Source: Bacillota bacterium
Lineage (GTDB): Bacteria > Bacillota > Clostridia > Oscillospirales > CAG-382
Assembly (NCBI GenBank): GCA_029550965.1
Contig: JAKPGJ010000009.1
Span: 1 to 64,000 of the forward strand
Direction of reading: 5' to 3'
DNA length: 64,000 nucleotides
Positions within the stretch are counted from its first letter, which is position 1. Every line of letters starts with the position of its first letter. Below are positions 1-64,000 of the stretch, piece by piece. A model generated the notes under the pieces. It searched no databases. It saw nothing but the letters and a program-made list of their open reading frames with translations, and had not been told where the DNA came from. The position numbers and the translations under genes are program-made.

Positions 1-110
1 ACTTGACAAGACACTATCTTTTTCCCGCTTAACGAATTATAAAATATTAATGTTTCATCATCTTTTACTAATACATTAAACTTAGATGGTTTATACACTA
101 TACTTTCCAT
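1..110 (-). CDS. Radical SAM peptide maturase, N-terminal fragment (runs off left edge)
   Basis: The first 36 codons of a minus-strand gene are visible; the rest lies outside the window. The start ATG is at 110 and the frame stays open to base 1. The residues include KPSKFNVLV, then LIFYNSLSG and a Cys. This resembles the N-terminal segment of many radical SAM/SPASM enzymes that modify ribosomal peptides (SKFN..V...L.YN..SG), which would be a cytoplasmic enzyme acting on a small precursor. The radical SAM cysteines themselves are not in view, so the family call rests on this short motif only. Codon use is AT-rich like the surrounding accessory DNA. An AGGAG lies 17 bases upstream and overlaps the stop of a 13-codon ORF. 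Confidence 0.45.
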   Translation of the reverse strand, partial: MESIVYKPSKFNVLVKDDETLIFYNSLSGKKIVSCQ

Positions 111-124
111 TTTAAACTCTATTT

Positions 125-166
125 TTACTCCTTTTGGTTTATAATTCTTGAGAATTTTTTACTCAT
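125..166 (-). CDS. Possible 13-residue leader ORF ahead of the maturase
   Basis: A tiny ORF, MSKKFSRIINQKE, has an AGGAAAAAG ribosome-binding site. Its TAA overlaps the AGGAG in front of the maturase-like gene, which suggests translational coupling. It could be a leader peptide, a very short precursor or chance. It has no Cys, Trp or Tyr, so it is a poor match to known cross-linked precursors. No homology is claimed. Confidence 0.2.
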   Translation of the reverse strand: MSKKFSRIINQKE

Positions 167-518
167 CTTTTTCCTAATTTATAAAAATTTAATTTATTAT
201 CACTCTCACCGACATTTACATATACGCGTGAATAAAACCAAACCAATGCTAGTATTTCTTTGCTTTTACTTTCATTGCCTACTTCCTCTCCTTTGTTTTA
301 ATTTATATTTTGGTTATAATTATTATATTTTATATATAAAATACATTTTTGTCAACAACAATCATTCGACATTATTAGACTTTTTTCAATATATTAAATA
401 TATTTCATACTTGAATTTGACTAATCAACTATCTAATTTTATCCACAAAAAAAGAAGCTGTTACAATAAGGCTGACGTACAATACAGCCTGAAAAAACAA
501 CAAAAAAGGCCAGGGAAA
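167..518. other. AT-rich stretch without a convincing gene
   Basis: Apart from the leftward promoter I see no credible gene here. The only longer forward frame (228-521) has low-complexity, AT-driven composition and no ribosome-binding site. On the minus strand a short frame ending near 168 reads as plausible protein but contains a stop, and may be the decayed tail of a gene. Confidence 0.5.
327..355 (-). promoter_or_regulatory. Sigma-A-type promoter facing the maturase-like gene
   Basis: On the minus strand TTGACA (350-355) and TAAAAT (327-332) are separated by 17 bases. This would transcribe leftward through several very short ORFs, including an 8-codon one with a GGAGAGGAAG site, into the maturase-like gene. 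The region is very AT-rich, so a chance match is possible. Confidence 0.4.
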
Positions 519-591
519 TGAACTGCACCCAAAAAGTTAGACATGCATGTGATATAATAAACACATGAATAACGAAAAGGGGTACAGTTCA
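519..591. mobile_element. Small element with paired IS3-type inverted ends
   Basis: TGAACTGCACCC at 519-530 is matched by its near-perfect inverted copy at 579-591. The left end continues CAAAAAGTTAGAC, which is the usual terminal sequence of IS3-family elements of the IS150 group. Only about 50 bases lie between the ends, including a TATAAT-like box. This is either a MITE-like derivative or the two ends left by deletion of the IS body. Confidence 0.5.
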
Positions 592-599
592 CATAGCGG

Positions 600-1262
600 G
601 TGGTATTTCATTTTCGAGCAAAGCCCTAACCCCTACTGGCGACGCACAAGTGCGTTAATAATTGGCCTGCCAGCCACGCAACTATTACTTATTACCCGTA
701 AACGGGTCCCTCCCGTGGGTCGAAAATGCTTAATTAATCACTTTCTTTATCTCTTTTTAGTTGCTCGGCTATATATTCTTTTATTGCTTTTGTGTTCTTC
801 CCCACGGTATCAACATAATATCCCTTACACCAAAATTCATGGTTACTGTATGAAATTTCATATTTCCCCATTTTTGAAAAACCAATAATGCACTTTTCCC
901 CTATATCCCATAAACCCCGAAACGCTCATTTTGGGCGGGATACTCACCAACATATGTATATGATTCTGGGCACACTTCACCTTCAATTATTTCTACTTCT
1001 TTCCATTGGCTTTCGCATTATTTCCCTTATCTCTAACCGCTTTTCTTCGAAAAACACTTTTCGTCTATACTTGGGAGAGAACACTATGCAATTCCATTTT
1101 GTATGTGCTAAACTATCTGCGTCTATGTTTACTTTTTTCATAGATAAATCCTCCAAATGTGTTTTTTGTGTCGACTGGCAGGTCATCTCTATACTATCAC
1201 ATTGGAGGTTTTCTTCTTAACGGTTAACCTCTTTTGAACCACGCGACTATCGCGTGGTTTTC
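600..1262 (-). mobile_element. IS200-like element remnant
   Basis: The broken tnpA is flanked by hairpins like the subterminal structures of IS200/IS605 elements. Upstream of the gene is CCACGCG-ACTAT-CGCGTGG at about 1239-1257. Downstream are ACGCAC-AA-GTGCGT (about 643-656) and ACCCG-TAAA-CGGGT (about 696-709). These elements move by single-strand transposition and lack inverted terminal repeats, so the outer limits are estimates. Confidence 0.55.
734..1141 (-). pseudogene. tnpA: IS200/IS605-family transposase TnpA, broken
   Basis: The N-terminal part, starting at the ATG at 1141, reads MKKVNIDADSLAHTKWN followed by FSPKYRRKVFFEE, which is typical of the Y1 transposases of IS200-type elements. 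The frame then breaks. The C-terminal end is recognisable in another frame (about 734-890) as NHEFWCKGYYVDTVGKNT then AIKEYIAEQL, ending at the TAA at 734. The middle, which should carry the HUH histidines and catalytic Tyr, is scrambled by frameshifts and probable deletion (about 135 codons against a usual length of roughly 150). The gene cannot be active. Confidence 0.75.
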
Positions 1263-1270
1263 GTTACACA

Positions 1271-1303
1271 AAAAAAGAGCATCCCTTAAGGACGCTCTTT
1301 TTT
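1271..1303 (-). terminator. Terminator downstream of tRNA-Tyr
   Basis: The minus strand has a GAGCGTCC/GGATGCTC stem (one G-T pair) with a short loop, followed by a run of T. It sits just 3' of the tRNA-Tyr gene. Confidence 0.7.
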
Positions 1304-1304
1304 G

Positions 1305-1389
1305 TGGTGGGGGAAGGTGGATTCGAACCACCGAAGTCAGTGACAACAGATTTACAGTCTGCCCCCTTTGGCCGCTCGGGAATTCCCCC
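1305..1389 (-). tRNA. tRNA-Tyr (GTA)
   Basis: An 85-base minus-strand tRNA with encoded CCA. The acceptor arm GGGGGAA pairs with TTCCCCC, the anticodon loop is CTGTAAA (anticodon GTA), the T arm is GGTGG-TTCGAAT-CCACC, and there is a long variable arm as expected for bacterial tRNA-Tyr. Confidence 0.95.
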
Positions 1390-1547
1390 AAATAATATAT
1401 ATTCAATATGTAGTAATTGTCGTGTTAAGAGAATTCAATACATTCAATTGAACTCTCTTGTCGCTTCTCGTAGCATTTCTTGCTACATTCAAGTGGTAGA
1501 GAATTTCATTTATGAAATTCTCTTATCCGTTGCTTTGCAACGGATTT

Positions 1548-1622
1548 TGGAGCTGGTGAAGGGAGTCGAACCCCCAACCTGCTGATTACAAATCAGCTGC
1601 TCTGCCATTGAGCCACACCAGC
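1548..1622 (-). tRNA. tRNA-Thr (TGT)
   Basis: A 75-base minus-strand tRNA with encoded CCA. The acceptor arm GCTGGTG pairs with CACCAGC, the anticodon stem-loop is CTGAT-TTGTAAT-CAG (anticodon TGT), and the T loop is TTCGACT. It lies about 160 bases from tRNA-Tyr in the same orientation and may be co-transcribed with it. Confidence 0.95.
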
Positions 1623-1774
1623 ATTTCCTGTCCGCGACAAGCGATAGTATAGCATACGACTTTTTTTTTGTCAATACTGTTTTTTTATTTTTGAGCGGTA
1701 ATTTTTATAAAAAAACAGGGCGCAGCGCGCAGACTGCACCCTTGCACAGCGGCCGGATTCGACTTATCCTTACT

Positions 1775-2569
1775 TTACTGAACTCTTAAAAATTGGCCGC
1801 TGACATAGCCTTCGATGCCGTTGTAATTGATTCTGTACCAGTTGCCCGACTGCGACAGAACGGTTACCGTCTGTCCGTTGGGAATCTGGCCGATGATGTT
1901 CGCGTCCATCGACGGACCACTTCTTATGTTCAAACGCCCGCCCTGCGTAACGACGGTTCCAGTCCGCTGCGTCGGCTGGGTTGGCTGCGTTGGCTGCGTC
2001 GGTTGCGTCGGCTGCGTTGTGCCGCCGGGCGTTCTGAACGGCACGCCGAAATACGCCGCGATCGCGCTCGAAATCGCGCTCGCCATATTATAGATGTTGT
2101 TTTGAATCCATTTAGCGTCCTCAAGGTTGTCGTGATAGCCCAGCTCCGCGAGAACCGCGGGCGCAATGGTGTTGTTTAGCTCGTACAGGCTGGTTGTCGG
2201 GAGCGCTCTGACCAGATCCGGGTTGGGGTAGATTTTCTTGAGCTGCTCGACGATCAAATCCGCCGCGCGCTTGCTCTCTGCGCTGCCGTCATAATAGTAA
2301 ATATCAATCCCTCTCTGCTGCCCCGCTCTTGCCGGGCCGGAAGCGTTGCTGTGCAGCGCGACGTGCAGGTCGTAGTTGCCGGCATTGGACAACCTGACCG
2401 AACCGCCGACTGTCAGGCTGGGGTCGTTGCGGCCGAACTGAATTCCGCTCGCTGTCAGAAAAGGTTCTATGGCATCGGCAAGCCGGTTCATCCAATACTC
2501 TTCGCTGCCGCTGCCGTCAACGTAAAGATTGTATTCCTGTGTGGAGGGGCTTAAAAATACTCTTGCCAT
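1775..2569 (-). CDS. N-acetylmuramoyl-L-alanine amidase (Amidase_3) with SH3 domain
   Basis: This 264-residue protein should cut the amide bond between muramic acid and the stem peptide. Residues 1-172 form an Amidase_3 domain: Glu at 23/24 in SEEYWMNRLADAI, His73 in LHVALHSNA, and the catalytic-type Glu in VLAELGYHDN near 141. The N-terminal DPGHGG motif that normally supplies the first zinc His is replaced by MARVFLSPSTQ, as in a phage- and clostridium-type clade. A Pro-Thr-Gln linker of about six repeats follows, then a bacterial SH3 domain (RLNIRSGPSMDANIIGQIPNG to the C-terminus) for wall binding. No signal peptide is seen, so release may rely on lysis or another route. It lies alone between tRNA genes. 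Confidence 0.85.
   Translation of the reverse strand: MARVFLSPSTQEYNLYVDGSGSEEYWMNRLADAIEPFLTASGIQFGRNDPSLTVGGSVRLSNAGNYDLHVALHSNASGPARAGQQRGIDIYYYDGSAESKRAADLIVEQLKKIYPNPDLVRALPTTSLYELNNTIAPAVLAELGYHDNLEDAKWIQNNIYNMASAISSAIAAYFGVPFRTPGGTTQPTQPTQPTQPTQPTQRTGTVVTQGGRLNIRSGPSMDANIIGQIPNGQTVTVLSQSGNWYRINYNGIEGYVSGQFLRVQ
1967..2018 (-). repeat. 9-base tandem repeats encoding the PTQ linker
   Basis: About six near-identical 9-base units encode Pro-Thr-Gln between the amidase and SH3 domains. Such runs are prone to slippage, so linker length may vary between strains. Confidence 0.8.
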
Positions 2570-2730
2570 GACTATGTATATTCCTTTCTACGATTCTTTG
2601 CTTATAATAAAAAAAGTCTTTGTTTTCTAATGAAAGTATATGCGCCTGCAAAAAAATTGGCAAAGAATATACCCTTCCGATCGACGCAAAACAGCCGGCG
2701 CGACGTTTTTTTGCCTGTTTCATTCATATA

Positions 2731-2766
2731 AAAAACGCACTCTTTTACAGAGTGCATTCTTTTTTA
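2731..2766. terminator. Hairpin with flanking A/T tracts
   Basis: GCACTC-TTTTACA-GAGTGC is flanked by A6 on the left and T6 on the right, so it could stop transcription in either direction. Confidence 0.6.
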
Positions 2767-2874
2767 CGAGCGGGCGGCCTTGTCTGCCTAAAAAAAGCGG
2801 CGCGGCGACGCGGAAAAACTTTGCCGCCGTCGTTTGCTGCGCGGCGTCCTATCAGTCATTTTTTGCGGAAAAAG

Positions 2875-2907
2875 AAAAAAAGCACCCTTTTTACAGAGTG
2901 TCTTCTT
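2875..2907 (-). terminator. Terminator downstream of tRNA-Leu
   Basis: On the minus strand CACTCT-GTAAAA-AGGGTG (one wobble pair) is followed by a T-rich run, immediately 3' of the tRNA-Leu gene. Confidence 0.55.
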
Positions 2908-2909
2908 TT

Positions 2910-2992
2910 TGGTGCGGCTGATGGGACTTGAACCCATACGGTTGCCCATACGCCCCTCAAACGTACGCGTCTGCCAGTTCCGCCACAGCCGC
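2910..2992 (-). tRNA. tRNA-Leu (GAG)
   Basis: An 83-base minus-strand class II tRNA with encoded CCA. The acceptor GCGGCTG pairs with CAGCCGC. The anticodon stem TACGT/GCGTA encloses the loop TTGAGGG (anticodon GAG). There is a variable arm, and the T loop is TTCAAGT. Confidence 0.92.
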
Positions 2993-3120
2993 ATATTCAC
3001 TTTTTGCTCTGCACTCCCCTATTCTCGGGGGCCATTTTGCAGCGCAAGGACTATTATACACCAAAAATGGCGTTTGTCAATAGTTTTTTCCCTTCTGACT
3101 TAGAAAGTTTTTTTCTTTCG

Positions 3121-3333
3121 TTAAAAGACATGGAACCAATCGGGGTCGGCGCTCTCGAACGCTCTCGGACGGCGGGGGTTTATTTTAAAAACGTCAAGGC
3201 TGAAATGCCGGCAGCAGCCGTCGGCGCAGACAAGCCCTTTTTTCCGGCATACGCACGCGTCCGACTCCATGATCGGCATTGAATGTTCGCAGTAGTAACA
3301 GATTCTATGTTCTTCGTCGACCTTTTGCTTCAT
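3121..3333 (-). CDS. Small Cys-rich protein, zinc-binding candidate
   Basis: A 70-residue protein with CYYCEHS near the N-terminus, then CVCRKKGLVCADGCCRHF and a basic PRRP tail. The spacing of paired Cys, the KKG motif and the C-R-H/K-F ending match a small family common in clostridia whose function is not known; a zinc site is likely but not shown. The start has AAGGAAT upstream. The gene is leftward and follows the ylbJ-like gene in the same direction after 57 bases, so the two may share a transcript. Confidence 0.6.
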   Translation of the reverse strand: MKQKVDEEHRICYYCEHSMPIMESDACVCRKKGLVCADGCCRHFSLDVFKINPRRPRAFESADPDWFHVF

Positions 3334-3390
3334 CCTGATTCATTCCATTCCTTGTTTTATGCTATCATTATACCGTTTTTTCCGTTTGTG

Positions 3391-4293
3391 TCAAGCGATG
3401 CCGAATAAAAGAGAAAGCATTCCAAATATTGCCGTATTGATAAGCCTTCCGGCGAGGTACATTTTCGCGGACAGCTTCCACCGCATCGCCGTAACGACCT
3501 GCATGATCACGCACAGTCCGGAAAAACCAACGAACAGGCAAATCATGATAAAAGCAGGCTCGGCGCCGACCGCCGCCGCGGACGCGATGCCGGAGGAAAA
3601 CTCGAAAAACCCTTTGATCAGCACCGAAGAAATCTGATTTGCCTTTATGACGCTTAAGAACAGCTCTCCCAGCAGAGAAAAGGTGATAATCAAGGCGCAG
3701 ACCGAAATCATGGTAAACGTGCTGTCCATGACCGCCTCGGGAAACCCTCCTGTTTTCTCCTGCTCCGGGATGGGCGCAAAGGCAAAATCCTCTTTTTTCA
3801 TAAAAAGAACGCGCAAAATCACCGCCGTCGTCAGCGCGGCGACAATCTGGAACAGGAACAGCCGGACGCCGACCGCGACGTCCGAATACAAAGCGCCGCC
3901 GACATAGCCGATCAAGAAGGACGCCGACGCGCCGTTTGTAAAGGCGCTGATAAACTCGGCGCGCTTTTTGCTGACCGCGCCGCTTTCATAGAGAAACACC
4001 GCGCATTTCGCGCCAACCGGAAACCCGCACAGAAGCCCGAGCGTCAGCACCATCGCCTCGATGCCGTACCTGCCCAGTCTGCCAAAAAAGGCGGCGGTAA
4101 AGGGCATGGCGATTATCAGCCGCGACAGAACCATAAAAATAAACAGCGACGGAACGATGACCCGGACGCACAGGTATATGCTTCGGGTCACCGACTCCGA
4201 AACCAGCGACGGATGAAACAAAAGATAAAAAAACGAAGCAAGAACAAGCAGGTTCAGCGCGGACTGCGCGCCTCTTTTTACGGATGTTTTCAT
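3391..4293 (-). CDS. ylbJ: Sporulation integral membrane protein, YlbJ-like
   Basis: A 300-residue membrane protein with about eight hydrophobic segments. It has the signature region VRVIVPSLFIFMVLSRL, LGLLCGFPVGAKC and FTNGASASFLIGYVG, typical of YlbJ and related nucleoside-recognition (Gate) domain proteins. In Bacillus, YlbJ is a sigma-E-dependent protein needed for heat-resistant spores; its transported substrate, if any, is unknown. Bacillus YlbJ is longer (about 400 residues), so this is a short version. It is transcribed away from yqfCD, another sporulation pair, with only 65 bases between, which suggests a shared divergent sporulation promoter region. Confidence 0.75.
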   Translation of the reverse strand: MKTSVKRGAQSALNLLVLASFFYLLFHPSLVSESVTRSIYLCVRVIVPSLFIFMVLSRLIIAMPFTAAFFGRLGRYGIEAMVLTLGLLCGFPVGAKCAVFLYESGAVSKKRAEFISAFTNGASASFLIGYVGGALYSDVAVGVRLFLFQIVAALTTAVILRVLFMKKEDFAFAPIPEQEKTGGFPEAVMDSTFTMISVCALIITFSLLGELFLSVIKANQISSVLIKGFFEFSSGIASAAAVGAEPAFIMICLFVGFSGLCVIMQVVTAMRWKLSAKMYLAGRLINTAIFGMLSLLFGIA

Positions 4294-4358
4294 AAAATCA
4301 CTCCGAGAGCAGTATATTTAATACCGGGGCAGCAAACCGCAGGAGGTATTCCATATAT

Positions 4359-4592
4359 ATGAAATACATAAAAAAAGAAGACATTTTGGAAGGCGCCTAT
4401 ATCGAACTTCGCGGAAACAACGACCTGCTGATCGAGGGCTGCGACGGACTGCTCGGCTACGAAGAAGACCTGATTACGCTGCAGGTCGGCAAGCAGGTCT
4501 TGAATATCAAGGGCAAACGGCTGACCATGCGGTACCTTTCCGAAAAGAAAATCGGTATCAGCGGCTACATAAAAGGGGTCGAGTATGTATAA
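4359..4592 (+). CDS. yqfC: Sporulation protein YqfC
   Basis: A 77-residue protein of the YabP/YqfC family. The domain fills the whole protein, with the characteristic centre (YIELRGNNDLLIEGCDGLLGYEED...) and a C-terminal GYIKGVEYV. Family members are made in the mother cell under sigma-E. The start has AGGAGG 9-10 bases upstream. Its last 8 bases overlap yqfD, the conserved arrangement, so the two are surely one operon. Confidence 0.85.
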   Translation: MKYIKKEDILEGAYIELRGNNDLLIEGCDGLLGYEEDLITLQVGKQVLNIKGKRLTMRYLSEKKIGISGYIKGVEYV

Positions 4593-5766
4593 GCTTTTTC
4601 ATAAAATATTCGGCGCGTACACGCTGCGGACCGACAGCAAAAGCGGCATCCGGCTCGTGAACCGGTTGACCAAAGAAAAGATATTGTTCTGGGGCTTAAA
4701 AAACGACGCGGACGGCTTTCGCATCAAAGCCTCTCTTTTTTCCTGCGAACCGATTATCAAAATCGCGGCGGCGGAAGGAATTCCGATAGAGATTATCCGG
4801 ACGACCGGTGTTCCGTTTGTGTTCAACAAGTACAAAGGCAGATACGGGCTGATTATCGGGAGCATTTTGGGCATTTTTCTAATTTTTTTCTCCGAACTGT
4901 TCATCTGGGAGGTCAACGTCACCGGAAACCATACGGTTGACAGCCAAACCATTATTGCCGCGCTGGAAAAGTACGGCGTCAAGCGGGGCGCTTTTATCCC
5001 GGATTTGAACGTGGTCGTGGCGGAGGATGACTTTTTGATTGAAAACAAGGATATTTCATCCATCGCGATCAACATAAAAGGCACCTACGCGCAGGTGGAC
5101 GTGCTGGAAAGAACCTATCCGCCGGAAATCGAGGACAAGAACGCCTATTACAACATTGTCGCCTCGCATGACGGAATCGTGGAAAAAGTCGAGGCGCTTA
5201 ACGGGCATCCCGAGGTCAAAAAAGGGGACGCGGTTGTGGAGGGGCAGCTCTTAATCAACGCGTTTATGATGGGCGAGCTTGGAACCTACCGGCTCGCGAA
5301 CGCGAAGGGGAACGTGTACGCCCGCGTCACCGAAAAGTTTACCATTTCCATCCCGCTCGAGCAGACCGAAAAGGTTTTTACCGGCAGAACCAAAACGGTT
5401 CGGCACGTCAAGGTGCTCGGACAGCCGATCGACTGGTTCTTCGACGACAATCCGCCGTATGAGTACTACGACATGACCGCGTCGCAAGAAGAAAAAAAGC
5501 TGTTCGGCTTTATTAAAATTCCGGTCGAGGTCGCCGAAGTCACTTTTATCGAATACACGATTCACCGCTATGCCATCACCGAGGAGGAAGCGAAGCGCCG
5601 CGCCGCCGAAGCCTTCGCGCAATACCTGAACCGGCTGACCGACGAGGTAAAATCCTACGAGTGCGACGAGCGTTTCGACAGCCAAAAGAACGCCTACACC
5701 CTGACAGCAACCGTAATCGTATTAAAAAACATAGCGGTACGGAAGCCGATTCAAATCATCCCATAA
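4585..5766 (+). CDS. yqfD: Sporulation protein YqfD
   Basis: A 393-residue protein, the usual length for YqfD. A basic N-terminal cytoplasmic part (about 1-88) is followed by one membrane segment (GLIIGSILGIFLIFFSELFIW, about 89-110). The large outer part begins VNVTGNHTV, a FtsQ/POTRA-like fold seen in the family, and includes the conserved GTYAQVDVLERTYPP and VASHDGIVEKVEALNGHPEVKKGDAV stretches. YqfD is a sigma-E-controlled membrane protein required for spore formation in Bacillus; its exact action is unknown. It starts inside the end of yqfC and is closed by a strong hairpin terminator. Confidence 0.9.
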   Translation: MYKLFHKIFGAYTLRTDSKSGIRLVNRLTKEKILFWGLKNDADGFRIKASLFSCEPIIKIAAAEGIPIEIIRTTGVPFVFNKYKGRYGLIIGSILGIFLIFFSELFIWEVNVTGNHTVDSQTIIAALEKYGVKRGAFIPDLNVVVAEDDFLIENKDISSIAINIKGTYAQVDVLERTYPPEIEDKNAYYNIVASHDGIVEKVEALNGHPEVKKGDAVVEGQLLINAFMMGELGTYRLANAKGNVYARVTEKFTISIPLEQTEKVFTGRTKTVRHVKVLGQPIDWFFDDNPPYEYYDMTASQEEKKLFGFIKIPVEVAEVTFIEYTIHRYAITEEEAKRRAAEAFAQYLNRLTDEVKSYECDERFDSQKNAYTLTATVIVLKNIAVRKPIQIIP

Positions 5767-5772
5767 CGCGAC

Positions 5773-5812
5773 AAAAACAGCGCCCGCTTTTTGCGCAGGC
5801 GCTGTTCTTTTT
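5773..5812. terminator. Bidirectional terminator between yqfD and the ABC permease gene
   Basis: CAGCGCC and GGCGCTG form the stem, with flanking A and T runs on either side. It serves the converging yqfD and permease transcripts. Confidence 0.85.
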
Positions 5813-8375
5813 AGGTAATTTCGCTTTTTAGCACATCAATGATATTTTCTTTGTTCAGCTTGCGCATGGAATACAGCATGGTCGCAAACACAACCGCAAA
5901 GACGCTGGCGACACTGATGATAATGCTCGTGTACGGCAGTATGAACGGCACGTCAACCCCTCCTGTTACGCTTTTATACATCAGGTAAGTAAGCAGGCAG
6001 GCGACCGGGAGACCGTACATCAGGGATTTTACGCCGTATAGGATGCATTCAAAATTCATCATCTTTTTAAAGCCTCCGTCGGTCATGCCGACCGATTTCA
6101 GCATGGCGAACTCGCGACGCCTTAAGTTGATATTCGTTGAAATCGTATTGAATACGTTTGCAACGGCAATCAGCGAAATCAGACAGATAAAGCCGTACGA
6201 GAATACCTTTATAATCACAGTAAGGTTGCGAATGGTTCGATAGTTATTAATAACATTATGCAAATTGCTGGTTGAAAGGTTGTTTTCGGTTAGGATTCGG
6301 CTGATTGCGGATTCTGCTTTTGTGTCATCCGCTGTTTTAAAGAACACCATGATAGGACCGAATGCATCAAACCCGTTTAATATTTCATTCGCGACGGATT
6401 CCGGAAGAATCACGATGATTCCGCTTCCCTTGTATGTGTCCGCGCCCGCGGGCAGTTCGTCTACTAAAGTGCAGCTCAAGCTCAGACTTTTTGTCTGCCC
6501 GTCGTCTTCGCGCAAAGCATAGCCGTACTCATACAGCGAAAAATCAAGTTTGCTTGGCGCCGAATTGAATACTTTATAATCCCTGTAGCGGTTTTCTTTA
6601 GAATTATAATAGCTCATCCGGGCATACACCAGCGCTTTCGGGCTTTCGCTGTCAAAATACGCGGCGGGGTTCAGCGACAGTTTTTCCGCAAAGGACTTAA
6701 AATAATCATCGTTGACCGCGAAAAGATACATCAACGAATCGTCCCCAATGACTTCTTTGTATTCATCGCTGTAATCATAATCCCCGGTCAGGCTTCCGTA
6801 AGCCCGTTCTATGTAGTTTGCCGCTGTTACATTATCCGCTTTGGCAAGTTGGGGAAAGATCGATTTTACTTTTTTGTTCTGCTTTACGTCGCCGTTGGTG
6901 TAAGAAATATCGTACGATACATCGCTGTAAACGGTGGAAACGCCCATGCTCAAATAATTACAGAAAGCGCTTGCGGTAACAAACAGAACAACGCTTAGGA
7001 ACAAAGAGATAACCGTGCTGCGGTATCTGCGCCGCTGGCGCTTGAAGTTCTTGCTTGCGAGCATGCCCTCCAGCCCGAACAGCTTGTAGGTCAGTTTGGA
7101 TACCCTTACTTTCTTAGCTTTGATTTTGATATCCTCGTTCTGCCGGATGGCATTGATAACCGTAAGTTTAGACGCGCGGCGAGCGGGGATATACGCAGAA
7201 ATCAGAACGGTTATAAGCGCGAGAACCGCGGTGATAACCAGCGCGGCAGGTTTTAGATAAAGGTAGAACCCGTCCATCGCTACCGGCGACATAGACATAA
7301 TCAAATCGCTGATAAAATAAAGCGTCACGCCGATTCCGGCGATTCCGACAAGAATGCCGAGCGGAATACCGATTAGGCTGACAACCAGCGCTTCGAACAA
7401 TACGCTTCTGAAAAGCTGTTTGCCGGTCGCGCCCACTGAGGATAAAAGCCCGAACTGTTTGGTGCGCTCTCCGACCGAAATGGAAAAAGCGTTGTATATC
7501 AGCGATATCGAGCCGAACATAACCAGCGCAATCAGTATCGACACCAATCTATAGAGAATTTTGTTGAAGTTATCGTTATTGGACACCCCCATGAACATCA
7601 AAAGGTCGTTGTTAAACGAGTAATTAACGCCGCTGTAAACAGCGATATACTTATTGGCGAAATCATAAACGCCTTTTACGTTCTTGGTGCGCAGGTACAG
7701 ACTGTTTACAGCGTTCTGATTGTTATCGGCCAGGGTGATAACCGTGTATCCCGGCGCAGCGTAGCTCTCAAAACTCGGGCGTTTGCATATACCGACAACC
7801 GTATAGGTTTTCGGCTGCGTATCCGTCAGTGTCTCGCACTCGTCGCTGTCAAAAACAGGATTGCTCTGCCAGAGAACAGTGCCGTCATCTGCCTGCCGGA
7901 TGCCGACATCCAGATTCAGCGTGTCCCCTACCTTGATATCCACGCCGCCGTTGGTGCGGATATGATCGCTGACCACCACTTCGCCGCTGTTTTCGGGCAG
8001 TCTGCCGGATATCAGTTCTATCGGCAGCATATCAAAGGTTTCTTTGGAAAAGCCCGCCACAAAGAGGTATGGTTTGTCCTCATTCTGACCGTCTTTTAAA
8101 ACAGCGTATCCGATATACTGCATCTTGGCGGCAGCAACTACTGCCGGATTTTGCCTTAACTGTTCCGCGTCGTCATCTTTGATGCCTTCCGCCACGACGT
8201 ACCAGTCGCCGTCGGCTTTTTTTGTCGCTTCCAAAAGGAAGTTCTGCAAAGAGGTAATGCTGGTTGTAATCGCCGTAATCATTGCCGTAGCGAGGATTAC
8301 GCCGATGATGGTTACAATGGTGCGGACCTTGTTTTTCTTTAATATCTCAAGCGTGACTTTATTGAGTATGTTCAT
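5811..8375 (-). CDS. ABC transporter permease, FtsX type
   Basis: An 854-residue membrane protein with two FtsX/MacB-like halves. TM1 is at about 17-40, followed by an outer domain to about 265 and TM segments at about 270-420. The second half begins LASKNFKRQRRRYRSTVISLFLS near 440, with an outer domain at about 475-720 and terminal TM segments containing the RRREFAMLKSVGMT motif. Such permeases work with a LolD/MacB-like ATPase to move lipoproteins or peptides, or to protect against wall antibiotics. The ATPase gene sits 18 bases upstream in the same operon, and a two-component system follows the same orientation further upstream. The substrate cannot be read from sequence. Confidence 0.85.
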   Translation of the reverse strand: MNILNKVTLEILKKNKVRTIVTIIGVILATAMITAITTSITSLQNFLLEATKKADGDWYVVAEGIKDDDAEQLRQNPAVVAAAKMQYIGYAVLKDGQNEDKPYLFVAGFSKETFDMLPIELISGRLPENSGEVVVSDHIRTNGGVDIKVGDTLNLDVGIRQADDGTVLWQSNPVFDSDECETLTDTQPKTYTVVGICKRPSFESYAAPGYTVITLADNNQNAVNSLYLRTKNVKGVYDFANKYIAVYSGVNYSFNNDLLMFMGVSNNDNFNKILYRLVSILIALVMFGSISLIYNAFSISVGERTKQFGLLSSVGATGKQLFRSVLFEALVVSLIGIPLGILVGIAGIGVTLYFISDLIMSMSPVAMDGFYLYLKPAALVITAVLALITVLISAYIPARRASKLTVINAIRQNEDIKIKAKKVRVSKLTYKLFGLEGMLASKNFKRQRRRYRSTVISLFLSVVLFVTASAFCNYLSMGVSTVYSDVSYDISYTNGDVKQNKKVKSIFPQLAKADNVTAANYIERAYGSLTGDYDYSDEYKEVIGDDSLMYLFAVNDDYFKSFAEKLSLNPAAYFDSESPKALVYARMSYYNSKENRYRDYKVFNSAPSKLDFSLYEYGYALREDDGQTKSLSLSCTLVDELPAGADTYKGSGIIVILPESVANEILNGFDAFGPIMVFFKTADDTKAESAISRILTENNLSTSNLHNVINNYRTIRNLTVIIKVFSYGFICLISLIAVANVFNTISTNINLRRREFAMLKSVGMTDGGFKKMMNFECILYGVKSLMYGLPVACLLTYLMYKSVTGGVDVPFILPYTSIIISVASVFAVVFATMLYSMRKLNKENIIDVLKSEIT

Positions 8376-8393
8376 TCTGCAGCGCTCCTCTGA

Positions 8394-9083
8394 CTATCGG
8401 TCCAGTCTTCTGATTTCGTCTTTGATAATCCTGCCGTCCTCTATCGCGATTAAATGGTCCGCCTGGATTGCGATATTCTCGTCGTGGGTAATGACGATTA
8501 AGGTTTGATTATACTTTCTGTTGCTAAACTTTAGAAGCTCCATAATTTCATGGCTATTCTTGCTGTCAAGGTTGCCGGTCGGTTCGTCCGCAAGAACAAT
8601 CGCCGGCGCGTTAATCAGCGCTCTGCCGATGGAAACCCGCTGCTGCTGACCGCCGGACAGCTGGTTGGGCAGGTGCTTTTGCCGGTCTTTAAGCTTCAAC
8701 ACATCCAAAAGCTCGTTTAAACGTTCCTGATTGACTTCCCGCCCGTCCATCAGCAAAGGAAGGGTAATGTTTTCTACCACATTTAAAACCGGTATCAGGT
8801 TATAGAACTGATACACCAGTCCGACCTGCCTGCGCCTGAACACCGCGAGCTGGTCGGCGTTCTGCGCGTAAACATCCTTCCCGCCGACATACACCTTGCC
8901 GGAAGTAGGCGTGTCAACACCGCCGAGAATGTGCAGAAGCGTTGATTTTCCGGAACCGGAAGGCCCGACAATGGCAACAAACTCGCCTTTTAAAACCGAG
9001 AAGCTGACATTGTCCAGGGCGCGCACGAGGTTGTCACCCGAACCGTAGGTTTTACATAGGTTTTCTACTCTTAATATTTCCAT
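8394..9083 (-). CDS. ABC transporter ATP-binding protein (MacB/LolD type)
   Basis: A 229-residue ATPase of usual length. Walker A is GPSGSGKSTLL (about 40-50), the Q-loop is in VYQFYNLIP, the signature is LSGGQQQRVSIGRAL, Walker B is IVLADEPTGNLD and the H-loop is VITHDENIA. The DEPTGNLDS form is typical of the MacB/LolD/BceA subfamily that pairs with FtsX-type permeases. It is the first gene of a two-gene operon with the permease, has AAAGGGAGT in front of its ATG, and is preceded by a promoter with 11-base direct repeats. Confidence 0.9.
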   Translation of the reverse strand: MEILRVENLCKTYGSGDNLVRALDNVSFSVLKGEFVAIVGPSGSGKSTLLHILGGVDTPTSGKVYVGGKDVYAQNADQLAVFRRRQVGLVYQFYNLIPVLNVVENITLPLLMDGREVNQERLNELLDVLKLKDRQKHLPNQLSGGQQQRVSIGRALINAPAIVLADEPTGNLDSKNSHEIMELLKFSNRKYNQTLIVITHDENIAIQADHLIAIEDGRIIKDEIRRLDR

Positions 9084-9107
9084 AAACTTACTCCCTTTCT
9101 TTTGTCA

Positions 9108-9154
9108 AGCATATACTACTAAACCCGAGTGACAATGAAATGACTTTAAAATGA
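9108..9154 (-). promoter_or_regulatory. Promoter of the ABC operon with three 11-bp direct repeats
   Basis: On the minus strand a -35 TTGTCA (9130-9135) and -10 TATGCT (9108-9113) are 16 bases apart. TCATT, TCATT and TCACT recur at exact 11-base steps (their forward-strand copies begin at 9128, 9139 and 9150) and overlap or abut the -35. Direct repeats one helical turn apart next to -35 are the usual binding layout of OmpR-family response regulators, and such a regulator is encoded two genes upstream. Confidence 0.6.
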
Positions 9155-9175
9155 CAGTTTTGTCACAATAAAAAT

Positions 9176-9222
9176 AACTGCTAAAAACGGCACCCGCAAA
9201 AAAGGGTGCGGTTCTAGCAGTC
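9176..9222 (-). terminator. Terminator of the histidine kinase gene
   Basis: CTGCTA/TAGCAG and an inner GCACCC/GGGTGC stem form a long hairpin followed on the minus strand by TTATTTTTATT. It separates the two-component genes from the ABC operon, so the latter needs its own promoter. Confidence 0.75.
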
Positions 9223-9224
9223 AC

Positions 9225-10229
9225 TTAAATCACGCCTTTATAGAAACGAATCTGGAACATCGCTCCGCCCTCGGGCGCGTTGCAGGCTTTAATGGAGCCG
9301 TTCTGCCCGGAAATGATTGCCCGCGCGAGCGCAAGCCCGATGCCGATGCTGTCCTCGGACGCGTTCTTGCCGCGGTAAAAGCGCTCAAACAGGTGCGGCA
9401 GGTCCTCCTCATAAAAGCCGGAACCGTTGTCTTTTATTACAATCTCGGTAAACAGCGGATTTTCCGCTGCTGAAATGGTAATTGTGCCTTCTTCCGGCGT
9501 GTGCTCGATGCAGTTTTTGATTAGGTTCCCGACCGCTTCCGCCGTCCAGAACAGGTCGCCCTCAAACGAAGCGTTCCCGCAGTCTGTGACAAGACTTTGC
9601 CTTTTAATATCCAATTGCACCGCGAAGGGAGCCGCCGCGCGCTCGACTACTTCGGAAATAAAGACTTTCTTTTTCTGAAAAGCGACGGTGCCGGCGTCAA
9701 TCCGCGCCATTTTCAAAAGCGATGTCACCAGCGCGTCGATTCTGGACGCGCTCTGCGCCAGTTCCCTTGCATACTCCAACCGCTTGTCCGTATCCAAAGC
9801 AGGCTCCCGTAAAAAAGATATGATTAAATTTATTGTCGTCATCGGCGTACGGAGCTGATGCGAGATGTCCGCGATGGATTCGGAAAGTTTTACCTTTTCC
9901 GCCTTTAGCGCGTCCGCCTGCTCCTGCAGTTTGATAACCAGCTTTTCCAGCTCGCTGTGCAGAATGGCTAGCTCTCCTTCTTTAAAATCCTCCTGCACAA
10001 AAGACTGCTCGCCGTGGAGCACTTTGTCGATCTTATGACTGGTCTGCGCGATTCTTTTATACCGCCACTTTGTAAAGAGAAGGTTTGCCGCCGTCAACAC
10101 CGCGCAGGCGGCAACAGTCAGTATTCCCGCTGCCGTATTAATAAAGAAACCGATTGCGGCAAATAAAGTGCTTATAACAAAGAGGATAACGGTAAACCGT
10201 TTCACCTCGGGATTTCGAAACAAGCCCAT
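9225..10229 (-). CDS. Sensor histidine kinase
   Basis: A 334-residue membrane kinase. Two TM segments in the first 55 residues are joined by a very short outer loop, so signal sensing is probably within the membrane or through a partner such as the nearby transporter. A short linker precedes the HisKA domain with phospho-acceptor His in ISHQLRTPM (about 125-135). The HATPase domain has the N box NLIKNCIEH, the G1 box DNGSGF and the G2 box GIGLALA. Its start codon overlaps the stop of the response regulator gene, so the two are co-translated. Architecture and neighbours resemble the kinases that control antibiotic- or lipid-responsive ABC transporters. Confidence 0.9.
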   Translation of the reverse strand: MGLFRNPEVKRFTVILFVISTLFAAIGFFINTAAGILTVAACAVLTAANLLFTKWRYKRIAQTSHKIDKVLHGEQSFVQEDFKEGELAILHSELEKLVIKLQEQADALKAEKVKLSESIADISHQLRTPMTTINLIISFLREPALDTDKRLEYARELAQSASRIDALVTSLLKMARIDAGTVAFQKKKVFISEVVERAAAPFAVQLDIKRQSLVTDCGNASFEGDLFWTAEAVGNLIKNCIEHTPEEGTITISAAENPLFTEIVIKDNGSGFYEEDLPHLFERFYRGKNASEDSIGIGLALARAIISGQNGSIKACNAPEGGAMFQIRFYKGVI

Positions 10230-10903
10230 TATGCATCCATCCTGTAGCCGAGACCCCGGACTGTTTTGATAATCTCAGGGTTTTTGGCATCGTCGCCCAG
10301 TTTCTCGCGCAGACGCTTTATGTATACGGTCAGGGTGTTGTCGTTGACATACTCCCCTGCCAAATCCCATATCTCATTCAAAAGCTTTTCTCTTGTCAAA
10401 ATCACGCCCCGGTTATTGATGAACGCTAACAGCAGCCGGTACTCGAGCGCGGAAAGGAACAGTTCGGTTTCGTTTTTATAAACCTTGCCCTTTACCGTGT
10501 CGATTTTGATATCCCGTATTTCAAAAACCGACTGTGTTTTTCCGCTGCGCCTGAGCACGCTTTTGATGCGGGAAACCAGCTCCATCGGGCGGAACGGCTT
10601 GGTAATATAATCGTCCGCGCCCATGTCCAGCCCGGTCACAACCGAAATCTCATCGTCCGAAGCGGTTAAGAATATCACCGGCAAATCGGGCAACCGCTTT
10701 TTGATTGCCGAACACACCGCATACCCGCTTCCGTCGGCAAGCGCCAAATCCAAAAGCGCAAGGTCAAACTGCTCGCTCTCTAACTTCTCAAGCGCTTCTT
10801 TCTGCCCGCTTGCGCCTATAACCGAAAAACCCTCCTTCGCCAAAAGGCAGGAGAGGTTTTTCTGTATGCTTTTGTCGTCCTCCGCGAGAAGGATTTTAAA
10901 CAT
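10229..10903 (-). CDS. OmpR-family response regulator
   Basis: A 224-residue regulator. The receiver domain (1-118) has acidic residues in AEDDKS, phospho-acceptor Asp in ALLDLALADG (about 52) and Lys in ITKPF (about 102). The C-terminal winged-helix domain (about 128-222) carries EYRLLLAF, TREKLLNEIW and the wing VRGLGYRM. It is the first gene of the two-component operon, and the likely target is the 11-base repeat promoter of the ABC genes downstream. A 28-base palindrome lies 20 bases before its start. Confidence 0.92.
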   Translation of the reverse strand: MFKILLAEDDKSIQKNLSCLLAKEGFSVIGASGQKEALEKLESEQFDLALLDLALADGSGYAVCSAIKKRLPDLPVIFLTASDDEISVVTGLDMGADDYITKPFRPMELVSRIKSVLRRSGKTQSVFEIRDIKIDTVKGKVYKNETELFLSALEYRLLLAFINNRGVILTREKLLNEIWDLAGEYVNDNTLTVYIKRLREKLGDDAKNPEIIKTVRGLGYRMDA

Positions 10904-10923
10904 TACACATTCAGTCCTTTTTT

Positions 10924-10951
10924 CATTTGTAAAACTTAAGTTTCACAAATG
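10924..10951. promoter_or_regulatory. 28-bp near-perfect palindrome upstream of the response regulator
   Basis: CATTTGT at 10924-10930 mirrors ACAAATG at 10945-10951, and the centre AAACTTAAGTTT is itself a perfect palindrome; one position each side fails to match (A against C). It lies directly in front of the regulator gene and could be an operator for a dimeric repressor. No T run follows, so it is not a standard terminator. Confidence 0.4.
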
Positions 10952-10971
10952 AGTTTTCACTCGCTTATCGC

Positions 10972-11071
10972 CGGAAACATCGATATATCGCTGTTTCCTC
11001 CCCTCCGTGAGTGGGGCACGCACAGCGTGCCTTAATAGGTGTTTTTCGGTTGGGGAACCTACCCGAAAAAC
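10972..11071. other. Hairpin-rich intergenic segment
   Basis: Three inverted repeats follow one another: GGAAACA...TGTTTCC (10972-10997), GGCACGC-ACA-GCGTGCC (11015-11031) and TTTTTCGG...CCGAAAAA (about 11042-11070). The last may help end the dipeptidase transcript. The whole could be a structured RNA or a repeat unit found elsewhere in the genome; I cannot tell from one copy. Confidence 0.35.
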
Positions 11072-11110
11072 GAATTTATTATAATTATTAAAGAAAACAA
11101 ATCTTAAAAA

Positions 11111-12511
11111 CTATCTATAGTTCTCCGCAAGGTTGAGGATGCTGAGGATATAGATGAGAATGGTTTTTCTCACTTCGGCTTTTGAGATATACTCGTCACG
11201 CTGATGCGCGTCGCCCCTGCCCTCGCCGAACTTGCCGCGCTCTTCCTGTATCGACGCGCCGAAAGCGACCGTATTCGCAAGCCAGCGCGCGTAGGTGCCG
11301 CCGCCCATCGTGTAGGGTTTGCATTCATAGCCGAGCACGGTTTCGCAGGCTTCGGTGAGCGCTTTGATCTTTTTATCGTCCGCGAAAACGTAATAGCCCT
11401 CCGAGGTAAGCACCGGCCGCACCGCAAAGCCCTGCGGCGTCAGCGTATCCTTTATCTGTTTCAGTACCGGTTCATAGGTTGTGTCCGGAATATACCGGAT
11501 GTTGAAGTTCTGCACCATAATGCCGTCCGAAACCGTCAGCTTTCCGCCGACGCAGGTCAGATACTTAAAGTTCTCATCCTCCCGCGCAATGCCGAGCGTT
11601 CTGCCGAAATACTCGCCGCAGGCGGAAGCAAGAAATTCAAACGGCTTTTTGCCGCTGACCGGAACGTTTTTCAGAATATACGCCGCCAAAATGCCGATCG
11701 CGTTGATTCCGCTCTCGGGCATTGCGGCGTGCGCTGTCTTTCCTGTCGCGGTGATTTTCAGGCGTTTTTCGTCAAGTCTTTCGATTATAATATTGCTTTG
11801 CGCCGGAAAACTGTGTATATCCGATTTGTCGTCCCAAATCACCGCGTAAGCGGAATCCGGCACGGCGTTCGAAACGGTTCCGCCGCCAATTTCGGCAATT
11901 TCGGGCGGCAGTTCGCCAAGCATGACGTCCACCTGCAGGATGCCCTTTTCGCCGATGCAGACCGGAAACTCCGCGTCGGGCGTAAACGAGAAGAAGGGCG
12001 GTTTTGCGACTTTCGCGAAATGCTCAAGGTCGGAGCTTCCAACCTCCTCGTCGCTGCCCGCGATTAAGCGGATGGAAAACGGCAGCGATATGCCTTTTTC
12101 TTTCAGGAAACGCATGGCGTACAGCCCGCAGAGGAACGGTCCCTTGTCGTCGAGCGTACCTCTGCCGATATATTTGTCGCTTTCGACCGTCAGCTTATAC
12201 GGCTCATAGCGCCAGCCGCTGCCGGCAGGCACAACGTCCAGGTGCGCCACGATGCCGATTTCGTCCTTTTTGTCGCCGCTGATGATGCTCGCGCAGTAAT
12301 AGTCGTGGTTTTCGGTTTTAAAGCCGTACTTTTTGCCCATTTCCATCGCGGCGTCAAGAACCTTCGCGCACGAAGCGCCGAACGTATAAACCCCCTCTTT
12401 CTTCCACGCGACGCTGGGGATTTCAATCAGCGCGGCAAGGTCCGACTCGAATTCTTTTTCCACGCTGTCCAAATAGGCTTCTGCCTCTTTTATGATTTGA
12501 TTTTTGTCCAT
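11111..12511 (-). CDS. pepV: Sapep/PepV-family metallo-dipeptidase (M20)
   Basis: A 466-residue cytoplasmic peptidase, the usual length for the Sapep/PepV branch of M20. It should remove N-terminal residues from dipeptides using two metal ions. Metal ligands visible are His90 and Asp92 in VAHLDVVPAG, Asp121 in GRGTLDDKGP, and the Glu155/Glu156 pair in GSDEEVGSSD; further ligands are in FTPDAEFP and the C-terminal His-containing QRDEYISKAE region. The start ATG has AAGGAG 8 bases upstream. It is followed, 52 bases away on the upstream side, by the fumarase beta gene in the same direction; a role in peptide-derived amino acid supply fits the organism's metabolism. Confidence 0.88.
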   Translation of the reverse strand: MDKNQIIKEAEAYLDSVEKEFESDLAALIEIPSVAWKKEGVYTFGASCAKVLDAAMEMGKKYGFKTENHDYYCASIISGDKKDEIGIVAHLDVVPAGSGWRYEPYKLTVESDKYIGRGTLDDKGPFLCGLYAMRFLKEKGISLPFSIRLIAGSDEEVGSSDLEHFAKVAKPPFFSFTPDAEFPVCIGEKGILQVDVMLGELPPEIAEIGGGTVSNAVPDSAYAVIWDDKSDIHSFPAQSNIIIERLDEKRLKITATGKTAHAAMPESGINAIGILAAYILKNVPVSGKKPFEFLASACGEYFGRTLGIAREDENFKYLTCVGGKLTVSDGIMVQNFNIRYIPDTTYEPVLKQIKDTLTPQGFAVRPVLTSEGYYVFADDKKIKALTEACETVLGYECKPYTMGGGTYARWLANTVAFGASIQEERGKFGEGRGDAHQRDEYISKAEVRKTILIYILSILNLAENYR

Positions 12512-12563
12512 GGCAATAACTCCTTAAAAAAACCGATAAAGTAAAAAGTCCGCTTCGGTCTTA

Positions 12564-13109
12564 TTATGTATCCGTTTTGTCGTAAATATCTTTACCGGTC
12601 GAATCAATCGCCACGATCAGCGGAAAATCCTCAAAAATTAGTCTTTTTACCGATTCGCAGCCCAGCTCGGGGAAAGCGATTTCCTCGCAGCTTTTGATAT
12701 GCTTTGCCGCGATGGCGCCCGCGCCGCCGATGGCGATGAAATAGACGCATTTGTTGCGCACGATCGCGTCGATGATCTCTTTGCTGCGGTCGCCCTTGCC
12801 GATCGCGCCGGCAAGACCAAAGTCAAACATCTGCGGATAGCAGTCCATTCTTCCGCTGGTCGTCGGTCCGAAAGAACCGCACACCCTGCCTTCTTTGGCG
12901 GGCGTCGGTCCTGCGTAATAGATAACGCTATCCTTGAGCGGGAAGGGCGGTTCCTCCCCCCTCTCAAGAATCGCGGCTATTTTTTTGTGCGCGGCGTCGC
13001 GCGCGGTATATACGACGCCCGACAAAAGCACCTCGTCGCCGCACTTTAGTTCCTGCGCCCATTCGCGAATATTTTCCGTGTTAATCTTTTTCATGCTTTT
13101 TTGAGGCAA
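12564..13109 (-). CDS. Class I fumarate hydratase / tartrate dehydratase, beta subunit
   Basis: A 181-residue protein matching the C-terminal (beta) domain of iron-sulfur fumarases and L-tartrate dehydratases, with the conserved GVVYTARDAAHKK, IYYAGPTPA, GPTTSGRMD and GKGDRS motifs. The beta unit shapes the active site but needs the alpha unit, which carries the 4Fe-4S cluster; no alpha gene is near. The TTG at 13109 has AGAGG 6 bases ahead and is preferred; an ATG at 13094 is the alternative. Either start overlaps the end of the DivIVA-like gene. The reaction is reversible hydration of fumarate to malate, or a related diacid. Confidence 0.85.
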   Translation of the reverse strand: MPQKSMKKINTENIREWAQELKCGDEVLLSGVVYTARDAAHKKIAAILERGEEPPFPLKDSVIYYAGPTPAKEGRVCGSFGPTTSGRMDCYPQMFDFGLAGAIGKGDRSKEIIDAIVRNKCVYFIAIGGAGAIAAKHIKSCEEIAFPELGCESVKRLIFEDFPLIVAIDSTGKDIYDKTDT

Positions 13110-13788
13110 TCAAAGCCTCTACCTCACTTATCGCGTCCGAAATATGCTTGTGCGCCTGTTCAAGTCCCGCGGAAATGACCGTCTGCTTCTTTTCATACTC
13201 GCTGATCATCCTATATACGGTTTCGGCTTTTTGTTTTGCTTCCGCAATCAGCTTTTTGACCTCCGCGTTCGCCTCGGAAACCGCGGTTTCAATGATTCTA
13301 TTTGCTTCCTCGCGCGCTTCGTTGATAATCTCCTGCGCGCGTTTATCCGCAATCAGGAGCTTCTCGCCCATCTGCTCGCAAAGACGTCTGTATTCTTCGC
13401 TCTTATAATCCTCCGTATGATCCTCCGCCGGCGGTTCGCACTGCCTGGCAGCCGGCTCGGGCGCTTCGACCGCTTCCGGCTCGGATGCCGCCGCCCGTTC
13501 CATTTTCCCTTGAAGCGCCTGTATCCTATCCAACAGTTCCTGCTTTTCCTGCGTGAGCTGCTTTATCAATTCTTCCAGCGCGTTTTTCTCCTGCGTCAGC
13601 CTTTCGTTCTCGGACTGCGTTTCCTCAAAGCGCCGCTTTAGTTCTTCGTTCTCGTTGTTCAGTCTTTTTGTCTCCGCCGCGAACTCCTGCTGCTTTTGCT
13701 GAAAATCGTTGTTCAGCTTGATGATAAAAGCTTCTACTTCCTCAGGGCTGTATCCTTTGAACACTTTGGTGAAGTAAATCTTGTTCAT
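13081..13788 (-). CDS. DivIVA-domain coiled-coil protein
   Basis: A 235-residue protein. The N-terminal 30 residues (YFTKVFKGYSPEEVEAFI) match the membrane-curvature-binding DivIVA/GpsB start, though slightly divergent. A long coiled coil runs from about 30 to 95, a Glu/Pro-rich break follows at about 96-125, and a second coil (about 130-232) ends in a charged tail. DivIVA proteins mark poles and septa and recruit growth or division factors. Here it is the first gene of an operon with the fumarase beta gene, an odd pairing that gives no clue to function. It could be a diverged DivIVA of special role rather than the main cell division one. Confidence 0.7.
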   Translation of the reverse strand: MNKIYFTKVFKGYSPEEVEAFIIKLNNDFQQKQQEFAAETKRLNNENEELKRRFEETQSENERLTQEKNALEELIKQLTQEKQELLDRIQALQGKMERAAASEPEAVEAPEPAARQCEPPAEDHTEDYKSEEYRRLCEQMGEKLLIADKRAQEIINEAREEANRIIETAVSEANAEVKKLIAEAKQKAETVYRMISEYEKKQTVISAGLEQAHKHISDAISEVEALIASKKHEKD

Positions 13789-13997
13789 TTCGCGTTCCCT
13801 TCTTCCTGCAATTTAAAATAACCTTATATGATAGAATAACATATTCATTTTGTCATGTCAACTTTTTCAACCCTTGACAAAACCGATAAATTACAAAGTA
13901 TTTCCATTGATATTATGTCTAATTTACGGTAGTATATAACCACTGCCCGACGCTGTGCAACGTCAAAGTTGCAGGCATGAAAAGAAGGAGGTTTATC

Positions 13998-14741
13998 ATG
14001 AAGAAAATAAAAGCTATCATAATAGCGGCAGTGGTTTTCTGCGCGACGTTCATGACTACGAAGGTTTCCGCGGGCACTTACACGATTGTCGGCGGCGATA
14101 CGTTATATAAAATCAGCCAGACTTTCGGCGCGACCGTTTCCGACCTGATGAAGAGCAACAATTTGTCCGACAGCATGATTTATCCCGGCCAAAAACTGTA
14201 TGTGGACTGCGCTACATACACGGTCAAGAGCGGCGACACATTGTACGCAATCGCAAAAAAATACGGCGTTTCCCTTACCGACCTTCGGAAGGCGAACAAC
14301 GTTTATACCGATTTCATCTACGTCGGTCAGGTTCTGAATATACCCGGCGTAAAGGCGGCGCCCGAAGCGCCCGCTTATTCCGCCAATGAAGTTGACCTGC
14401 TCGCAAGGCTGATTATGGCGGAAGCGGAAAGCGAATCCTACAGCGCGAAAATCGCCGTCGGCGCGGTGGTGATGAACCGCGTCAAAAGCCCCGATTGGCC
14501 CAACACCATCGCGGAAGTGATTTATCAAAACATCAACGGCTACTACCAGTTCACGCCGGTCGCAAACGGAACCATCAGCAAGCCCGCCAACGAGGAGTCC
14601 GTCCGGGCGGCAAAGGCGGCGATGAGCGGGTACGACCCCACCAACGGCGCCATGTTCTATTACGACACTTCGACAAAGAACCAATGGATGCTCTCCAGAC
14701 CGGTTTCGGCAAGAATCGACAATATGGTTTTCGCGTACTAA
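13998..14741 (+). CDS. LysM-containing SleB-type cell wall hydrolase
   Basis: A 247-residue secreted protein. The ATG at 13998 is chosen because AGGAGG lies 6 bases ahead; an in-frame ATG at 13977 has no such site. The signal peptide (MKKIKAIIIAAVVF to about residue 25) is followed by two LysM domains (YTIVGGDTLYKISQTFG and YTVKSGDTLYAIAKKYG), which bind peptidoglycan sugars. Then comes a Hydrolase_2/SleB domain with Glu in LARLIMAEAESESY, AVVMNRVKSPDWPN and YQFTPVANG. SleB enzymes are lytic transglycosylases that open the spore cortex at germination; LysM rather than SleB-type N-terminal repeats suggests a related vegetative or spore-coat role is also possible. Confidence 0.85.
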   Translation: MKKIKAIIIAAVVFCATFMTTKVSAGTYTIVGGDTLYKISQTFGATVSDLMKSNNLSDSMIYPGQKLYVDCATYTVKSGDTLYAIAKKYGVSLTDLRKANNVYTDFIYVGQVLNIPGVKAAPEAPAYSANEVDLLARLIMAEAESESYSAKIAVGAVVMNRVKSPDWPNTIAEVIYQNINGYYQFTPVANGTISKPANEESVRAAKAAMSGYDPTNGAMFYYDTSTKNQWMLSRPVSARIDNMVFAY

Positions 14742-14755
14742 AAAAGAAAACAGAC

Positions 14756-14791
14756 GCAGTCCGTGTTGCAGAACACGGACTGTTTTTTATT
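14756..14791 (+). terminator. Terminator of the SleB-type gene
   Basis: CAGTCCGTGTT-GCAG-AACACGGACTG is followed by T6, 15 bases after the stop codon. Confidence 0.92.
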
Positions 14792-14918
14792 CTGCTTCCA
14801 TAACAGGCGCGACATCGTCCGAAAAATGCAAAGCCGTATGAGCTCAAACCGCCGACGGGCGCCGCGCATCATTCCGAATGTGATAGAGTATAGAAAAAAG
14901 CAAAGGCATACTGATAAA

Positions 14919-14957
14919 AAAGGAACAATCCTTACCCGAAGGATTGTTCCGCTTTTT
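14919..14957. terminator. Bidirectional terminator
   Basis: GGAACAATCCTT-ACCCG-AAGGATTGTTCC is flanked by A6 and T6. It closes the leftward gene that ends at 14957. Confidence 0.85.
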
Positions 14958-16051
14958 TAATGGTCGTACCAGTCGTAAATTAAGAACTTGTCGCCCACTT
15001 TGCGCAGGTAAATGGTCTTGTCGATACTGTCCTTATAGTCCGGCTTCCCTTTTTTGGTCAGCACCTGCGTGAACGAAACGCGGCAGGAGAAGGTGTTCTC
15101 GTCGTACGCGTAAAACTCGCTCGCGCTCACGTCGATAAAGTGGTAGCCGGAATGGTCGATGACGAAATAGGTCTCCGAAGTGCGGATGTTGTCATACAGC
15201 GTTGAGGCCGGGTCGAAATAAGCCTTAATGTTCGAAAACCGCTCGTCGTTGCTCATATAAGCCGCGTACTTTTTCATCGCGGTCAGCACGGTTTCTTCGT
15301 ACTGTTCTTTTAAGCTGTCGCTGTAAACGATATCTGCCGTGTATGTCTTCTTTTCCTCGTTGTACGAAAGCGCGCTTTCTTTGCCTTCTGGGTTTAGAAC
15401 CTTCACCGCCGGGTCAAAGTACAAATCGTCGACCTGATAGGTGCAGTAAGTGATGCCGCTGACGCCTTCGGGCATGTGCTTGCAGCTCTCGGTCTGTATG
15501 TCCGATTCTATTATATACTGCGGCTCTACCTTTTTTCCGTTGATATAAACCGTGTAATTGGACGGGGCGGTAACGCGCACCGACTTCTCCGGCGCGATTC
15601 TCAGGGTGAACTGATAGGGTTCGTACACATCAAAACCGTTTTTGGTTTTTTTCGCGCCGGTTTTGATGGAGAAACCGGCAACGGCGCTTTCGCCGAACTG
15701 AACCTCGTACCGCTGGATTTTGACATCGGTTTCGTCTTTTTTATCGTCGGAGATGCCGCTGTGGTAGGTCACTTCGCAGCCGTCATACAGGCTGCGCAGG
15801 TATTGAACCAGACTCTCCTTGCTCTCGAACTCCGATATCTCGATGCCGCTGAGCGTAATGAGCGCGTCGAAATCCATGCTTTTGTAATACCGGTTGAAGA
15901 TTTCCTCCGCCACATACTTCGGCTGGGCGCTTTCGTAATCGGCAAGATAATCGCTCAGGTACCGCATCGCCAATTCGACCGCGACGACGAATACCGCGAT
16001 GAACAGAATTAAAAATATGTAAAATTTGGGCAATCTGTTTTTTCGGCGCAT
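14957..16051 (-). CDS. Single-pass membrane protein of unknown function
   Basis: A 364-residue protein with a basic start, one membrane segment (FYIFLILFIAVFVVAVELAM, about 10-30) and a large outer part. Two repeats of similar style are seen: residues about 45-150 and 255-360 both resemble small alpha+beta NTF2-like folds (EEIFNRYYKSMDFDALITL; TVLTAMKKYAAYMSNDERF...). They flank a beta-rich centre with NYTVYINGKKV, a pattern seen in TcaA-like envelope proteins. I do not recognise a named family. It lies 25 bases downstream of the glycosidase-like envelope gene in the same direction, so both probably act at the cell surface. Confidence 0.6.
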   Translation of the reverse strand: MRRKNRLPKFYIFLILFIAVFVVAVELAMRYLSDYLADYESAQPKYVAEEIFNRYYKSMDFDALITLSGIEISEFESKESLVQYLRSLYDGCEVTYHSGISDDKKDETDVKIQRYEVQFGESAVAGFSIKTGAKKTKNGFDVYEPYQFTLRIAPEKSVRVTAPSNYTVYINGKKVEPQYIIESDIQTESCKHMPEGVSGITYCTYQVDDLYFDPAVKVLNPEGKESALSYNEEKKTYTADIVYSDSLKEQYEETVLTAMKKYAAYMSNDERFSNIKAYFDPASTLYDNIRTSETYFVIDHSGYHFIDVSASEFYAYDENTFSCRVSFTQVLTKKGKPDYKDSIDKTIYLRKVGDKFLIYDWYDH

Positions 16052-16076
16052 TTTTGCTAAATCCTCCTGAATCAGG

Positions 16077-17369
16077 CTATGCCTGCGGCTTTTTTACCAC
16101 GAAGTAAGTGGGGATATATCTCGGAGGAGTGAACGCCTTATACTTGTTCACAAGACCTTTCTTCTGGTTGTCGTCCAGCGTGTCCGGGTCGATGTTGTAT
16201 TTCGTATAATAATCCTCGTAATACATTTGCGTCGACGAACCGCCGTCCAGCATTCCCGCCGTGACTGCCCCGAACGAAACCATGATATTGATGACGTCGT
16301 TGCGGGTTGCGCCCAAACTGCTTGCTGTCCGGCCGTCGGTCACCAGAAGAATCACCGTGCCGTCCGCAGTCTGTCCGATCGCCGTCCGCTGCGCGGTTCC
16401 GACATCGCTGTCCGCGTAATACAGCCGCACGTTTTCCCCGTCGTTGTCGATTAAAACGTTTCCGGTCTGAAAGCAGACCGCGTCGCGAATGCCCAGCTTG
16501 TCGGCTTCCTCCCGCGTCATCGAGTTTTTCACAATCAGCTTGTTGTTTTTATCAAAACCGATAAACGTGCGCCGGATGCCGTCGTCCCACACGCATTTCC
16601 CCTGCGAATAGGTAAGTCCGACCGGCCGCTCGCCTTTTCCGTGTCCGCCGATGTCCGGGAACTCGCCGCCGTTAATCGCCGCGACCGCGCCGATGTCCTT
16701 GTAGCGGTTGACAACCGTAAAGATTTGCGCGCCGATGGTGGCGGACTGGTAATTCGAAGTAGAAGTGCCGACAAAAACATTCGCCGGGTCCTTTACCAAT
16801 AAAACATAGGCTTTGTATGTAGAGCCGTTCAGGATAATCAGCTTCATCCCGTCGATCGCGTCCGCCCAGAAATCGGGGTCGTTCTCCTGCGGACCGGATG
16901 GATTCGGGTTGTTGTCCGACGGGTTTTTGATCAAATCCTCTACCTTAATCACGGTTTTGCTCTGCTGTTTGCTCTTTTCAACGATGCTGTCTACCTCTTC
17001 CTTGCTCAGGAACAGCTCGGGCACCCACTTGGTCGCGCTCGCCTGCATCAAAGACAGCACAAGCTGGTACTTCGCGGTCTCGCTCGGGCCGTTCGTAAGC
17101 ACGTAACCGAGCCGGTAAACGGCAAAAACGCAGAGTATCAGCAGCGTAAGGATGAACAAAAGCGTCCTTCTGGCAACCATGAGCGCAAGACGCTTTCTGC
17201 GTTTTTTATGCAGTTTTCGATATCTTTGGTTGAGTATTTCGATTTCTTTCGGCTTTAACTTCTTTACGCACGAATAACGGGACCTTTTTGCGCCCTTTTG
17301 AATGGAAGCGAGCGCAAATCTTTTTTTATGAAGTTTCTTCGGCTTTCGATGGATATTTCTTTTTTCCAT
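16077..17369 (-). CDS. Membrane-anchored phosphodiester glycosidase (NAGPA-domain) protein
   Basis: A 430-residue protein. A very basic N-terminal tail (about 1-63) precedes one membrane segment (LALMVARRTLLFILTLLILC, about 62-85) and an outer domain. The domain from about 170 to 425 is of the phosphodiester alpha-N-acetylglucosaminidase (NAGPA) type, with VAAINGGEF, GKGERPVGLTYSQGK, QRTAIGQTADGTVILLVTDGR and GMLDGGSSTQMYY. Bacterial members act on wall or exopolysaccharide phosphodiesters; the substrate here is unknown. AGGAT precedes the ATG. The next gene is the unknown membrane protein, with 25 bases between. Confidence 0.85.
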   Translation of the reverse strand: MEKRNIHRKPKKLHKKRFALASIQKGAKRSRYSCVKKLKPKEIEILNQRYRKLHKKRRKRLALMVARRTLLFILTLLILCVFAVYRLGYVLTNGPSETAKYQLVLSLMQASATKWVPELFLSKEEVDSIVEKSKQQSKTVIKVEDLIKNPSDNNPNPSGPQENDPDFWADAIDGMKLIILNGSTYKAYVLLVKDPANVFVGTSTSNYQSATIGAQIFTVVNRYKDIGAVAAINGGEFPDIGGHGKGERPVGLTYSQGKCVWDDGIRRTFIGFDKNNKLIVKNSMTREEADKLGIRDAVCFQTGNVLIDNDGENVRLYYADSDVGTAQRTAIGQTADGTVILLVTDGRTASSLGATRNDVINIMVSFGAVTAGMLDGGSSTQMYYEDYYTKYNIDPDTLDDNQKKGLVNKYKAFTPPRYIPTYFVVKKPQA

Positions 17370-17559
17370 ATAGGAATCCTTCCGTTTGCAAAACTACATA
17401 CAGCATAGAAATAGTGGCGAAAAAAGCATGGAATTGTTTCAGGAAAAAAATAGCTTTTTTTGAAGCCGCGCCTGCTGTGTTTCGTTATAGCACATCTTTG
17501 TCAAAAAAGCTATATGGAAAATAGCAATATCTTATTTTTTCGCTTTCCATTTTTTTCTT

Positions 17560-18006
17560 TTAGATATAATACATAATTTCCGGACCGGACTTGCGCTTCT
17601 CCGCGTCAATCGCAAGCATCTCGAGGGTGACCGATTTTAAAGCGTCGCGCAGCGTTTCGTCGGCCTTGTCGAAAACAAGACAATTGATCGCGTCGTTGAT
17701 TTCGGGCGCGTGCTGCTTTACCGTATCCTCCGCTTTTTCAAAAAGCGACAGCTCGACGGCGGATAAAATATCATAAGCGGTTATCTCTTTCGGGTGCCGC
17801 GCAAGATGGTAGCCGCCCTGCGCGCCCTTGATGGAGTTCACGATTTCCCCGCGTTTGAGCAGCGCGAAAACCTGCTCGAGATAGATTTTGGAAATCCCCA
17901 GCCTTTCCGAAATGCTGATGACCGTTATATGCTCGCCGCTCTCGTAGCAGGCCGCCATATATACCGCGGCCGCGAGCGCGTATCTGCCTTTTGCCGAAAT
18001 TCTCAT
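17560..18006 (-). CDS. Rrf2-family transcription regulator, CymR-like
   Basis: A 148-residue winged-helix regulator. The DNA-binding part (1-80) includes MRISAKGRYALAAAVYMA, ISERLGISKIYLEQVFALLK and GAQGGYHLAR, all standard Rrf2 features. The region where IscR/NsrR hold an Fe-S cluster has a single Cys (AINCLVF), so cluster binding is unlikely. The gene is divergent from cysK with 168 bases between. In Bacillus and staphylococci the Rrf2 protein CymR pairs with CysK to repress sulfur genes, so this is probably a cysteine-responsive repressor working with the neighbouring synthase (inference from context). Confidence 0.85.
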   Translation of the reverse strand: MRISAKGRYALAAAVYMAACYESGEHITVISISERLGISKIYLEQVFALLKRGEIVNSIKGAQGGYHLARHPKEITAYDILSAVELSLFEKAEDTVKQHAPEINDAINCLVFDKADETLRDALKSVTLEMLAIDAEKRKSGPEIMYYI

Positions 18007-18023
18007 ACAACTCTCCTTATCAT

Positions 18024-18044
18024 TACATACTATTTTAATATGTA
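18024..18044. promoter_or_regulatory. Inverted repeat, candidate Rrf2 operator
   Basis: TACATA-N9-TATGTA lies 18 bases upstream of the Rrf2 start and about 50 bases from the cysK -35 box. An AT-rich dyad between divergent regulator and target is where such a repressor would bind. Confidence 0.4.
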
Positions 18045-18092
18045 TTATAAATCATTTTTCCCTTTTTGTCAAAAAAAATATGTAAAAAGCTA

Positions 18093-18121
18093 TTGACAAA
18101 TTCGGAAAAAAAGTATATATT
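18093..18121 (+). promoter_or_regulatory. Sigma-A promoter of cysK
   Basis: TTGACA (18093-18098) and TATATT (18116-18121) are 17 bases apart, about 55 bases ahead of the cysK start codon. Confidence 0.75.
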
Positions 18122-18174
18122 GGTAATGTATTCATCGCATATATGATTAATATGTTTTTGTGGAGGTAGCCATC

Positions 18175-19104
18175 ATGTCAAGCGTTTATAAAAATTTGGT
18201 TGAGTTAATCGGCAACACGCCGCTGCTGGAGCTGACCGGTTACGAGAAAAAGCACGCGCTGAAAGCGACGCTGATCGGAAAGCTCGAATACTACAACCCC
18301 GCCGGCAGCGTCAAGGACAGAATCGCAAAGGCTATGATTGAGGACGCAGAGAAGCGCGGCCTGCTGAAACCCGGTTCCGTCATCATCGAACCGACCAGCG
18401 GCAACACCGGCATCGGTCTGGCAAGCATCGCGGCGGCCAAAGGATACAGAATTATTCTCACCATGCCCGAAACCATGAGCATAGAGCGGCGCAAGCTGCT
18501 GCAGGCTTACGGCGCCGAACTCGTGCTGACCGAGGGCGCCAAGGGCATGCGCGGCGCGGTCGAAAAAGCGAACGAGCTGGCAAAGGAAATCCCGAACTCC
18601 TTCATCCCCGGACAGTTTGACAACCCCGCGAACCCGGAGATACACCGCAGAACAACCGGTCCCGAGATTTGGAACGACACCGACGGAAAAGTGGACATAT
18701 TTGTATCAGGCATCGGCACCGGCGGAACCATTACCGGCGCGGGCGAATACCTGAAGTCCAAAAACCCGAATATCAAAATCGTCGCGGTCGAACCGTTCGA
18801 TTCGCCGGTTCTTTCCGAGGGCAGAGCGGGCTCGCACAAAATTCAGGGAATCGGCGCGGGTTTCGTTCCGGCAGTGCTGAACACGAAGATTTACGACGAA
18901 ATTATCAAGGTAAAGAACGAGGACGCTTTCAAAACCGGCAAAGAGCTGGGCAGAACAGACGGTCTGCTCGTCGGCATCTCCGCCGGCGCGGCTGTCTGGG
19001 CGGCGACCGAGCTGGCGCTGCGTCCTGAAAACGAGGGCAAAACGATCGTCGCCATTCTCCCCGACACCGGCGAGCGGTACCTTTCGACGCCCTTGTTCGA
19101 ATAA
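18175..19104 (+). CDS. cysK: Cysteine synthase A
   Basis: A 309-residue PLP enzyme that makes L-cysteine from O-acetylserine and sulfide. The ATG at 18175 has GGAGG 8 bases ahead; the in-frame GTG at 18160 overlaps that site and is rejected. Lys47 in [10 protein letters not shown] is the PLP lysine. [10 protein letters not shown] (about 72-81) is the substrate loop, [15 protein letters not shown] binds the cofactor phosphate, and VGISAGAA follows. All match CysK and lack the features of cystathionine beta-synthases. It has its own promoter and terminator and is divergent from the Rrf2 regulator. Confidence 0.95.
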
Positions 19105-19122
19105 CCGATATAAAAAATCTTA

Positions 19123-19158
19123 CGGCGGAAGAAAACCTTCCGCCGCTTTTTCTTTTTT
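19123..19158 (+). terminator. Terminator of cysK
   Basis: CGGCGGAAG-AAAAC-CTTCCGCCG is followed by a T-rich run. Confidence 0.9.
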
Positions 19159-19990
19159 ATTTTAGCAGGTCTATTCCTTTATAAATCACGTTCGTTTCCT
19201 GTTCGCTTTTCCTCCAGTTCTGCAACGCGGGGCTGTCTCCCCAGTTTTTAATGCGGAAATCAATGTTGGCGATCAGGCATTTTTTCGCGTCAAACCCGAC
19301 CGGCGCGATGGTAATCATTCTTCTGCCCTTGATGCCCTCGGAATCCGGGCCTTGAATGTCGGACAGCATAAACCAGAACAAATCCTTCGCGTAATAGGTC
19401 AAAAGCTCGTCTTTATCGACGGCGGCGCCGTTATAATTCGCCGACGCGGAGAATACGACCTCCTCCTGTTCCGCGATTTTCTGCCGCAGTTCGGAAATGT
19501 CCAAAGGGGTTCCGTCTTTATCGGAAAGATAGAGATTATAGGTGGGGTCAAGCATTACCCATTTGTTCAGCTCTTTAATCCAGCATTCGCAAACGACGTG
19601 GTTGTCGAAATCATACGGCGAAAACGGCATTATGTAAACTGCGCGCGCCTTCATGCCCAGCGCGAGCAGACATTCGGTCATCGCCAGCGACAGCGAGCGG
19701 CAGTTGATTCCGTGATAGACGCCTTTGTCAAACGCGTAATCAAACAGGTCCAACGCCGTGTTCCGGATGCGATTGTCATAGTTTCCGTAATGGAAGATAT
19801 GCGACGAAATCCAGTTCAGCAGGTTTACAGCCCTGTCGAAATCGCTGCCCCCTTCCGCCGCCTTTTCGATCGGATAAGCGTTTTTCAGCTCCCAGTAATC
19901 CGCGTCGACAAGATACTTTACCCGCACGTCCGCCCCGTCGTCCCGGAAAACATCCATCATTTTGAGCATTCCCGAATACAAATCAAACAT
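19157..19990 (-). CDS. Transglutaminase-like cysteine protease domain protein
   Basis: A 277-residue protein with a transglutaminase-like core: Cys in HGINCRSLSLAMTECLLALG, His in FDNHVVCECWIKE and Asp in WVMLDPTYN, in the right order and spacing. No signal peptide or membrane segment is evident, so it is probably cytoplasmic. It is the last gene of a leftward cluster with MoxR ATPase, DUF58 and a membrane protein, a common set in which a transglutaminase-domain protein takes part. Family members range from peptidases to inactive binding proteins; the triad here looks intact. Confidence 0.75.
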   Translation of the reverse strand: MFDLYSGMLKMMDVFRDDGADVRVKYLVDADYWELKNAYPIEKAAEGGSDFDRAVNLLNWISSHIFHYGNYDNRIRNTALDLFDYAFDKGVYHGINCRSLSLAMTECLLALGMKARAVYIMPFSPYDFDNHVVCECWIKELNKWVMLDPTYNLYLSDKDGTPLDISELRQKIAEQEEVVFSASANYNGAAVDKDELLTYYAKDLFWFMLSDIQGPDSEGIKGRRMITIAPVGFDAKKCLIANIDFRIKNWGDSPALQNWRKSEQETNVIYKGIDLLK

Positions 19991-20006
19991 TTTTCGCTAC
20001 CGCCTT

Positions 20007-20654
20007 TTATTTATTTTTGATTTCCTGCAGTAACTCTCTGACAACGCTGTCCGGAACCCCCGCGCGCTCGTCGGAATACCTTGCGCCGTTATAACATTCA
20101 AAAATCCGACGCTGACCGGGCGTTTCGGCAACCCTTTGCGCGATGTCCGACGGCGTCATCGCGCTGTCGAACCGGAATCCGCGCTTGATGCACTTTCTTA
20201 CGAACATAATATAGATAAACCGGACCCGCTCCCGGTTGTTCTGCAAATCCTTCCATTTCGGCAAAGCGGGTCTGCGTTTCTTTTCTTCCTGCGCCCGGTT
20301 CCTTCTGATCTCGCCGAAGGCGAACTCGATTTTATCCCTTCCTTTGATATAAACAAGATTGCGCCGAAACCCTAACTTCGCGGCGGTTTTTTTGGCGGCA
20401 GTTCGAACATAGCGGATAAAATCTCGAATCCGTTTCACCAATTTTTCAAAAAACCCTTTTTTGCGTCTGCGCCTTAGTTTTCTGAGCGCGCGGAAGAACA
20501 AAATCACATCCGCCGCCATCAGAATAAACATAAACGACCGGATGAGCGTATCCGACTTATAGTCAAACATGAACTGGAGCAGTACAAAAAAGAGCACAAA
20601 GTAAAAGCAGGGGATGAAGTATTTCAGCATCTCTTTGTATTTTCGCGGTTTCAT
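20007..20654 (-). CDS. Membrane protein of the MoxR/DUF58 cluster
   Basis: A 215-residue protein with two membrane segments (about 10-30 and 35-55), a strongly basic middle and a soluble C-terminal part. Residues about 160-212 (RGFRFDSAMTPSDIAQRV...YNGARYSDE) look like the C-terminal helical domain of DUF4129 proteins, which regularly accompany MoxR, DUF58 and transglutaminase genes. It starts 4 bases inside the stop of the GrpB-family gene and ends 16 bases before the transglutaminase gene, so it is part of the operon. Function not known. Confidence 0.6.
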   Translation of the reverse strand: MKPRKYKEMLKYFIPCFYFVLFFVLLQFMFDYKSDTLIRSFMFILMAADVILFFRALRKLRRRRKKGFFEKLVKRIRDFIRYVRTAAKKTAAKLGFRRNLVYIKGRDKIEFAFGEIRRNRAQEEKKRRPALPKWKDLQNNRERVRFIYIMFVRKCIKRGFRFDSAMTPSDIAQRVAETPGQRRIFECYNGARYSDERAGVPDSVVRELLQEIKNK

Positions 20655-21172
20655 AACAATCCCTGTTCCAGTTCGGCTTTTTTGAGGACATTTTCTATAA
20701 AGTCATGTTTTCCATTCGTATATGCATTGATATCATGGCGGTAAACTTCTGATAGCGCTTGTTTTAGATTGGCATACTCGTTTCGTGCTTTTTCATGCGT
20801 GCGCAGATAGTCGCGAAAAAGGATTTGGCGTTTCATCTCCGGACTGTATTTCGGGCAGACATACATATGATAGTCCATAAAATCATCCGGCTGACTGCGT
20901 TTAAAACACTCGCGCATTGGAATTCCGAGATCGCCTTCATGTTCATAACCGATTTTACGCAACCGCTGTGCTACCTCTGGAAAGACATCGTACGAATCAA
21001 TAATGATTATAAAATCAATAATCGGTTTTGCCGCCAATCCCGGCACCGAAGTGCTCCCGACATGAGCAATATCTATGATGATATCGCCGATATAAGGCAA
21101 AAGATACGCTTTAATTCGGTTGAACTCCTCGGGCCACGCGGGGTTATATGATTCTACAATGATTGTCCGCAT
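20651..21172 (-). CDS. GrpB-family (UPF0157) nucleotidyltransferase-fold protein
   Basis: A 173-residue protein from the ATG at 21172 (a TTG at 21196 is a weaker start). It carries the family hallmarks: VESYNPAWPEEFNRIK at the start, then IAHVGSTSVPGLAAKPIIDF with the Asp of the nucleotidyltransferase fold, and HMYVCP in the middle. The biochemical role of the family is not established. Its base composition is more AT-rich than its neighbours and it splits a MoxR-DUF58-membrane protein-transglutaminase set, so it looks like an inserted gene that kept the operon reading through. Confidence 0.85.
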   Translation of the reverse strand: MRTIIVESYNPAWPEEFNRIKAYLLPYIGDIIIDIAHVGSTSVPGLAAKPIIDFIIIIDSYDVFPEVAQRLRKIGYEHEGDLGIPMRECFKRSQPDDFMDYHMYVCPKYSPEMKRQILFRDYLRTHEKARNEYANLKQALSEVYRHDINAYTNGKHDFIENVLKKAELEQGLL

Positions 21173-21239
21173 ACAGCTTTTCCCATCTGTACACAATTTT
21201 CAATGCGAATGTATTTGCGCTCGACACCCCGCCAGTTTT

Positions 21240-22397
21240 TCATTCGCGAAATCGGGAAGCGTTATGTCTATCCAGCGTAATAACGGTCACGCCCCTGCCC
21301 AGCCGTTTCAGCTCCCGTATCCTGCTCTCCAGTTCGGGGTCGGTATAAAAGTTGATAACGCAGATATCCGTATCGTATTTTTCTCTTTTGATGTTCTGAT
21401 CAAACAGCGCGGTAAAGGACATCACCGAAGCGTAGTTCAGCTCCGACATGCATTTTAGAATCTCCTTCGCCTGCGCGCTGCCCGCCGCGGGCGGGAAATA
21501 CACGCATAACGCGCCGTTTTTGCCCTTCGTGTTCGCCGCGAAACCGATTTTTCCGCCCTGTCTCGCAGCTTCGGTAACAATCGCGGCGGCGTAGGACAGC
21601 CCCGCTTCGATAAGCCGAACGTACTCCGGCGTTTCGATGCGCAAAAACTGCGGCGCGTCGAAGTCCATATAAACGGTAACATTCATCTGCGAGGAAAAAT
21701 CATAGTTGTTCACCATCAGCTCGCGCATGCCGTTCCGCAGCGAGCGCGCGGAGGCTTTGAAGTTGATGCTGTTCATCGGATCGCCGGGCATATAATTGCG
21801 CAATCCGGCAATCATAAAAGGGTCCTTTATATATCTGCTGCGGGTCAGCTCGTTCCCGAGATAGTTCAGCCGCGCGACAACGCTGTTTTTGTCGCTGACA
21901 GCCGCCGGATAAACATAAAGCTCCGCCGGCGCGGAAATATAGACAAACCGCTTGTTTGTATATATCTCCACCTCGTCGAGCCTATAATAATTTCGGATAT
22001 GGGTTTTTATGTCGTGCGTTCTGGTAATTTTGGTGAACGGCATCAAATGAAAGCGGCTGACGAAATACTGCACTTTCTCGTCCCTTTCCGCCGTCACGCC
22101 GTCGATTTCGATGCCCGTGCTAACATAACAGCCCACGTCGATAAAAAACAGCGGCACGATGGTCGGGTTGTAGATAACCTCCGTCAGCGTGAGCGTATCC
22201 CCGGCATGCACGCCTTCTTCCGAAAAAAAGCGTTTGTAAGCAATCTTCTCGATGGCGTACCTTCTGATTTTCAGCGCGAGCTTGTAAATCAGCCACGCCA
22301 GAACCAGCGCGGCCGCGATAAGCAGGAGCGCCTGAAAAAAATCTGATTTTACAAGCGATACGAACAGTTCGCCGAGTTTCGATACGGGGCTTTGCAT
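21240..22397 (-). CDS. DUF58 domain membrane protein
   Basis: A 385-residue protein. The ATG at 22397 follows GGAAGA; an upstream TTG at 22415 is possible. A membrane segment lies at about 20-42. The DUF58 motif (about 195-250) includes YIKDPFMIAGLRNYMPGDPMNSINFKAS, and a vWA-like fold follows, with MNVTVYMDFDA and a C-terminal NFYTDPELESRIRELKRLGRGVTVITLD. These proteins are regular partners of MoxR ATPases; the pair is thought to act in envelope or metal-cofactor assembly. The gene starts within a few bases of the MoxR stop, so the two are co-transcribed. Confidence 0.85.
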   Translation of the reverse strand: MQSPVSKLGELFVSLVKSDFFQALLLIAAALVLAWLIYKLALKIRRYAIEKIAYKRFFSEEGVHAGDTLTLTEVIYNPTIVPLFFIDVGCYVSTGIEIDGVTAERDEKVQYFVSRFHLMPFTKITRTHDIKTHIRNYYRLDEVEIYTNKRFVYISAPAELYVYPAAVSDKNSVVARLNYLGNELTRSRYIKDPFMIAGLRNYMPGDPMNSINFKASARSLRNGMRELMVNNYDFSSQMNVTVYMDFDAPQFLRIETPEYVRLIEAGLSYAAAIVTEAARQGGKIGFAANTKGKNGALCVYFPPAAGSAQAKEILKCMSELNYASVMSFTALFDQNIKREKYDTDICVINFYTDPELESRIRELKRLGRGVTVITLDRHNASRFRE

Positions 22398-22401
22398 ACG
22401 C

Positions 22402-23352
22402 TTATCTTCCGTCAAAAACGCTCTCGGTCGGAACCGGCACTCTTTGTAATACCTCGCGTACGACCGCGACGTCCATCGCGCTCTTCACCCGCGCGGCGCT
22501 TGTGAGCATCAGCCTGTGCGCGAGCACCGGAACCGCCGCTTTCTTTACGTCGTCGGGGAGAACGTAGTTCCTGCCGGAAATCGCCGCATACCCTTTCGCG
22601 ACTTTTAACAGGTGGATGCCCGCGCGCGGGCTCGCGCCGAGCAGAACTTCCCCGTGCTGCCTGGTTTCTTCGATGATGGCGCTGACGTAATCGATGATGT
22701 CGTCATGTGCGAAAACGTCGTTCAGACCCTCCGCGGCCGCGAGCACGTCCCGTTTGGAGAGGACGGCGTTTACCTCCGGCCGATACGCGCTGTTGTTTCG
22801 GATAATCCGGTTGCTCTCCGCGCGCGCGGGATAGCCCATCGAAGTCCGGACAAGGAAGCGGTCCAGCTGGGCCTCGGGCAGCGGAAAGGTTCCCATGCTG
22901 TCAATCGGGTTCTGGGTCGCGATGACCATAAACGGGCTTTCCAGCGGATAGGTTTTGCCCTCCACCGTAACCTGCCTTTCCTCCATGCACTCCAAAAGAC
23001 CCGCCTGCGTTTTCGGCGTGGCGCGGTTGATCTCGTCCGCCAGCAGGATGTTTGTGAAAACCGGTCCGGGAATAAACGCGAACGTAGAGTTTTTCATGTC
23101 GAAGTAGTTCACGCCGGTCAAATCCGCCGGCAAAAGGTCAGGCGTGAACTGAATGCGCTTAAAGCTGCAGTCAATCGATGCCGCAAGCGTTTTTGCGAGC
23201 AGGGTTTTCCCGGTTCCCGGCACGTCGTCAATCAGGAGATGCCCGCCGCAGAACAGGGTGATAATCGCGAGGTCAACCACGTCGCTTTTGCCGACCACAG
23301 CTTTCTCTATGTTTTTTTTCAGTTTTTCATATACGAAGTAAACGCCGTTCAT
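22402..23352 (-). CDS. MoxR-family AAA+ ATPase
   Basis: A 316-residue ATPase of usual length. Walker A is VPGTGKTLLAKTL (about 44-56), Walker B is NILLADEINRATPKTQ (about 105-120), sensor 1 is in VIATQNPIDSMGTFPLPEAQLDRF, and the C-terminal lid contains GASPRAGIHLLKVAKGYA. MoxR proteins are chaperone-like ATPases that act with vWA/DUF58 partners. It is the first gene of the leftward cluster and has a near-consensus promoter. Confidence 0.93.
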   Translation of the reverse strand: MNGVYFVYEKLKKNIEKAVVGKSDVVDLAIITLFCGGHLLIDDVPGTGKTLLAKTLAASIDCSFKRIQFTPDLLPADLTGVNYFDMKNSTFAFIPGPVFTNILLADEINRATPKTQAGLLECMEERQVTVEGKTYPLESPFMVIATQNPIDSMGTFPLPEAQLDRFLVRTSMGYPARAESNRIIRNNSAYRPEVNAVLSKRDVLAAAEGLNDVFAHDDIIDYVSAIIEETRQHGEVLLGASPRAGIHLLKVAKGYAAISGRNYVLPDDVKKAAVPVLAHRLMLTSAARVKSAMDVAVVREVLQRVPVPTESVFDGR

Positions 23353-23394
23353 CGCCGACCGCCCTTTTTTGCTTCTTTTTTAACACTTAAATCT

Positions 23395-23423
23395 ATTATA
23401 AAATTGAGAACATCCTGTGTCAA
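23395..23423 (-). promoter_or_regulatory. Sigma-A promoter of the MoxR cluster
   Basis: On the minus strand TTGACA (23418-23423) and TATAAT (23395-23400), both consensus, are 17 bases apart, 43 bases before the MoxR start. Confidence 0.8.
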
Positions 23424-23501
23424 GTTGAAAAAATTAAAAAAATATATTGTATACATTGAAACATATTAATTTTTTGATAAAATAGAAAAGCGGGGTTTTG
23501 A

Positions 23502-24161
23502 ATGGAAGAGAATAAGTACGGGGGTTTCTTTTACAATGTAACGATTTATACGGCCGCGATGATCGTCGCTTCCTTCTTCCCGTATGCCGTAAGAACGATC
23601 GCGTCTTTTTTCATAGATGCGCCGAGCGTTGTCGAAACGCAGCTTGACGCGACCCGTTTGCTTAACTCCGTTTATCCGATTGTGTTCGCGCTGACAACGG
23701 CTGCCTTTTTCATCGGCGGCTACGTCGCCTGCTATATTTTCGGCTTCAGAATCGGAAGAAAAACGGGGACCGAACAGCCGAAAAGAAGGGCAAGAATGCA
23801 GATGACCGTATGCGGTTTCCTTGTTTATCTGTGGAATATGTATATCGGTCTGTCGAAAGCGTTCTGCGGTCCTTTCGGCTTTCAGTTCTGGTATCCGGCG
23901 GCGCTGACCGGCAAGTGGCTCGGTTTGTTCGATATCTCCAACCTGCCGGCGAACATAGACCGCGCGGATATCGCAAGCAAAAACTATATCTTCGTCGGGC
24001 TAATCGGCACGATCGGGTATATCGTTTTCTGCTACTCGCTTTTGTATTCGGTATTATTCACCTGGATGTCCTACAGAGGCAGAATCAGCGGCGAAAAAGA
24101 CGGTATCAAAGCGAAAAAACGCTTGGCCGGGAAATTGCAAAAGACCCCCGCGGGAAGATAA
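23502..24161 (+). CDS. Four-segment membrane protein of unknown function
   Basis: A 219-residue protein with about four to five hydrophobic segments (about 15-40, 57-85, 100-120, 160-195), a basic loop after the second (RKTGTEQPKRRARM) and a basic C-terminal tail. GGGG precedes the ATG. It stands alone, divergent from the MoxR cluster and closed by its own terminator. I do not recognise the family. Confidence 0.6.
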   Translation: MEENKYGGFFYNVTIYTAAMIVASFFPYAVRTIASFFIDAPSVVETQLDATRLLNSVYPIVFALTTAAFFIGGYVACYIFGFRIGRKTGTEQPKRRARMQMTVCGFLVYLWNMYIGLSKAFCGPFGFQFWYPAALTGKWLGLFDISNLPANIDRADIASKNYIFVGLIGTIGYIVFCYSLLYSVLFTWMSYRGRISGEKDGIKAKKRLAGKLQKTPAGR

Positions 24162-24236
24162 CAAGATAGAAACGCAAGAAGAAACTGCAAGCAAACAGGG
24201 GCGGAATCGGAAAAAGATACCGGGTTCGCGCTCCGA

Positions 24237-24268
24237 AACGAAAGGATTATTCCTTTCGTTTTATTATT
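24237..24268 (+). terminator. Terminator
   Basis: AACGAAAGGA-TTAT-TCCTTTCGTT is a perfect 10-base stem followed by a T-rich run. It separates the membrane protein gene from the sigma factor gene. Confidence 0.85.
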
Positions 24269-24325
24269 CCGATGATAAAAAAGTTCTGTAACCCTCCTTA
24301 TAGTAAGCAGAAAGGCGGTGTAGAA

Positions 24326-24886
24326 ATGGACAAAAAGGAAGCAGACATTTATTTCGGCGAAATATATGAGAAAACATATACTGAGCTCAGTACCTATGTA
24401 ATCGCGCGAATCCGAAATATCGACGACGCAAAGGATTTGCTGCAGATTGCATATACTTCATTTTACAAGCGTCTGCTGAACAAAGGTGCCATACCCGCTC
24501 AAGCTGCCATCGCTTATTTAAAAACCACAGCAAAACATGAGCTTGGCAAACATTTCGGCTATATCCGGAAAAGAGAACTGCTCTCGCTGGAAGACGAGGA
24601 ACTTCCGCAGTCTGTCATCGAGGAAATCGCTTCCGACAGCTTTGAGGAGAGTCTGCTGGACAGCCTGATGCTTGAGCAAATATGGTCTTATATCCAAAAG
24701 AAGGGCGGGCTTACATACCGCATCTTCATCCTTCGATACACATACGGTTTATCCCTTGAGCAGACGGCGTAATGTCTGTCGATTCCAATGCACAGCGTCG
24801 CGAACCGGATATACCGCACCATCAAAGAACTGCAAAAGCAGTTCTGCGGTCAGGAAAATTTAAGAAAGGAGCCGGTTGCAGAATGA
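24326..24886 (+). pseudogene. ECF-type RNA polymerase sigma factor with an in-frame TAA
   Basis: From the ATG at 24326 (AAAGGCGG ahead) the frame encodes sigma region 2 (ARIRNIDDAKDLLQIAYTSFYK), a linker, and region 4 up to YTYGLSLEQTA. It is then stopped by TAA at 24770-24772. The same frame stays open after the stop as CLSIPMHSVANRIYRTIKEL and on to VAE, ending TGA at 24884-24886, overlapping the next start. The continuation is exactly the missing recognition helix of region 4, so a single base change (for example GAA to TAA) has cut the gene. The short 148-residue product would lack DNA contacts to the -35 element. Readthrough or a sequencing error are the alternatives. Confidence 0.8.
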
Positions 24887-26328
24887 TCACGCAAAATGAC
24901 ATCAAAAAAGCAGCAGAGAACTTTTATATCAAAAAAGACGAACTTTTGAATGAAATTCTTTCTTCGGATCTTACGAAGAAAAAGAAAAGCAAAAAGCTAA
25001 GCCTTCCGCTTCGGCGCGCGATAGCGGCATTAGCGGCTGCGGCAATCCTTTTTGCCGGATATTTTACGGTTTACGCAATGTCTCCGGAGTTCCGGAGCTA
25101 TATCAACCTCTGGTTTATGGGCAGTCCGCGCAAAGATAAAGTTCCCGAAGGATATATCGGCATTTATACCATAGAGGACCTTGACAATATCCGCAATAAT
25201 TTAGGCGGAAAGTATATCCTGATGAACGACCTTACCTTCTCCGACAGCGACTTCGCGGAGGGCGGAAGGTTCGAGGGCGGCTGGACCGCGATCGGCGATA
25301 ACGAAAACCCCTTCACCGGCGAGTTTGACGGCAACGGGCATGTCATCAGCAACATTACCTTAAAACAGGGTAAAACCTACACGGGTCTTTTCGGTGTATC
25401 CCAATTCAAAAAAATTAATGACAAATATTACAGTTATTACAAATCGGCATATGACGGAATTATAAAGAATCTCGGTTTGAACGGTGTTAAAGCAAATATT
25501 GAAATAAGCGTAGAGGACTATTATTGTATCGGTTCTGTTATTGCAAGTGGAAGGTATGTCACAGGTTGTTTCGCTGAAAATGTAATGTTTAATATATACT
25601 TTCCTGACTTTCAAAAAGAAGGGCCGATTGAAAATCAACAGTATTCTTTAAAAGGAGCTCTTTATATTGGCGGTATATGCGGCAGAGCGTACATTATAGA
25701 TAGCTGTTATGCTGATGTGGATATCAAATTTCATGACGTCAATAACAAGCTGGATGAGAAGTACCGCAACGATTTTCTATTAGTCGGCGGAGTTGCTGGT
25801 ATGTCCTGCAACATCGTGACCTCCTATTATACCGGCAATATCTCCTTAAATGAAAATGCTTTCGGTTCGGGAGAAGTCTTAAACTACAACACCATTATGC
25901 CGTATGTCATTACAGAAAAAAGATATAATGAAATTAATCAAAAACTTACCGAAAAAGCAAATATAAATGGCGGTCCAAACAAAGACCGCGATTGGAAGGT
26001 GTTCAACGCATTTTATCATAAAGAACCGCCGCACGCCATAGTACGCGATCTGCTGATGCGAAGTATTGACGAGTATGAGGAGTTTTATATTCTCGAATGG
26101 CAAGCAACCAAAAAAGAAATCATGCGGCTCGAGGCAATACTCTTACAAGTCTACGACCGAGAGGAGTTTAAAAATGGCACATTAGCAGACAGCGTCAAAT
26201 CCGGCATCGACTTCTGCTACACGCTCGAAAAAGGCAAGGCGTACGACAAGAGCTACTTTGAGCACTTCGACTTTGAAAACATCTGGGTTATGAAGGATGG
26301 AGTTCCCAAACTGCGGATATTTCAGTAA
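24883..26328 (+). CDS. Membrane protein with anti-sigma-like N-terminus and GLUG-type outer domain
   Basis: A 481-residue protein. The ATG at 24883 overlaps the TGA of the sigma frame, as is usual for sigma/anti-sigma pairs. Residues 1-45 are cytoplasmic and charged, one membrane segment lies at about 45-65 (RAIAALAAAAILFAGYFTVY), and the outer part contains a GLUG-like repeat region (IYTIEDLDNIRNNLGGKYIL, WTAIGDNENPFTGEFDGNGH, KTYTGLFG, then cysteine-containing coils). The layout suggests it holds the sigma factor at the membrane and senses something outside, but no defined anti-sigma motif can be named. The C-terminal 180 residues are unrecognised. Confidence 0.6.
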   Translation: MITQNDIKKAAENFYIKKDELLNEILSSDLTKKKKSKKLSLPLRRAIAALAAAAILFAGYFTVYAMSPEFRSYINLWFMGSPRKDKVPEGYIGIYTIEDLDNIRNNLGGKYILMNDLTFSDSDFAEGGRFEGGWTAIGDNENPFTGEFDGNGHVISNITLKQGKTYTGLFGVSQFKKINDKYYSYYKSAYDGIIKNLGLNGVKANIEISVEDYYCIGSVIASGRYVTGCFAENVMFNIYFPDFQKEGPIENQQYSLKGALYIGGICGRAYIIDSCYADVDIKFHDVNNKLDEKYRNDFLLVGGVAGMSCNIVTSYYTGNISLNENAFGSGEVLNYNTIMPYVITEKRYNEINQKLTEKANINGGPNKDRDWKVFNAFYHKEPPHAIVRDLLMRSIDEYEEFYILEWQATKKEIMRLEAILLQVYDREEFKNGTLADSVKSGIDFCYTLEKGKAYDKSYFEHFDFENIWVMKDGVPKLRIFQ

Positions 26329-26332
26329 TCAT

Positions 26333-26369
26333 AAAAAAACAACAGGGACGTAAAAACGTCCCTGTTTTG
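26333..26369. terminator. Bidirectional terminator between converging genes
   Basis: ACAGGGACGT-AAAA-ACGTCCCTGT is flanked by an A run and TTTTGTT. It lies between the GLUG-type gene and pflA. Confidence 0.88.
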
Positions 26370-27092
26370 TTATGCTTTTAAACCGTAAGACATCAGAATC
26401 TGTCTATATTCTTCCACCTGTTCCGGCTGCGGCGGCTGAACCTCGGCAAGCGTGTACGGGATTTCATGATTTTCCCACTTGTACTCGCCGATTTTATGGA
26501 AAGGCAGAAGCTCTATCTTTTCGACGCAGCGGAAGTCTTTTAAAAATTCTCCCATGCGGCGCGCCTGTTCGTTGTCAAGCGTGTAGCCGGGCAGCAGAAC
26601 ATGGCGTATCCAGACCGGTTTGCCGACGCTTTCGCAGTATTCGAGCAGTTTGACGGCGTTCTCGGTTCCGGCGCCGGTTATTCTTTTGGAAAGCGCGCTG
26701 TCGATGGCTTTGATGTCTAAAAGCAGCATATCGACCTCGTCCACCGCGGCTTTGCATTTGGCAAGCGGAATACAGCCGGAAGTGTCCACCGCCGTGTGGA
26801 AACCGTTCTGTTTGCAAAGCCTGAGAAGCTCCAAAGCAAACTCGCTCTGCAGAAGCGGCTCGCCGCCCGAAAGCGTCACGCCCCCGTTTTTTATAAAGTT
26901 CCGGTAGCGTTTTATTTGCTCAACCAACTCTTCCGCTGTTGCTTCCCTGCCGCCTGACGCGTCCCAGGAATCGGGATTGTGACAGTACAGACAGCGAAGC
27001 GGACAGCCCTGAAAAAACACGACAAACCGGATGCCGGGGCCGTCTACGGCTCCGAAGGTTTCTATCGAATGAATCCGTCCGGTAACGCCCAT
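26370..27092 (-). CDS. pflA: Pyruvate formate-lyase activating enzyme
   Basis: A 240-residue radical SAM enzyme that installs the glycyl radical in PflB, using S-adenosylmethionine and a 4Fe-4S cluster. The ATG at 27092 has AAAGGG ahead; the TTG at 27110 overlaps that site. The cluster cysteines are Cys30, Cys34 and Cys37 in QGCPLRCLYCHNP. GGVTLSGGEPLLQ is the SAM-binding GGE motif and DLLLDIKA-type sequence follows. Length and the preceding TFGAVDGPGIRF match PflA closely. It lies 24 bases after the pflB stop, as a two-gene operon. Activity requires an oxygen-free cytoplasm. Confidence 0.95.
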   Translation of the reverse strand: MGVTGRIHSIETFGAVDGPGIRFVVFFQGCPLRCLYCHNPDSWDASGGREATAEELVEQIKRYRNFIKNGGVTLSGGEPLLQSEFALELLRLCKQNGFHTAVDTSGCIPLAKCKAAVDEVDMLLLDIKAIDSALSKRITGAGTENAVKLLEYCESVGKPVWIRHVLLPGYTLDNEQARRMGEFLKDFRCVEKIELLPFHKIGEYKWENHEIPYTLAEVQPPQPEQVEEYRQILMSYGLKA

Positions 27093-27116
27093 ACTGTCAC
27101 ACCCTTTCAAAGTCTA

Positions 27117-29333
27117 TTAAAACCGCGTATGGAAGGTTCTGTTGATAACGTCAAGCTGCTGTTCCCTGGAAAGTTTGATAAAATTGACAGCGTAGCCCGA
27201 AACCCGGATGGTTAGCTGCGGATATTTCTCGGGATGCTCCATCGCGTCGAGCAGAACCTCCCGGTTGATGACATTGACGTTGATATGGTGCCCGTCCTCC
27301 GCAAAGTATCCGTCCAAGAGCGAGGTCAGATTTTTGATTCTCTGTTCCAGATCCTTGCCCAGCGCCGCCGGCACAATCGAGAAGGTATAGGAGATGCCGT
27401 CCTTCGCGTATTCATACGGGATAGAGGCGACCGACATCATCGAAGCGATGCAGCCGTTGGAATCCCTGCCGTGCATCGGGTTCGCGCCCGGCGCGAAAGG
27501 CTCGCCGGCTTTGCGTCCGTCGGGGGTCGCGCCCGTCTTTTTGCCGTAAACCACGTTCGAGGTAATGGTCAGTATCGACATGGTCGGCTTGGAATTTCTG
27601 TAGGTGCTGTGCTTGGACAGCTTTTTCATAAAGTGCTCGACCACCATGCGCGCAATCTCGTCCACCCGCGGGTCGTTGTTGCCGAACTTCGGGTAGTCGC
27701 CCTCGATTTTGAAGTCCACCGTCAGCCCCTTCTCGTTGCGGATCGGGTGCACTTTCGCGTACTTAATCGCGCTGAGCGAATCGACGACCACCGAGAATCC
27801 CGCGAGTCCGCAGGCGGAGGTCCGGTAAATCTCCTCGTCGTGCAGCGCCATCTGCAGGCTCTCGTAGCAGTATTTATCGTGCATGTAATGGATGATGTTG
27901 AGCGTGTTGATATACAGCCTGGACAGCCAGTTGCAGATCTGGTCGTATTTTCTCCAGACCTCGTTGAAATCCAGCGTTTCGTCGGATTTTATCAACGCCA
28001 TTTCGGGTCCGATCTGCTCTCCGGTGTTTTCGTCCTTGCCGCCGTTGAGCGCGTAAAGCAGCGCTTTCGCAAGGTTTGCCCGCGCGCCGAAGAACTGCAT
28101 CATCTTTCCGATTTTCATCGCCGAAACGCAGCAGGCGATGCCGTAATCGTCGCCGTACTCGGGGCGCATCAGGTCGTCGTTCTCATACTGAATCGAGGAG
28201 GTCTCGATAGACATGCGCGCGCAGTAGTTCTTAAAATTCTGCGGCAGCCGCTGGCTCCAGAGCACCGTCATGTTCGGCTCGGGCGCGGCGCCCAAATTGG
28301 TCAGCGTATGCAGGAAGCGGTAGGTCATCTTGGTGACCATGTGCCGTCCGTCGATGCAGACGCCGCCCAACGATTCGGTTACCCAGGTCGGGTCGCCGGA
28401 GAACAGCTCGTCGTACGCGGGCGTGCGCAGGAACCGCACCATGCGCAGCTTCATGACAAAGTGGTCCACGAACTCCTGAATCTCCGACTCGGTGTATCTG
28501 CCCTCCTGCAAATCCCGCTCCGCGTAAATATCGAGGAAAGTGGAAATTCTGCCGATGGACATCGCGGCGCCGTTCTGCTCCTTGACGGCCGCGAGGTACG
28601 CGAAGTACAGCCATTGAATGGCTTCCCGCACGTCCTGAGCGGGCCGGGAAATATCGTACCCGTACGTCGACGCCATTTCCTTCAGCGCTTCCAGCGCGCG
28701 GATCTGCTCGGACAGCTCCTCGCGCTGCCGGATAATCTCGTCGTTCATAATGTCAAAGACATAGTCTTCTTTTGCTTTTTTCTTTTGCGCAATCAAGTAA
28801 TCCACGCCGTAGAGCGGAACGCGGCGGTAATCGCCGATAATCCTTCCTCTGCCGTAGGAATCGGGCAGTCCGGTAATAATGCCGCTGTGGCGCGCTTTGC
28901 GCATATCTTCGGTATAGGCGTCGAAAACGCCGTCGTTGTGCGTCTTTCTGAACTGGAATATCTTCTCGACCTCGGGGTCCATCTTTCTGCCGTATGCTTC
29001 CAGCGAGGATCTGACCATCCGGATGCCGCCGAACGGCATAATCGCTCTCTTGAGCGGCTCGTCCGTCTGCAGACCGACGATCAGCTCGAGGTCTTTGTCG
29101 ATATAACCCGGTTTATGCGAAGTGATTGTGGATATCGTATGCTCGTCAATGTCAAGGACGCCGCCGTTTTCGCGTTCCTTGGCAAGAAGCGCTTTTACCT
29201 TATTCCACAATGCCAGTGTGCGTTCCGTCGGCGAAGCGAGAAAACTTTCGTCGCCGTCGTAAGGCGTGTAGTTTCTGACAATAAAGTCCCTGACATTGAT
29301 GTGATGCTGCCATTTGCCTTCTTTAAATTCCAT
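27117..29333 (-). CDS. pflB: Formate C-acetyltransferase (pyruvate formate-lyase)
   Basis: A 738-residue enzyme converting pyruvate and CoA to acetyl-CoA and formate. The ATG at 29333 has AAAGGGG 8 bases ahead, so the 8 extra residues from 29357 are not counted. The adjacent catalytic Cys pair is in [10 protein letters not shown] (about 401-402). The glycyl radical site is in [10 protein letters not shown] near 713, 25 residues from the C-terminus. The length and [11 protein letters not shown] start match anaerobic PflB rather than diol dehydratase-like relatives. Its activator gene follows directly. Confidence 0.97.
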
Positions 29334-29486
29334 AATCAATACCCCTTTCACCCGCATATTTTCTTTGAGATCATTTTACCCGAATCTATTCTAAAGAGCA
29401 ATAATATTTTTTTATAGTATTTCCGATTCTTATTATAACATTTTTGTGGTGAAATACCATATAAAAAAGCGGGGTTTAATTTTTTA

Positions 29487-29515
29487 TTGCTATTATTAAC
29501 TTTATATGATAAAAT
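29487..29515 (+). promoter_or_regulatory. Promoter of the FecR-domain gene
   Basis: TTGCTA (29487-29492) and TAAAAT (29510-29515) are 17 bases apart, 33 bases before the TTG start. Confidence 0.5.
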
Positions 29516-29547
29516 AATCAAGATAAATAAAAATAGGAGGAGTTCCG

Positions 29548-30612
29548 TTGAGAAGATTGCTCTCCTGCGTTCTTTTGCTTTTATTATTCGCAACTTCCCT
29601 TTCTTTTGCGGCAGCGGCGCAGAAGGAAAGTTATGTCTGGGGATTGCGGGAAGCGATCGAATACGCGAAAACCACTGAAATCGAAGACGATAATTTAAGA
29701 AACGCCGATAAGTGCGGCGGCGACGGGAAAATCGCGCTTTGCGTCTGCGCCGAAGGCGTCCTTTCCGTCGGCACGAAATATAGATACGAACTTGTCAACG
29801 AACCGGAACGGACCGAAAACGAGCTTGAGCAGCCGGCGAACCGAAGAGCCGCCGTCCGCGATATTTCCGGCGCGGTCTACGGCGTTAACGGAACGCAAAA
29901 AGCGCTAAGGGAAAACGACGAGATTGCCGCCGGCACTTCGGTCAGAACCGAAGCCAGCGCGAAGTGCGCGCTCTACTTTGACGATACCTCCTATTTTCAA
30001 ATCTTATCCGACAGCGAGCTGCTTCTATCCAATGCGGAGCTAAAGGATACCGTCGTAAAGCTGGTCCGCGGAAAAGCATGGGCTTATGTTCAGCCGATCG
30101 TTTACGACGGCAGCTTTACGGTGGAATTAGCCAACGCCGATTTAAAGATCAAGGGCACCATTTTCGCAGTCGAAGAGGGACCGGACTATTCCGCGATATG
30201 GATGTTTACCGGCGCCGCCTCTGTCATATCCGCGAAAACCAAAGAGCTGACCGACATCGAGGCGGGGCAGAAAGCGACGTTTTATCGGGACGGCGCTTTT
30301 GCGCTTGAGTACTTTAGCGTAACCCAAAACATCGAACAGTGGGGCATCCCGATTACGGCAATCCGCGCGGACAGCGGATACGCGTGGGTAAAATACTTTG
30401 TCCTTTTTCTCTGCATTTTTACGCCTGTCGTGCTGACCGTGACGTTTGCGGCGAGCTATCGGAAGAAAAAGAAGAAGAAAATATCGGTTTCCAAAACCGC
30501 GCCGAAAGAAGGACACTGCCGGTTCTGCGGAAATCCGCTGGAACCCGACGACACCTTCTGCAAAATCTGCGGCGCGGCCGTGAAGAAAAAACCAAAGGAT
30601 CCGAATCGATAA
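29548..30612 (+). CDS. FecR-domain protein with C-terminal zinc ribbon
   Basis: A 354-residue protein starting with TTG behind AGGAGGAG. A signal peptide (LLSCVLLLLLFATSLSFAAAA) is followed by an outer part with a FecR-type domain (about 110-245: GTSVRTEASAKCALYFDD, VKLVRGKAWAYV, VELANADLKIKGTIFAVEE). A membrane segment follows at about 283-307. The inner tail is very basic and ends in a double-Cys zinc ribbon (CRFCGNPLEPDDTFCKICG). FecR domains bind or sense wall or secreted partners. A zinc ribbon at the far end of a secreted domain is unusual and suggests signalling across the membrane. Confidence 0.75.
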   Translation: MRRLLSCVLLLLLFATSLSFAAAAQKESYVWGLREAIEYAKTTEIEDDNLRNADKCGGDGKIALCVCAEGVLSVGTKYRYELVNEPERTENELEQPANRRAAVRDISGAVYGVNGTQKALRENDEIAAGTSVRTEASAKCALYFDDTSYFQILSDSELLLSNAELKDTVVKLVRGKAWAYVQPIVYDGSFTVELANADLKIKGTIFAVEEGPDYSAIWMFTGAASVISAKTKELTDIEAGQKATFYRDGAFALEYFSVTQNIEQWGIPITAIRADSGYAWVKYFVLFLCIFTPVVLTVTFAASYRKKKKKKISVSKTAPKEGHCRFCGNPLEPDDTFCKICGAAVKKKPKDPNR

Positions 30613-30648
30613 TAAACTTATAAAAAAATAGAACAGAACAGGAGCAAA

Positions 30649-31827
30649 ATGGAGAATACCGATCTTGCGATTCATTCGGAGTATCTCATAAAACTTTTGC
30701 GTTGTTCGCTCAACCAAGAAACCGTTCGGCGCATTCCGCGCGCGATTGATTTGAAAAAAATATACTATTTGGCGTCGCTGCATTCCGTGACGCCGGCGGT
30801 TTACCCGGCTTTAAAGGAGCTGCCCGCGCAGGTTATCGAACCGTTTAAGACAGATTATTTAAAAGCATGGCGCAAAACCGCGCTCCAGTATATCGAGAGC
30901 AGCTCGATCCTGAGCAAGGCGGACGAGTTCGGAATAGACTGCATTCCGCTCAAAGGCAGCGTTCTGCGGGAGCTGTATCCGTCGCCCGAGATGCGCACCA
31001 TGGCGGATTTGGATTTTTTGTGCAATATCCGCAAAATCGAGGACGTCAAGCTGATCATGTACCAGCTCGGCTATATTCCCGAAACCGAATCCGAGAACCA
31101 TTATGTTTTCTTAAAAGAGCCTTTGATGAAAGTCGAGTTCCACCCGAACCTGCTTGCGCCCTCCTATTTTTCGGAAACCATTAACCCGGGCTGGCAGTAC
31201 GCGGTGGGAACCGGCAAGGACAAGCCGCTGCGCAACCTGACCAAAGAGGGCTTTTTGATCCACCTTGTCGCGCACGCCGCCCACCACTTCATCAACGGCG
31301 GCGTCGGCATCCGCGCGGTTATGGATATCTACGTTTACCTGAAGCATTATCAAAAAGAGCTGGATATCATCACGCTCAACCGCGAGTTAAGACACGCGCA
31401 GCTTTTGGAGTTTTACAACAACTTAAAATCGCTCGCGGCGGCCTGGTTCGGAGACGGCGAGATGACGCCGCTGCTTCAAGAGCTGGGCGACTATATTGTC
31501 AAAAGCTGCACCTACGGCACGCAGAAAAACCATATCAAAAGCAAACTGGGCGCTGATTGCGATTACAACCGCAGCCGAAGAAAATATGTTTTGACAACCC
31601 TCTTCCCTTCTTACGCCGTCATGCGCCTGAAGTATCCAAAACTGGTCAAGCTACCGTTCCTTTTGCCAATTTACTGGATAAGAAGGATTTTTTCCGTCTA
31701 TTTCCGGCAGCATAAAAAAGCGAAAGCCTGGCTGAAAGACTTCCGCTCGGTCAATAAGAAGGACGCGGAGAAGAACCGCGAGCTCCTTGCCCGTTTCGGG
31801 CTGAAAACAATGCAAAAACCGCAATAA
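30649..31827 (+). CDS. Nucleotidyltransferase-fold protein (NTP_transf_5 family)
   Basis: A 392-residue protein with the family core at about 75-125: GIDCIPLKGSVLRELYP and RTMADLDFLC, containing the Lys-Gly and the Asp-Leu-Asp of the nucleotidyltransferase fold. LVAHAAHHFINGGVGIRAVMDIYVYL follows in the middle, and the C-terminal part is basic. Members are often found with polysaccharide or exported peptide genes. The substrate is unknown. GGAG precedes the ATG, 36 bases after the FecR-type gene, so they may be co-transcribed. The next, converging gene makes surface polysaccharide sugars. Confidence 0.8.
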   Translation: MENTDLAIHSEYLIKLLRCSLNQETVRRIPRAIDLKKIYYLASLHSVTPAVYPALKELPAQVIEPFKTDYLKAWRKTALQYIESSSILSKADEFGIDCIPLKGSVLRELYPSPEMRTMADLDFLCNIRKIEDVKLIMYQLGYIPETESENHYVFLKEPLMKVEFHPNLLAPSYFSETINPGWQYAVGTGKDKPLRNLTKEGFLIHLVAHAAHHFINGGVGIRAVMDIYVYLKHYQKELDIITLNRELRHAQLLEFYNNLKSLAAAWFGDGEMTPLLQELGDYIVKSCTYGTQKNHIKSKLGADCDYNRSRRKYVLTTLFPSYAVMRLKYPKLVKLPFLLPIYWIRRIFSVYFRQHKKAKAWLKDFRSVNKKDAEKNRELLARFGLKTMQKPQ

Positions 31828-31857
31828 ACCAGTCGGTCTATTGCGGTCTTTTTTTAT
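31817..31857. terminator. Terminator between converging genes
   Basis: ACCGCAATA and TATTGCGGT form the stem and T7 follows on the plus strand. It overlaps the end of the nucleotidyltransferase gene. Confidence 0.8.
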
Positions 31858-33806
31858 TTTTTCGTCATGATCGGATTGATCACCGTTATCTGCGGTTTGT
31901 CGGATGACGCATTGCGCTTTTGCTGCATTTCAAGCTCCTGCTCTTCCTGCGTTTTATACTGATAGGTCGGCACAATTTCCGAAATCAGCGCCCGCGCGTC
32001 GCAGTTTTCGTTCCGAAGGGCTAACCTTAGCTTCTCCAGCTTGGCGAGGAACTCGTCGTCGTCGAACTCGATCGGTTTTCCGATATAAATCAGGTCGTTC
32101 TCGGTCTGCGTCATCTCTTCCTCGGCCATCAGAAGCTCTTCATACAGCTTCTCGCCCGGACGAAGGCCGGTGAACTGGATGTCGATATCCTCGTACGGCT
32201 TGAATCCGGACAGTTTTATCATCATTTCGGCAAGGTCGAGGATTTTGACCGGCTGTCCCATATCCAGTATGAATATTTCTCCGCCCTTCGCCAGCGCGCC
32301 CGCTTCGATTACCAGCGAAACCGCTTCCGGGATGGTCATAAAGTAGCGGATAATGTCGGGGTGCATGACGGTGACCGGTCCGCCCTCTTTGATTTGCTCT
32401 TTAAACAGCGGAACCACGCTTCCGTTGCTGCCCAGCACGTTTCCAAACCGTACGGCCACAAACTCGGTTTTGGAGCGGCGGTTGTAGCACTGTATGATCA
32501 TCTCGCAGATGCGCTTTGTGGCGCCCATCACGTTGGTCGGGTTCACCGCTTTGTCGGTCGAAATCAGAACAAAGCGTTTCGCGCCGTATTTGTCGGCGGC
32601 TTTTACGGTTATCAGCGTGCCGAACACATTGTTCTTAATCGCTTCGTTCGGGCTTTCCTCCATCAGCGGAACATGCTTATGCGCAGCCGCGTGATAGACA
32701 ATGTCGGGACGGTATTTTTCGAAAATGCTGTTGATTCTCTTTTCGTCCCGTACCGAACCGATTAAAACCGTTAAGTTCAGGTCCGGATGCTTTCTTTTCA
32801 GCTCGTTTTGAATATCGTAGGCGCTGTTCTCATAAATGTCAAGAATAATCAGCCTGCCCGGTTTGTGCCCCGCGATCTGGCGGCACAGCTCGCTTCCGAT
32901 AGAACCGCCGCCGCCGGTCACAAGGATGGTCTTGCCCTCGACATAACCGAGAATTCTTTCCGTGTCAATTTTAATCGGACGCCTGCCGAGCAGGTCTTCG
33001 ATTTCGACCGGACGAACCTTTGACAGGTCAACCTCTCCGTTCACAAGCTCGTAAATGCTCGGCAGCATCTTCAGCTCGCACTTGGTTTCCTTGCAGATGT
33101 TTAAGATATCGGTTCGGTCGGCGCTGAGCGCGGACGGTATGGAGTATATAATCTGGTTGACTTTGTATTTTTTTACCGCATCCGGGATGTCCTTTCTGGT
33201 TCCGACGACCTTGACGCCGCAGATACGGCTTCCGATTTTTTCCGGGTCGTCGTCAATGACGCAGACTACCCTGCTGTTGTTAAACTTCGCGCTGCTGCTG
33301 ATGTCCCGGATTAAAAGGTCGCCGGCTCTGCCCGCGCCGATAATCATAATGTTTGTATGGCAGCGTCCAAGTTTCCGAACAAATTTTAAGATATGGTGGT
33401 ACGTTTTGTTGGAAAACCTTAAAAGCGCGGTCAGGCAGATCAGCAGCAGCATGTATATGATATAGCAGCTTCTCGGAAGCCCCATATCCAAAAGCATGCT
33501 TCCGGTAAAGAAGGAAATCGCCGAGAGAAAACATGCGATCAGGATCCGAATCGCTTCGCTCATGCTGGCGAATTCCCAGATACTGTTGTACAGACCGAAC
33601 GCCAAAAAGACAAGAAGGGTTACGATGATACTGTACGGCAGGTACGAAACAAGCCTTTCCGTATAATGCGGGTTTACCCTTTCAATCGAAAGATCAAACC
33701 GAAGCAGCAGTGCCGCGTAGGAGGAAAACGCGATAATGATAATATCGCAGAACAGCATTAAAGCGGTTTGTATATATTTTTTCAAAAAATTGCATTCCTT
33801 TTTCAT
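31854..33806 (-). CDS. Membrane-bound nucleotide-sugar 4,6-dehydratase (FlaA1/CapD type)
   Basis: A 650-residue protein from the ATG at 33806 (the frame is open further, to 33962, but those residues are atypical; a TTG at 33785 behind AAAGGAA is another option). Four membrane segments at about 12-130 precede a first Rossmann domain (IMIIGAGRAGDLLIRDI). A catalytic short-chain dehydrogenase domain (about 285-560) follows, with VTGGGGSIGSELCRQ, YHAAAHKHVPLME, ISTDKAVNPTNVMGATKR and FGNVLGSNGSV. These enzymes convert UDP-GlcNAc-type sugars to 4-keto-6-deoxy forms for capsule or glycan synthesis. The usual Tyr-XXX-Lys is replaced by the Met/Lys type, as is normal for this family. Confidence 0.93.
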   Translation of the reverse strand: MKKECNFLKKYIQTALMLFCDIIIIAFSSYAALLLRFDLSIERVNPHYTERLVSYLPYSIIVTLLVFLAFGLYNSIWEFASMSEAIRILIACFLSAISFFTGSMLLDMGLPRSCYIIYMLLLICLTALLRFSNKTYHHILKFVRKLGRCHTNIMIIGAGRAGDLLIRDISSSAKFNNSRVVCVIDDDPEKIGSRICGVKVVGTRKDIPDAVKKYKVNQIIYSIPSALSADRTDILNICKETKCELKMLPSIYELVNGEVDLSKVRPVEIEDLLGRRPIKIDTERILGYVEGKTILVTGGGGSIGSELCRQIAGHKPGRLIILDIYENSAYDIQNELKRKHPDLNLTVLIGSVRDEKRINSIFEKYRPDIVYHAAAHKHVPLMEESPNEAIKNNVFGTLITVKAADKYGAKRFVLISTDKAVNPTNVMGATKRICEMIIQCYNRRSKTEFVAVRFGNVLGSNGSVVPLFKEQIKEGGPVTVMHPDIIRYFMTIPEAVSLVIEAGALAKGGEIFILDMGQPVKILDLAEMMIKLSGFKPYEDIDIQFTGLRPGEKLYEELLMAEEEMTQTENDLIYIGKPIEFDDDEFLAKLEKLRLALRNENCDARALISEIVPTYQYKTQEEQELEMQQKRNASSDKPQITVINPIMTKK

Positions 33807-33998
33807 TTGATACTCTGCATTAGGATCAACCGGCAAAAAACCGAAAAATCCGAATTCACCTTCCCTTCCAAGAATCGGAAGTAATTGTAGCACACATGTG
33901 TTAACAAAAAAACATTGTCCCGTAAAATCGGTTATATCGCCAAAAACAGGCTTTTTTATCAATATAATTTCTTACTATCGATTATTGACAATTTTAAA

Positions 33999-34634
33999 TC
34001 AACGTACACGGTATTTCGCGAAATAGGGATTCCGCGCTTTTTCGTCCGAGAGCGTGGTGGGTCCTTCGTGGCCCGGATAGACCGCGTAATCGCCGGGGAG
34101 GTTATACAGCATTTTCAGCGTTTTTTCCATCTCTTGCGGGTCTCCGTACAGGTCGGTTCTGCCGATGCTGTTTTTAAAGAGCGTGTCGCCGGTAAACATA
34201 ATGTCGTCGAAAATATAGCAGACGCTTCCTTTCGTGTGTCCCGGCGCGGGAATGACGTAAAATTCAAAACTGCCCACCTTATAGCTGCCCTCCTTGTCAA
34301 ACAGAACGTCCGCTTTTTCAAAGGGGCGCGGATCATAGGGCAGCATCGCGGAAAACATGTCCCGCTCGGTCAGGAAATGCTCGTCGTGCTTGTGAATCCC
34401 GACCAAAGTGTTTGCATTCTTCAGGTCGCCCACCGCAAGAATATGGTCGAAATGGCCGTGCGTCAGCAGAATAACCCGGCAGGCAGCGTCCATTTTGAAA
34501 AGCGCGTCGCGTATGACCGTAATCTCCGCGCCCGGGTCAATGACAACCGCGTCCCTGGAGTCCTTTTTCCGAACAATATAACAGTTGGTGCGCACCGGTC
34601 CGACTTCGACTTTTTTTATGAGATACTCACCCAT
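33999..34634 (-). CDS. MBL-fold metallo-hydrolase (glyoxalase II-like)
   Basis: A 211-residue zinc hydrolase. Metal ligands are in LTHGHFDHI (about 57-65), APGHTKGSVCYIF and the FTGDTLF Asp, with the final His in VYPGHEGPTT. It belongs to the short YcbL/GloB-like group found in many clostridia. The substrate is probably a thioester or related small molecule, not provable from sequence. GGAG lies 8 bases before the ATG. It is not clearly linked to its neighbours. Confidence 0.9.
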   Translation of the reverse strand: MGEYLIKKVEVGPVRTNCYIVRKKDSRDAVVIDPGAEITVIRDALFKMDAACRVILLTHGHFDHILAVGDLKNANTLVGIHKHDEHFLTERDMFSAMLPYDPRPFEKADVLFDKEGSYKVGSFEFYVIPAPGHTKGSVCYIFDDIMFTGDTLFKNSIGRTDLYGDPQEMEKTLKMLYNLPGDYAVYPGHEGPTTLSDEKARNPYFAKYRVR

Positions 34635-34903
34635 TGTTGCTTCTCCTTACAGTTATCATACACTTTTAACGATTCGGTATCAGTTTTTTAAGTATATTTC
34701 ACGAAAGGTTCGGGAATAGTATTACTGCTCAGTTCAAACATACGATTCTGCAATCTTGACAACCAATAAGGCAACGAGAACGCGAGCAGCAAGCGGCGAT
34801 TTTATTTTGTTTTTAACTTTTATAAAATCTCCATTTTTTATTATATCACACGTCGCGGATTATGTAAAGCGTTTGTTTTACATAGAATCAGGAGGTGAAA
34901 CAG

Positions 34904-35077
34904 ATGAGTCCGAAGGAATTGCTTTATATAGAAGACGCGCTCAATCATGTTCAGTTCTTAAAAACGCAGTGTACAGAATGCGCAAACCAACTTAAAGACC
35001 AAAATTTGAAAAACTTTGTAAACGATCTGATACAGCAGAACACCCAGCTTTTCAATCAGCTTTATCAGGTCCTTTAA
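34904..35077 (+). CDS. Small spore-coat-associated protein
   Basis: A 57-residue protein from the ATG at 34904, 8 bases after AGGAGG. It is helical and Gln/Asn-rich (LLYIEDALNHVQFLKTQC, ANQLKDQNLKNFVNDLI), a style common for short partners of CotF-type coat proteins. It lies 33 bases upstream of such a gene. No firm family name. Confidence 0.65.
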   Translation: MSPKELLYIEDALNHVQFLKTQCTECANQLKDQNLKNFVNDLIQQNTQLFNQLYQVL

Positions 35078-35110
35078 ACAATAGTTTTTTTAAAAGAAAG
35101 GAAACGGATT

Positions 35111-35359
35111 ATGGACGATAAAACCTTAATGGAAAACCTGCTGATCACCGTCAAAGCCACCAGCGGCCTGCTTTACAACGGCACCATCGAATCCTCGACG
35201 GCCAACGTTCGCAGCGCGTTTGACAGCGTTCTGGAAAAAACCATGAATATGCAAAAAGACATTTACGCGAAAATGAGCGAAAAAGGCTGGTATCAGGTCA
35301 CCCCGGTCGAACAGCAGAAAATTACGCAAACCGCGCAGAAATTCTCGCAAATGCAGTAA
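35111..35359 (+). CDS. Spore coat protein, CotF family
   Basis: An 82-residue protein covering a CotF-type domain: LLITVKATSGLLYNGTIESST, then NVRSAFDSVL and MQKDIYAKMSEKGWY. The last motif, with Met-Gln then KGWY, is characteristic. Such proteins pack in the outer layers of the spore. AAAGGAAACG precedes the ATG. It forms a pair with the short gene upstream and ends at a hairpin terminator. Confidence 0.85.
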   Translation: MDDKTLMENLLITVKATSGLLYNGTIESSTANVRSAFDSVLEKTMNMQKDIYAKMSEKGWYQVTPVEQQKITQTAQKFSQMQ

Positions 35360-35373
35360 ATTCCGACACGAAG

Positions 35374-35424
35374 ATCCCGTATGACCTGTCAAAAAGCGGC
35401 AGGCGCATTTACGGGATTTTTTTA
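35374..35424 (+). terminator. Terminator after the coat protein genes
   Basis: ATCCCGTA and TACGGGAT form the base of a long hairpin with inner pairing, followed by T7. Confidence 0.75.
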
Positions 35425-35454
35425 TTGACAGAATTAAATAAAAAATGCTATGAT
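35425..35454 (+). promoter_or_regulatory. Promoter of the dockerin-protein operon
   Basis: TTGACA (35425-35430) and TATGAT (35449-35454) are 18 bases apart, 43 bases before the start codon. Confidence 0.65.
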
Positions 35455-35497
35455 GAAAATCATAAAATAATAAATACATTTTATCAGGAGCTTTACA

Positions 35498-37237
35498 ATG
35501 AAAAGAATTTTAGCGGTTGTCCTTTTTTGTTTTATGGCGCTCGGCGTTTTTGCTCTGCCGATCTCGGCCAGTCCGGTCAATGCCGGCGTGACGGTTAAAA
35601 TGCCCACGACCGAACCGGTTTTGGACGGCGTCGTCAGCGAGGGCGAGTACGGCGAGAAAATTCACACCGTCGATTACAGCAGCGACGAATTTATTGCCGA
35701 GTTCGACACAGACAAAGATATCCGGGCGGATTTCTACATGACCTGGAAAGAGGACAGCCTTTACATGGCGTGGGTTGTTTTCGCAGAGAAACACACGCCC
35801 ATCGACGCTTCGATTGACTACAATCGCGACGGAAAAGCGGACGCCGAAATCGGCGGTACGGATTTAGCGTACATGTATTTAGGCTCCTGCGTGCAGTTTA
35901 TGCTTTGCACCGGCGCGCCCGACATCCATCAGAAAAAATACCAGACAAACACATGGTCGGGGAATTACCTCGAAGCCGGTCTTGTCTATCTCAACGACGG
36001 CAAAAGCCAAAAATTCATGTGGAGCGTCCCGCAAAGCGCCGTTGACTTTACGGCGCAGACGTTTGACTTCTGCGGAAGCCGGGATGAGGAGAATAAAACT
36101 ACCACCTACGAAACCAGAATCCCGCTTGCGGCGCTCGGCATGCAGAACATCGGCGCCGGAACCCGGCTCGGGCTGATCTATGCCGTCGGCGATCAGGAGA
36201 ATTTTGAAACCGCGCCGAATATGTGCGAATGGCAGAACGGCATTTTAAACGGCAAGAATATGGACGCTGGCGCGGTCATAACCCTCTCGGACGCCACCAC
36301 CGACGGGCTGATTGTAGGCGCGCCGGTTCAGAACCCCGACTACAACATCACAGTGTCCGCGCCGGCTTCCTATATGCCGGGCGATACCCTTCAGGTCAAA
36401 ATGACGCTGAACGACATTCAAACGGCGGGCGGCTATCCTTACATAAAGCTTTCGCTTTATTACGATAAAGACAAGGTCGAACCGGTCGTCAAGAACGACG
36501 GAGACGTAAACGAAGCGATGTCGTCCTTCCTTGAAAAAGCGCCCAACAAGAACAGCTGGGAAGGCATATGCAGGCTGGACGAGAACGACGCCCGGTATGA
36601 CATCTCGTTTATGAATCCGTCCTTCAACGGCGCGGCGGTCGACCACGGCGACCTTGTTATTTCGGTGCCCTTCAACGTCAAAAGCGGCGCAACCGGAAAG
36701 ATTATCTTCCAGGTTCCGCATAAAAGCACCCTGTGCGTCGATACGAATCTGAAAAAGCATTACGGCAACGCCGGAATGGCGGCGGTCGAGCCTGCCGTCG
36801 AAGACGAGGATTTGACGCTCAAACCGGGCAGCAGGCTCACGATTGAAAGCGATAACGGTCGGCGCTATCTGAAGGGCATGCGGGATGAGACCACCGTAAA
36901 CGAAATCAAGGCGGAATTCAGCGGCAGCGTTACCATCCTTGACAGGGACGGCAACCCGCTTTCCGGCAGCGACTATGTCGGAACCGGCTGTACCGTTACC
37001 GCCGGAACGAACACCGTTACCGTCTTCCTGCTGGGCGACGCGAACGGCGACGGCGTCGTCGATTCGCTCGACTACCTGATCGCGAAAAGAATCATTATAG
37101 GCACAGCTGCGTATGATGATTTGACGGTTAAAGCAGTATGCGTAACCGGCGGGGATACGCCCGATTCGTTAGATTATTTAAGAATTAAAAAATACTGCAT
37201 AAGTACATACGATTTATACGGTGAAGGCGTTGCATAA
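35498..37237 (+). CDS. Secreted protein with CBM9/DOMON-like, cohesin-like and dockerin regions
   Basis: A 579-residue protein. A signal peptide (about 1-24) is followed by a beta-sandwich region at about 28-265 (TEPVLDGVVSEGEYG, DLAYMYLGS, YETRIPLAALG) like family 9 carbohydrate-binding/DOMON domains. Residues about 285-430 resemble a cohesin fold (SAPASYMPGDTLQVKMTLNDI, FNVKSGATGKIIF). The C-terminal dockerin-like part has a first calcium loop, GDANGDGVVDSLDYLI, and a second, incomplete repeat, GGDTPDSLDYLRIKKYCI. The product is likely at the cell surface and binds glycan and protein partners, as in cellulosome-like assemblies. No catalytic domain is seen. The lipoprotein gene starts immediately after the stop. 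Confidence 0.75.
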   Translation: MKRILAVVLFCFMALGVFALPISASPVNAGVTVKMPTTEPVLDGVVSEGEYGEKIHTVDYSSDEFIAEFDTDKDIRADFYMTWKEDSLYMAWVVFAEKHTPIDASIDYNRDGKADAEIGGTDLAYMYLGSCVQFMLCTGAPDIHQKKYQTNTWSGNYLEAGLVYLNDGKSQKFMWSVPQSAVDFTAQTFDFCGSRDEENKTTTYETRIPLAALGMQNIGAGTRLGLIYAVGDQENFETAPNMCEWQNGILNGKNMDAGAVITLSDATTDGLIVGAPVQNPDYNITVSAPASYMPGDTLQVKMTLNDIQTAGGYPYIKLSLYYDKDKVEPVVKNDGDVNEAMSSFLEKAPNKNSWEGICRLDENDARYDISFMNPSFNGAAVDHGDLVISVPFNVKSGATGKIIFQVPHKSTLCVDTNLKKHYGNAGMAAVEPAVEDEDLTLKPGSRLTIESDNGRRYLKGMRDETTVNEIKAEFSGSVTILDRDGNPLSGSDYVGTGCTVTAGTNTVTVFLLGDANGDGVVDSLDYLIAKRIIIGTAAYDDLTVKAVCVTGGDTPDSLDYLRIKKYCISTYDLYGEGVA

Positions 37238-37624
37238 ATGGCAAGAAAAACTTATCTAATCAGACTTCTCATTTTCATATCGCTGTTTTCCCTGTGCTGG
37301 TCGGTATCTTCCTGCGAAGAAAAACCAGAAAAAGTCTATCTGGACGGAATGTACGCGAACGGCAATCTGAATGTCGGCTATGTCTTTTTTCCCGACGGAA
37401 CCGGTTATCAGATTATCTCTCAGGAACACTTTTTAATGGAATACGAAATTTCAGAAGGCGTCATTACCATCACCACCCTTTTAAAAGACGCGAAAATCAC
37501 CAAAGCCTTTCCGTTTGAAAAAAGCGGCGACGACATCGTAATCGACGGCGTCGTTTACAAGTATATTCCCGACGACGCGTCCGACGGTTCAGCGCGCGTT
37601 CCTTCCGGCGTTTCAGCATGGTAA
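37238..37624 (+). CDS. Small lipoprotein
   Basis: A 128-residue protein. A basic start and hydrophobic stretch (LIRLLIFISLFSLCWSV) end in a lipobox-like SVSSC, so it is probably lipidated on that Cys. The rest is a small beta-rich domain (GMYANGNLNVGYVFFPDGTGYQ...) resembling short DUF5640-like lipoproteins. It begins on the base after the dockerin-protein stop, which implies co-translation and a shared surface role. Function unknown. Confidence 0.65.
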   Translation: MARKTYLIRLLIFISLFSLCWSVSSCEEKPEKVYLDGMYANGNLNVGYVFFPDGTGYQIISQEHFLMEYEISEGVITITTLLKDAKITKAFPFEKSGDDIVIDGVVYKYIPDDASDGSARVPSGVSAW

Positions 37625-37651
37625 TGGATTAAAATTTTGCATTTAAATATA

Positions 37652-37680
37652 TTGACAAAACCGAATTCGCAATATATAAT
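37652..37680 (+). promoter_or_regulatory. Consensus sigma-A promoter of the T-box operon
   Basis: TTGACA (37652-37657) and TATAAT (37675-37680) with a 17-base spacer match consensus exactly. Transcription should begin near 37687, giving a leader of about 280 bases. Confidence 0.88.
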
Positions 37681-37696
37681 AATGAAAAATTTAATA

Positions 37697-37945
37697 AATG
37701 CGTTGACGAGGACACGAGCAATTCAGAGTCTGGTGCGCAGAGAACTGCCGGCCGGTGCGAGGCAGTAGCCGTCTGCATTTGCTTATCACCTCCGAGCAGC
37801 AATACCGAAAGTATATATATGCTATGAGTAAGTATTGACGGAAAGCTCCGCCGTAAAAATGGAGCAGCGTTGTTGGACGCGGCAAATGAGTGGTTAATGA
37901 AGGCACATTGAATGGCTTCATCTCGTTGCAGATGAAGCCTTTTTT
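37697..37945 (+). ncRNA. T-box leader RNA
   Basis: The leader has the T-box landmarks in order. GAGGA lies near 37709. The AGAGA bulge is at 37739-37743, opening an apical hairpin ACTGCC/GGCAGT whose loop carries GGTGCGA (37754-37760). The 3' side of stem I is TCACCTCCGAGC (37786-37797). A stem III follows with GAGTAAG, GACGG and CCGCCGTAA (37825-37855), then a T-box-like segment AATGAGTGGTTAATGA (37885-37900) with TGGT to pair with tRNA ACCA. ATC at 37785-37787, followed by A, is the best specifier (Ile), though stem I pairing could not be fully resolved. ATGAAG (37897-37902) can pair with CTTCAT of the terminator arm, giving the antiterminator. Uncharged tRNA would thus turn on the downstream synthetase. 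Confidence 0.8.
37914..37945 (+). terminator. T-box-controlled terminator
   Basis: GGCTTCATCT-CGTTGC-AGATGAAGCC is followed by T6. Its left arm can instead pair with the T-box segment. Confidence 0.9.
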
Positions 37946-37967
37946 ATATCACTTGAGGAGGTATTGA

Positions 37968-40256
37968 ATGGAAAACCAGAATCAGACCAAATTAATCGCC
38001 GAAAGACTCAGGGGAGCAAGACTGAACGCTGAGATTTCAACCGCGGAAATGGCGCGCATCTGCGGAATTGACGAGGAAAAATATCTGACGCTTGAAAAGG
38101 GAGAAGAAGATTTTTCATTTACTTTCCTGTACAACTGCGCGAACGCGCTCGGCATGGATATTTCCGAGCTGGTTTCGGGCGACAACCCCAAACTGAACTT
38201 TTTCAACATCACGCGCGCCGGCGAGGGCATGCCGATTAAGCGCAGAGAGGGCTTCCAGTACAGACACATCGCCCCGCTTTTGAAAAACAGGCTGTCGGAA
38301 CCCTTTATCGTTACCGCAAAATACGACGAGGAAGCGCAGAACAAACCCATCCCGCTTTCCGTACATAAGGGGCAGGAGTTTGATCTGGTGCTCAAAGGTT
38401 CGCTCAAGGTTCAGCTGGACGGCCATATCGTCACGCTGAACGAAGGCGACTCGATTTACTATGACGCCTCGCACAGCCACGGCATGATCGCGGTCGGCGG
38501 AAGCGACTGCGTGTTCCTTGCCGTCGTCTTTAAAGCCGAGGACGGCAGCGCGACGGATATCGAGCCGGTTCCCGTTATCCGCGCGGAAGTTCAAAAAGGC
38601 GCTTCGGAATCCAGATACGATCATCTGATTTATAAAAAGTTTGTCACCGAGACCGTCGCGGAGGACGGCACGCTGCAGTCGTTCGAGATTCATCCGACGC
38701 CGGATTTCAACTTCTCGTACGATGTTTTGGACGCGCTGGCCGAAAAATGCCCGGACAAACGCGCGCTTTTGTGGGTTTCCGCCGACAAGCAGACCGAGCG
38801 CAGCTTTACCTTTGCCGAAATGCGCAGCCTTACCAACAAAACCGCGAACTACCTGCGCTCGCTGGGCATCGAAAAAGGCGACCGGGTCATGCTGGTCTTA
38901 AAACGGCATTACGAGTTCTGGATGGCGATTCTTGCGCTGCACAAGCTCGGCGCCGTCGCGGTTCCCGCAACCCATCTGCTGATGGAGAAGGATTATGTCT
39001 ACCGCTTCAACGCCGGCAAGATCAAAGCCGTGATTGCCACCGCCGAGGACTGGTGCACTGCGGAGATTGACAAAGCCGCTCCGCAGTGCCCGACGCTGAC
39101 CGTCAAATCCATTGTCAAGGGAACCAAAGAAGGCTGGTCCAGCTTCGACAGCGGCGTCGCCGCGGCAAGCGAAGAATTCGAGCGCGTGCCCACCAGCAAG
39201 GACGATCCCTCGATTATGTTCTTCACTTCGGGTACCACCGGTTATCCCAAGATCGCGACCCATAACTTCGCCTACCCGCTCGGTCATATCATCACCGCGC
39301 GCTGGTGGCATCACGTCAACCCCGACGGCCTGCACCTGACGGTCGCCGACACGGGCTGGGGCAAAGCGCTCTGGGGAAAACTGTACGGACAATGGCTGTG
39401 CGAATGCGCCGTTTTCGTCTATGACCTGGAGAAATTCTCGGCGGAAGACCTGCTTCCGATGTTCGCGAAGTACAAAATCACCTCTTTCTGCGCTCCGCCG
39501 ACCATTTACAGATTCCTCATCAAAGAAGACCTTTCCAAGTACGACCTCTCGTCAATCGAGTACGCGACCACCGCCGGAGAGGCGCTCAACCCCGAAGTAT
39601 TCAACCGCTTCTATGAAGCGACCGGTCTGGTCATTTACGAAGGCTACGGTCAGACCGAGACCACGCTGACCATCGGCAACCTTTACGGCAAAAAGCCGAA
39701 GATCGGTTCGATGGGTCTTCCCAGCCCCGCGTATGAAGTGGATATTCTGCGCGAGGACGGCACCAAAGCCGATATCGGCGAGGTCGGCGAGATTGTCATC
39801 AAGACCGACAAGGAAGTGCCCGGCCTGTTCATGGGCTACTATCTGAACGAAGAGAAAACAAAAGAAGTATGGCACGACGGTTATTACCACACCGGCGACA
39901 CCGCATGGCGCGACGAGGACGGCTACTTCTGGTACGTCGGCAGAACCGACGACGTCATCAAATCGAGCGGCTACCGCATCGGTCCGTTTGAAATCGAAAG
40001 CGTCATCATGGAGCTGCCCTATGTGCTCGAGTGCGCCATCACAGGCGTTCCGGACGAAATCAGAGGTCAGATTATCAAAGCGACCATCGTGCTTACCAAA
40101 GGCACCGAGCCGACGGAAGCACTCAAGAAAGAGATTCAGGAGTATGTAAAGCACCGCACCGCGCCGTATAAGTACCCAAGAATCGTCGAGTTCGTCGAGA
40201 GCCTGCCCAAGACCATCAGCGGCAAGATTAGAAGAGTAGAATTAAAAAATAGATAA
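37968..40256 (+). CDS. XRE HTH-cupin-AMP-forming acyl-CoA synthetase fusion
   Basis: A 762-residue protein with three parts. Residues about 8-65 are an XRE-type helix-turn-helix (AERLRGARLNAEISTAEMAR). Residues about 110-185 are a cupin (HKGQEFDLVLKGSL, GDSIYYDASHSHG). The remainder is an acyl-adenylate/CoA ligase: P-loop FFTSGTTGYPKIA near 420, YGQTETT near 565, YHTGDTAW near 643, the hinge KSSGYRIGPFEIES near 668, and the catalytic Lys in PKTISGKIRR near 755. The ligase activates a carboxylic acid to its CoA thioester via the AMP ester; the closest style is medium- or branched-chain acyl-CoA synthetase. The HTH-cupin half is normally a separate regulator. AGGAGG lies 6 bases ahead of the ATG. 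A T-box leader controls it. Confidence 0.88.
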   Translation: MENQNQTKLIAERLRGARLNAEISTAEMARICGIDEEKYLTLEKGEEDFSFTFLYNCANALGMDISELVSGDNPKLNFFNITRAGEGMPIKRREGFQYRHIAPLLKNRLSEPFIVTAKYDEEAQNKPIPLSVHKGQEFDLVLKGSLKVQLDGHIVTLNEGDSIYYDASHSHGMIAVGGSDCVFLAVVFKAEDGSATDIEPVPVIRAEVQKGASESRYDHLIYKKFVTETVAEDGTLQSFEIHPTPDFNFSYDVLDALAEKCPDKRALLWVSADKQTERSFTFAEMRSLTNKTANYLRSLGIEKGDRVMLVLKRHYEFWMAILALHKLGAVAVPATHLLMEKDYVYRFNAGKIKAVIATAEDWCTAEIDKAAPQCPTLTVKSIVKGTKEGWSSFDSGVAAASEEFERVPTSKDDPSIMFFTSGTTGYPKIATHNFAYPLGHIITARWWHHVNPDGLHLTVADTGWGKALWGKLYGQWLCECAVFVYDLEKFSAEDLLPMFAKYKITSFCAPPTIYRFLIKEDLSKYDLSSIEYATTAGEALNPEVFNRFYEATGLVIYEGYGQTETTLTIGNLYGKKPKIGSMGLPSPAYEVDILREDGTKADIGEVGEIVIKTDKEVPGLFMGYYLNEEKTKEVWHDGYYHTGDTAWRDEDGYFWYVGRTDDVIKSSGYRIGPFEIESVIMELPYVLECAITGVPDEIRGQIIKATIVLTKGTEPTEALKKEIQEYVKHRTAPYKYPRIVEFVESLPKTISGKIRRVELKNR

Positions 40257-40343
40257 AAAATCAAAAAACCGCTCCGTTAGAGGGTACTTCATAGGGGTTT
40301 TATGATGCAAAAACATTGGCATAGTTCGGTATGTATTTACCGG

Positions 40344-40583
40344 CTATGCCATTTCTTTATTATTCATGTTGCGTATACCGTCGAGAAGCAGTTCTTCAAC
40401 AACCACATTTTTCCTAAAAACTCTAGCCTTTATGAGCTTTTGTGCCGCTTCGCCAGATATAATCATCGTCAGCGTCTCTTCTGTCTGATTTATTTGCCGT
40501 TTATCTTGGCGTAAGCTGTAGGATTCAAAATCCTGCGCTTGGTAAATAGCGTCTAACCTAAAAGTCTTCTGGTGATGTAATAC
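40344..40583 (-). pseudogene. Gene fragment, 79 open codons without a start
   Basis: A minus-strand frame is open from 40583 to the TAG at 40344 and reads like real protein (QAQDFESYSLRQDKRQ, TLTMIISGEAAQKLIKARV, VVVEELLLDGIRNMNNKE), but it has no usable start codon before its middle. It is probably the 3' end of a gene cut by rearrangement. The family is not recognised. It lies at the left border of the AT-rich accessory block. Confidence 0.4.
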
Positions 40584-42270
40584 TTATCAATAAATGTCGA
40601 CATTTTATTGCAATGTTGCATGGTATATGGTAAAATAAAAAGTAAGATAAAAGTGGAATTAGATTGGGGTGTTCAAGATGGATAATGTTGAAAATATCTT
40701 GAGTTTATACAAATACATTAGACAGCTTTGTGCATTGAGGTATACGATTGTCACCGATTAATGAGCAATATTGGACATGCTTTCTAAAAGACATTCCAAA
40801 CGATTCAGATAATATTACCGTTTACTATCGAGACCGTGTTGAAGAAGAGTCAAGTGATAATAAAGTATTGCTGGAGGTAAAGAAACCCGAATTTCAAAAA
40901 TGCCCGGAACCGCCGGCTATAATTTCGGATTGGCTCGAACCCGGTTGGGAAAAATTTACAAACACTCCTACTTTGAAAAACTCTCTGACGGTTTTAATGA
41001 AGCATCAGGTGATGACAAGCTTTTACAGCAAGAAATAGAACATTTTGAAGATTCAACAGAACGAATTCAGGCTTATGAAAGATGGATAATATCCAGAGAC
41101 AAATGGGCGAAAAAGCAACGGGTCATAAGTGAAACACGCGGCTTTTTTAACCGCCTTTATCACGCATATATAGATCTCGAACGTGAATCCGAAACTCTTG
41201 AGTTTATGGTGGGAAATGGTCTTATTAGCGATATAGAAAATCAAGCGGTTAATCATCCCGTCCTTTTAAAAAGAGTTAAGTTTGATTTCGATTCAAAAAC
41301 AATATTATTAGAATTTGCGACACGGATACAGATCCGGAGCTTTATACTCTATTACTTCAGGAAATGGCAGAAATTAACCATGGTGTTGTTCAACAACTGA
41401 AGGATGAGCTTCGCGAAAACTTTTATCATCCGTTGGATCGATTTGATACGCCTGATTTTTTAGAATCGCTGACTCACTGGCTCTGTTCTGAAAGCAAGTT
41501 TATTATGATTGAAAATGACGAGCCGGGGCGTGATGACAAAATAGTAACTAGATGGGCTCCTGTCTATTTTATAAGAAAAAGAATTGGGGGTATGCTTTCT
41601 GCAATTGATGAGATAATAAAAACTATTGAAAAAACGGGTTATATGCCTAAACCTATAACCGAAATATTTGGCTCTGATAAAGTTGAAATACAGCTTAATG
41701 ATAGTGAGTCATCGATTGACGAGCAATTAGCCGCTCTCAACGGCGAAAATGTAGACATCCTGCTTGCAAAGGAAGCCAATCGGGAGCAACTTGAAATTGC
41801 ACAGCGAATTGAGCATTATAATGCTGTATTGGTCCAAGGACCTCCGGGTACCGGAAAGACATATACTATTGCCAATCTTTTAGGTCATTTTCTTGCTCAA
41901 GGCAAAAGTGTGTTGGTAACGAGCTATACAAAAAAGGCATTGTCAGTCCTCAAAAGTCAGGTGCCTGAGGAAATACAAAATCTATGTGTCTCGGTGCTGG
42001 ATGATACAAATGAGGATATGGTTCGTTCGATTGACGGTATTTCTGAGAACATATCAAGATATACATCGGGTGAACTTAAAAGAAAAATAGAAACAACCGC
42101 CATAGAGCGTAATGAGATTATAAAACAGCTGTTGACGGATACAAAGGCGGCGGCTATAGACAAAAGTGGGAAATGTTGATTTCAGCGATAGAAGATATGA
42201 AAAATTCAAAATTGCGCATACAAAAAAACTATGGTATAATAAGTAAAACCTCATTATGTGTTTGTTCTTA

Positions 42271-42769
42271 GAACTTAATCGGATCGATAATATTATAGAA
42301 AGGGAGTGGGTGATAATGTTCCAATGCTTGCGTGTGAAATCCGATGAAGAAAAAGAACGCTAACCGGGTTATTGAAAACCCAGAGTGTGTAGAAAAAGGA
42401 CAAATACTGGGATAAAATGCACAGCATGTTGTATGAGGTTTAGAAACAGCTTTCGCTTTTAATTGCGACGGCAACAATGGAGCGATTGAGTTTGAGTAAG
42501 CATTCAACAGTGAAAAATGGGATTTAAATTTTTTACGAATAATAAGTTTCTTAAAAATGCAACTTCGATGATCGTTGAGAAACTAAACAGCGTGTTGGCT
42601 GATAAGTAGTCATTCAATTCATTCGCATAATCAAGTAGTTCAATAGAATATTCATTGTATCGGAAGATATTATGGAGCAAAATACTTACCGTGCAAAGAA
42701 TACCTCAGCACATAAATATAGTAAAGCGGTGGGAAGCGCGCCGTTCTGAGTATCAAAGGAGGTTTTACG
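42271..42769. other. Non-coding stretch inside the helicase pseudogene
   Basis: No recognisable helicase sequence and no credible gene. It is AT-rich with many stops in all frames. It precedes the embedded lipoprotein gene and may hold its promoter. Confidence 0.5.
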
Positions 42770-43099
42770 TTGAAAAAAGCAATCAGTTTGGCAGTATTGT
42801 TCTTGATGAGTATCACATTATGTTCTTGCGAGGTACATTTCGGCAGTACAACCTACGATGTGTCATGGTGGGTGATAGCTGTTCCAGTTATTGTTTTTTC
42901 TGCTGTGGTTTTCTATATTGCCGGGAAAACAATCTCAAAGAAAAAATATACCTGCCCGTCATGCGGGCATACATTTCAGCCTAAATGGTGGAAAGCTATG
43001 TTATCCATACATATAAACAGTGACCGGGTCTTTAAGTGTCCGTCTTGTGGAAAAATAGATTTTTGCCACTTATCCTATGATTCTGAAAATGAGGGATAA
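42770..43099 (+). CDS. Small lipoprotein/membrane protein with zinc ribbon, embedded in the pseudogene
   Basis: A 109-residue protein starting with TTG, 7 bases after AAAGGAGG. The signal-like start KKAISLAVLFLMSITLCSC ends in a lipobox (LCSC). A membrane segment (WWVIAVPVIVFSAVVFYIAG, about 33-52) follows, then a cytoplasmic-style zinc ribbon: CPSCGHTFQPKWW and CPSCGKIDFC. Lipidation plus a later membrane segment and a zinc ribbon is unusual; the first segment may instead be a plain membrane anchor. The frame is intact while the gene around it is ruined, which suggests later arrival or selection. Confidence 0.65.
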   Translation: MKKAISLAVLFLMSITLCSCEVHFGSTTYDVSWWVIAVPVIVFSAVVFYIAGKTISKKKYTCPSCGHTFQPKWWKAMLSIHINSDRVFKCPSCGKIDFCHLSYDSENEG

Positions 43100-45023
43100 C
43101 AGAATCAAAACGAGTCGTGTCGTAACATTGAAAGCATAAGAAACTGTTGATACTTGACGGTGTGTGCTTGCCACAGTTGCAGAACCGGCATTACAGTCTT
43201 GGTAAAACAGATAAATATGATTATGCCTACAACTTGATACGAAGAACTGAGAATAATTATGAGATGAGACAGGCACTAATGAATTGGAAACTTACGGTAA
43301 AGAGGATAGGCAAAGGTACGGGGAAAACAGCCCCGGTGCTCAGAAGACGGGCCCGCGAATTGATGGCTAAGTGCCAGATGGCCGTACCTGCATGGATTAT
43401 GCCTATAAGCAAAGCTCTCGAGAGTTATGACCCTTCTCAAAACTGTTTTGACGTTGTAATAGTTGACGAAGCAAGCCAAGCCGATATAACCGCTCTGGCA
43501 GTTTTATAATTTGCAAAGAAAGTTATAATTGTTGGTGACAATCAGCAAGTGAGTCCAATGACTGTCGGCATTGACGTTGACCGAATAAATGCACTACGCG
43601 ACATGTATATAAAAGATTCTTTTGATACATGGCATCTTTATGACGCTAAAACATCTCTATACGACATTACTGCGTTAACATATCCACCCCTCATGTTGCT
43701 CGAGCATTTCCGCTGCGTACCCGAAATTATTGGCTACAGCAATAAGTTGTCATATAAATTTAGAATTAAACCGTTGCGCGATGCAAGCAATTGTGTTATA
43801 GGTCCTCCGGTTGTCAGTTATAGGGTTTATAACGGAAAGCGTGAAGGCCACAGAAAAATCAATACTCAAGAAGCGGAAACAATTGTCGCATTAATGCTCG
43901 CCTGCATTGAGCAGCCTAAGTACGCAAACAAGACTTTTGGCGTAATATCTTTGCTCGGTGACGTCCAAGCCAAATTGATTCAGCAATTAATATTAAGAAT
44001 TATCGAACCCGACGTGATTGAAGAAAGACGGATTCTTTGCGGTAATGCGTCTCATTTTCAAGGCGACGAAAGAGATGTTGTGTTCCTATCAATGGTAGAC
44101 AGCAACGAAGGAGACAGCCCGTTTAGATTCACCGGGGAGGGTATGGATCAATCCACTAAGCAAAGGTATAATGTCGCAGTTAGCAGAGCAAGAGACCAGC
44201 TTTGGGTTGTCCACTCTCTTGACTATTCAAAAGACCTAAAGCCCGGCGACATACGGCGCGATCTGCTTGAGTATTGCGAAAATCCGAAGGCAGTATTGCG
44301 TTCGAACAAAATTATTGATGCGAATGCTGAATCTCCATTTGAAGAGGCAGTGGGGAAATCGCTCGTTGCTGCGGGTTATCATGTTACTCCACAGTGGGAA
44401 GTCGGCGCCTATCGTATTGATATAGTGGTTCAATATAACGGGAAAAAGATTGCAATTGAGTGTGATGAAGAGAAATACCATAGTGGCGAAGAAAAAATAC
44501 GTGAAGATATGGTACGACAGACTATTCTTGAAAGATTGGGTTGGCGATTTATTCGCATACGTGGGAGCGAGTACTATCGAAATCCGGAAGATACTATGGC
44601 TCGTGTAATAAAAGAACTAAACGACAACGGTATTTTTCCTGAAAAAAGTTACGAACAGGCACCGATTATAAGTTCCGAACTGCTTTTACGAGTAAAGAAT
44701 CGTGCTATGCAAATTCTTGACGAGTGGCATGATAATTATGAAAAAATACCGAACAATAGCGAAGGCAAAATACTAAACATGTCTCTAACTTCAAATCTGG
44801 TTAATAAAAACTCAAGTAGTAAAATGCAACTACATATGTAACCGAACAGACTATAATCTTTGGGCAACAGAACAATAATAATTTCAGTGAATCAATCAGA
44901 TTTGGAGCAACTCAAAGAGCTAATAAGGTAGAAAAATTTAAATACAGCAAATAAAAAGAGTTAAAGAATTGCTCGATGCCGAAATAATTATTTTGATAGC
45001 AGCGAAAAAAGTTAAAAAGATAA

Positions 45024-45062
45024 AGCCAGCAGCGTTTTAAATTCTGCTGGCTTTCTTTATTA
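45024..45062 (+). terminator. Terminator at the end of the helicase pseudogene
   Basis: AGCCAGCAG and CTGCTGGCT form a stem followed by a T-rich run. Confidence 0.8.
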
Positions 45063-45354
45063 TATATTAGCTATAAGTTTAATTTTGATAAATTGCATGT
45101 TTCACGTTTATAGCGTCAAAGCATTATCCAACGCAAAAATTAATTTTATTTATCCTCCGTGCACGCAAAAGGTCCGCAGGAAGATTAGACCTGATCGCTT
45201 TGATTGCGGGAACAACGGACTGCAAAACGCAGACCCGCGTATGCGCGCGCCGCAAATTTTCTTCCATATTTTGCATAAAAGCCGACAATATGAGAAATAT
45301 TATAATCGGAATACATCTATACATTTGCCATCAAACAGCGAAAGGAAGAAAAAA
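45041..45354. other. Border between AT-rich block and GC-rich chromosome, no gene
   Basis: The frame upstream of the LPXTG-type protein gene is open from 45085, but those 90 residues have no signal, no ribosome-binding site at their ATG, and change composition halfway. Base composition rises sharply near 45160. Confidence 0.5.
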
Positions 45355-46086
45355 ATGAAAAGAATCATGATTGCGGCGGCTGTCTTGCTTCTGGGTTTGT
45401 TCGCAATCACAGCGCAGGCGCAGTCCAGTGTCATATCCGTCGGAAAGTCCTATCAGCTGATTACCCCCGCAAGCGCCGGTTACCCGGACGACGGGAAGAA
45501 ACTGACAGACGGTGTTTTCGCCGCAACGGCCGGAGGCGTGGGTTACGGCAATCCGGCGTTCGTCGGCTTCAACAAGAGCAACGCGAACGCAAACGGCGAT
45601 TTTGAGATTATCATTGACCTCGGCAGCGTGCATACCGATTTGTCCAAGTTTGAAATCAGCTATCTGCACCAAACCGACGCCGGCATCTACGCGCCCGGTT
45701 CGGTAACCTTCTCGGTCGCGGACACCAGAAACGGTACCTATACCACGGTCGGCACGCAAACGATTGTCGAGCCCGCTTCGACGCAGATCAATAAAACGAC
45801 GGTTACGCCGGACGGTCCGATCAGCGGACAATTCATCAAGGTGGATATCAAAATCAGAGCGCCCATCACCGACGAGAGCGGCGGCACAACCGTTACGCCG
45901 AGCTGGGTGTTCGTTGACGAAATCAGCATTTACGGCACGACGGGCGCGACCAGCATTCCCAGCGAATCCATACCGCCGCAGACCGGCGACGGCATCACGA
46001 TTCTCGCATTTTCGATCATCGGCTTGACGGCGGTCGTAATGCTCTGCTTAATCATCAAGGAAAGAAAACTCAAAGACATCGATTAA
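45355..46086 (+). CDS. Secreted discoidin-like protein with sortase-type anchor
   Basis: A 243-residue protein from the ATG at 45355 with AAAGGAAG ahead. A signal peptide (MKRIMIAAAVLLLGLF to AQA) is followed by one beta-sandwich domain of F5/8 type C style (GYPDDGKKLTDGVFAA, FEIIIDLGSVHTDLSKFEISY, FIKVDIKI). A short linker ends in PPQTGD, and then a membrane segment (TILAFSIIGLTAVVMLCLII) and a basic tail. That order is a cell-wall sorting signal, with PPQTG in place of LPXTG. It should be displayed on the wall and may bind glycans. It stands alone and has a strong terminator. Confidence 0.7.
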   Translation: MKRIMIAAAVLLLGLFAITAQAQSSVISVGKSYQLITPASAGYPDDGKKLTDGVFAATAGGVGYGNPAFVGFNKSNANANGDFEIIIDLGSVHTDLSKFEISYLHQTDAGIYAPGSVTFSVADTRNGTYTTVGTQTIVEPASTQINKTTVTPDGPISGQFIKVDIKIRAPITDESGGTTVTPSWVFVDEISIYGTTGATSIPSESIPPQTGDGITILAFSIIGLTAVVMLCLIIKERKLKDID

Positions 46087-46101
46087 CCAAAAAACCCTCA
46101 A

Positions 46102-46138
46102 AGAGCAGACGGTCCCGCACCGTCTGTTCTTTTTTTTT
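46102..46138 (+). terminator. Terminator of the anchored protein gene
   Basis: AGCAGACGGT-CCCGC-ACCGTCTGTT is followed by T9. Confidence 0.9.
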
Positions 46139-46328
46139 AAAGACTTGCCGCAGCCAGCGGCCACGCAACCTGAAAAGCACGGTTGATTGCTTTCTAAAAA
46201 CGCGCGGCCATCCCCCGAGCGAACAAAAATGACGCTTCGACAAAGCGGCCCGCTCCTCTTGTGACGGGGTTCGGTTTTTATCCGATCATCAACCGCCCGC
46301 TTCTTTGGCAAGCGGGGTTTTTGCTTTG

Positions 46329-46643
46329 TCAATCAAAACTGTACGCCATCCTACACGCGTCCATATCCACCCTGCCGTCGGGGAGAAACCGGACGCCCTC
46401 TTTCTCCAGCAGTTCGCGCTGCCGGTTCTCGCCGCCGAAGCGGAATGCCGGGGACAGCGTTCCGTCCTTCATCACCACCCGGTGGCAGGGAATGCGCGCC
46501 GGGTCCGGGTTTACATGCAGCGCGTAGCCCACCACGCGCGACCAGCGGTAGTTTCCCGCCATCGCGGCAATCTGACCGTAGGTCGCGACTTTGCCTTTCG
46601 GTATCTTTTTTACCTGCTCGTATATTTTCTCAAACGTCGTCAT
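46329..46643 (-). CDS. Methylated-DNA-protein cysteine methyltransferase (short form)
   Basis: A 104-residue protein from the ATG at 46643 (GGGAG ahead). It consists only of the C-terminal DNA-binding/catalytic domain of the Ogt/MGMT family: KIYEQVKKIPKGKVATYGQIA, VGYALHVNP, and IPCHRVV with the acceptor Cys. Because Cys is present it can in principle take alkyl groups from O6-alkylguanine, unlike ATL proteins that have Trp there. The N-terminal domain found in Ogt/Ada is absent, which is common for this short bacterial group. Confidence 0.88.
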   Translation of the reverse strand: MTTFEKIYEQVKKIPKGKVATYGQIAAMAGNYRWSRVVGYALHVNPDPARIPCHRVVMKDGTLSPAFRFGGENRQRELLEKEGVRFLPDGRVDMDACRMAYSFD

Positions 46644-46817
46644 TTTTGATAAACTCCCATTCGCAATATTTACCAATCGAATTTTGGCATTATTTACGTT
46701 CGGCTGCTAAAACTATAAAGTGACATTTTTTATTATAATTCCAAAAAACAAGATTTCAACGGGATTTTTAAACGTCTTATTCATATTTTTTTTACAAAAT
46801 TGAAGTTCTTGATACTA

Positions 46818-46845
46818 TTGACTTATGTTGCTAAAAGAGTATAAT
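46818..46845 (+). promoter_or_regulatory. Sigma-A promoter of the hrcA operon
   Basis: TTGACT (46818-46823) and TATAAT (46840-46845) are 16 bases apart, directly before the CIRCE operator. Confidence 0.8.
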
Positions 46846-46855
46846 AATCCCAGTG

Positions 46856-46882
46856 TTAGCACTCAATGGTTTAGAGTGCTAA
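46856..46882. promoter_or_regulatory. CIRCE operator
   Basis: TTAGCACTC-N9-GAGTGCTAA is a perfect CIRCE inverted repeat. HrcA, encoded next, binds it and represses the operon until heat stress. Confidence 0.97.
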
Positions 46883-46909
46883 TTTCAAGGAAAGGAGGTC
46901 TGTTGAAGC

Positions 46910-48019
46910 TTGGAGCTTACCCCGAGAAAAAAAGCGATATTAAAATCCATAGTCGACTCCTACATCGCCACCGGCGAGCCGGTAGGGTCTAAATATCTTT
47001 CCGAATCAACCGATCTCCACCTTTCAAGCGCGACTCTGCGCAACGAGATGAGCGATCTTGAGCAAATGGGTTATCTCAAGCAGCCGCACGCTTCGGCAGG
47101 CAGAGTGCCGACCGCGCTTGGTTTTCGGACCTACATTGACAGTCTGATGGAAAGATATTTTTTGTCAATCGAGGAGCTTCAAGTGCTGGACGAAGTGCTC
47201 GACGACAAGGTGACCGAGTTCGGCAAGCTGATGGAGGAAGCGAGCCGCGCGATCAGCGAAATGACCAACTACACCTCCTTCGCTTACCTGGGCAACCCGG
47301 ACAGCGTCGTCGACCGCTACGAGACGGTTTTCATCGACGATTACAGCTTCCTTTTGATAATGGTTTACAAAGAGGGCCTGGTCCGGAACCGTCATGTCAA
47401 AATGCACGAGCCGATTGACAGACGGATGACCGAAGTCACGAAAATGGCGCTCAACGAGGTGCTCGCCGGCGTGCCTGCGGAAGAGATTACCCTTTCCATA
47501 ATCCTGAAGTTCGAAGAAAAAATGGGAAGATACAGGCCGTTCGCCAACTCTGTACTCAGAGTGGTGTATGAAATGCTGAATTCCTACGACAGCGAAAAGG
47601 TTCATATCGACGGCGTCACAAAGCTGCTGTCTTATCCGGAATTCTTCAATGTCTCGAAGGTTCAGAGCGTGCTGAGCCTTCTTGAGGAAAAACAGAAATT
47701 CGTCAAGCTTGTCAAGAACGCCCTGCCCGGGCAAACCAGCATTTTGATCGGAGACGACGAACAGGGCGACATCACCATCCCGGATACCGGCTTTGTGTTC
47801 CATCCGATTACAGTCGGCAGAAAGGTCATCGGCGCGATCGGCGTCATCGGACCGAAGCGAATGAACTACAAAAAAGTTATCGCGTCGCTTGATTATTTTG
47901 TTTCCGGTATTTCGGAGACATTATTAGAAAATACTTTGAAAGATGGAGTAAACGACGATGGAAAGCAAGAACAGAAACGAGAACCTCGAAACGGAACAGA
48001 ACCCGGAAATACTGGATAA
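46910..48019 (+). CDS. hrcA: Heat-inducible transcription repressor HrcA
   Basis: A 369-residue repressor. The N-terminal winged helix (LTPRKKAILKSIVDSYI, GEPVGSKYL, SSATLRNEMSDLE, GYLKQPHASAGRVPT) and the C-terminal half with SILIGDDEQ and GAIGVIGPKRMNYKKVI are standard. The start is a TTG, 11 bases after AAAGGAGG. It binds the CIRCE repeat upstream and so controls its own operon with grpE, dnaK and probably dnaJ. The last 24 residues are a charged non-conserved tail that arises because the reading frame runs 62 bases into grpE. Confidence 0.97.
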   Translation: MELTPRKKAILKSIVDSYIATGEPVGSKYLSESTDLHLSSATLRNEMSDLEQMGYLKQPHASAGRVPTALGFRTYIDSLMERYFLSIEELQVLDEVLDDKVTEFGKLMEEASRAISEMTNYTSFAYLGNPDSVVDRYETVFIDDYSFLLIMVYKEGLVRNRHVKMHEPIDRRMTEVTKMALNEVLAGVPAEEITLSIILKFEEKMGRYRPFANSVLRVVYEMLNSYDSEKVHIDGVTKLLSYPEFFNVSKVQSVLSLLEEKQKFVKLVKNALPGQTSILIGDDEQGDITIPDTGFVFHPITVGRKVIGAIGVIGPKRMNYKKVIASLDYFVSGISETLLENTLKDGVNDDGKQEQKREPRNGTEPGNTG

Positions 48020-48605
48020 CGAACAGAAATCCGCGGAAACGGAAAACGCTTCTGCTGAGACGAGCGCGGAAGCCCCGACGGAAACGGCATCTGAAGAAGC
48101 AAAAGAAAACGAATCCGGCGGCAGCGCGGAAGACACGAAAGAATCCGCCGAGGAAGAAAGCGCGGACTACAAGCTGAAAAAGGAACTGGAAAAAATGAAA
48201 AAAGAGCTCGACGAGCAGAAAGACCGTTATATCCGCCTGTACGCGGAGTTCGACAACTACCGCAAGCGCACGCAAAAGGAAAAAATCGAAGCGTACGCCG
48301 AGGCGAAAATAGACACCATCAAAGCCTTCCTACCGCTGTTCGACAACATGGAAAAGGCGCGCGAGTACGCGAAGGACGATAAAAATATCGAAGCGATCGT
48401 AAAACAGTTCGACGACATACTCAGAGCGCTGGACGTCAAAGTCATTGAGTCCGACGGCAAGCAGTTCGACCCGAATCTGCACGAAGCGCTGGTCCACGAG
48501 GAAGACGACAGCGGCGAGGAGAACAAAATTACGCAGACCTTCCTGAAGGGCTATATGTTGGGCGACAAAGTCATCCGGCATTCATTGGTTAAAGTTTTAA
48601 ACTAA
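47958..48605 (+). CDS. grpE: Nucleotide exchange factor GrpE
   Basis: A 215-residue co-chaperone that releases ADP from DnaK. A long acidic, probably disordered N-terminal region (about 1-70) is followed by a coiled coil (KKELEKMKKELDEQKDRYIRLYAEFDNYRKRT) and the C-terminal beta domain ending with IESDGKQFDPNLHEAL and LKGYMLGDKVIRHSLVKV, as in all GrpE. GGAG lies 9 bases ahead of the ATG. The first 62 bases are shared with the end of hrcA in another frame. Confidence 0.97.
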   Translation: MESKNRNENLETEQNPEILDNEQKSAETENASAETSAEAPTETASEEAKENESGGSAEDTKESAEEESADYKLKKELEKMKKELDEQKDRYIRLYAEFDNYRKRTQKEKIEAYAEAKIDTIKAFLPLFDNMEKAREYAKDDKNIEAIVKQFDDILRALDVKVIESDGKQFDPNLHEALVHEEDDSGEENKITQTFLKGYMLGDKVIRHSLVKVLN

Positions 48606-50489
<1,884 letters not shown>

Positions 50490-50504
50490 TCTTAAGTCAT
50501 ATCC

Positions 50505-50538
50505 GTCGAGGGAAGAATCGCCGCATTCTTTCCTCGAC
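50505..50538 (+). other. Hairpin after dnaK without a T run
   Basis: GTCGAGGGAAGAAT and ATTCTTTCCTCGAC pair almost fully. Lacking a T run, it is more likely an mRNA-stabilising or processing hairpin than a terminator. Confidence 0.5.
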
Positions 50539-50700
50539 CCTGTAACGCCATCGTTTCACAACGAATTATTTTTACAATATAATTGTAGATAAAAGGCGTT
50601 TTATCCGTTAAGATTAGACAGTCGTCATGATTGACAAACCGCCCGCGTTTTGAAAGGCGGCGCGACCACAGCGCAGCGCTTTTTTAGCGGGTTATCGTAG

Positions 50701-50737
50701 AAAAAAGCCGTTTTCCCAACGACAAACGGCTTTTTCA
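50701..50737 (+). terminator. Terminator between dnaK and dnaJ
   Basis: GCCGTTT and AAACGGC form a stem followed by T5, with A6 before it. dnaJ may therefore have its own promoter or depend on readthrough. Confidence 0.75.
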
Positions 50738-50789
50738 TTCGGAATTGTCGTTGGAGAAACGGACCTATGCTTAGTACGTGGGGATTTAT

Positions 50790-51938
50790 ATGGCTCAGAA
50801 TAAACGGGATTATTACGAAATATTAGGCGTCCCTAAAACGGCGAGCGAAGACGAAATAAAGCGAGCGTTCCGCAGACTGGCGAAGCAGTACCATCCCGAC
50901 GCCAACCCGGGCGACAAAACAGCCGAAGAAAAATTCAAAGAAGTCAACGAAGCCTATTCGGTACTTTCCGATAAAGACAAGCGGGCGCGCTATGACCAGT
51001 TCGGTCACGCGGGCGTGGACCCGAACTACGGCGCCGGATTTGGCGGATTCGACGGATTCGGCGGTTTTGATTCCGGCTTCGACGTCGGCGATATATTCGG
51101 CGATATTTTCGGCAGTTTCTTTGGCGGCGGTTCCAGAAGAAGCAGGCGGTATGACGCTCCGGTCAGAGGCGAGGATCTCTCGTATCGGCTGACCATCGAT
51201 TTCGAGGAGGCCGCTTTCGGCTGCAGGAAGGAGATTTCTTACGCCAGAGTTGAGCACTGCGGCACCTGCGGCGGCACCGGAGCCGCAAAAGGTTCGACGC
51301 CCGAAACCTGCCCGATCTGTCACGGAACCGGTCAGGTAACGACGCAGCAGCGCACGCCTTTCGGCGTCATGCAGTCCAGCCGCATCTGCGAACGCTGCAG
51401 AGGCAAGGGAAAAGTTGTCAGCAATCCCTGCGCCGACTGCCGCGGAACCGGCTTTGTCAAAAAGCAGAAAATACTGGAGGTTTCCATTCCGGCGGGCATC
51501 GACAACGGGCAGAGAATCTCGCTTGCCGGTCAGGGCAACGCGGGCGAAAACAACGGGCCTTACGGTGATTTGTATGTGCTCATTTCGGTGCGTCCGCATC
51601 CCATCTTTGAAAGAGACGGCTATAATCTGAAGTGCGAGGTTCCCATCACGTTTGTCGAGGCGGCGCTGGGCGCGAAGGTCACCATTCCGACGCTGGAAGG
51701 CAAGGGCGAGCTGACCATTCCCGAGGGAACGCAGAACGGAACCGTTTTTGTCGTCAAAGGCAAAGGCATCCAGAGCATCAACGGCAAAGGCAAGGGCGAT
51801 TTGTACGTAACCGTAACCATTGAGGTGCCCAGAAACCTTACCAAAAAGCAAAGAGACGCGCTCGCGGCCTTCGGCGACCTATGCGACGACAAAAACTACG
51901 CCAAAAAACAGTCGTTTTTCTCGAAGTTTAAAAAATAA
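50790..51938 (+). CDS. dnaJ: Chaperone DnaJ (Hsp40)
   Basis: A 382-residue type I J-protein from the ATG at 50790. It has a J domain with HPD in [10 protein letters not shown] and a Gly/Phe-rich region (about 75-120). Four zinc motifs follow ([32 protein letters not shown]), then two C-terminal substrate domains. The CGTCGGTG and CADC motifs are intact, so zinc binding is expected. It stimulates DnaK ATPase and delivers clients. It is separated from dnaK by 300 bases with a terminator, and no CIRCE copy is visible there. Confidence 0.97.
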
Positions 51939-51939
51939 A

Positions 51940-51990
51940 AAAAGGTATCTTTTTGGGAAACAGCCCGAAAGATACCTTTGTTTTTTTAAA
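51940..51990 (+). terminator. Terminator of dnaJ
   Basis: AAAGGTATCTTT and AAAGATACCTTT form a 12-base stem followed by GT7. Confidence 0.9.
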
Positions 51991-52111
51991 AAACACATCT
52001 GCGCCGCCGCATTTTTCGCCGCTTTCACATCTATCCCGCTTTTAATATTGATTTTTCCGACTTATTGTGTTATATTATAATATTAATAGAAAATAGAATG
52101 GAGATGCAGGG

Positions 52112-52873
52112 ATGAAGGTCGAGATACTTTCGTACACGCCGAACGGAGACAAGCTGATTGCCGCGGCAGCAAAGCTCTGTTATTCGGCTTCTGAAATTGA
52201 TACCATTATGGACGGCCTGACGCCGGAAAAGACAGAGAGCTTCCTCAATATGCTCACCTCGTTCGGTCACGAAAGCCCGTTTGAGCATGTCTCGATCACG
52301 TTCGGCATCGAAGGCGTCTCCAGAGCGGTGCTGGCGCAGATCACCCGGCATCGGATCGCTTCGTTCAGCGTCCAGAGCCAGCGCTATGTCAACAAAGAGA
52401 ATTTTACATACATTGTTCCGCCCGCCATCTCGGAAAACCCCGAAGCGCTCGCGGAGTTCACCGCGGCGATGGAGGAGGACCGGGCGCATTATGTCAAGCT
52501 GGCGAAAATTTTGACCGAAAGCCACAAGGCGAAGCTGATCGCCGAGGGCATGGACGAAAAAGCGGCTGAAAAGGCGGCGCAGAAAGCGGCGTTTGAGGAC
52601 GCGCGGAGCGTGCTTCCGAACGCCTGCGACACCAAAATTATCATGACCATGAACGTCCGCTCGCTGTACAACTTCTTCCGGCTGCGCTGCTGCAACCGCG
52701 CGCAGTGGGAAATCAGAGCGCTCGCGACCGAGATGCTGCGGCTTTGCCGAGGGCTGTACCCGACGCTGTTTCAATACGCCGGGCCTTCCTGCCTGAAGGG
52801 TCCCTGCAGCGAGGGCAGCATGACCTGCGGAAAAGCCGCGGAAGTCAGAAAGAAGTTTTGGGAACTAAAATAA
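52112..52873 (+). CDS. thyX: FAD-dependent thymidylate synthase
   Basis: A 253-residue flavoenzyme making dTMP from dUMP with methylene-tetrahydrofolate and NADPH. The ThyX signature RHR-X7-S is at R79-H80-R81...S89 (RHRIASFSVQSQRY). HESPFEHVSITFGIEG near 53-68 and NARSLYNFF-like NVRSLYNFFRLRCC follow. The C-terminal tail (GPSCLKGPCSEGSMTCGK) is Cys-rich. It is the first gene of a run with tmk and a GNAT gene; thyX and tmk act in consecutive steps of dTTP synthesis. GGAG lies 11 bases before the ATG. Confidence 0.95.
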   Translation: MKVEILSYTPNGDKLIAAAAKLCYSASEIDTIMDGLTPEKTESFLNMLTSFGHESPFEHVSITFGIEGVSRAVLAQITRHRIASFSVQSQRYVNKENFTYIVPPAISENPEALAEFTAAMEEDRAHYVKLAKILTESHKAKLIAEGMDEKAAEKAAQKAAFEDARSVLPNACDTKIIMTMNVRSLYNFFRLRCCNRAQWEIRALATEMLRLCRGLYPTLFQYAGPSCLKGPCSEGSMTCGKAAEVRKKFWELK

Positions 52874-52894
52874 CGCTTTAAGGACAATTCTCCG

Positions 52895-53560
52895 ATGAAA
52901 AAGACTTTTATCGCCATAGACGGGCTGGACGGTTCGGGCAAAAAGACGCAGACGAATCTGCTGATCGAATACTTAAAGAAAAAAGGCGTTCCGTACCGCC
53001 ACCTCGACTTCCCTACTTACGACAAAGACTATTCCTGCTTTGTCAATATGTACCTCTCCGGCGCTTTCGGCGAGGACCCGGAAATCGTCAACGCGTACGC
53101 GGCGTCCAGCTTCTTCGCGATGGACCGATACTGCTCGTATATGCTGGACTGGAAAAAAGACTACGAAGCGGGGAAAGTAATCGTAGCCAACCGCTATACG
53201 ACCGCGAACGCGGTTCATCAGCTGTCCAAACTGCCGGAAAGCGAGTACGACGCCTTTCTGGCGTGGCTGTATGACTACGAGTTTGAAAAACTCGGCATTC
53301 CGAAGCCGGACAAGGTCATCTACCTTTCCGTTCCGCCCGAGATGTCTATAAAGCTGATTGAGAAAAGGTGCAAAGAAACCGGCGCCGTACGGGACATCCA
53401 CGAAAAAAGCGTTTCCCATATCGAAAAAAGCTACAAAGCGGTGCTGTACTCGTCCGAGAAACTGGGCTGGCACAGAATCGACTGCTACATCGGCGGCAAG
53501 ATGCGCTCGGAAACGGATATCCACGGCGAAATCGTCGCGTATTTAAAAGACGTCCTATGA
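52895..53560 (+). CDS. tmk: Thymidylate kinase
   Basis: A 221-residue kinase that phosphorylates dTMP to dTDP. The P-loop is IDGLDGSGKKTQT (8-20), with Lys-Lys in place of the usual Gly-Lys-Ser/Thr ending. HLDFPTYD carries the DFP-type motif, MDRYCSYM the DR motif, and the lid is near EKRCKETGAVRDIHE. It is of the clade that often sits beside thyX, and here it follows thyX after 21 bases. Its stop overlaps the start of the next gene (ATGA). Confidence 0.9.
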   Translation: MKKTFIAIDGLDGSGKKTQTNLLIEYLKKKGVPYRHLDFPTYDKDYSCFVNMYLSGAFGEDPEIVNAYAASSFFAMDRYCSYMLDWKKDYEAGKVIVANRYTTANAVHQLSKLPESEYDAFLAWLYDYEFEKLGIPKPDKVIYLSVPPEMSIKLIEKRCKETGAVRDIHEKSVSHIEKSYKAVLYSSEKLGWHRIDCYIGGKMRSETDIHGEIVAYLKDVL

Positions 53561-54333
53561 AAACAGTCAGCGAAACCGAATTTGAAAAGCTAAAAGAACT
53601 CTACAAAATCTGCTTTGACACGGACGAAAAGGAAGCGCAGACGGTCCTGGGTTTTGCGCGGAAACACGGCGAAATCCATTTTCTTTCCGACGGCGGCAGA
53701 ATTGTCTCGACGCTCTGCTTGTGCGCGCTCGAGGACGGGATAAAATACCTGTTCGCCGCCGCCACGCATCCGGAATATCAAAATCAGGGACTTTTTAAAA
53801 AGAATCTGCAGCTGTCGGTCAAAAGCGGCGATTCTGTCGTCTGCATTCCCGAAAGGCCGGACCTGTTCCCTTTGTACGAAAAGCTGGGCTTTGCAAAGTT
53901 CGGCGGCGTTTTAGAGGTAAAAACGAACGGAAACGGCGGTCTTTTGGAAAAAAGAAAAAAAACGGCCGACCTCCGTCAGCTGTATCGGATTTACCGGGCC
54001 AGTACGCTATATCCGAAAAAAACCGAAGAACTGTTTTTCTCGACGATTGAATATCATCTGCTGTATCAAGGAACAATTGTTACCGACGGCAGTTTCTACG
54101 CGCTCGCGGACGGAAAAAATATAAAAGAACTCTGCGTTCCCGCCGGAGAAGAGGACCGGCTGCCGGCGTTGATGGAAGGGCTTTCGGACGGGACAAACGC
54201 GATAGTGCTGCCCGCGTCGTTTCTTCCGTATTTAGCAAAAAAGCAAATTTCTTGCGAACACAAGCGTTTGTTCGCCCTAAAATCGGATACGCTTGAAGCA
54301 AACAAGCTATATATAAATATATTATACAATTAA
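53557..54333 (+). CDS. GNAT-family acetyltransferase
   Basis: A 258-residue protein from the ATG overlapping the tmk stop. The N-terminal half is a GNAT domain with LFAAATHPEYQNQGLFKKNLQ carrying the acetyl-CoA loop (QNQGLF), then FPLYEKLGFAKFG. The C-terminal half (about 130-258) is a second, sterol-carrier-like or degenerate region without clear motifs. The acceptor is unknown. Co-translation with tmk suggests shared transcription, not necessarily shared function. Confidence 0.8.
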   Translation: MKTVSETEFEKLKELYKICFDTDEKEAQTVLGFARKHGEIHFLSDGGRIVSTLCLCALEDGIKYLFAAATHPEYQNQGLFKKNLQLSVKSGDSVVCIPERPDLFPLYEKLGFAKFGGVLEVKTNGNGGLLEKRKKTADLRQLYRIYRASTLYPKKTEELFFSTIEYHLLYQGTIVTDGSFYALADGKNIKELCVPAGEEDRLPALMEGLSDGTNAIVLPASFLPYLAKKQISCEHKRLFALKSDTLEANKLYINILYN

Positions 54334-54357
54334 ACTTTCTATAAAAGGAGTTTTTAT

Positions 54358-54900
54358 ATGACAATATACATGCTGCTTGCTGATGGTTTTGAGGAAAGCG
54401 AGGCTATCGTTCCCGCCGACCTGTTAAAAAGAGCCGGCGCAACGGTGAAACTGGTTTCCATATCCGACAATCTGCTGGTAAAAGGCTCGCACGATATTAC
54501 GGTACAGGCCGACATGCTGATCGACGAGGTTTCGAAAGATGAAATGGAATGCCTGATCCTGCCCGGCGGTCTCGGCGGAACCAAGCGGCTCGGCGAGAGC
54601 GTAAAGGTTAAGGCTTTGATTGACGCCGCGGTCGCGAAAGGCGTTTACATCGCGGCAATCTGCGCGGCGCCCTCGATTTTGGGCGATATGAACCTGCTGG
54701 ACGGCAGAAGGGCGGCGTGCTATCCCACCTTTAAAGACCACCTGTCGCACAGCATTATCACCGGCAAGAAGGTCGAGCACGACGACATCTTCATCACCGC
54801 CGAGGGGATGGGCGTCGCTTTTGAGTTCGGCTACAAGCTGATCGAAATTCTTTTCGGCAACGAAACATTGGAGAGCATCAAGAACTCGATCCGCGCATAG
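54358..54900 (+). CDS. DJ-1/PfpI-family protein
   Basis: A 180-residue protein of the DJ-1 type. The start MTIYMLLADGFEESEA carries the conserved Glu of the nucleophile elbow, and the Cys is in YIAAICAAPSILGDM. VLPGG-type ILPGGLGGTKRLGES is also present. Proposed roles for the family include glyoxalase/deglycase activity, a redox chaperone, or repair of aldehyde damage; none can be chosen from sequence. AAAAGGAG lies ahead of the ATG. Confidence 0.9.
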   Translation: MTIYMLLADGFEESEAIVPADLLKRAGATVKLVSISDNLLVKGSHDITVQADMLIDEVSKDEMECLILPGGLGGTKRLGESVKVKALIDAAVAKGVYIAAICAAPSILGDMNLLDGRRAACYPTFKDHLSHSIITGKKVEHDDIFITAEGMGVAFEFGYKLIEILFGNETLESIKNSIRA

Positions 54901-54938
54901 CAAATGTTTTTTTGTCAAAACGTATGCAGGAGGTTCAC

Positions 54939-55850
54939 ATGGGCGAAGAAAAAATAAAATGGTACAAATCGCCGACTGTAACCACACCGATACTGGTCAT
55001 CTTTGTTCTGATTATGCTTCGGCTGAGCAGCAACGTGCTTGCAAGCCAGCAGAACGGCAATATTTTCTTAAATATTGCGATTGTTCAGATTGCGGTGTTG
55101 GTGCTCCCCTGCATATTCTATTATTTTATTAAGGAGCGCAAGCTCTCCACGCCGGTCTTTTTATCGGTGTTAAAGCCTTCCCATATTGTTTTCACAATAT
55201 TTACCTTGCTATTATTTATCAGCGGTTCTATCCTCATACAATATTTATATATCATCGGCGGAGGTCAGGGAACAAGCATCGCCGGATTTTTCGATTCGGT
55301 GACCGACCTTTCCGCCGAAGACAGCAACATCGGCATCATCATTTCGTTTATCGTCGTGCCGGCCGTCTGCGAGGAGTTTTTCTTCCGCGGGCTGGTGCTG
55401 AGCGAATACCGCAGTCTGGGAAGCGCGAACGCGGTCATTATTTCCGCTTTGTGCTTCGCCATGCTGCACTGCTCGATGGATAACTTTCCGATTTACTTTT
55501 TTACCGGAATAGTGCTTGGATTCGTAACCGTCGTTACCCGTTCCATCATTTCGGCCATCATCATTCATCTGGTCAGCAATACGCTGTCTATCTACGGCAG
55601 CGATATGTTTTTGAGAATCATCATACAAAAAAGCAACAAATTTTTTGTGTTTTTCCTGATACTGGTTGTTTTCGGTCTGTCGCTTCTCTTCGTCTTCTCA
55701 AAGCTTGAGCAAATCTATTTTTCCTACGCAGAAAAGCCCCCGATCACATCCATACCTCCCAAAAGTTTTCCGAACATATCCAGGGTGTTTTTATCCCCTA
55801 CGTTTTTATTGCTGATCGCAGTGTTCATATTTATAACTGTCCTGAGATAG
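54939..55850 (+). CDS. CPBP-family intramembrane metalloprotease
   Basis: A 303-residue membrane protein from the ATG at 54939, 5 bases after AGGAGG. About eight TM segments are seen. The CPBP (Rce1-like) motifs are EEFFFRGLVLSEY (Glu-Glu and Arg), FAMLHCSMDNF (His) and IIIHLVSNTLS (His-Asn), in the usual order. Bacterial members process membrane proteins or give immunity to bacteriocins. The last 45 residues after a final loop are a C-terminal extension with one more TM. It is followed 10 bases later by mltG. Confidence 0.88.
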   Translation: MGEEKIKWYKSPTVTTPILVIFVLIMLRLSSNVLASQQNGNIFLNIAIVQIAVLVLPCIFYYFIKERKLSTPVFLSVLKPSHIVFTIFTLLLFISGSILIQYLYIIGGGQGTSIAGFFDSVTDLSAEDSNIGIIISFIVVPAVCEEFFFRGLVLSEYRSLGSANAVIISALCFAMLHCSMDNFPIYFFTGIVLGFVTVVTRSIISAIIIHLVSNTLSIYGSDMFLRIIIQKSNKFFVFFLILVVFGLSLLFVFSKLEQIYFSYAEKPPITSIPPKSFPNISRVFLSPTFLLLIAVFIFITVLR

Positions 55851-55860
55851 GAGGTGTATT

Positions 55861-57426
55861 TTGTTGCAGAACAACGGCCAGGAAAGCAACAAAAGCAACG
55901 GCTCAAGAGACGCAAGCGAAGAGATTCTTGAAATACTGGAAAACTACAGAAAGGCGCACAGCCAGCCCGAGCGTTCCGAAGAGCAGACCGACGACGGGCA
56001 AAAGACCGCCGAAGCGGACGAAAACAGCCGTGCCGATATAAAAAAACAGCCGGACAACAACGGCGATACGATTATATTGGAAAGCCCAAGAAAAAAGAAA
56101 CCGCATGCTGCTTCCGCCGAAAACGCCGAGTTTACGAACACGATTCTGTCCCACTTTTCCGACGAAGAACCGATTCGCGCGGACGTCGGATACAGCGCGC
56201 ACTTTTCGGACGCGGCAGACAAGGAAGTTCTTATGAAAGCGCAGAAAAACAGCAGGGAAACGCGCCTGCAGAAGGAGAAAAAGCCGAAAAAAGTGCTCGC
56301 CACGCTCGGCAAAAGCTCTATCCTTTTCAAAGCGCTGTTTTATATCCTGTTTATTCTTATTATCTCTGTATATTTATCCTATTACGTGATTACCATCGGC
56401 AACGACGTTTTCGCGCTGGTCAAGGACGATCAGGAAACCCGGATTATTGTGCCTGAGAACGCCACGGTGGACGACGTCTGCGCCCTGCTCGGCGAGAAGA
56501 AGGTCATCTCTTATCCCTGGGTTTTCAAGCTGTACCTGAAGTACCGCTCGGACAAAGAGTTTTCGTTTATTCCCGGCGAGCATACGCTCAACTCCAAAAT
56601 GAACTACACGCAGATCATTCAGGAGCTCACCACCCTCTATACGCCGAGAAAACAGGTGCGCGTCGTCATTCCCGAAGGCTATACGGTGGACCAGATTATC
56701 GACCTGCTGGTGGAAAACGGCATCGGCTCGCGCGATAAATACGTGGACGCGATCAATAATTATCCGTATAAGCACGAGTTTGTTCAGGAGCTCAATAAAA
56801 TCGGTTATTCCCCGTACAGAAAATACAGGCTGGAGGGATACCTCTTCCCCGACACCTATGATTTCTATACGGACACCGAGGAATATCTGGTCATTAACAA
56901 ACTGCTCAACAACTTCGATGTCAAGTTCTGGCAAGACTACAAGACGCAATACGAAGAAGTCATTAAGCAGTATAAAATGAATTTTGACCAGATTATCATC
57001 CTTGCCTCCATGGTTCAGGCGGAAGGAAACAACCCGATTGACTTTGAATATATATCATATGTATTCCATAACCGGTTAAAAACCGGCGGAGAATTCTTAT
57101 ATCTTCAGTCTGACGCGACGATTCAGTATATACTGACCGAACGCCGTGAAGACTTGACAAAAGCGGATTTGGAAATTGACAATCAATACAACACTTACAA
57201 GTATCAGGGTTTGCCGCCCGGAGCAATCTGCAATCCCGGACTGGACGCGATTGCGGCGGCGCTTTTCCCGACAAAGCCTTTAAACGAAAGAGGACAGGAA
57301 ATAAACGCTTTGTTTTTTGTTTCCAATAAAGCTGGAAAAACTTATTACGCCACTACCAAAGCAGGACACGATGCCAACAAGCAAAGAGTAGCGGAAGAAA
57401 ACAAAGCTTTATCGAATGCAAACTAA
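55861..57426 (+). CDS. mltG: Endolytic murein transglycosylase MltG
   Basis: A 521-residue protein starting with TTG, 6 bases after AGGAGG. It has an unusually long acidic cytoplasmic tail (about 1-155), one membrane segment (SILFKALFYILFILIISVYL, about 152-175), a LysM-like subdomain (about 195-275, VPENATVDDVCALLGE) and the YceG catalytic domain. The catalytic Glu is in ILASMVQAEGNN, followed by VFHNRL and LQSDATIQYIL. MltG cuts nascent glycan strands and so sets their length. Typical MltG is about 340-380 residues, so the tail is an extra region, perhaps for regulation by phosphorylation or partners. Confidence 0.93.
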   Translation: MLQNNGQESNKSNGSRDASEEILEILENYRKAHSQPERSEEQTDDGQKTAEADENSRADIKKQPDNNGDTIILESPRKKKPHAASAENAEFTNTILSHFSDEEPIRADVGYSAHFSDAADKEVLMKAQKNSRETRLQKEKKPKKVLATLGKSSILFKALFYILFILIISVYLSYYVITIGNDVFALVKDDQETRIIVPENATVDDVCALLGEKKVISYPWVFKLYLKYRSDKEFSFIPGEHTLNSKMNYTQIIQELTTLYTPRKQVRVVIPEGYTVDQIIDLLVENGIGSRDKYVDAINNYPYKHEFVQELNKIGYSPYRKYRLEGYLFPDTYDFYTDTEEYLVINKLLNNFDVKFWQDYKTQYEEVIKQYKMNFDQIIILASMVQAEGNNPIDFEYISYVFHNRLKTGGEFLYLQSDATIQYILTERREDLTKADLEIDNQYNTYKYQGLPPGAICNPGLDAIAAALFPTKPLNERGQEINALFFVSNKAGKTYYATTKAGHDANKQRVAEENKALSNAN

Positions 57427-57427
57427 C

Positions 57428-58648
57428 ATGATTAAAAAACCAGAGATTTTATCCCCTGCGGGCAATCTTGAGAAGTTAATATACGCCGTCAATTACGGAG
57501 CGGACGCGGTTTACTGCGCGCTCGACCGCTTCGGGATGCGCTCGGCGGCGGACAATTTTACGCCGGATGAGCTGAAAGAGGGCATCGCGTACGCGCACGC
57601 GCACAACGCGAAGCTGTATCTGACGCTCAACACCATGCCGAAGGACGCAGAGCTTGCAGTCCTGCCCGAATACCTTCGCATCGCAGAGGAACTGAAGCCC
57701 GACGCCTATATTGTTTCCGACCCGGGCGTGCTGGAATATCTAAAAGAGTATATCCCGGACGCGGTCATACACCTCTCGACGCAGGCGAACACCTTAAACG
57801 CCGCCGCCTGCCGGTTCTGGCATAAAAACGGCGTTCAGCGCATTGTGCTGGCGCGCGAGCTTTCGCTTTCCGATATCAAGCATATCCGCGCAAACACGCC
57901 GCCCGAGCTGGAGCTGGAGTGTTTTGTGCACGGCGCGATGTGCGTTTCCTACTCGGGCAGATGTCTGCTGTCGAATTATTATGTAAACCGGAACGCGAAC
58001 AACGGCGCCTGCGCCCAGCCCTGCAGGTGGAAGTATTACCTGTACGAGGAAAAACGAACCGCCGACGTCATAGAAGCGGAGCAGTATCCCGAAGGAACCT
58101 ACGTTTTCTCCTCAAAGGATCTCTGCATGATCGAGCATATTCCCGAATTGATCGACGCCGGCATCGACAGTTTCAAGATTGAAGGCAGGGTCAAGAGCGC
58201 TTATTATACGGCGGTAATCACCAACGCGTACAAAATGGCGCTGGAGGATTACCTGAAAGACCCGGAAGGCTATGTTTTTAACCCGAAATACTTAGACGAA
58301 GTGGAAAGCGTCAGCCACCGGGAGTATTCCACCGGGTATTTTTTCTCGACGCCGAGCGAGAACGCGAACATCGTAAAAAGCAACGAATATATCAAAGACA
58401 AAGCCTTTCTCTGCACGGTCAGCGAATTCGACAGCAAGAAGAAGCTGGCGAAATGCGTCCAGCGCAACAAGCTCTCGGTGGGCGACAACGCGAACATTCT
58501 CTCCCCCGGCACGACCGGCAGAGATATCGTCATCGGCAGAATGTACGATTTGGAGATGAATCCGATATCGTCCGCGCCGCATGCGAAAATGGAGTTTTAC
58601 CTGGAGATTGACGAAGCGAAACCCGGAGATATTATCAGAGGAAAGTAA
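57428..58648 (+). CDS. U32-family peptidase / tRNA hydroxylation-type protein
   Basis: A 406-residue protein from the ATG at 57428; an ATG at 57416 within the end of mltG is possible. It has the U32 features: ILSPAGNLEKLIYAVNYGADAVY at the start, the Cys of ELECFVHGAMCVSYSGRCLLSNYY, ACAQPCRWKY, and the signature FKIEGRVKSAYYTAVITNAYK. U32 members include collagenase-like peptidases and the TrhP/RlhA enzymes that hydroxylate RNA; the Cys-rich set here fits the RNA-modifying group. It lies downstream of mltG, an arrangement common in Firmicutes. Confidence 0.88.
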   Translation: MIKKPEILSPAGNLEKLIYAVNYGADAVYCALDRFGMRSAADNFTPDELKEGIAYAHAHNAKLYLTLNTMPKDAELAVLPEYLRIAEELKPDAYIVSDPGVLEYLKEYIPDAVIHLSTQANTLNAAACRFWHKNGVQRIVLARELSLSDIKHIRANTPPELELECFVHGAMCVSYSGRCLLSNYYVNRNANNGACAQPCRWKYYLYEEKRTADVIEAEQYPEGTYVFSSKDLCMIEHIPELIDAGIDSFKIEGRVKSAYYTAVITNAYKMALEDYLKDPEGYVFNPKYLDEVESVSHREYSTGYFFSTPSENANIVKSNEYIKDKAFLCTVSEFDSKKKLAKCVQRNKLSVGDNANILSPGTTGRDIVIGRMYDLEMNPISSAPHAKMEFYLEIDEAKPGDIIRGK

Positions 58649-58652
58649 AAAC

Positions 58653-59303
58653 ATGGAGCAATTCCTGCAGAACAGAATCATCATCATCGCCGGACACTAC
58701 GGTTCGGGAAAAACGAATATTGCGGTCAACCTCGCCGTTGCGCTCGCGAAGGCGGGCAAAAAGGTGTGCGTTACCGACCTCGATATCGTCAATCCGTACT
58801 TCCGCAGCGCGGACAACGCGCCGGAACTGAACGCGCTCGGCGTTCGGACCATCGTTCCGGAGTTCGCAAACTCCAACGTGGACCTTCCCACGCTGCCAAA
58901 AGAATATTACTCGATATTCTCGACAGACGAGTACAGCATTGTGGATGTCGGCGGCGACGCGGACGGAGCGACCGTGCTCGCCGTGGATTGCGACAAGTAC
59001 GAGCAATGCGGGTACTCGATGTATTATGTGTATAACTGCTACCGTCCGATGACCAAAGACCCGAACGACGCCTATCTTTTGCTAAAACACATCGAAGCAA
59101 AATCCCGCCTTTCATTTTGCGGCATCATCAACAACTCCAATATAGGCGCCGAGACAACGGCAAAGGCCGTCCGGGCTTCCCTGCCGTTTGCCGAACAGGT
59201 CTCTCGGCTGAGCGGACTGCCCATCGTGGCGACGACCGCGCTGAAAAGCCTTGCGGTCGAGGGCGCTTTTCCGATCGAGAACAAGACGAAGCAACTGTTC
59301 TGA
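58653..59303 (+). CDS. P-loop ATPase of the MinD/ParA/CobQ fold
   Basis: A 216-residue protein. Walker A is IIAGHYGSGKTNIAVNLAVAL (about 11-31), a plain GxxxxGKT form rather than the deviant ParA Lys. Other switch regions are DLDIVNPYFRS and IVDVGGDADG. It closely resembles uncharacterised P-loop proteins that precede 2-oxoacid:ferredoxin oxidoreductase operons in clostridia, and here the vorD gene starts 32 bases later. A role in cofactor insertion or maturation of the enzyme is inferred from position only. Confidence 0.8.
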   Translation: MEQFLQNRIIIIAGHYGSGKTNIAVNLAVALAKAGKKVCVTDLDIVNPYFRSADNAPELNALGVRTIVPEFANSNVDLPTLPKEYYSIFSTDEYSIVDVGGDADGATVLAVDCDKYEQCGYSMYYVYNCYRPMTKDPNDAYLLLKHIEAKSRLSFCGIINNSNIGAETTAKAVRASLPFAEQVSRLSGLPIVATTALKSLAVEGAFPIENKTKQLF

Positions 59304-59335
59304 CAACAATATTCTACATAGAAAAGGGAATCGAA

Positions 59336-59551
59336 ATGAACAAGGTAACATTCAAAGTGGATTTGTGCAAGGGCTGCGGCTTCTGCGTCGCTGCCTGCCC
59401 CCGCAAAATCATTCTGCTGGACGAAAAGCAGATCAACGCAAAGGGCTATCATCCCGCTTACGTTATTGACCCCGCAAAATGCACCGGATGCGCGATGTGC
59501 GCGATCATGTGCCCCGATGTCGTAATCACAGTAGAAAAGGACGGTAAATAA
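59336..59551 (+). CDS. vorD: 2-oxoacid:ferredoxin oxidoreductase, delta (ferredoxin) subunit
   Basis: A 71-residue ferredoxin with two 4Fe-4S motifs, CKGCGFCVAACP and CTGCAMCAIMCP. It passes electrons between the TPP-bearing catalytic subunits and external ferredoxin. AAAAGGGAA precedes the ATG. The order delta-alpha-beta-gamma, with one base to vorB, is that of vor/kor clusters of amino-acid-fermenting clostridia. Substrate choice (branched-chain, 2-oxoglutarate, or indolepyruvate) is not settled by this subunit. Confidence 0.92.
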   Translation: MNKVTFKVDLCKGCGFCVAACPRKIILLDEKQINAKGYHPAYVIDPAKCTGCAMCAIMCPDVVITVEKDGK

Positions 59552-59552
59552 G

Positions 59553-60620
59553 ATGGCTGAAAAATTACTGATGAAGGGCAACGAAGCAATCGCGGAAGCA
59601 GCGATCCGCTCGGGCTGCAGGTTCTTCTTCGGTTATCCGATCACCCCGCAGACGGAAATTTCAGAATACATGGCGAAAAACATGCCGAAAGTAAACGGCC
59701 TGTGCCTTCAGGCGGAGAGCGAAGTCGCGGCGATCAACATGGTGCTGGGCGCGTCCGCCGCGGGAGCGAGGGTTTTAACCTCTTCTTCCAGCCCGGGCGT
59801 CAGCCTGAAAAGCGAGGGAATTTCTTATTTGGTCGGTTCCGACCTCCCCTGCGTCATCGTCAACGTGCAGAGAGGCGGACCCGGTTTGGGCGGAATCCAG
59901 CCGGCGCAGAGCGACTATAATCAGGCGACCAAAGGTCTCGGTCACGGCGACCAGCATATCATCGTCTTAGCGCCCGCGTCCGTACAGGAAATGGCGACGC
60001 TGACCGGCGAAGCGTTTGACCTGGCCGACATTTACCGCACGCCGGTAATGCTGCTCGCGGACGGCGCGCTCGGACAAATGATGGAGCCGGTCGATTTCGA
60101 GGAAAAACCGCACAGAGAAATTCCGCCGAAGGACTGGGCATGCACCGGACACGGCGGAAAGCGGAAGCCCAACATTATCAACTCCCTGTACATAGAACCG
60201 AACGATCTGGAGCGCACGGTGGTTGAACGCTACAAGAGATATGCGCTCATTGAAGAAAAGGAAGTCAAATACGAAGAGTTCCTGACGGACGACGCGGAAA
60301 TCGTGGTCGTCGCTTACGGCATCACCGCGCGCATCGTAAAAACCGCGGTCAAAGCCGCTCGCGCGAAGGGAATCAAGGCGGGTCTGTTCAGACCGATAAC
60401 GCTGTATCCGTTCCCGAGCAAACAGCTGGACGCCATCGCCGACAGGGAGCATGTAAAGGCGTTCTTATCGGTAGAAATGAACATGGGTCAGATGGTCAAC
60501 GACATTAAAGTGGCAATCAACTGCAAAAAACATGTGTCTCACTTCGGCAGAACGGGCGGCGTAATTCCCACCCCCGACGAGATACTGGAGAATATTGAAA
60601 AGGTTGGAGGTGCAAACTAA
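59553..60620 (+). CDS. vorB: 2-oxoacid:ferredoxin oxidoreductase, alpha subunit
   Basis: A 355-residue subunit. It starts LLMKGNEAIAEAAIRSGCRFFFGYPITPQTEISEYM, characteristic of VorB/KorA. SSSPGVSLKSEGISYLVGSDLP and VNVQRGGPGLGG follow, then the C-terminal domain with GLFRPITLYPFP. It binds part of the TPP site and forms the catalytic core with vorA. The length is short for fused enzymes, so this is a four-subunit type. It overlaps vorA by one base (TAATG). Confidence 0.93.
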   Translation: MAEKLLMKGNEAIAEAAIRSGCRFFFGYPITPQTEISEYMAKNMPKVNGLCLQAESEVAAINMVLGASAAGARVLTSSSSPGVSLKSEGISYLVGSDLPCVIVNVQRGGPGLGGIQPAQSDYNQATKGLGHGDQHIIVLAPASVQEMATLTGEAFDLADIYRTPVMLLADGALGQMMEPVDFEEKPHREIPPKDWACTGHGGKRKPNIINSLYIEPNDLERTVVERYKRYALIEEKEVKYEEFLTDDAEIVVVAYGITARIVKTAVKAARAKGIKAGLFRPITLYPFPSKQLDAIADREHVKAFLSVEMNMGQMVNDIKVAINCKKHVSHFGRTGGVIPTPDEILENIEKVGGAN

Positions 60621-61372
60621 TGGTAGTATTCCAAAAACCGCACGCGCTGACAGACACGCCGTTCCACTACTGCCCGGGCTGCACGCACGGCATTGTGCAC
60701 CGGCTTGTAGCGGAGGCGATCGACGATCTCGGCGTCGAGGGGGATACAATCGGCATCGCGCCCGTCGGATGCTCGGTATTTGCATATAATTATTTCAACT
60801 GCGATATGATAGAAGCGCCCCACGGCAGAGCGCCCGCCGTCGCGACGGGCGTCAAGCGCGTCCACCCGTCCAAAATCGTGTTTACCTATCAGGGCGACGG
60901 CGACCTGGCCGCGATCGGCACGGCGGAGACCGTTCACGTCGGCGCGCGGGGCGAGAACATCACCATCATCTTCATCAACAACGCGATTTACGGCATGACC
61001 GGCGGTCAGATGGCGCCGACCACGCTGCTCGATCAGGTCACCACGACCTCCCCGTACGGCCGAAAGAAGGAAATACAGGGCATGCCGGTCAAAGTCTGCG
61101 AAATGCTCGCCACGCTGGACGGCGTCGCGTACGCGGAAAGAGTTTCGGTTGACAGCGTCAAGAACGTGCTCGCGGCAAAGAAAGCGGTTAAGAAGGCTTT
61201 TGAGATACAGCAGAAAGGCCTGGGGCTTTCCATCGTAGAGGTGCTTTCCACCTGCCCGACCAACTGGGGACTCTCGCCGCTGAAGGCGGTCGAGTGGCTG
61301 CGCGAGAACATGATGCCCTATTATCCGCTCGGCGTTTACAAGGACGTCACGAAGGAAGGTGAACAGAAATGA
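60620..61372 (+). CDS. vorA: 2-oxoacid:ferredoxin oxidoreductase, beta (TPP) subunit
   Basis: A 250-residue TPP-binding subunit. FHYCPGCTHGIVHRLVAEA has the cluster Cys pair, followed by GIAPVGCSVFAYNYF. The TPP motif runs from YQGDGDLAAIGTAE to NNAIYGMTGGQMAPTT. It oxidatively decarboxylates 2-oxoacids to acyl-CoA, or the reverse when ferredoxin is reduced. GGAGG precedes the ATG, which lies within the end of vorB. Confidence 0.94.
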   Translation: MVVFQKPHALTDTPFHYCPGCTHGIVHRLVAEAIDDLGVEGDTIGIAPVGCSVFAYNYFNCDMIEAPHGRAPAVATGVKRVHPSKIVFTYQGDGDLAAIGTAETVHVGARGENITIIFINNAIYGMTGGQMAPTTLLDQVTTTSPYGRKKEIQGMPVKVCEMLATLDGVAYAERVSVDSVKNVLAAKKAVKKAFEIQQKGLGLSIVEVLSTCPTNWGLSPLKAVEWLRENMMPYYPLGVYKDVTKEGEQK

Positions 61373-61902
61373 GCGCGATTCTGATTGCCGGATTCGGCGG
61401 CCAGGGCGTTTTGTTTGCCGGAAAGCAGCTTGCGCTTGCCGGAATGAAAATGGATAAGCAGGTCAGCTTTATCCCTTCCTACGGTCCAGAAATGCGCGGC
61501 GGAACCTCCAACTGCTCGGTCAACATCGACGACGAGCCGATCGGCTCGCCGGTCGTTACCCGGCCGGAAATCCTTTTGGTCTTAAACCTGCCCTCGTTCG
61601 AGAAGTTCGAAAGCAAGGTGGTTCCCGGCGGAACCATGATCGTCAACAGCTCGCTGGTTCATGTAAAATCACAGCGCGCAGACATTCACGCGTACTACAT
61701 ACCCGCGACCGAACTTGCCGACCAGAACGGACTGAGCGGGCTCGCGAACGTCATTATGCTCGGCAAGATGTTAAAAGCGACCGGCATTTTTGAGTTTGAC
61801 TACTTCCGCGCGTGTCTGCTGGCTTCGGCGCCCAAGTCCAGGCCGCAGCTCGGAGAAATGAACGCAAAGGCATTAGAGATTGGATATAACTATGAAGGAT
61901 AA
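61369..61902 (+). CDS. vorC: 2-oxoacid:ferredoxin oxidoreductase, gamma subunit
   Basis: A 177-residue subunit of the POR gamma family: ILIAGFGGQGVLFAGKQLALAGM at the start, then FIPSYGPEMRGGTSNCSVNIDDEPIGSPVV. It forms part of the CoA-binding region. It starts with ATG overlapping the vorA TGA, so the four subunits are translated in step. It completes the vorDBAC set; ispD starts 11 bases before its end. Confidence 0.94.
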   Translation: MSAILIAGFGGQGVLFAGKQLALAGMKMDKQVSFIPSYGPEMRGGTSNCSVNIDDEPIGSPVVTRPEILLVLNLPSFEKFESKVVPGGTMIVNSSLVHVKSQRADIHAYYIPATELADQNGLSGLANVIMLGKMLKATGIFEFDYFRACLLASAPKSRPQLGEMNAKALEIGYNYEG

Positions 61903-62629
61903 CACTGACGCAAAAGTCAGCAAAAGACCTTTTGTCAGCGGTATTATCGTGGCAGCCGGCAGCAGCGTCCGCATGAACGCGGGCCTGCCCGCCGGAACCA
62001 TCTCCAAGCCGCTGATCAAACTCGGCAGAAAAACGGTTTTTGAATACGTCATAGAGGCTTTCGCGGCTTCCTCGGTGGACGAAATCATTGTCGTCTGCGC
62101 GGACAAATCCGCTTTTCTGCCGCTGATCCCGAAGGAGTTAAAAAAGCCGGTTCGCTTTGCCGAGGGCGGAAAGACCCGCGCCATCTCGGTATATAACGGC
62201 GTGTCCGCTTCCAAACAAGGTGACGGACTGGTTTGCATACACGACTGTGCGCGCCCGTTTGTCACTTCCGAGATGATCGACAAAGTCATCGACGCCGCGG
62301 TTCAAAGCGGGGCGGCGACCGCTTCGCATCCGGTAACCGATACCATTAAATACGTCAATCCGGAAGCAAAAACCATCTACACGCCCGAGCGCAAGTACCT
62401 TGTTTCGGTGCAGACGCCGCAGGCGTTCTCCAAAAAGATATACACCGTATCCTTCGCGCTTGCGCAAAAGCAGAATATGACGGCGACCGACGAGACCAGC
62501 ATGGTGGAAAACGCCGGTTTTCAGGTCACGTACGTCGAAACGCCGCGGACAAACATCAAGCTGACGACGCCCGAGGACATTAAAACCGCAAAAGCGATTC
62601 TGTTTTTGCAGGAGAGAGGAGAGCTGTAA
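61892..62629 (+). CDS. ispD: 2-C-methyl-D-erythritol 4-phosphate cytidylyltransferase
   Basis: A 245-residue enzyme of the non-mevalonate isoprenoid pathway, joining CTP to methylerythritol phosphate. The ATG at 61892 is chosen. The N-terminal CTP loop is GIIVAAGSSVRMN with the Arg, the SKPL Lys follows, and later motifs are VCIHDCARPFV, VTDTIKYV and VQTPQAFSK. The loop between is longer than in E. coli. It is directly followed by ispF, the enzyme two steps later, with ispF starting on the next base. Confidence 0.93.
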   Translation: MKDNTDAKVSKRPFVSGIIVAAGSSVRMNAGLPAGTISKPLIKLGRKTVFEYVIEAFAASSVDEIIVVCADKSAFLPLIPKELKKPVRFAEGGKTRAISVYNGVSASKQGDGLVCIHDCARPFVTSEMIDKVIDAAVQSGAATASHPVTDTIKYVNPEAKTIYTPERKYLVSVQTPQAFSKKIYTVSFALAQKQNMTATDETSMVENAGFQVTYVETPRTNIKLTTPEDIKTAKAILFLQERGEL

Positions 62630-63109
62630 ATGAACGCTTTTCGAATCGGGCACGGATACGACGTGCACCGGCTTGTCCCGGGCAGAAAGCTAATCATCGG
62701 CGGCGTATGCGTCCCGCACGAGACCGGGCTTGACGGGCATTCCGACGCGGACGTGCTGCTGCACGCGGTCTGCGACGCGCTCCTCGGCGCGGCGGCGCTG
62801 CGGGATATCGGTTATCATTTTCCGGACAGCGACGACGCATTCAAGGGCATATCCTCCTTAAAACTGCTCGCGAAAGTGAACGAATTAATCAAAAGCAAGG
62901 GTTTTTCTGTCGGCAACATCGACGCCACCGTCATCGCGCAAAGACCCAAACTTGCGCCCTATATTGCGGAGATGAGAAAAAACATCGCCGAAACGCTGGG
63001 TATTGAAACAGAGCAGGTAAACATCAAGGCGACCACCGAAGAGGGTTTGGGCTTTACCGGAAAAAAAGAAGGAATCGCCGCGCACGCGGTTGCGCTGATT
63101 TATCAATAA
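62630..63109 (+). CDS. ispF: 2-C-methyl-D-erythritol 2,4-cyclodiphosphate synthase
   Basis: A 159-residue zinc enzyme of usual length. Zinc ligands are Asp and His in GHGYDVHRL and His in [24 protein letters not shown] and [15 protein letters not shown] follow, and [25 protein letters not shown] ends it. It cyclises CDP-methylerythritol phosphate. It starts directly after the ispD stop with AGGAGAG ahead. The intermediate kinase ispE is not in this window. Confidence 0.97.
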
Positions 63110-63131
63110 ATCTACGAAAGAATGATTGCTT

Positions 63132-64000
63132 ATGGCGAAATGCAAAATTAAGGGAAACATCGTCACGCCGATGCGGATCATCGAAAACGGCGAGGTCTGC
63201 TTTGACGAAAAAGAAAACCGCATCACCTATGTCGGCGTTCAGAAAAACGATGACGGCGAGTACAAAGTTTATGATTATTCGGGCTGTTACGTCGCGCCCG
63301 GCTTTATCGACATTCACGTGCACGGCGGCGGCGGGCACGACTTTATGGACGGAACTGCCGAGGCTTTCCTGGGCGCCGCAAGACTGCACGCGTCGCACGG
63401 AACCGCGACGATGCTGCCCACGACCCTCTCCTGCTCCGACGAGGAGCTTTTCGAGGTTTTCAACATCTTTGACAAGGTGCAAAACGCCGAAAACGACGGC
63501 TCCTATCTTGCCGGTCTGCATTTGGAAGGCCCCTACTTCGCGCCGTCCCAAAAAGGCGCGCAGGACGAGCGTTATCTGAAGTTGCCGAAGAAAGAGCATT
63601 ACGAAAAAGTGCTCGAAGCGGGCAAGGGCAAAATCCTCCGCTGGACCGCCGCGCCCGAACTGGAGGGCGGCATGGAGCTGGGCGTCGAGCTGAAAAAACG
63701 CGGCATTCTTCCCTCCGCCGGCCATTCGGACGCGTTTTACGAGCAGGCGTTGGAAGCCTATGAGCACGGATACACCATGCTCACCCATTTTTACAGCGGC
63801 ATGAGCAGCCTTACCCGAATCAACGGATACCGCTATCCCGGACTGATTGAAAGCGGATACATGATTGATTTTGACGTCGAGATCATCGCGGACGGCTGTC
63901 ACCTTCCCGCTTCCCTGCTCAAACTGGTTTACCGCACGAAAGGCGCGGGCAAGGTCGCGCTGATTACCGACGCGATGCGCGGTGCGGGACAGACCGAGGG
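63132..64000 (+). CDS. nagA: N-acetylglucosamine-6-phosphate deacetylase, cut by right edge
   Basis: The first 289 codons of a NagA-type amidohydrolase are visible. Metal-site residues are in APGFIDIHVHGGGGHDFMD (the HxH) and the Glu of GLHLEGPYF. AGHSDA (His) and LTHFYSGMS (His) follow, and the last part seen has ADGCHLP and ITDAMRGAG with the catalytic Asp. It removes acetate from GlcNAc-6-P in wall or chitin sugar recycling. No strong ribosome-binding site is seen before the ATG. The C-terminal roughly 90 residues are beyond the window. Confidence 0.92.
   Translation, partial: MAKCKIKGNIVTPMRIIENGEVCFDEKENRITYVGVQKNDDGEYKVYDYSGCYVAPGFIDIHVHGGGGHDFMDGTAEAFLGAARLHASHGTATMLPTTLSCSDEELFEVFNIFDKVQNAENDGSYLAGLHLEGPYFAPSQKGAQDERYLKLPKKEHYEKVLEAGKGKILRWTAAPELEGGMELGVELKKRGILPSAGHSDAFYEQALEAYEHGYTMLTHFYSGMSSLTRINGYRYPGLIESGYMIDFDVEIIADGCHLPASLLKLVYRTKGAGKVALITDAMRGAGQTE

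Follow-up and report, generated by a model that had tools for sequence, protein, structure and literature searches.

The window (the whole stretch of 64,000 nucleotides analysed here) carries a gene for an ECF-type sigma factor, as judged from sequence, followed directly by a gene for a membrane partner (Table 1). The sigma frame runs from the ATG at 24326 to a TGA at 24884–24886 and contains a single internal stop, TAA at codon 149, with 148 codons before it and 37 after it, all in frame with the ATG. The original prediction had described this TAA as breaking an otherwise intact ECF-type frame, and its coordinates and codon counts were right. At its end the frame overlaps the partner gene in an ATGA, with the partner ATG at 24883–24885. 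The sigma gene is present as a single copy in its genome: we rejected a second copy, as the other paralogues are distant (at most 33% identical).

Table 1. Features of the sigma gene and its membrane partner, in window coordinates
Feature	Position	Strand	Basis
Upstream element conserved with the homologue L006 of genome G023, TGATnAAAAAnTT...CTCCTTATAGTAAnCAGAnAGG; holds the ribosome-binding site, perhaps a promoter	24273–24315	+	Local alignment score
Putative ECF-type sigma factor, residues 1–148 (region 2, linker, start of region 4)	24326–24769	+	Translation; profile matches to solved ECF sigma factors; colinear with L006 (69% identical), which has no internal stop
In-frame TAA, codon 149; premature stop in the first helix of the region 4 helix-turn-helix	24770–24772	+	Sense codon at the site in 11 of 11 aligned relatives
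Remaining 37 codons of region 4, including the recognition helix, then the original TGA	24773–24886	+	Pfam match, alignment with L006, outgroup identity, predicted fold, codon usage
Shine-Dalgarno-like AAAGGAGC before the partner start (putative function)	24865–24872	+	Sequence
Membrane partner, probable anti-sigma factor/sensor: a single hydrophobic stretch between a short N-terminal part and a long outer part with a weak GLUG-like motif	24883–26328	+	Reading frame; 39% identical to the G023 partner that follows its sigma gene

The upstream element (about 43 bases) aligned locally to the corresponding G023 sequence with a score of 46, compared to a maximum of 27 in 1000 shuffles, and may act as a promoter. 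The promoter criterion for positive ECF autoregulation was AAC at –35 together with CGT at –10. The TGAAAC motif found before many relatives is absent from the element, and the –35 preference of the window and G023 pair possibly differs from that of the relatives.

We consider the partner a probable anti-sigma factor of the sigma gene. This assignment rests on its position and on a loose N-terminal pattern because searches of Pfam and NCBIfam gave no match to a curated anti-sigma family. The gene lies directly downstream and encodes a single hydrophobic stretch (judged by eye), as in membrane anti-sigma factors, with about 45 residues before it. Across twelve sigma/partner pairs, the partner N-termini share a pattern of approximately K-E/D-L...K...DKE.IR..IL before the hydrophobic stretch (24883–25100 in the window), while the outer parts differ; the common pattern suggests a shared sigma-binding segment. 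The partner role implied by the original prediction is supported only by position and N-terminal pattern, and no recognised anti-sigma domain was matched in Pfam or NCBIfam. The GLUG-like motif in the outer part scored E 0.05, below the cut-off, and the partner also matched a phage-protein family of unassigned function (phrog_30905, E 5e-12). Separately, GLUG-like proteins from other genomes of the family (L034–L040, several of them long) resemble the outer part, and one of these matched stretches (L039) contains two stops. Two more sigma/membrane-partner pairs, both uninterrupted, lie on other contigs of the same genome (L002 and L003, 33% and 26% identical).

The partner is probably translatable without the sigma tail, from the Shine-Dalgarno-like sequence upstream of its start. 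Translation could instead restart at an ATG at 24772, which overlaps the premature stop (as TAATG). The reading frame from this ATG runs uninterrupted into the partner (24772–26328) and would add 37 N-terminal residues to it. We find such a restart scarcely credible: no Shine-Dalgarno sequence precedes this ATG, whereas the partner's own start has one, and the codon usage of the extension ranks at the 0.3 percentile among coding segments and lies within the range of off-frame ones.

Sigma factor family, predicted fold, and truncated product

Several comparisons support assignment of the gene in frame 24326–24886 to the ECF-type sigma factors. A profile built from an alignment of twelve relatives (A1) was matched to solved ECF sigma factors, with the best matches being the ECF factor in 6dxo (the BldN–RsbN complex), SigW, AlgU/SigH, Escherichia coli SigE, and SigL; SigK also matched. 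Pfam Sigma70_r4_2 matched read-through residues 132–169 with E 1e-4, although at 22.3 bits the match is below the curated cut-off of 25.7. Four relatives (L007, L002, L003, and L010) passed the TIGR02937 cut-off; the score of the nearest homologue, L006, fell under it (37.9 versus 42.9). ECF sigma factors consist of sigma2 and sigma4 only, joined by a linker of under 50 residues (PMC8103513). This family has the same two-domain, short-linker build, both in chain length (about 170–195 residues among the relatives) and in the predicted fold, where the helices form two blocks separated by a low-confidence linker at 81–104. The fold was computed on the read-through frame with an arbitrary residue placed at the stop (mean pLDDT 76, pTM 0.42). 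Foldseek returned ECF sigma factors, but the TM-scores over whole chains were low, a probable consequence of different placement of the two domains; taken by itself, region 4 superposed well on the region 4 structures of SigE and SigD (TMt 0.65–0.84).

In the predicted read-through fold, the region 4 helix-turn-helix is made up of helices 144–151 and 155–174. Residue 149 therefore lies in the first of these and the recognition helix is the second, in agreement with the original placement of the stop just before the recognition helix. As written, the frame ends after residue 148 and does not encode a complete region 4. Because the stop falls in the first helix of the helix-turn-helix, the recognition helix is missing from the product, and the product as encoded is, on this model, a truncated sigma factor that does not work. 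Translation would yield region 2 and an incomplete region 4 that lacks the –35 recognition helix, and the truncated protein would be blind to its promoters, a presumptive loss of function; the target genes are therefore expected to stay off. The partner, with its own ribosome-binding site, may continue to be made from the same transcript. If the sigma factor drove its own promoter, as autoregulation would have it, the pair would fall silent.

Region 2, through which ECF sigma factors chiefly bind core polymerase, is complete in the truncated product. The original prediction was that the product could still bind core polymerase and perhaps act as a decoy, but this intact region is the extent of the support for it, and for a fragment that ends inside a region 4 helix we judge degradation at least as likely as stability. 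A stable decoy or regulator occupying core polymerase or the partner is also at odds with two further observations: the short form recurs in no second genome (36 frames, 394 genomes of the order), and the tail is undecayed, though decay would be expected had the short form long been kept. We consider this reading very improbable, and we give slightly less credence still to a narrower case, that of a genuine truncation, fixed in the population, whose short product has been retained as a regulator binding core polymerase or the partner but recognising no promoters.

The cell might also bypass the stop. A low rate of readthrough of the TAA would give small amounts of full-length sigma factor, consistent with the preserved tail and with the RNA past the stop, which folds better than most shuffles (80 bases, z –2.58; 4 of 200 shuffles as good). 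Within the region 4 tail lies a perfect 8-bp hairpin, AGAACTGC-AAAA-GCAGTTCT, at 24826–24845, with no T run after it; this hairpin would suit readthrough but may be chance. However, TAA is the commonest normal stop in the window, and no conserved programme of readthrough is indicated because the relatives have no stop at the site. We therefore hold readthrough to be a slim prospect. Reassignment of the stop codon was rejected since TAA closes 32 of the 43 long frames in the window, making recoding unlikely. Bypass by frameshifting was likewise rejected because head and tail already share one frame, so that a single frameshift would not help.

Homologues and the origin of the stop

The closest homologue of the interrupted gene, L006, belongs to another genus of the same family (genome G023, corresponding to Clostridiales bacterium GWF2_38_85) and has no internal stop. 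The two sigma factors are 66% identical over residues 1–174 and colinear on both sides of the stop, upholding the view that the 37 codons past it continue region 4 unshifted to the ATGA overlap. In G023 the sigma gene is followed by its partner in the same order as in the window. The pflB and pflA genes adjoin the sigma pair in both genera, in differing arrangements (26370–29357 in the window; L047:7385–13172), and a functional tie is possible. Sigma relatives at E 1e-10 were found in 6 of 63 genomes of the family, the only close ones being those of the window and G023; the two genomes of the same genus have distant relatives only (28–33% identical). One same-genus genome, G002, was considered as a clean empty site and rejected: its neighbouring genes are ordered differently, which precludes a simple comparison.

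We compared divergence on the two sides of the stop. The head is 69% identical to L006 and the tail 48% (25 residues). Past the stop, mean identity to outgroups was 0.374 for the window and 0.378 for the uninterrupted homologue; before region 4, it was 0.274 for both. The lower tail identity to L006 is thus not peculiar to the broken copy, because both tails are equally near the outgroups. Codon usage of the tail in the sigma frame exceeded that of 98.9% of off-frame segments and fell at the 19th percentile of true coding segments. Three features, a tail free of excess divergence, its coding-like codon usage, and the conservation of the upstream element, lead us to conclude that the lesion is either young or an assembly error. 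The earlier impression that the damage looks recent fits these results, with no acceleration past the stop relative to the outgroups. A dN/dS comparison with the uninterrupted homologue was uninformative, as synonymous sites are saturated; for this reason, and because the data hold one close homologue, the age of the lesion is poorly bounded.

At the level of sequence, the missing traces of decay suit a recent mutation and a base error equally well. The stop could accordingly be an artefact of the draft, from an erroneous base or a minority strain, in which case the real gene is uninterrupted and encodes an ordinary ECF sigma factor. The preserved appearance of the tail, partner, and upstream element is in keeping with such an error, as is the state of the source genome, a draft of 54 contigs. 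Against it, a codon-usage scan of the window for other nonsense-interrupted genes did not indicate many more: two of the seven best candidates (8396 and 62627) were ordinary gene junctions, and by eye none of the rest looked like a split gene in this 64-kb window, although the scan is coarse and weak because it ranked 24770 itself only 19th. We regard an error in the draft as a possible though less likely account, which suits the data almost as well.

We surveyed 394 genomes of the order, in which 36 frames matched the sigma family (the search gives the best stretch per match only). The window's sigma gene was the only one of these with an internal nonsense codon, and the same stop was absent from the aligned site in relatives (eleven aligned; 36 frames from 394 genomes). 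A frame in G087 flagged as a second nonsense case was rejected, the flag being its natural terminal stop. In G197 (L078:3100–3640, minus strand), a frameshift in the linker, close to a purine-rich stretch, puts region 4 out of frame with region 2, and an uninterrupted frame with a typical partner start lies downstream. Two of the 36 matching frames, judged from best-stretch matches, are therefore broken, by lesions of different types, roughly the share to be expected from ordinary decay or from errors in draft assembly. With a second broken sigma gene beside an uninterrupted partner, such a lesion recurs and no special mechanism is needed. Our literature search found nothing directly on point for natural ECF sigma pseudogenes.

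Together, these observations lead us to favour, as the probable explanation, an ordinary pair of ECF sigma factor and membrane anti-sigma factor in which the sigma gene has acquired a single recent nonsense codon in one genome. The lesion itself is most likely a recent loss of function or an assembly base error and not a novel mechanism. A real stop would mean that this clostridial lineage has recently lost one of its sensory regulons, with the probable anti-sigma factor persisting for a time; taken with the G197 frameshift, it would hint that in such pairs the sigma gene is occasionally the first to go. An assembly error would instead serve as a warning to annotators. Under either outcome, the general picture is unchanged.

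Comparison with known systems

The pair resembles SigW–RsiW, SigV–RsiV, and E. coli SigE–RseA (ECF, group IV) in that the sigma factor has regions 2 and 4 only, joined by a short linker, and in that the partner gene lies directly downstream with an overlapping start and encodes a single hydrophobic stretch. It differs from them in that the sigma gene is interrupted by a stop and in that the curated anti-sigma families of Pfam and NCBIfam gave no match to the partner. In the two-subunit sigma factor SigO–RsoA, each sigma domain is a separate protein (PMC8103513), and here too regions 2 and 4 are not on one complete polypeptide. Unlike in SigO–RsoA, however, the second piece consists of 37 codons that start inside region 4 and lack its first part. 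We rejected a two-part sigma factor of this type given the split inside region 4 and a tail whose only in-frame ATG (24788) has no Shine-Dalgarno sequence. The G197 sigma pseudogene (L078) likewise combines one lesion in a preserved sigma gene with an uninterrupted partner, but its lesion is a frameshift in the linker, whereas that of the window is a nonsense codon in region 4.

Follow-up and report, generated by a model that had tools for sequence, protein, structure and literature searches.

T-box leaders usually control amino-acid genes, and the question raised by the present locus is why one of them should stand directly in front of a gene for an acyl-CoA synthetase. The locus lies in a 64,000-nucleotide stretch of a Bacillota bacterium genome (contig JAKPGJ010000009.1), referred to here as the window. 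A first-pass annotation had described a consensus promoter, a T-box leader with a divergent core and a terminator, followed by a single gene, and had taken the choice of target for a departure from T-box biology and the leader for a possible variant class.

Judged by its sequence, the region upstream of the synthetase gene is a T-box leader RNA of the Ile-specific, transcription-attenuation type, with predicted tRNA-dependent switching (Table 1). Both the promoter and the leader of the first-pass annotation were recovered, and the search with the Rfam T-box model (RF00230) that it had recommended gave a full-length alignment with an E value of 3.5e-12 in a 401-nt search and of 4.1e-12 when the whole 2.07-Mb genome was searched. 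The score of 57.8 bits is under the curated Rfam gathering cut-off of 93 bits, a curation threshold and not a structural feature, and for this reason a default gathering-mode scan missed the leader. Two other T-boxes of this genome, one ahead of trpB (90.2 bits) and one ahead of the gene for a TrpX-like ABC transporter (67.8 bits), also score below this value. Five T-boxes were found in the genome, and the present leader is the only one of the five that reads Ile. Chance similarity was considered and dropped, given the E value of 4e-12 and the conservation of the leader in 86 orthologs. Stem I is conserved, its GAGG/CCUC helix showing covariation.

Table 1. Features of the leader, the synthetase gene and the VOR genes in the window, and related Phe-specifier leaders in other genomes.
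Feature	Position	Strand	Evidence
Sigma-70 type promoter TTGACA-17-TATAAT	37652..37680	+	12/12 consensus match
T-box leader RNA, Ile-specific	37693..37945	+	RF00230 57.8 bits at 37694-37928; covariation in 7 relatives
Stem I AGAGA (AG) bulge	37739..37743	+	Sequence; invariant in alignment A2
Stem I distal loop GGUGCGA	37754..37760	+	Sequence; invariant in alignment A2
Specifier AUC (Ile), then A and CCUC (3' strand, stem I helix)	37785..37787	+	Rfam alignment register
Stem II (CAATAC/GTATTG)	37800..37837	+	Double changes in 5/6 pairs; 100% of cells paired
Stem IIA/B pseudoknot (ACGG/CCGU; GCUCC/GGAGC)	37838..37865	+	Double changes in 3/5 pseudoknot pairs
Stem III (GCGU/ACGC)	37867..37880	+	100% of cells paired
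Antiterminator AAUGAG [UGGUUA] AUGAAG ... CUUCAU CUCGUU	37885..37927	+	Pairing search and covariation
Intrinsic terminator GGCTTCATC..GATGAAGCC + T6	37914..37945	+	Stem 37914-37939; overlaps antiterminator 3' strand
XRE(HTH)-cupin-AMP-forming acyl-CoA synthetase, 762 aa	37968..40256	+	Pfam AMP-binding, AMP-binding_C, Cupin_2
VorD-like 2x[4Fe-4S] ferredoxin subunit	59336..59551	+	ORF immediately before vorB, with two CxxCxxC..C motifs
VorB, 2-oxoisovalerate:ferredoxin oxidoreductase subunit	59553..60620	+	PRK07119 543.7 bits vs cut-off 399
VorA, TPP-binding subunit	60620..61372	+	NCBIfam PorB/KorB family; 70% identical to VorA of the synthetase-VOR operon of G057
VorC, gamma subunit	61369..61902	+	NCBIfam 2-oxoacid:ferredoxin oxidoreductase gamma
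Phe-specifier (UUC) T-boxes before paaK	G046:C3:61969-62219, G047:C51:39845-40089, G021:C41:12461-12711		

The anatomy of the leader corresponds to that of Ile-specific transcriptional T-boxes of the RF00230 class, with which it shares a stem I carrying the specifier loop, AG bulge and distal loop, the AUC specifier, stem II, a IIA/B pseudoknot, stem III, a UGGN bulge and competing antiterminator and terminator. All the landmarks previously read from the letters (AGAGA, GGUGCGA, CACCTCCGAGC, UGGU and the terminator) are present. The segment CCGCCGTAA, formerly assigned to stem III, had to be reassigned, being the 3' part of the IIA/B pseudoknot, in which an ACGG/CCGU helix (37838-37854) presents a loop GCUCC (37845-37849) that pairs with GGAGC (37861-37865). 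Within the specifier loop, AUC-A-CCUC-CGAGC, the codon is read as AUC because the same register yields AAC for the T-box upstream of asnB and UGG for those upstream of trpB and the trpX-like gene, in agreement with the earlier suggestion of Ile as the likely amino acid. No tRNA-Ile(GAU) was found in the assembly, either by two pattern searches or among 27 tRNA loci.

Terminator and antiterminator are mutually exclusive through a common strand (37914-37927), the 5' arm of the terminator pairing alternatively with the T-box region as the 3' strand of the antiterminator. This alternative pairing was already proposed in the first-pass annotation; none of 300 shuffles gave an antiterminator as good as AAUGAG[UGGUUA]AUGAAG/CUUCAUCUCGUU. 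The bulge carries UGGU (37891-37894), invariant in 7/7 related leaders, and the divergent core noted before lies in the triplet that follows, where the ACC of the class (UGGUACC) is replaced by UAA (UGGUUAA), here and in the clade described below. ACC after UGGN is a frequent sequence feature of T-boxes, although naming a T-box does not require it. The other difference from the class is the target gene.

Folding of the single leader by minimum free energy did not return the T-box fold (z -0.7, not significant), and covariation was used because the single-sequence approach was uninformative. Across seven aligned leaders from the ACC-less clade, the proposed structure with the antiterminator had 89.9% of cells paired and 18 pairs with double changes, a result reached by none of 500 shuffles; sliding the partner strands collapsed the signal, and the version with the terminator gave the same covariation picture. 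The signal was weakest in the terminator stem and in the A2 helix of the antiterminator, where about 60% of cells paired, because the positions of both shift by 1-2 bases from leader to leader. Examined leader by leader, the antiterminator is well kept in L006, L008 and L009-L012 (0-10 of 300 shuffles as good) and does not stand out in L014 and L015 (38/300 and 46/300).

Replacement of ACC, by UAA, UAU, ACA, AUA or UUA, was observed in eight leaders, which fall in one clade of the protein tree together with two members devoid of a T-box (L007 and L013). The other T-box-bearing orthologs keep ACC in front of the same gene. The earlier notion of a variant class thus holds for the core of this eight-leader clade and not for most orthologs, which have the canonical UGGUACC.

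The only gene between the leader terminator and the next locus is, as first described, an acyl-CoA synthetase fusion, encoding an HTH-cupin-AMP-binding protein in which the XRE-type helix-turn-helix matches Pfam below the cut-off. Its best PDB relative is 3ETC (residues 223-761, E 1e-198), which we take to be the AMP-binding protein MacsMa of Methanosarcina acetivorans with a preference for 2-methylbutyrate; 3ETC is archaeal and lacks the XRE-cupin part. Among 102 NCBIfam families the nearest is MbcS (NF047394), at 467.1 bits, and since the equivalog cut-off of 850 is missed, the substrate is not certain. MbcS of Staphylococcus aureus is selective for 2-methylbutyrate and isobutyrate and poorly active on isovalerate (PMC10026030). 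Both enzymes are AMP-forming synthetases, and the acids preferred by MbcS match the Ile and Val specifiers found here; in contrast, the present enzyme is fused to XRE and cupin domains and has VOR (2-oxoisovalerate:ferredoxin oxidoreductase) and the branched-chain aminotransferase IlvE, rather than lipid genes, as genomic partners. From the T-box specificity and these partners, 2-methylbutyrate and isobutyrate are probably the substrates. Conservation of the synthetase domain is strong and extends to its SGTTG and GRxDDVIKSSGYR motifs, so catalysis is predicted to have been kept.

Stand-alone XRE-cupin proteins, about 40% identical, adjoin VOR and a separate acyl-CoA synthetase in seven loci (G027:C36, G034:C3, G007:C46, G019:C3, G004:C71, G059:C13 and G047:C29), which suggests that the fusion joined a putative pathway regulator to its enzyme. 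Upstream in the window lie a gene for a secreted protein with cohesin and type I dockerin domains (35498-37237) and a lipoprotein-like small ORF (37238-37624); a link to the cohesin-dockerin gene was considered and dropped, as no sign of it was seen in leader or synthetase. Downstream (40900-44841), a helicase-like gene, possibly a pseudogene, appears split into several ORFs, 41364-42179, 43147-43509 and 43549-44841.

Orthologs were drawn from related genomes and named GTDB genomes and counted where at least 330 nt of upstream sequence was available (n=104, a few being the same locus reached twice). A T-box lies directly upstream in 86 of them, which upholds the leader-synthetase pairing proposed at the outset. 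Specifiers, read by fixed spacing except in L017 and L078, which were read by hand, were AUC (Ile) in 79 and GUA (Val) in seven, and on the protein tree the seven Val leaders group in a single clade with full support. Ile leaders are found, among named members, in Ruminococcus flavefaciens SAb67, Angelakisella massiliensis and Neglectibacter timonensis. The T-box is absent from 18/104 orthologs, including L007 of the same genus. Three Lentisphaerota copies of the XRE-cupin-synthetase (L106, L130 and L145), also without T-box, are placed close together within the Bacillota tree and could possibly have been acquired by horizontal transfer.

Partners of the synthetase were sought in its neighborhoods. 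The window encodes a VOR (59336-61902), recognized by a VorB above its cut-off with VorA, VorC and a ferredoxin adjacent; it lies 19 kb from the synthetase gene and outside its operon. An adjoining MinD-like ATPase gene (58581-59303) has homologs beside VOR in nearly all clusters that join synthetase and VOR. Such clusters, often with IlvE, occur in ten loci (L043, L046, L101, L128, L129, L134, L138, L144, L146 and L149). The cluster of G057 (L043) consists of a Leu T-box, LeuA-like and TIM-barrel-synthetase, followed by an Ile T-box with two copies of the XRE-cupin-synthetase and then by IlvE, ATPase, VorB, VorA and VorC; that of G050 (L046) has synthetase, ATPase, VorBAC and IlvE ahead of a Leu T-box, LeuA-like and TIM-barrel-synthetase. 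Besides these two, eight loci join synthetase and VOR, several with an IlvE match, and L149 holds the whole set behind a Val leader (synthetase, ATPase, VorBAC, IlvE).

Occurrence of VOR among 60 related genomes follows the loss of ilvC: it is present in 28/30 genomes without ilvC versus 8/30 with it (p=1.4e-7; 6e-5 at one genome per genus), genome-level p-values overstating independence because the genomes are related. Both exceptions, which lack VOR as well as ilvC, come from assemblies that are incomplete (53% and 84%). The synthetase shows a similar distribution (25/30 versus 8/30, p 2e-5), and the two occur together in 31 genomes, are both missing from 22 and occur singly in seven. VOR in the absence of ilvC was also seen in R. 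flavefaciens, Angelakisella, Neglectibacter and three MAGs. The genome of the window retains ilvC and ilvD, so salvage would not be its sole route to Ile but an alternative induced by starvation.

Taken together, these data make it likely that leader and synthetase serve the salvage of branched acids to isoleucine, as an alternative to the usual biosynthetic route, with the substrate, the direction of VOR, the binding of tRNA and the switching as predicted elements. According to this model, the leader would read tRNA-Ile through its AUC specifier and, as uncharged tRNA-Ile accumulates, the ACCA end of the tRNA would base-pair to the UGGU bulge of the antiterminator, which would keep the terminator from forming and allow the synthetase to be made. 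The enzyme would then activate 2-methylbutyrate, and probably isobutyrate, released by an amino-acid-fermenting community; VOR would reductively carboxylate 2-methylbutyryl-CoA to 3-methyl-2-oxopentanoate, and IlvE would convert the latter to isoleucine. In the sister clade the same arrangement would read Val. Ile and Val specifiers fit this model because they name the amino acids to which the two acids preferred by MbcS should give rise, and the VOR/IlvE clusters and the association of VOR with ilvC loss fit the sequence acid, acyl-CoA, 2-oxoacid, amino acid. Anaerobes are known to turn branched and aryl acids into amino acids by reductive carboxylation through the same sequence of steps (Allison; Robinson and Allison; cited in PMC7356843); 2-methylbutyrate and isobutyrate are precursors of Ile and Val, respectively, in rumen anaerobes (PMC7356843), and methanogens use branched acids in the same way (PMC10658910). 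Hence the supposed departure from T-box biology is not maintained, the synthetase most likely being an amino-acid biosynthesis enzyme that feeds VOR and IlvE.

Other roles were weighed against this model. As with the S. aureus MbcS, nearest of the NCBIfam families, the synthetase might provide the branched acyl-CoA from which branched-chain fatty acids are primed (PMC10026030), and its induction on Ile starvation would then make sense, as these primers usually derive from Ile; this is unlikely, since a lipid role predicts neither the operon linkage to VOR and IlvE, nor the tie to ilvC loss, nor a parallel Phe T-box on paaK. A catabolic system, in which synthetase and VOR ferment branched amino acids to acids for energy and the T-box is incidental, is highly improbable: VOR enzymes are reversible and do occur in amino-acid catabolism, but a T-box that turns genes on at amino-acid starvation has the wrong logic for such a role, and genomes without ilvC retain the system.

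It is very unlikely that the protein acts chiefly as an XRE-cupin regulator sensing acyl-CoA or acid, with the T-box setting its dose; the N-terminal HTH and cupin and the stand-alone homologs beside VOR and separate synthetases point that way, yet the conserved motifs of the synthetase domain do not. Also quite unlikely is decay of the leader into a constitutive attenuator, despite the UAA in place of ACC, the score under the gathering cut-off and the two clade members that lack a T-box, as the ACC-less clade has kept UGGU, specifier, helices and antiterminator pairing with compensatory changes, which would not survive decay.

The salvage model may extend to other amino acids. Nine genomes carry Leu specifiers (CUC, once CUG) ahead of a TIM-barrel-synthetase, in most cases together with a LeuA-like gene, and in three genomes phenylacetate-CoA ligase (paaK) is preceded by Phe specifiers (UUC). 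In the Leu operons L041, L043, L044, L046, L050 and L051, the LeuA-like gene precedes the TIM-barrel-synthetase; its product has a LeuA_dimer domain and a weak HMGL-like part. One further T-box-like leader with the Leu specifier CUC (L005, G000:C33:16254-16500, minus strand) lies upstream of a TIM-barrel-acyl-CoA synthetase fusion; no UGGN was found before its terminator and it is possibly decayed. In its homolog L057 (G001) a full leader was not seen. From these cases, the T-box seems to be the common way in these bacteria of matching an acid-activating ligase to the amino acid served. The evidence leans, if only slightly, towards a joint reading in which Oscillospirales of gut and rumen share a regulon where amino-acid-specific T-boxes, for Ile/Val (XRE-cupin-synthetase), Leu (TIM-barrel-synthetase) and Phe (phenylacetate-CoA ligase), would each switch on the CoA ligase of the corresponding acid, feed reductive carboxylation and form the genetic basis of ruminococcal isoacid nutrition, and in which one clade would use a functional T-box whose bulge lacks the conserved ACC.

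In itself the T-box is of a known kind and the biochemistry of the pathway is old; what is new is the logic of the target and the ACC-less core. Within the open-licence literature, where absence is weak evidence, no paper was found that assigns synthetase or VOR genes or a T-box to the reductive carboxylation route, that combines T-box, acyl-CoA synthetase and isoleucine, or that joins a T-box with phenylacetate, and the main text of TBDB never mentions acyl-CoA. The ACC-less antiterminator offers a natural test of the role of the conserved T-box ACC.

That isobutyrate, 2-methylbutyrate and isovalerate serve anaerobes of rumen and gut as precursors of amino acids has been known for a long time, and isoacids are marketed for addition to feed. 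The arrangement conserved across many gut and rumen bacteria points to genes behind this use of branched short-chain acids. Specifier codons act as built-in labels of the amino acid served by each CoA ligase, making genes and substrates directly testable. The findings also suggest that many gut genomes without ilvC, which would be scored as auxotrophs for branched-chain amino acids, may be able to make them from branched acids.
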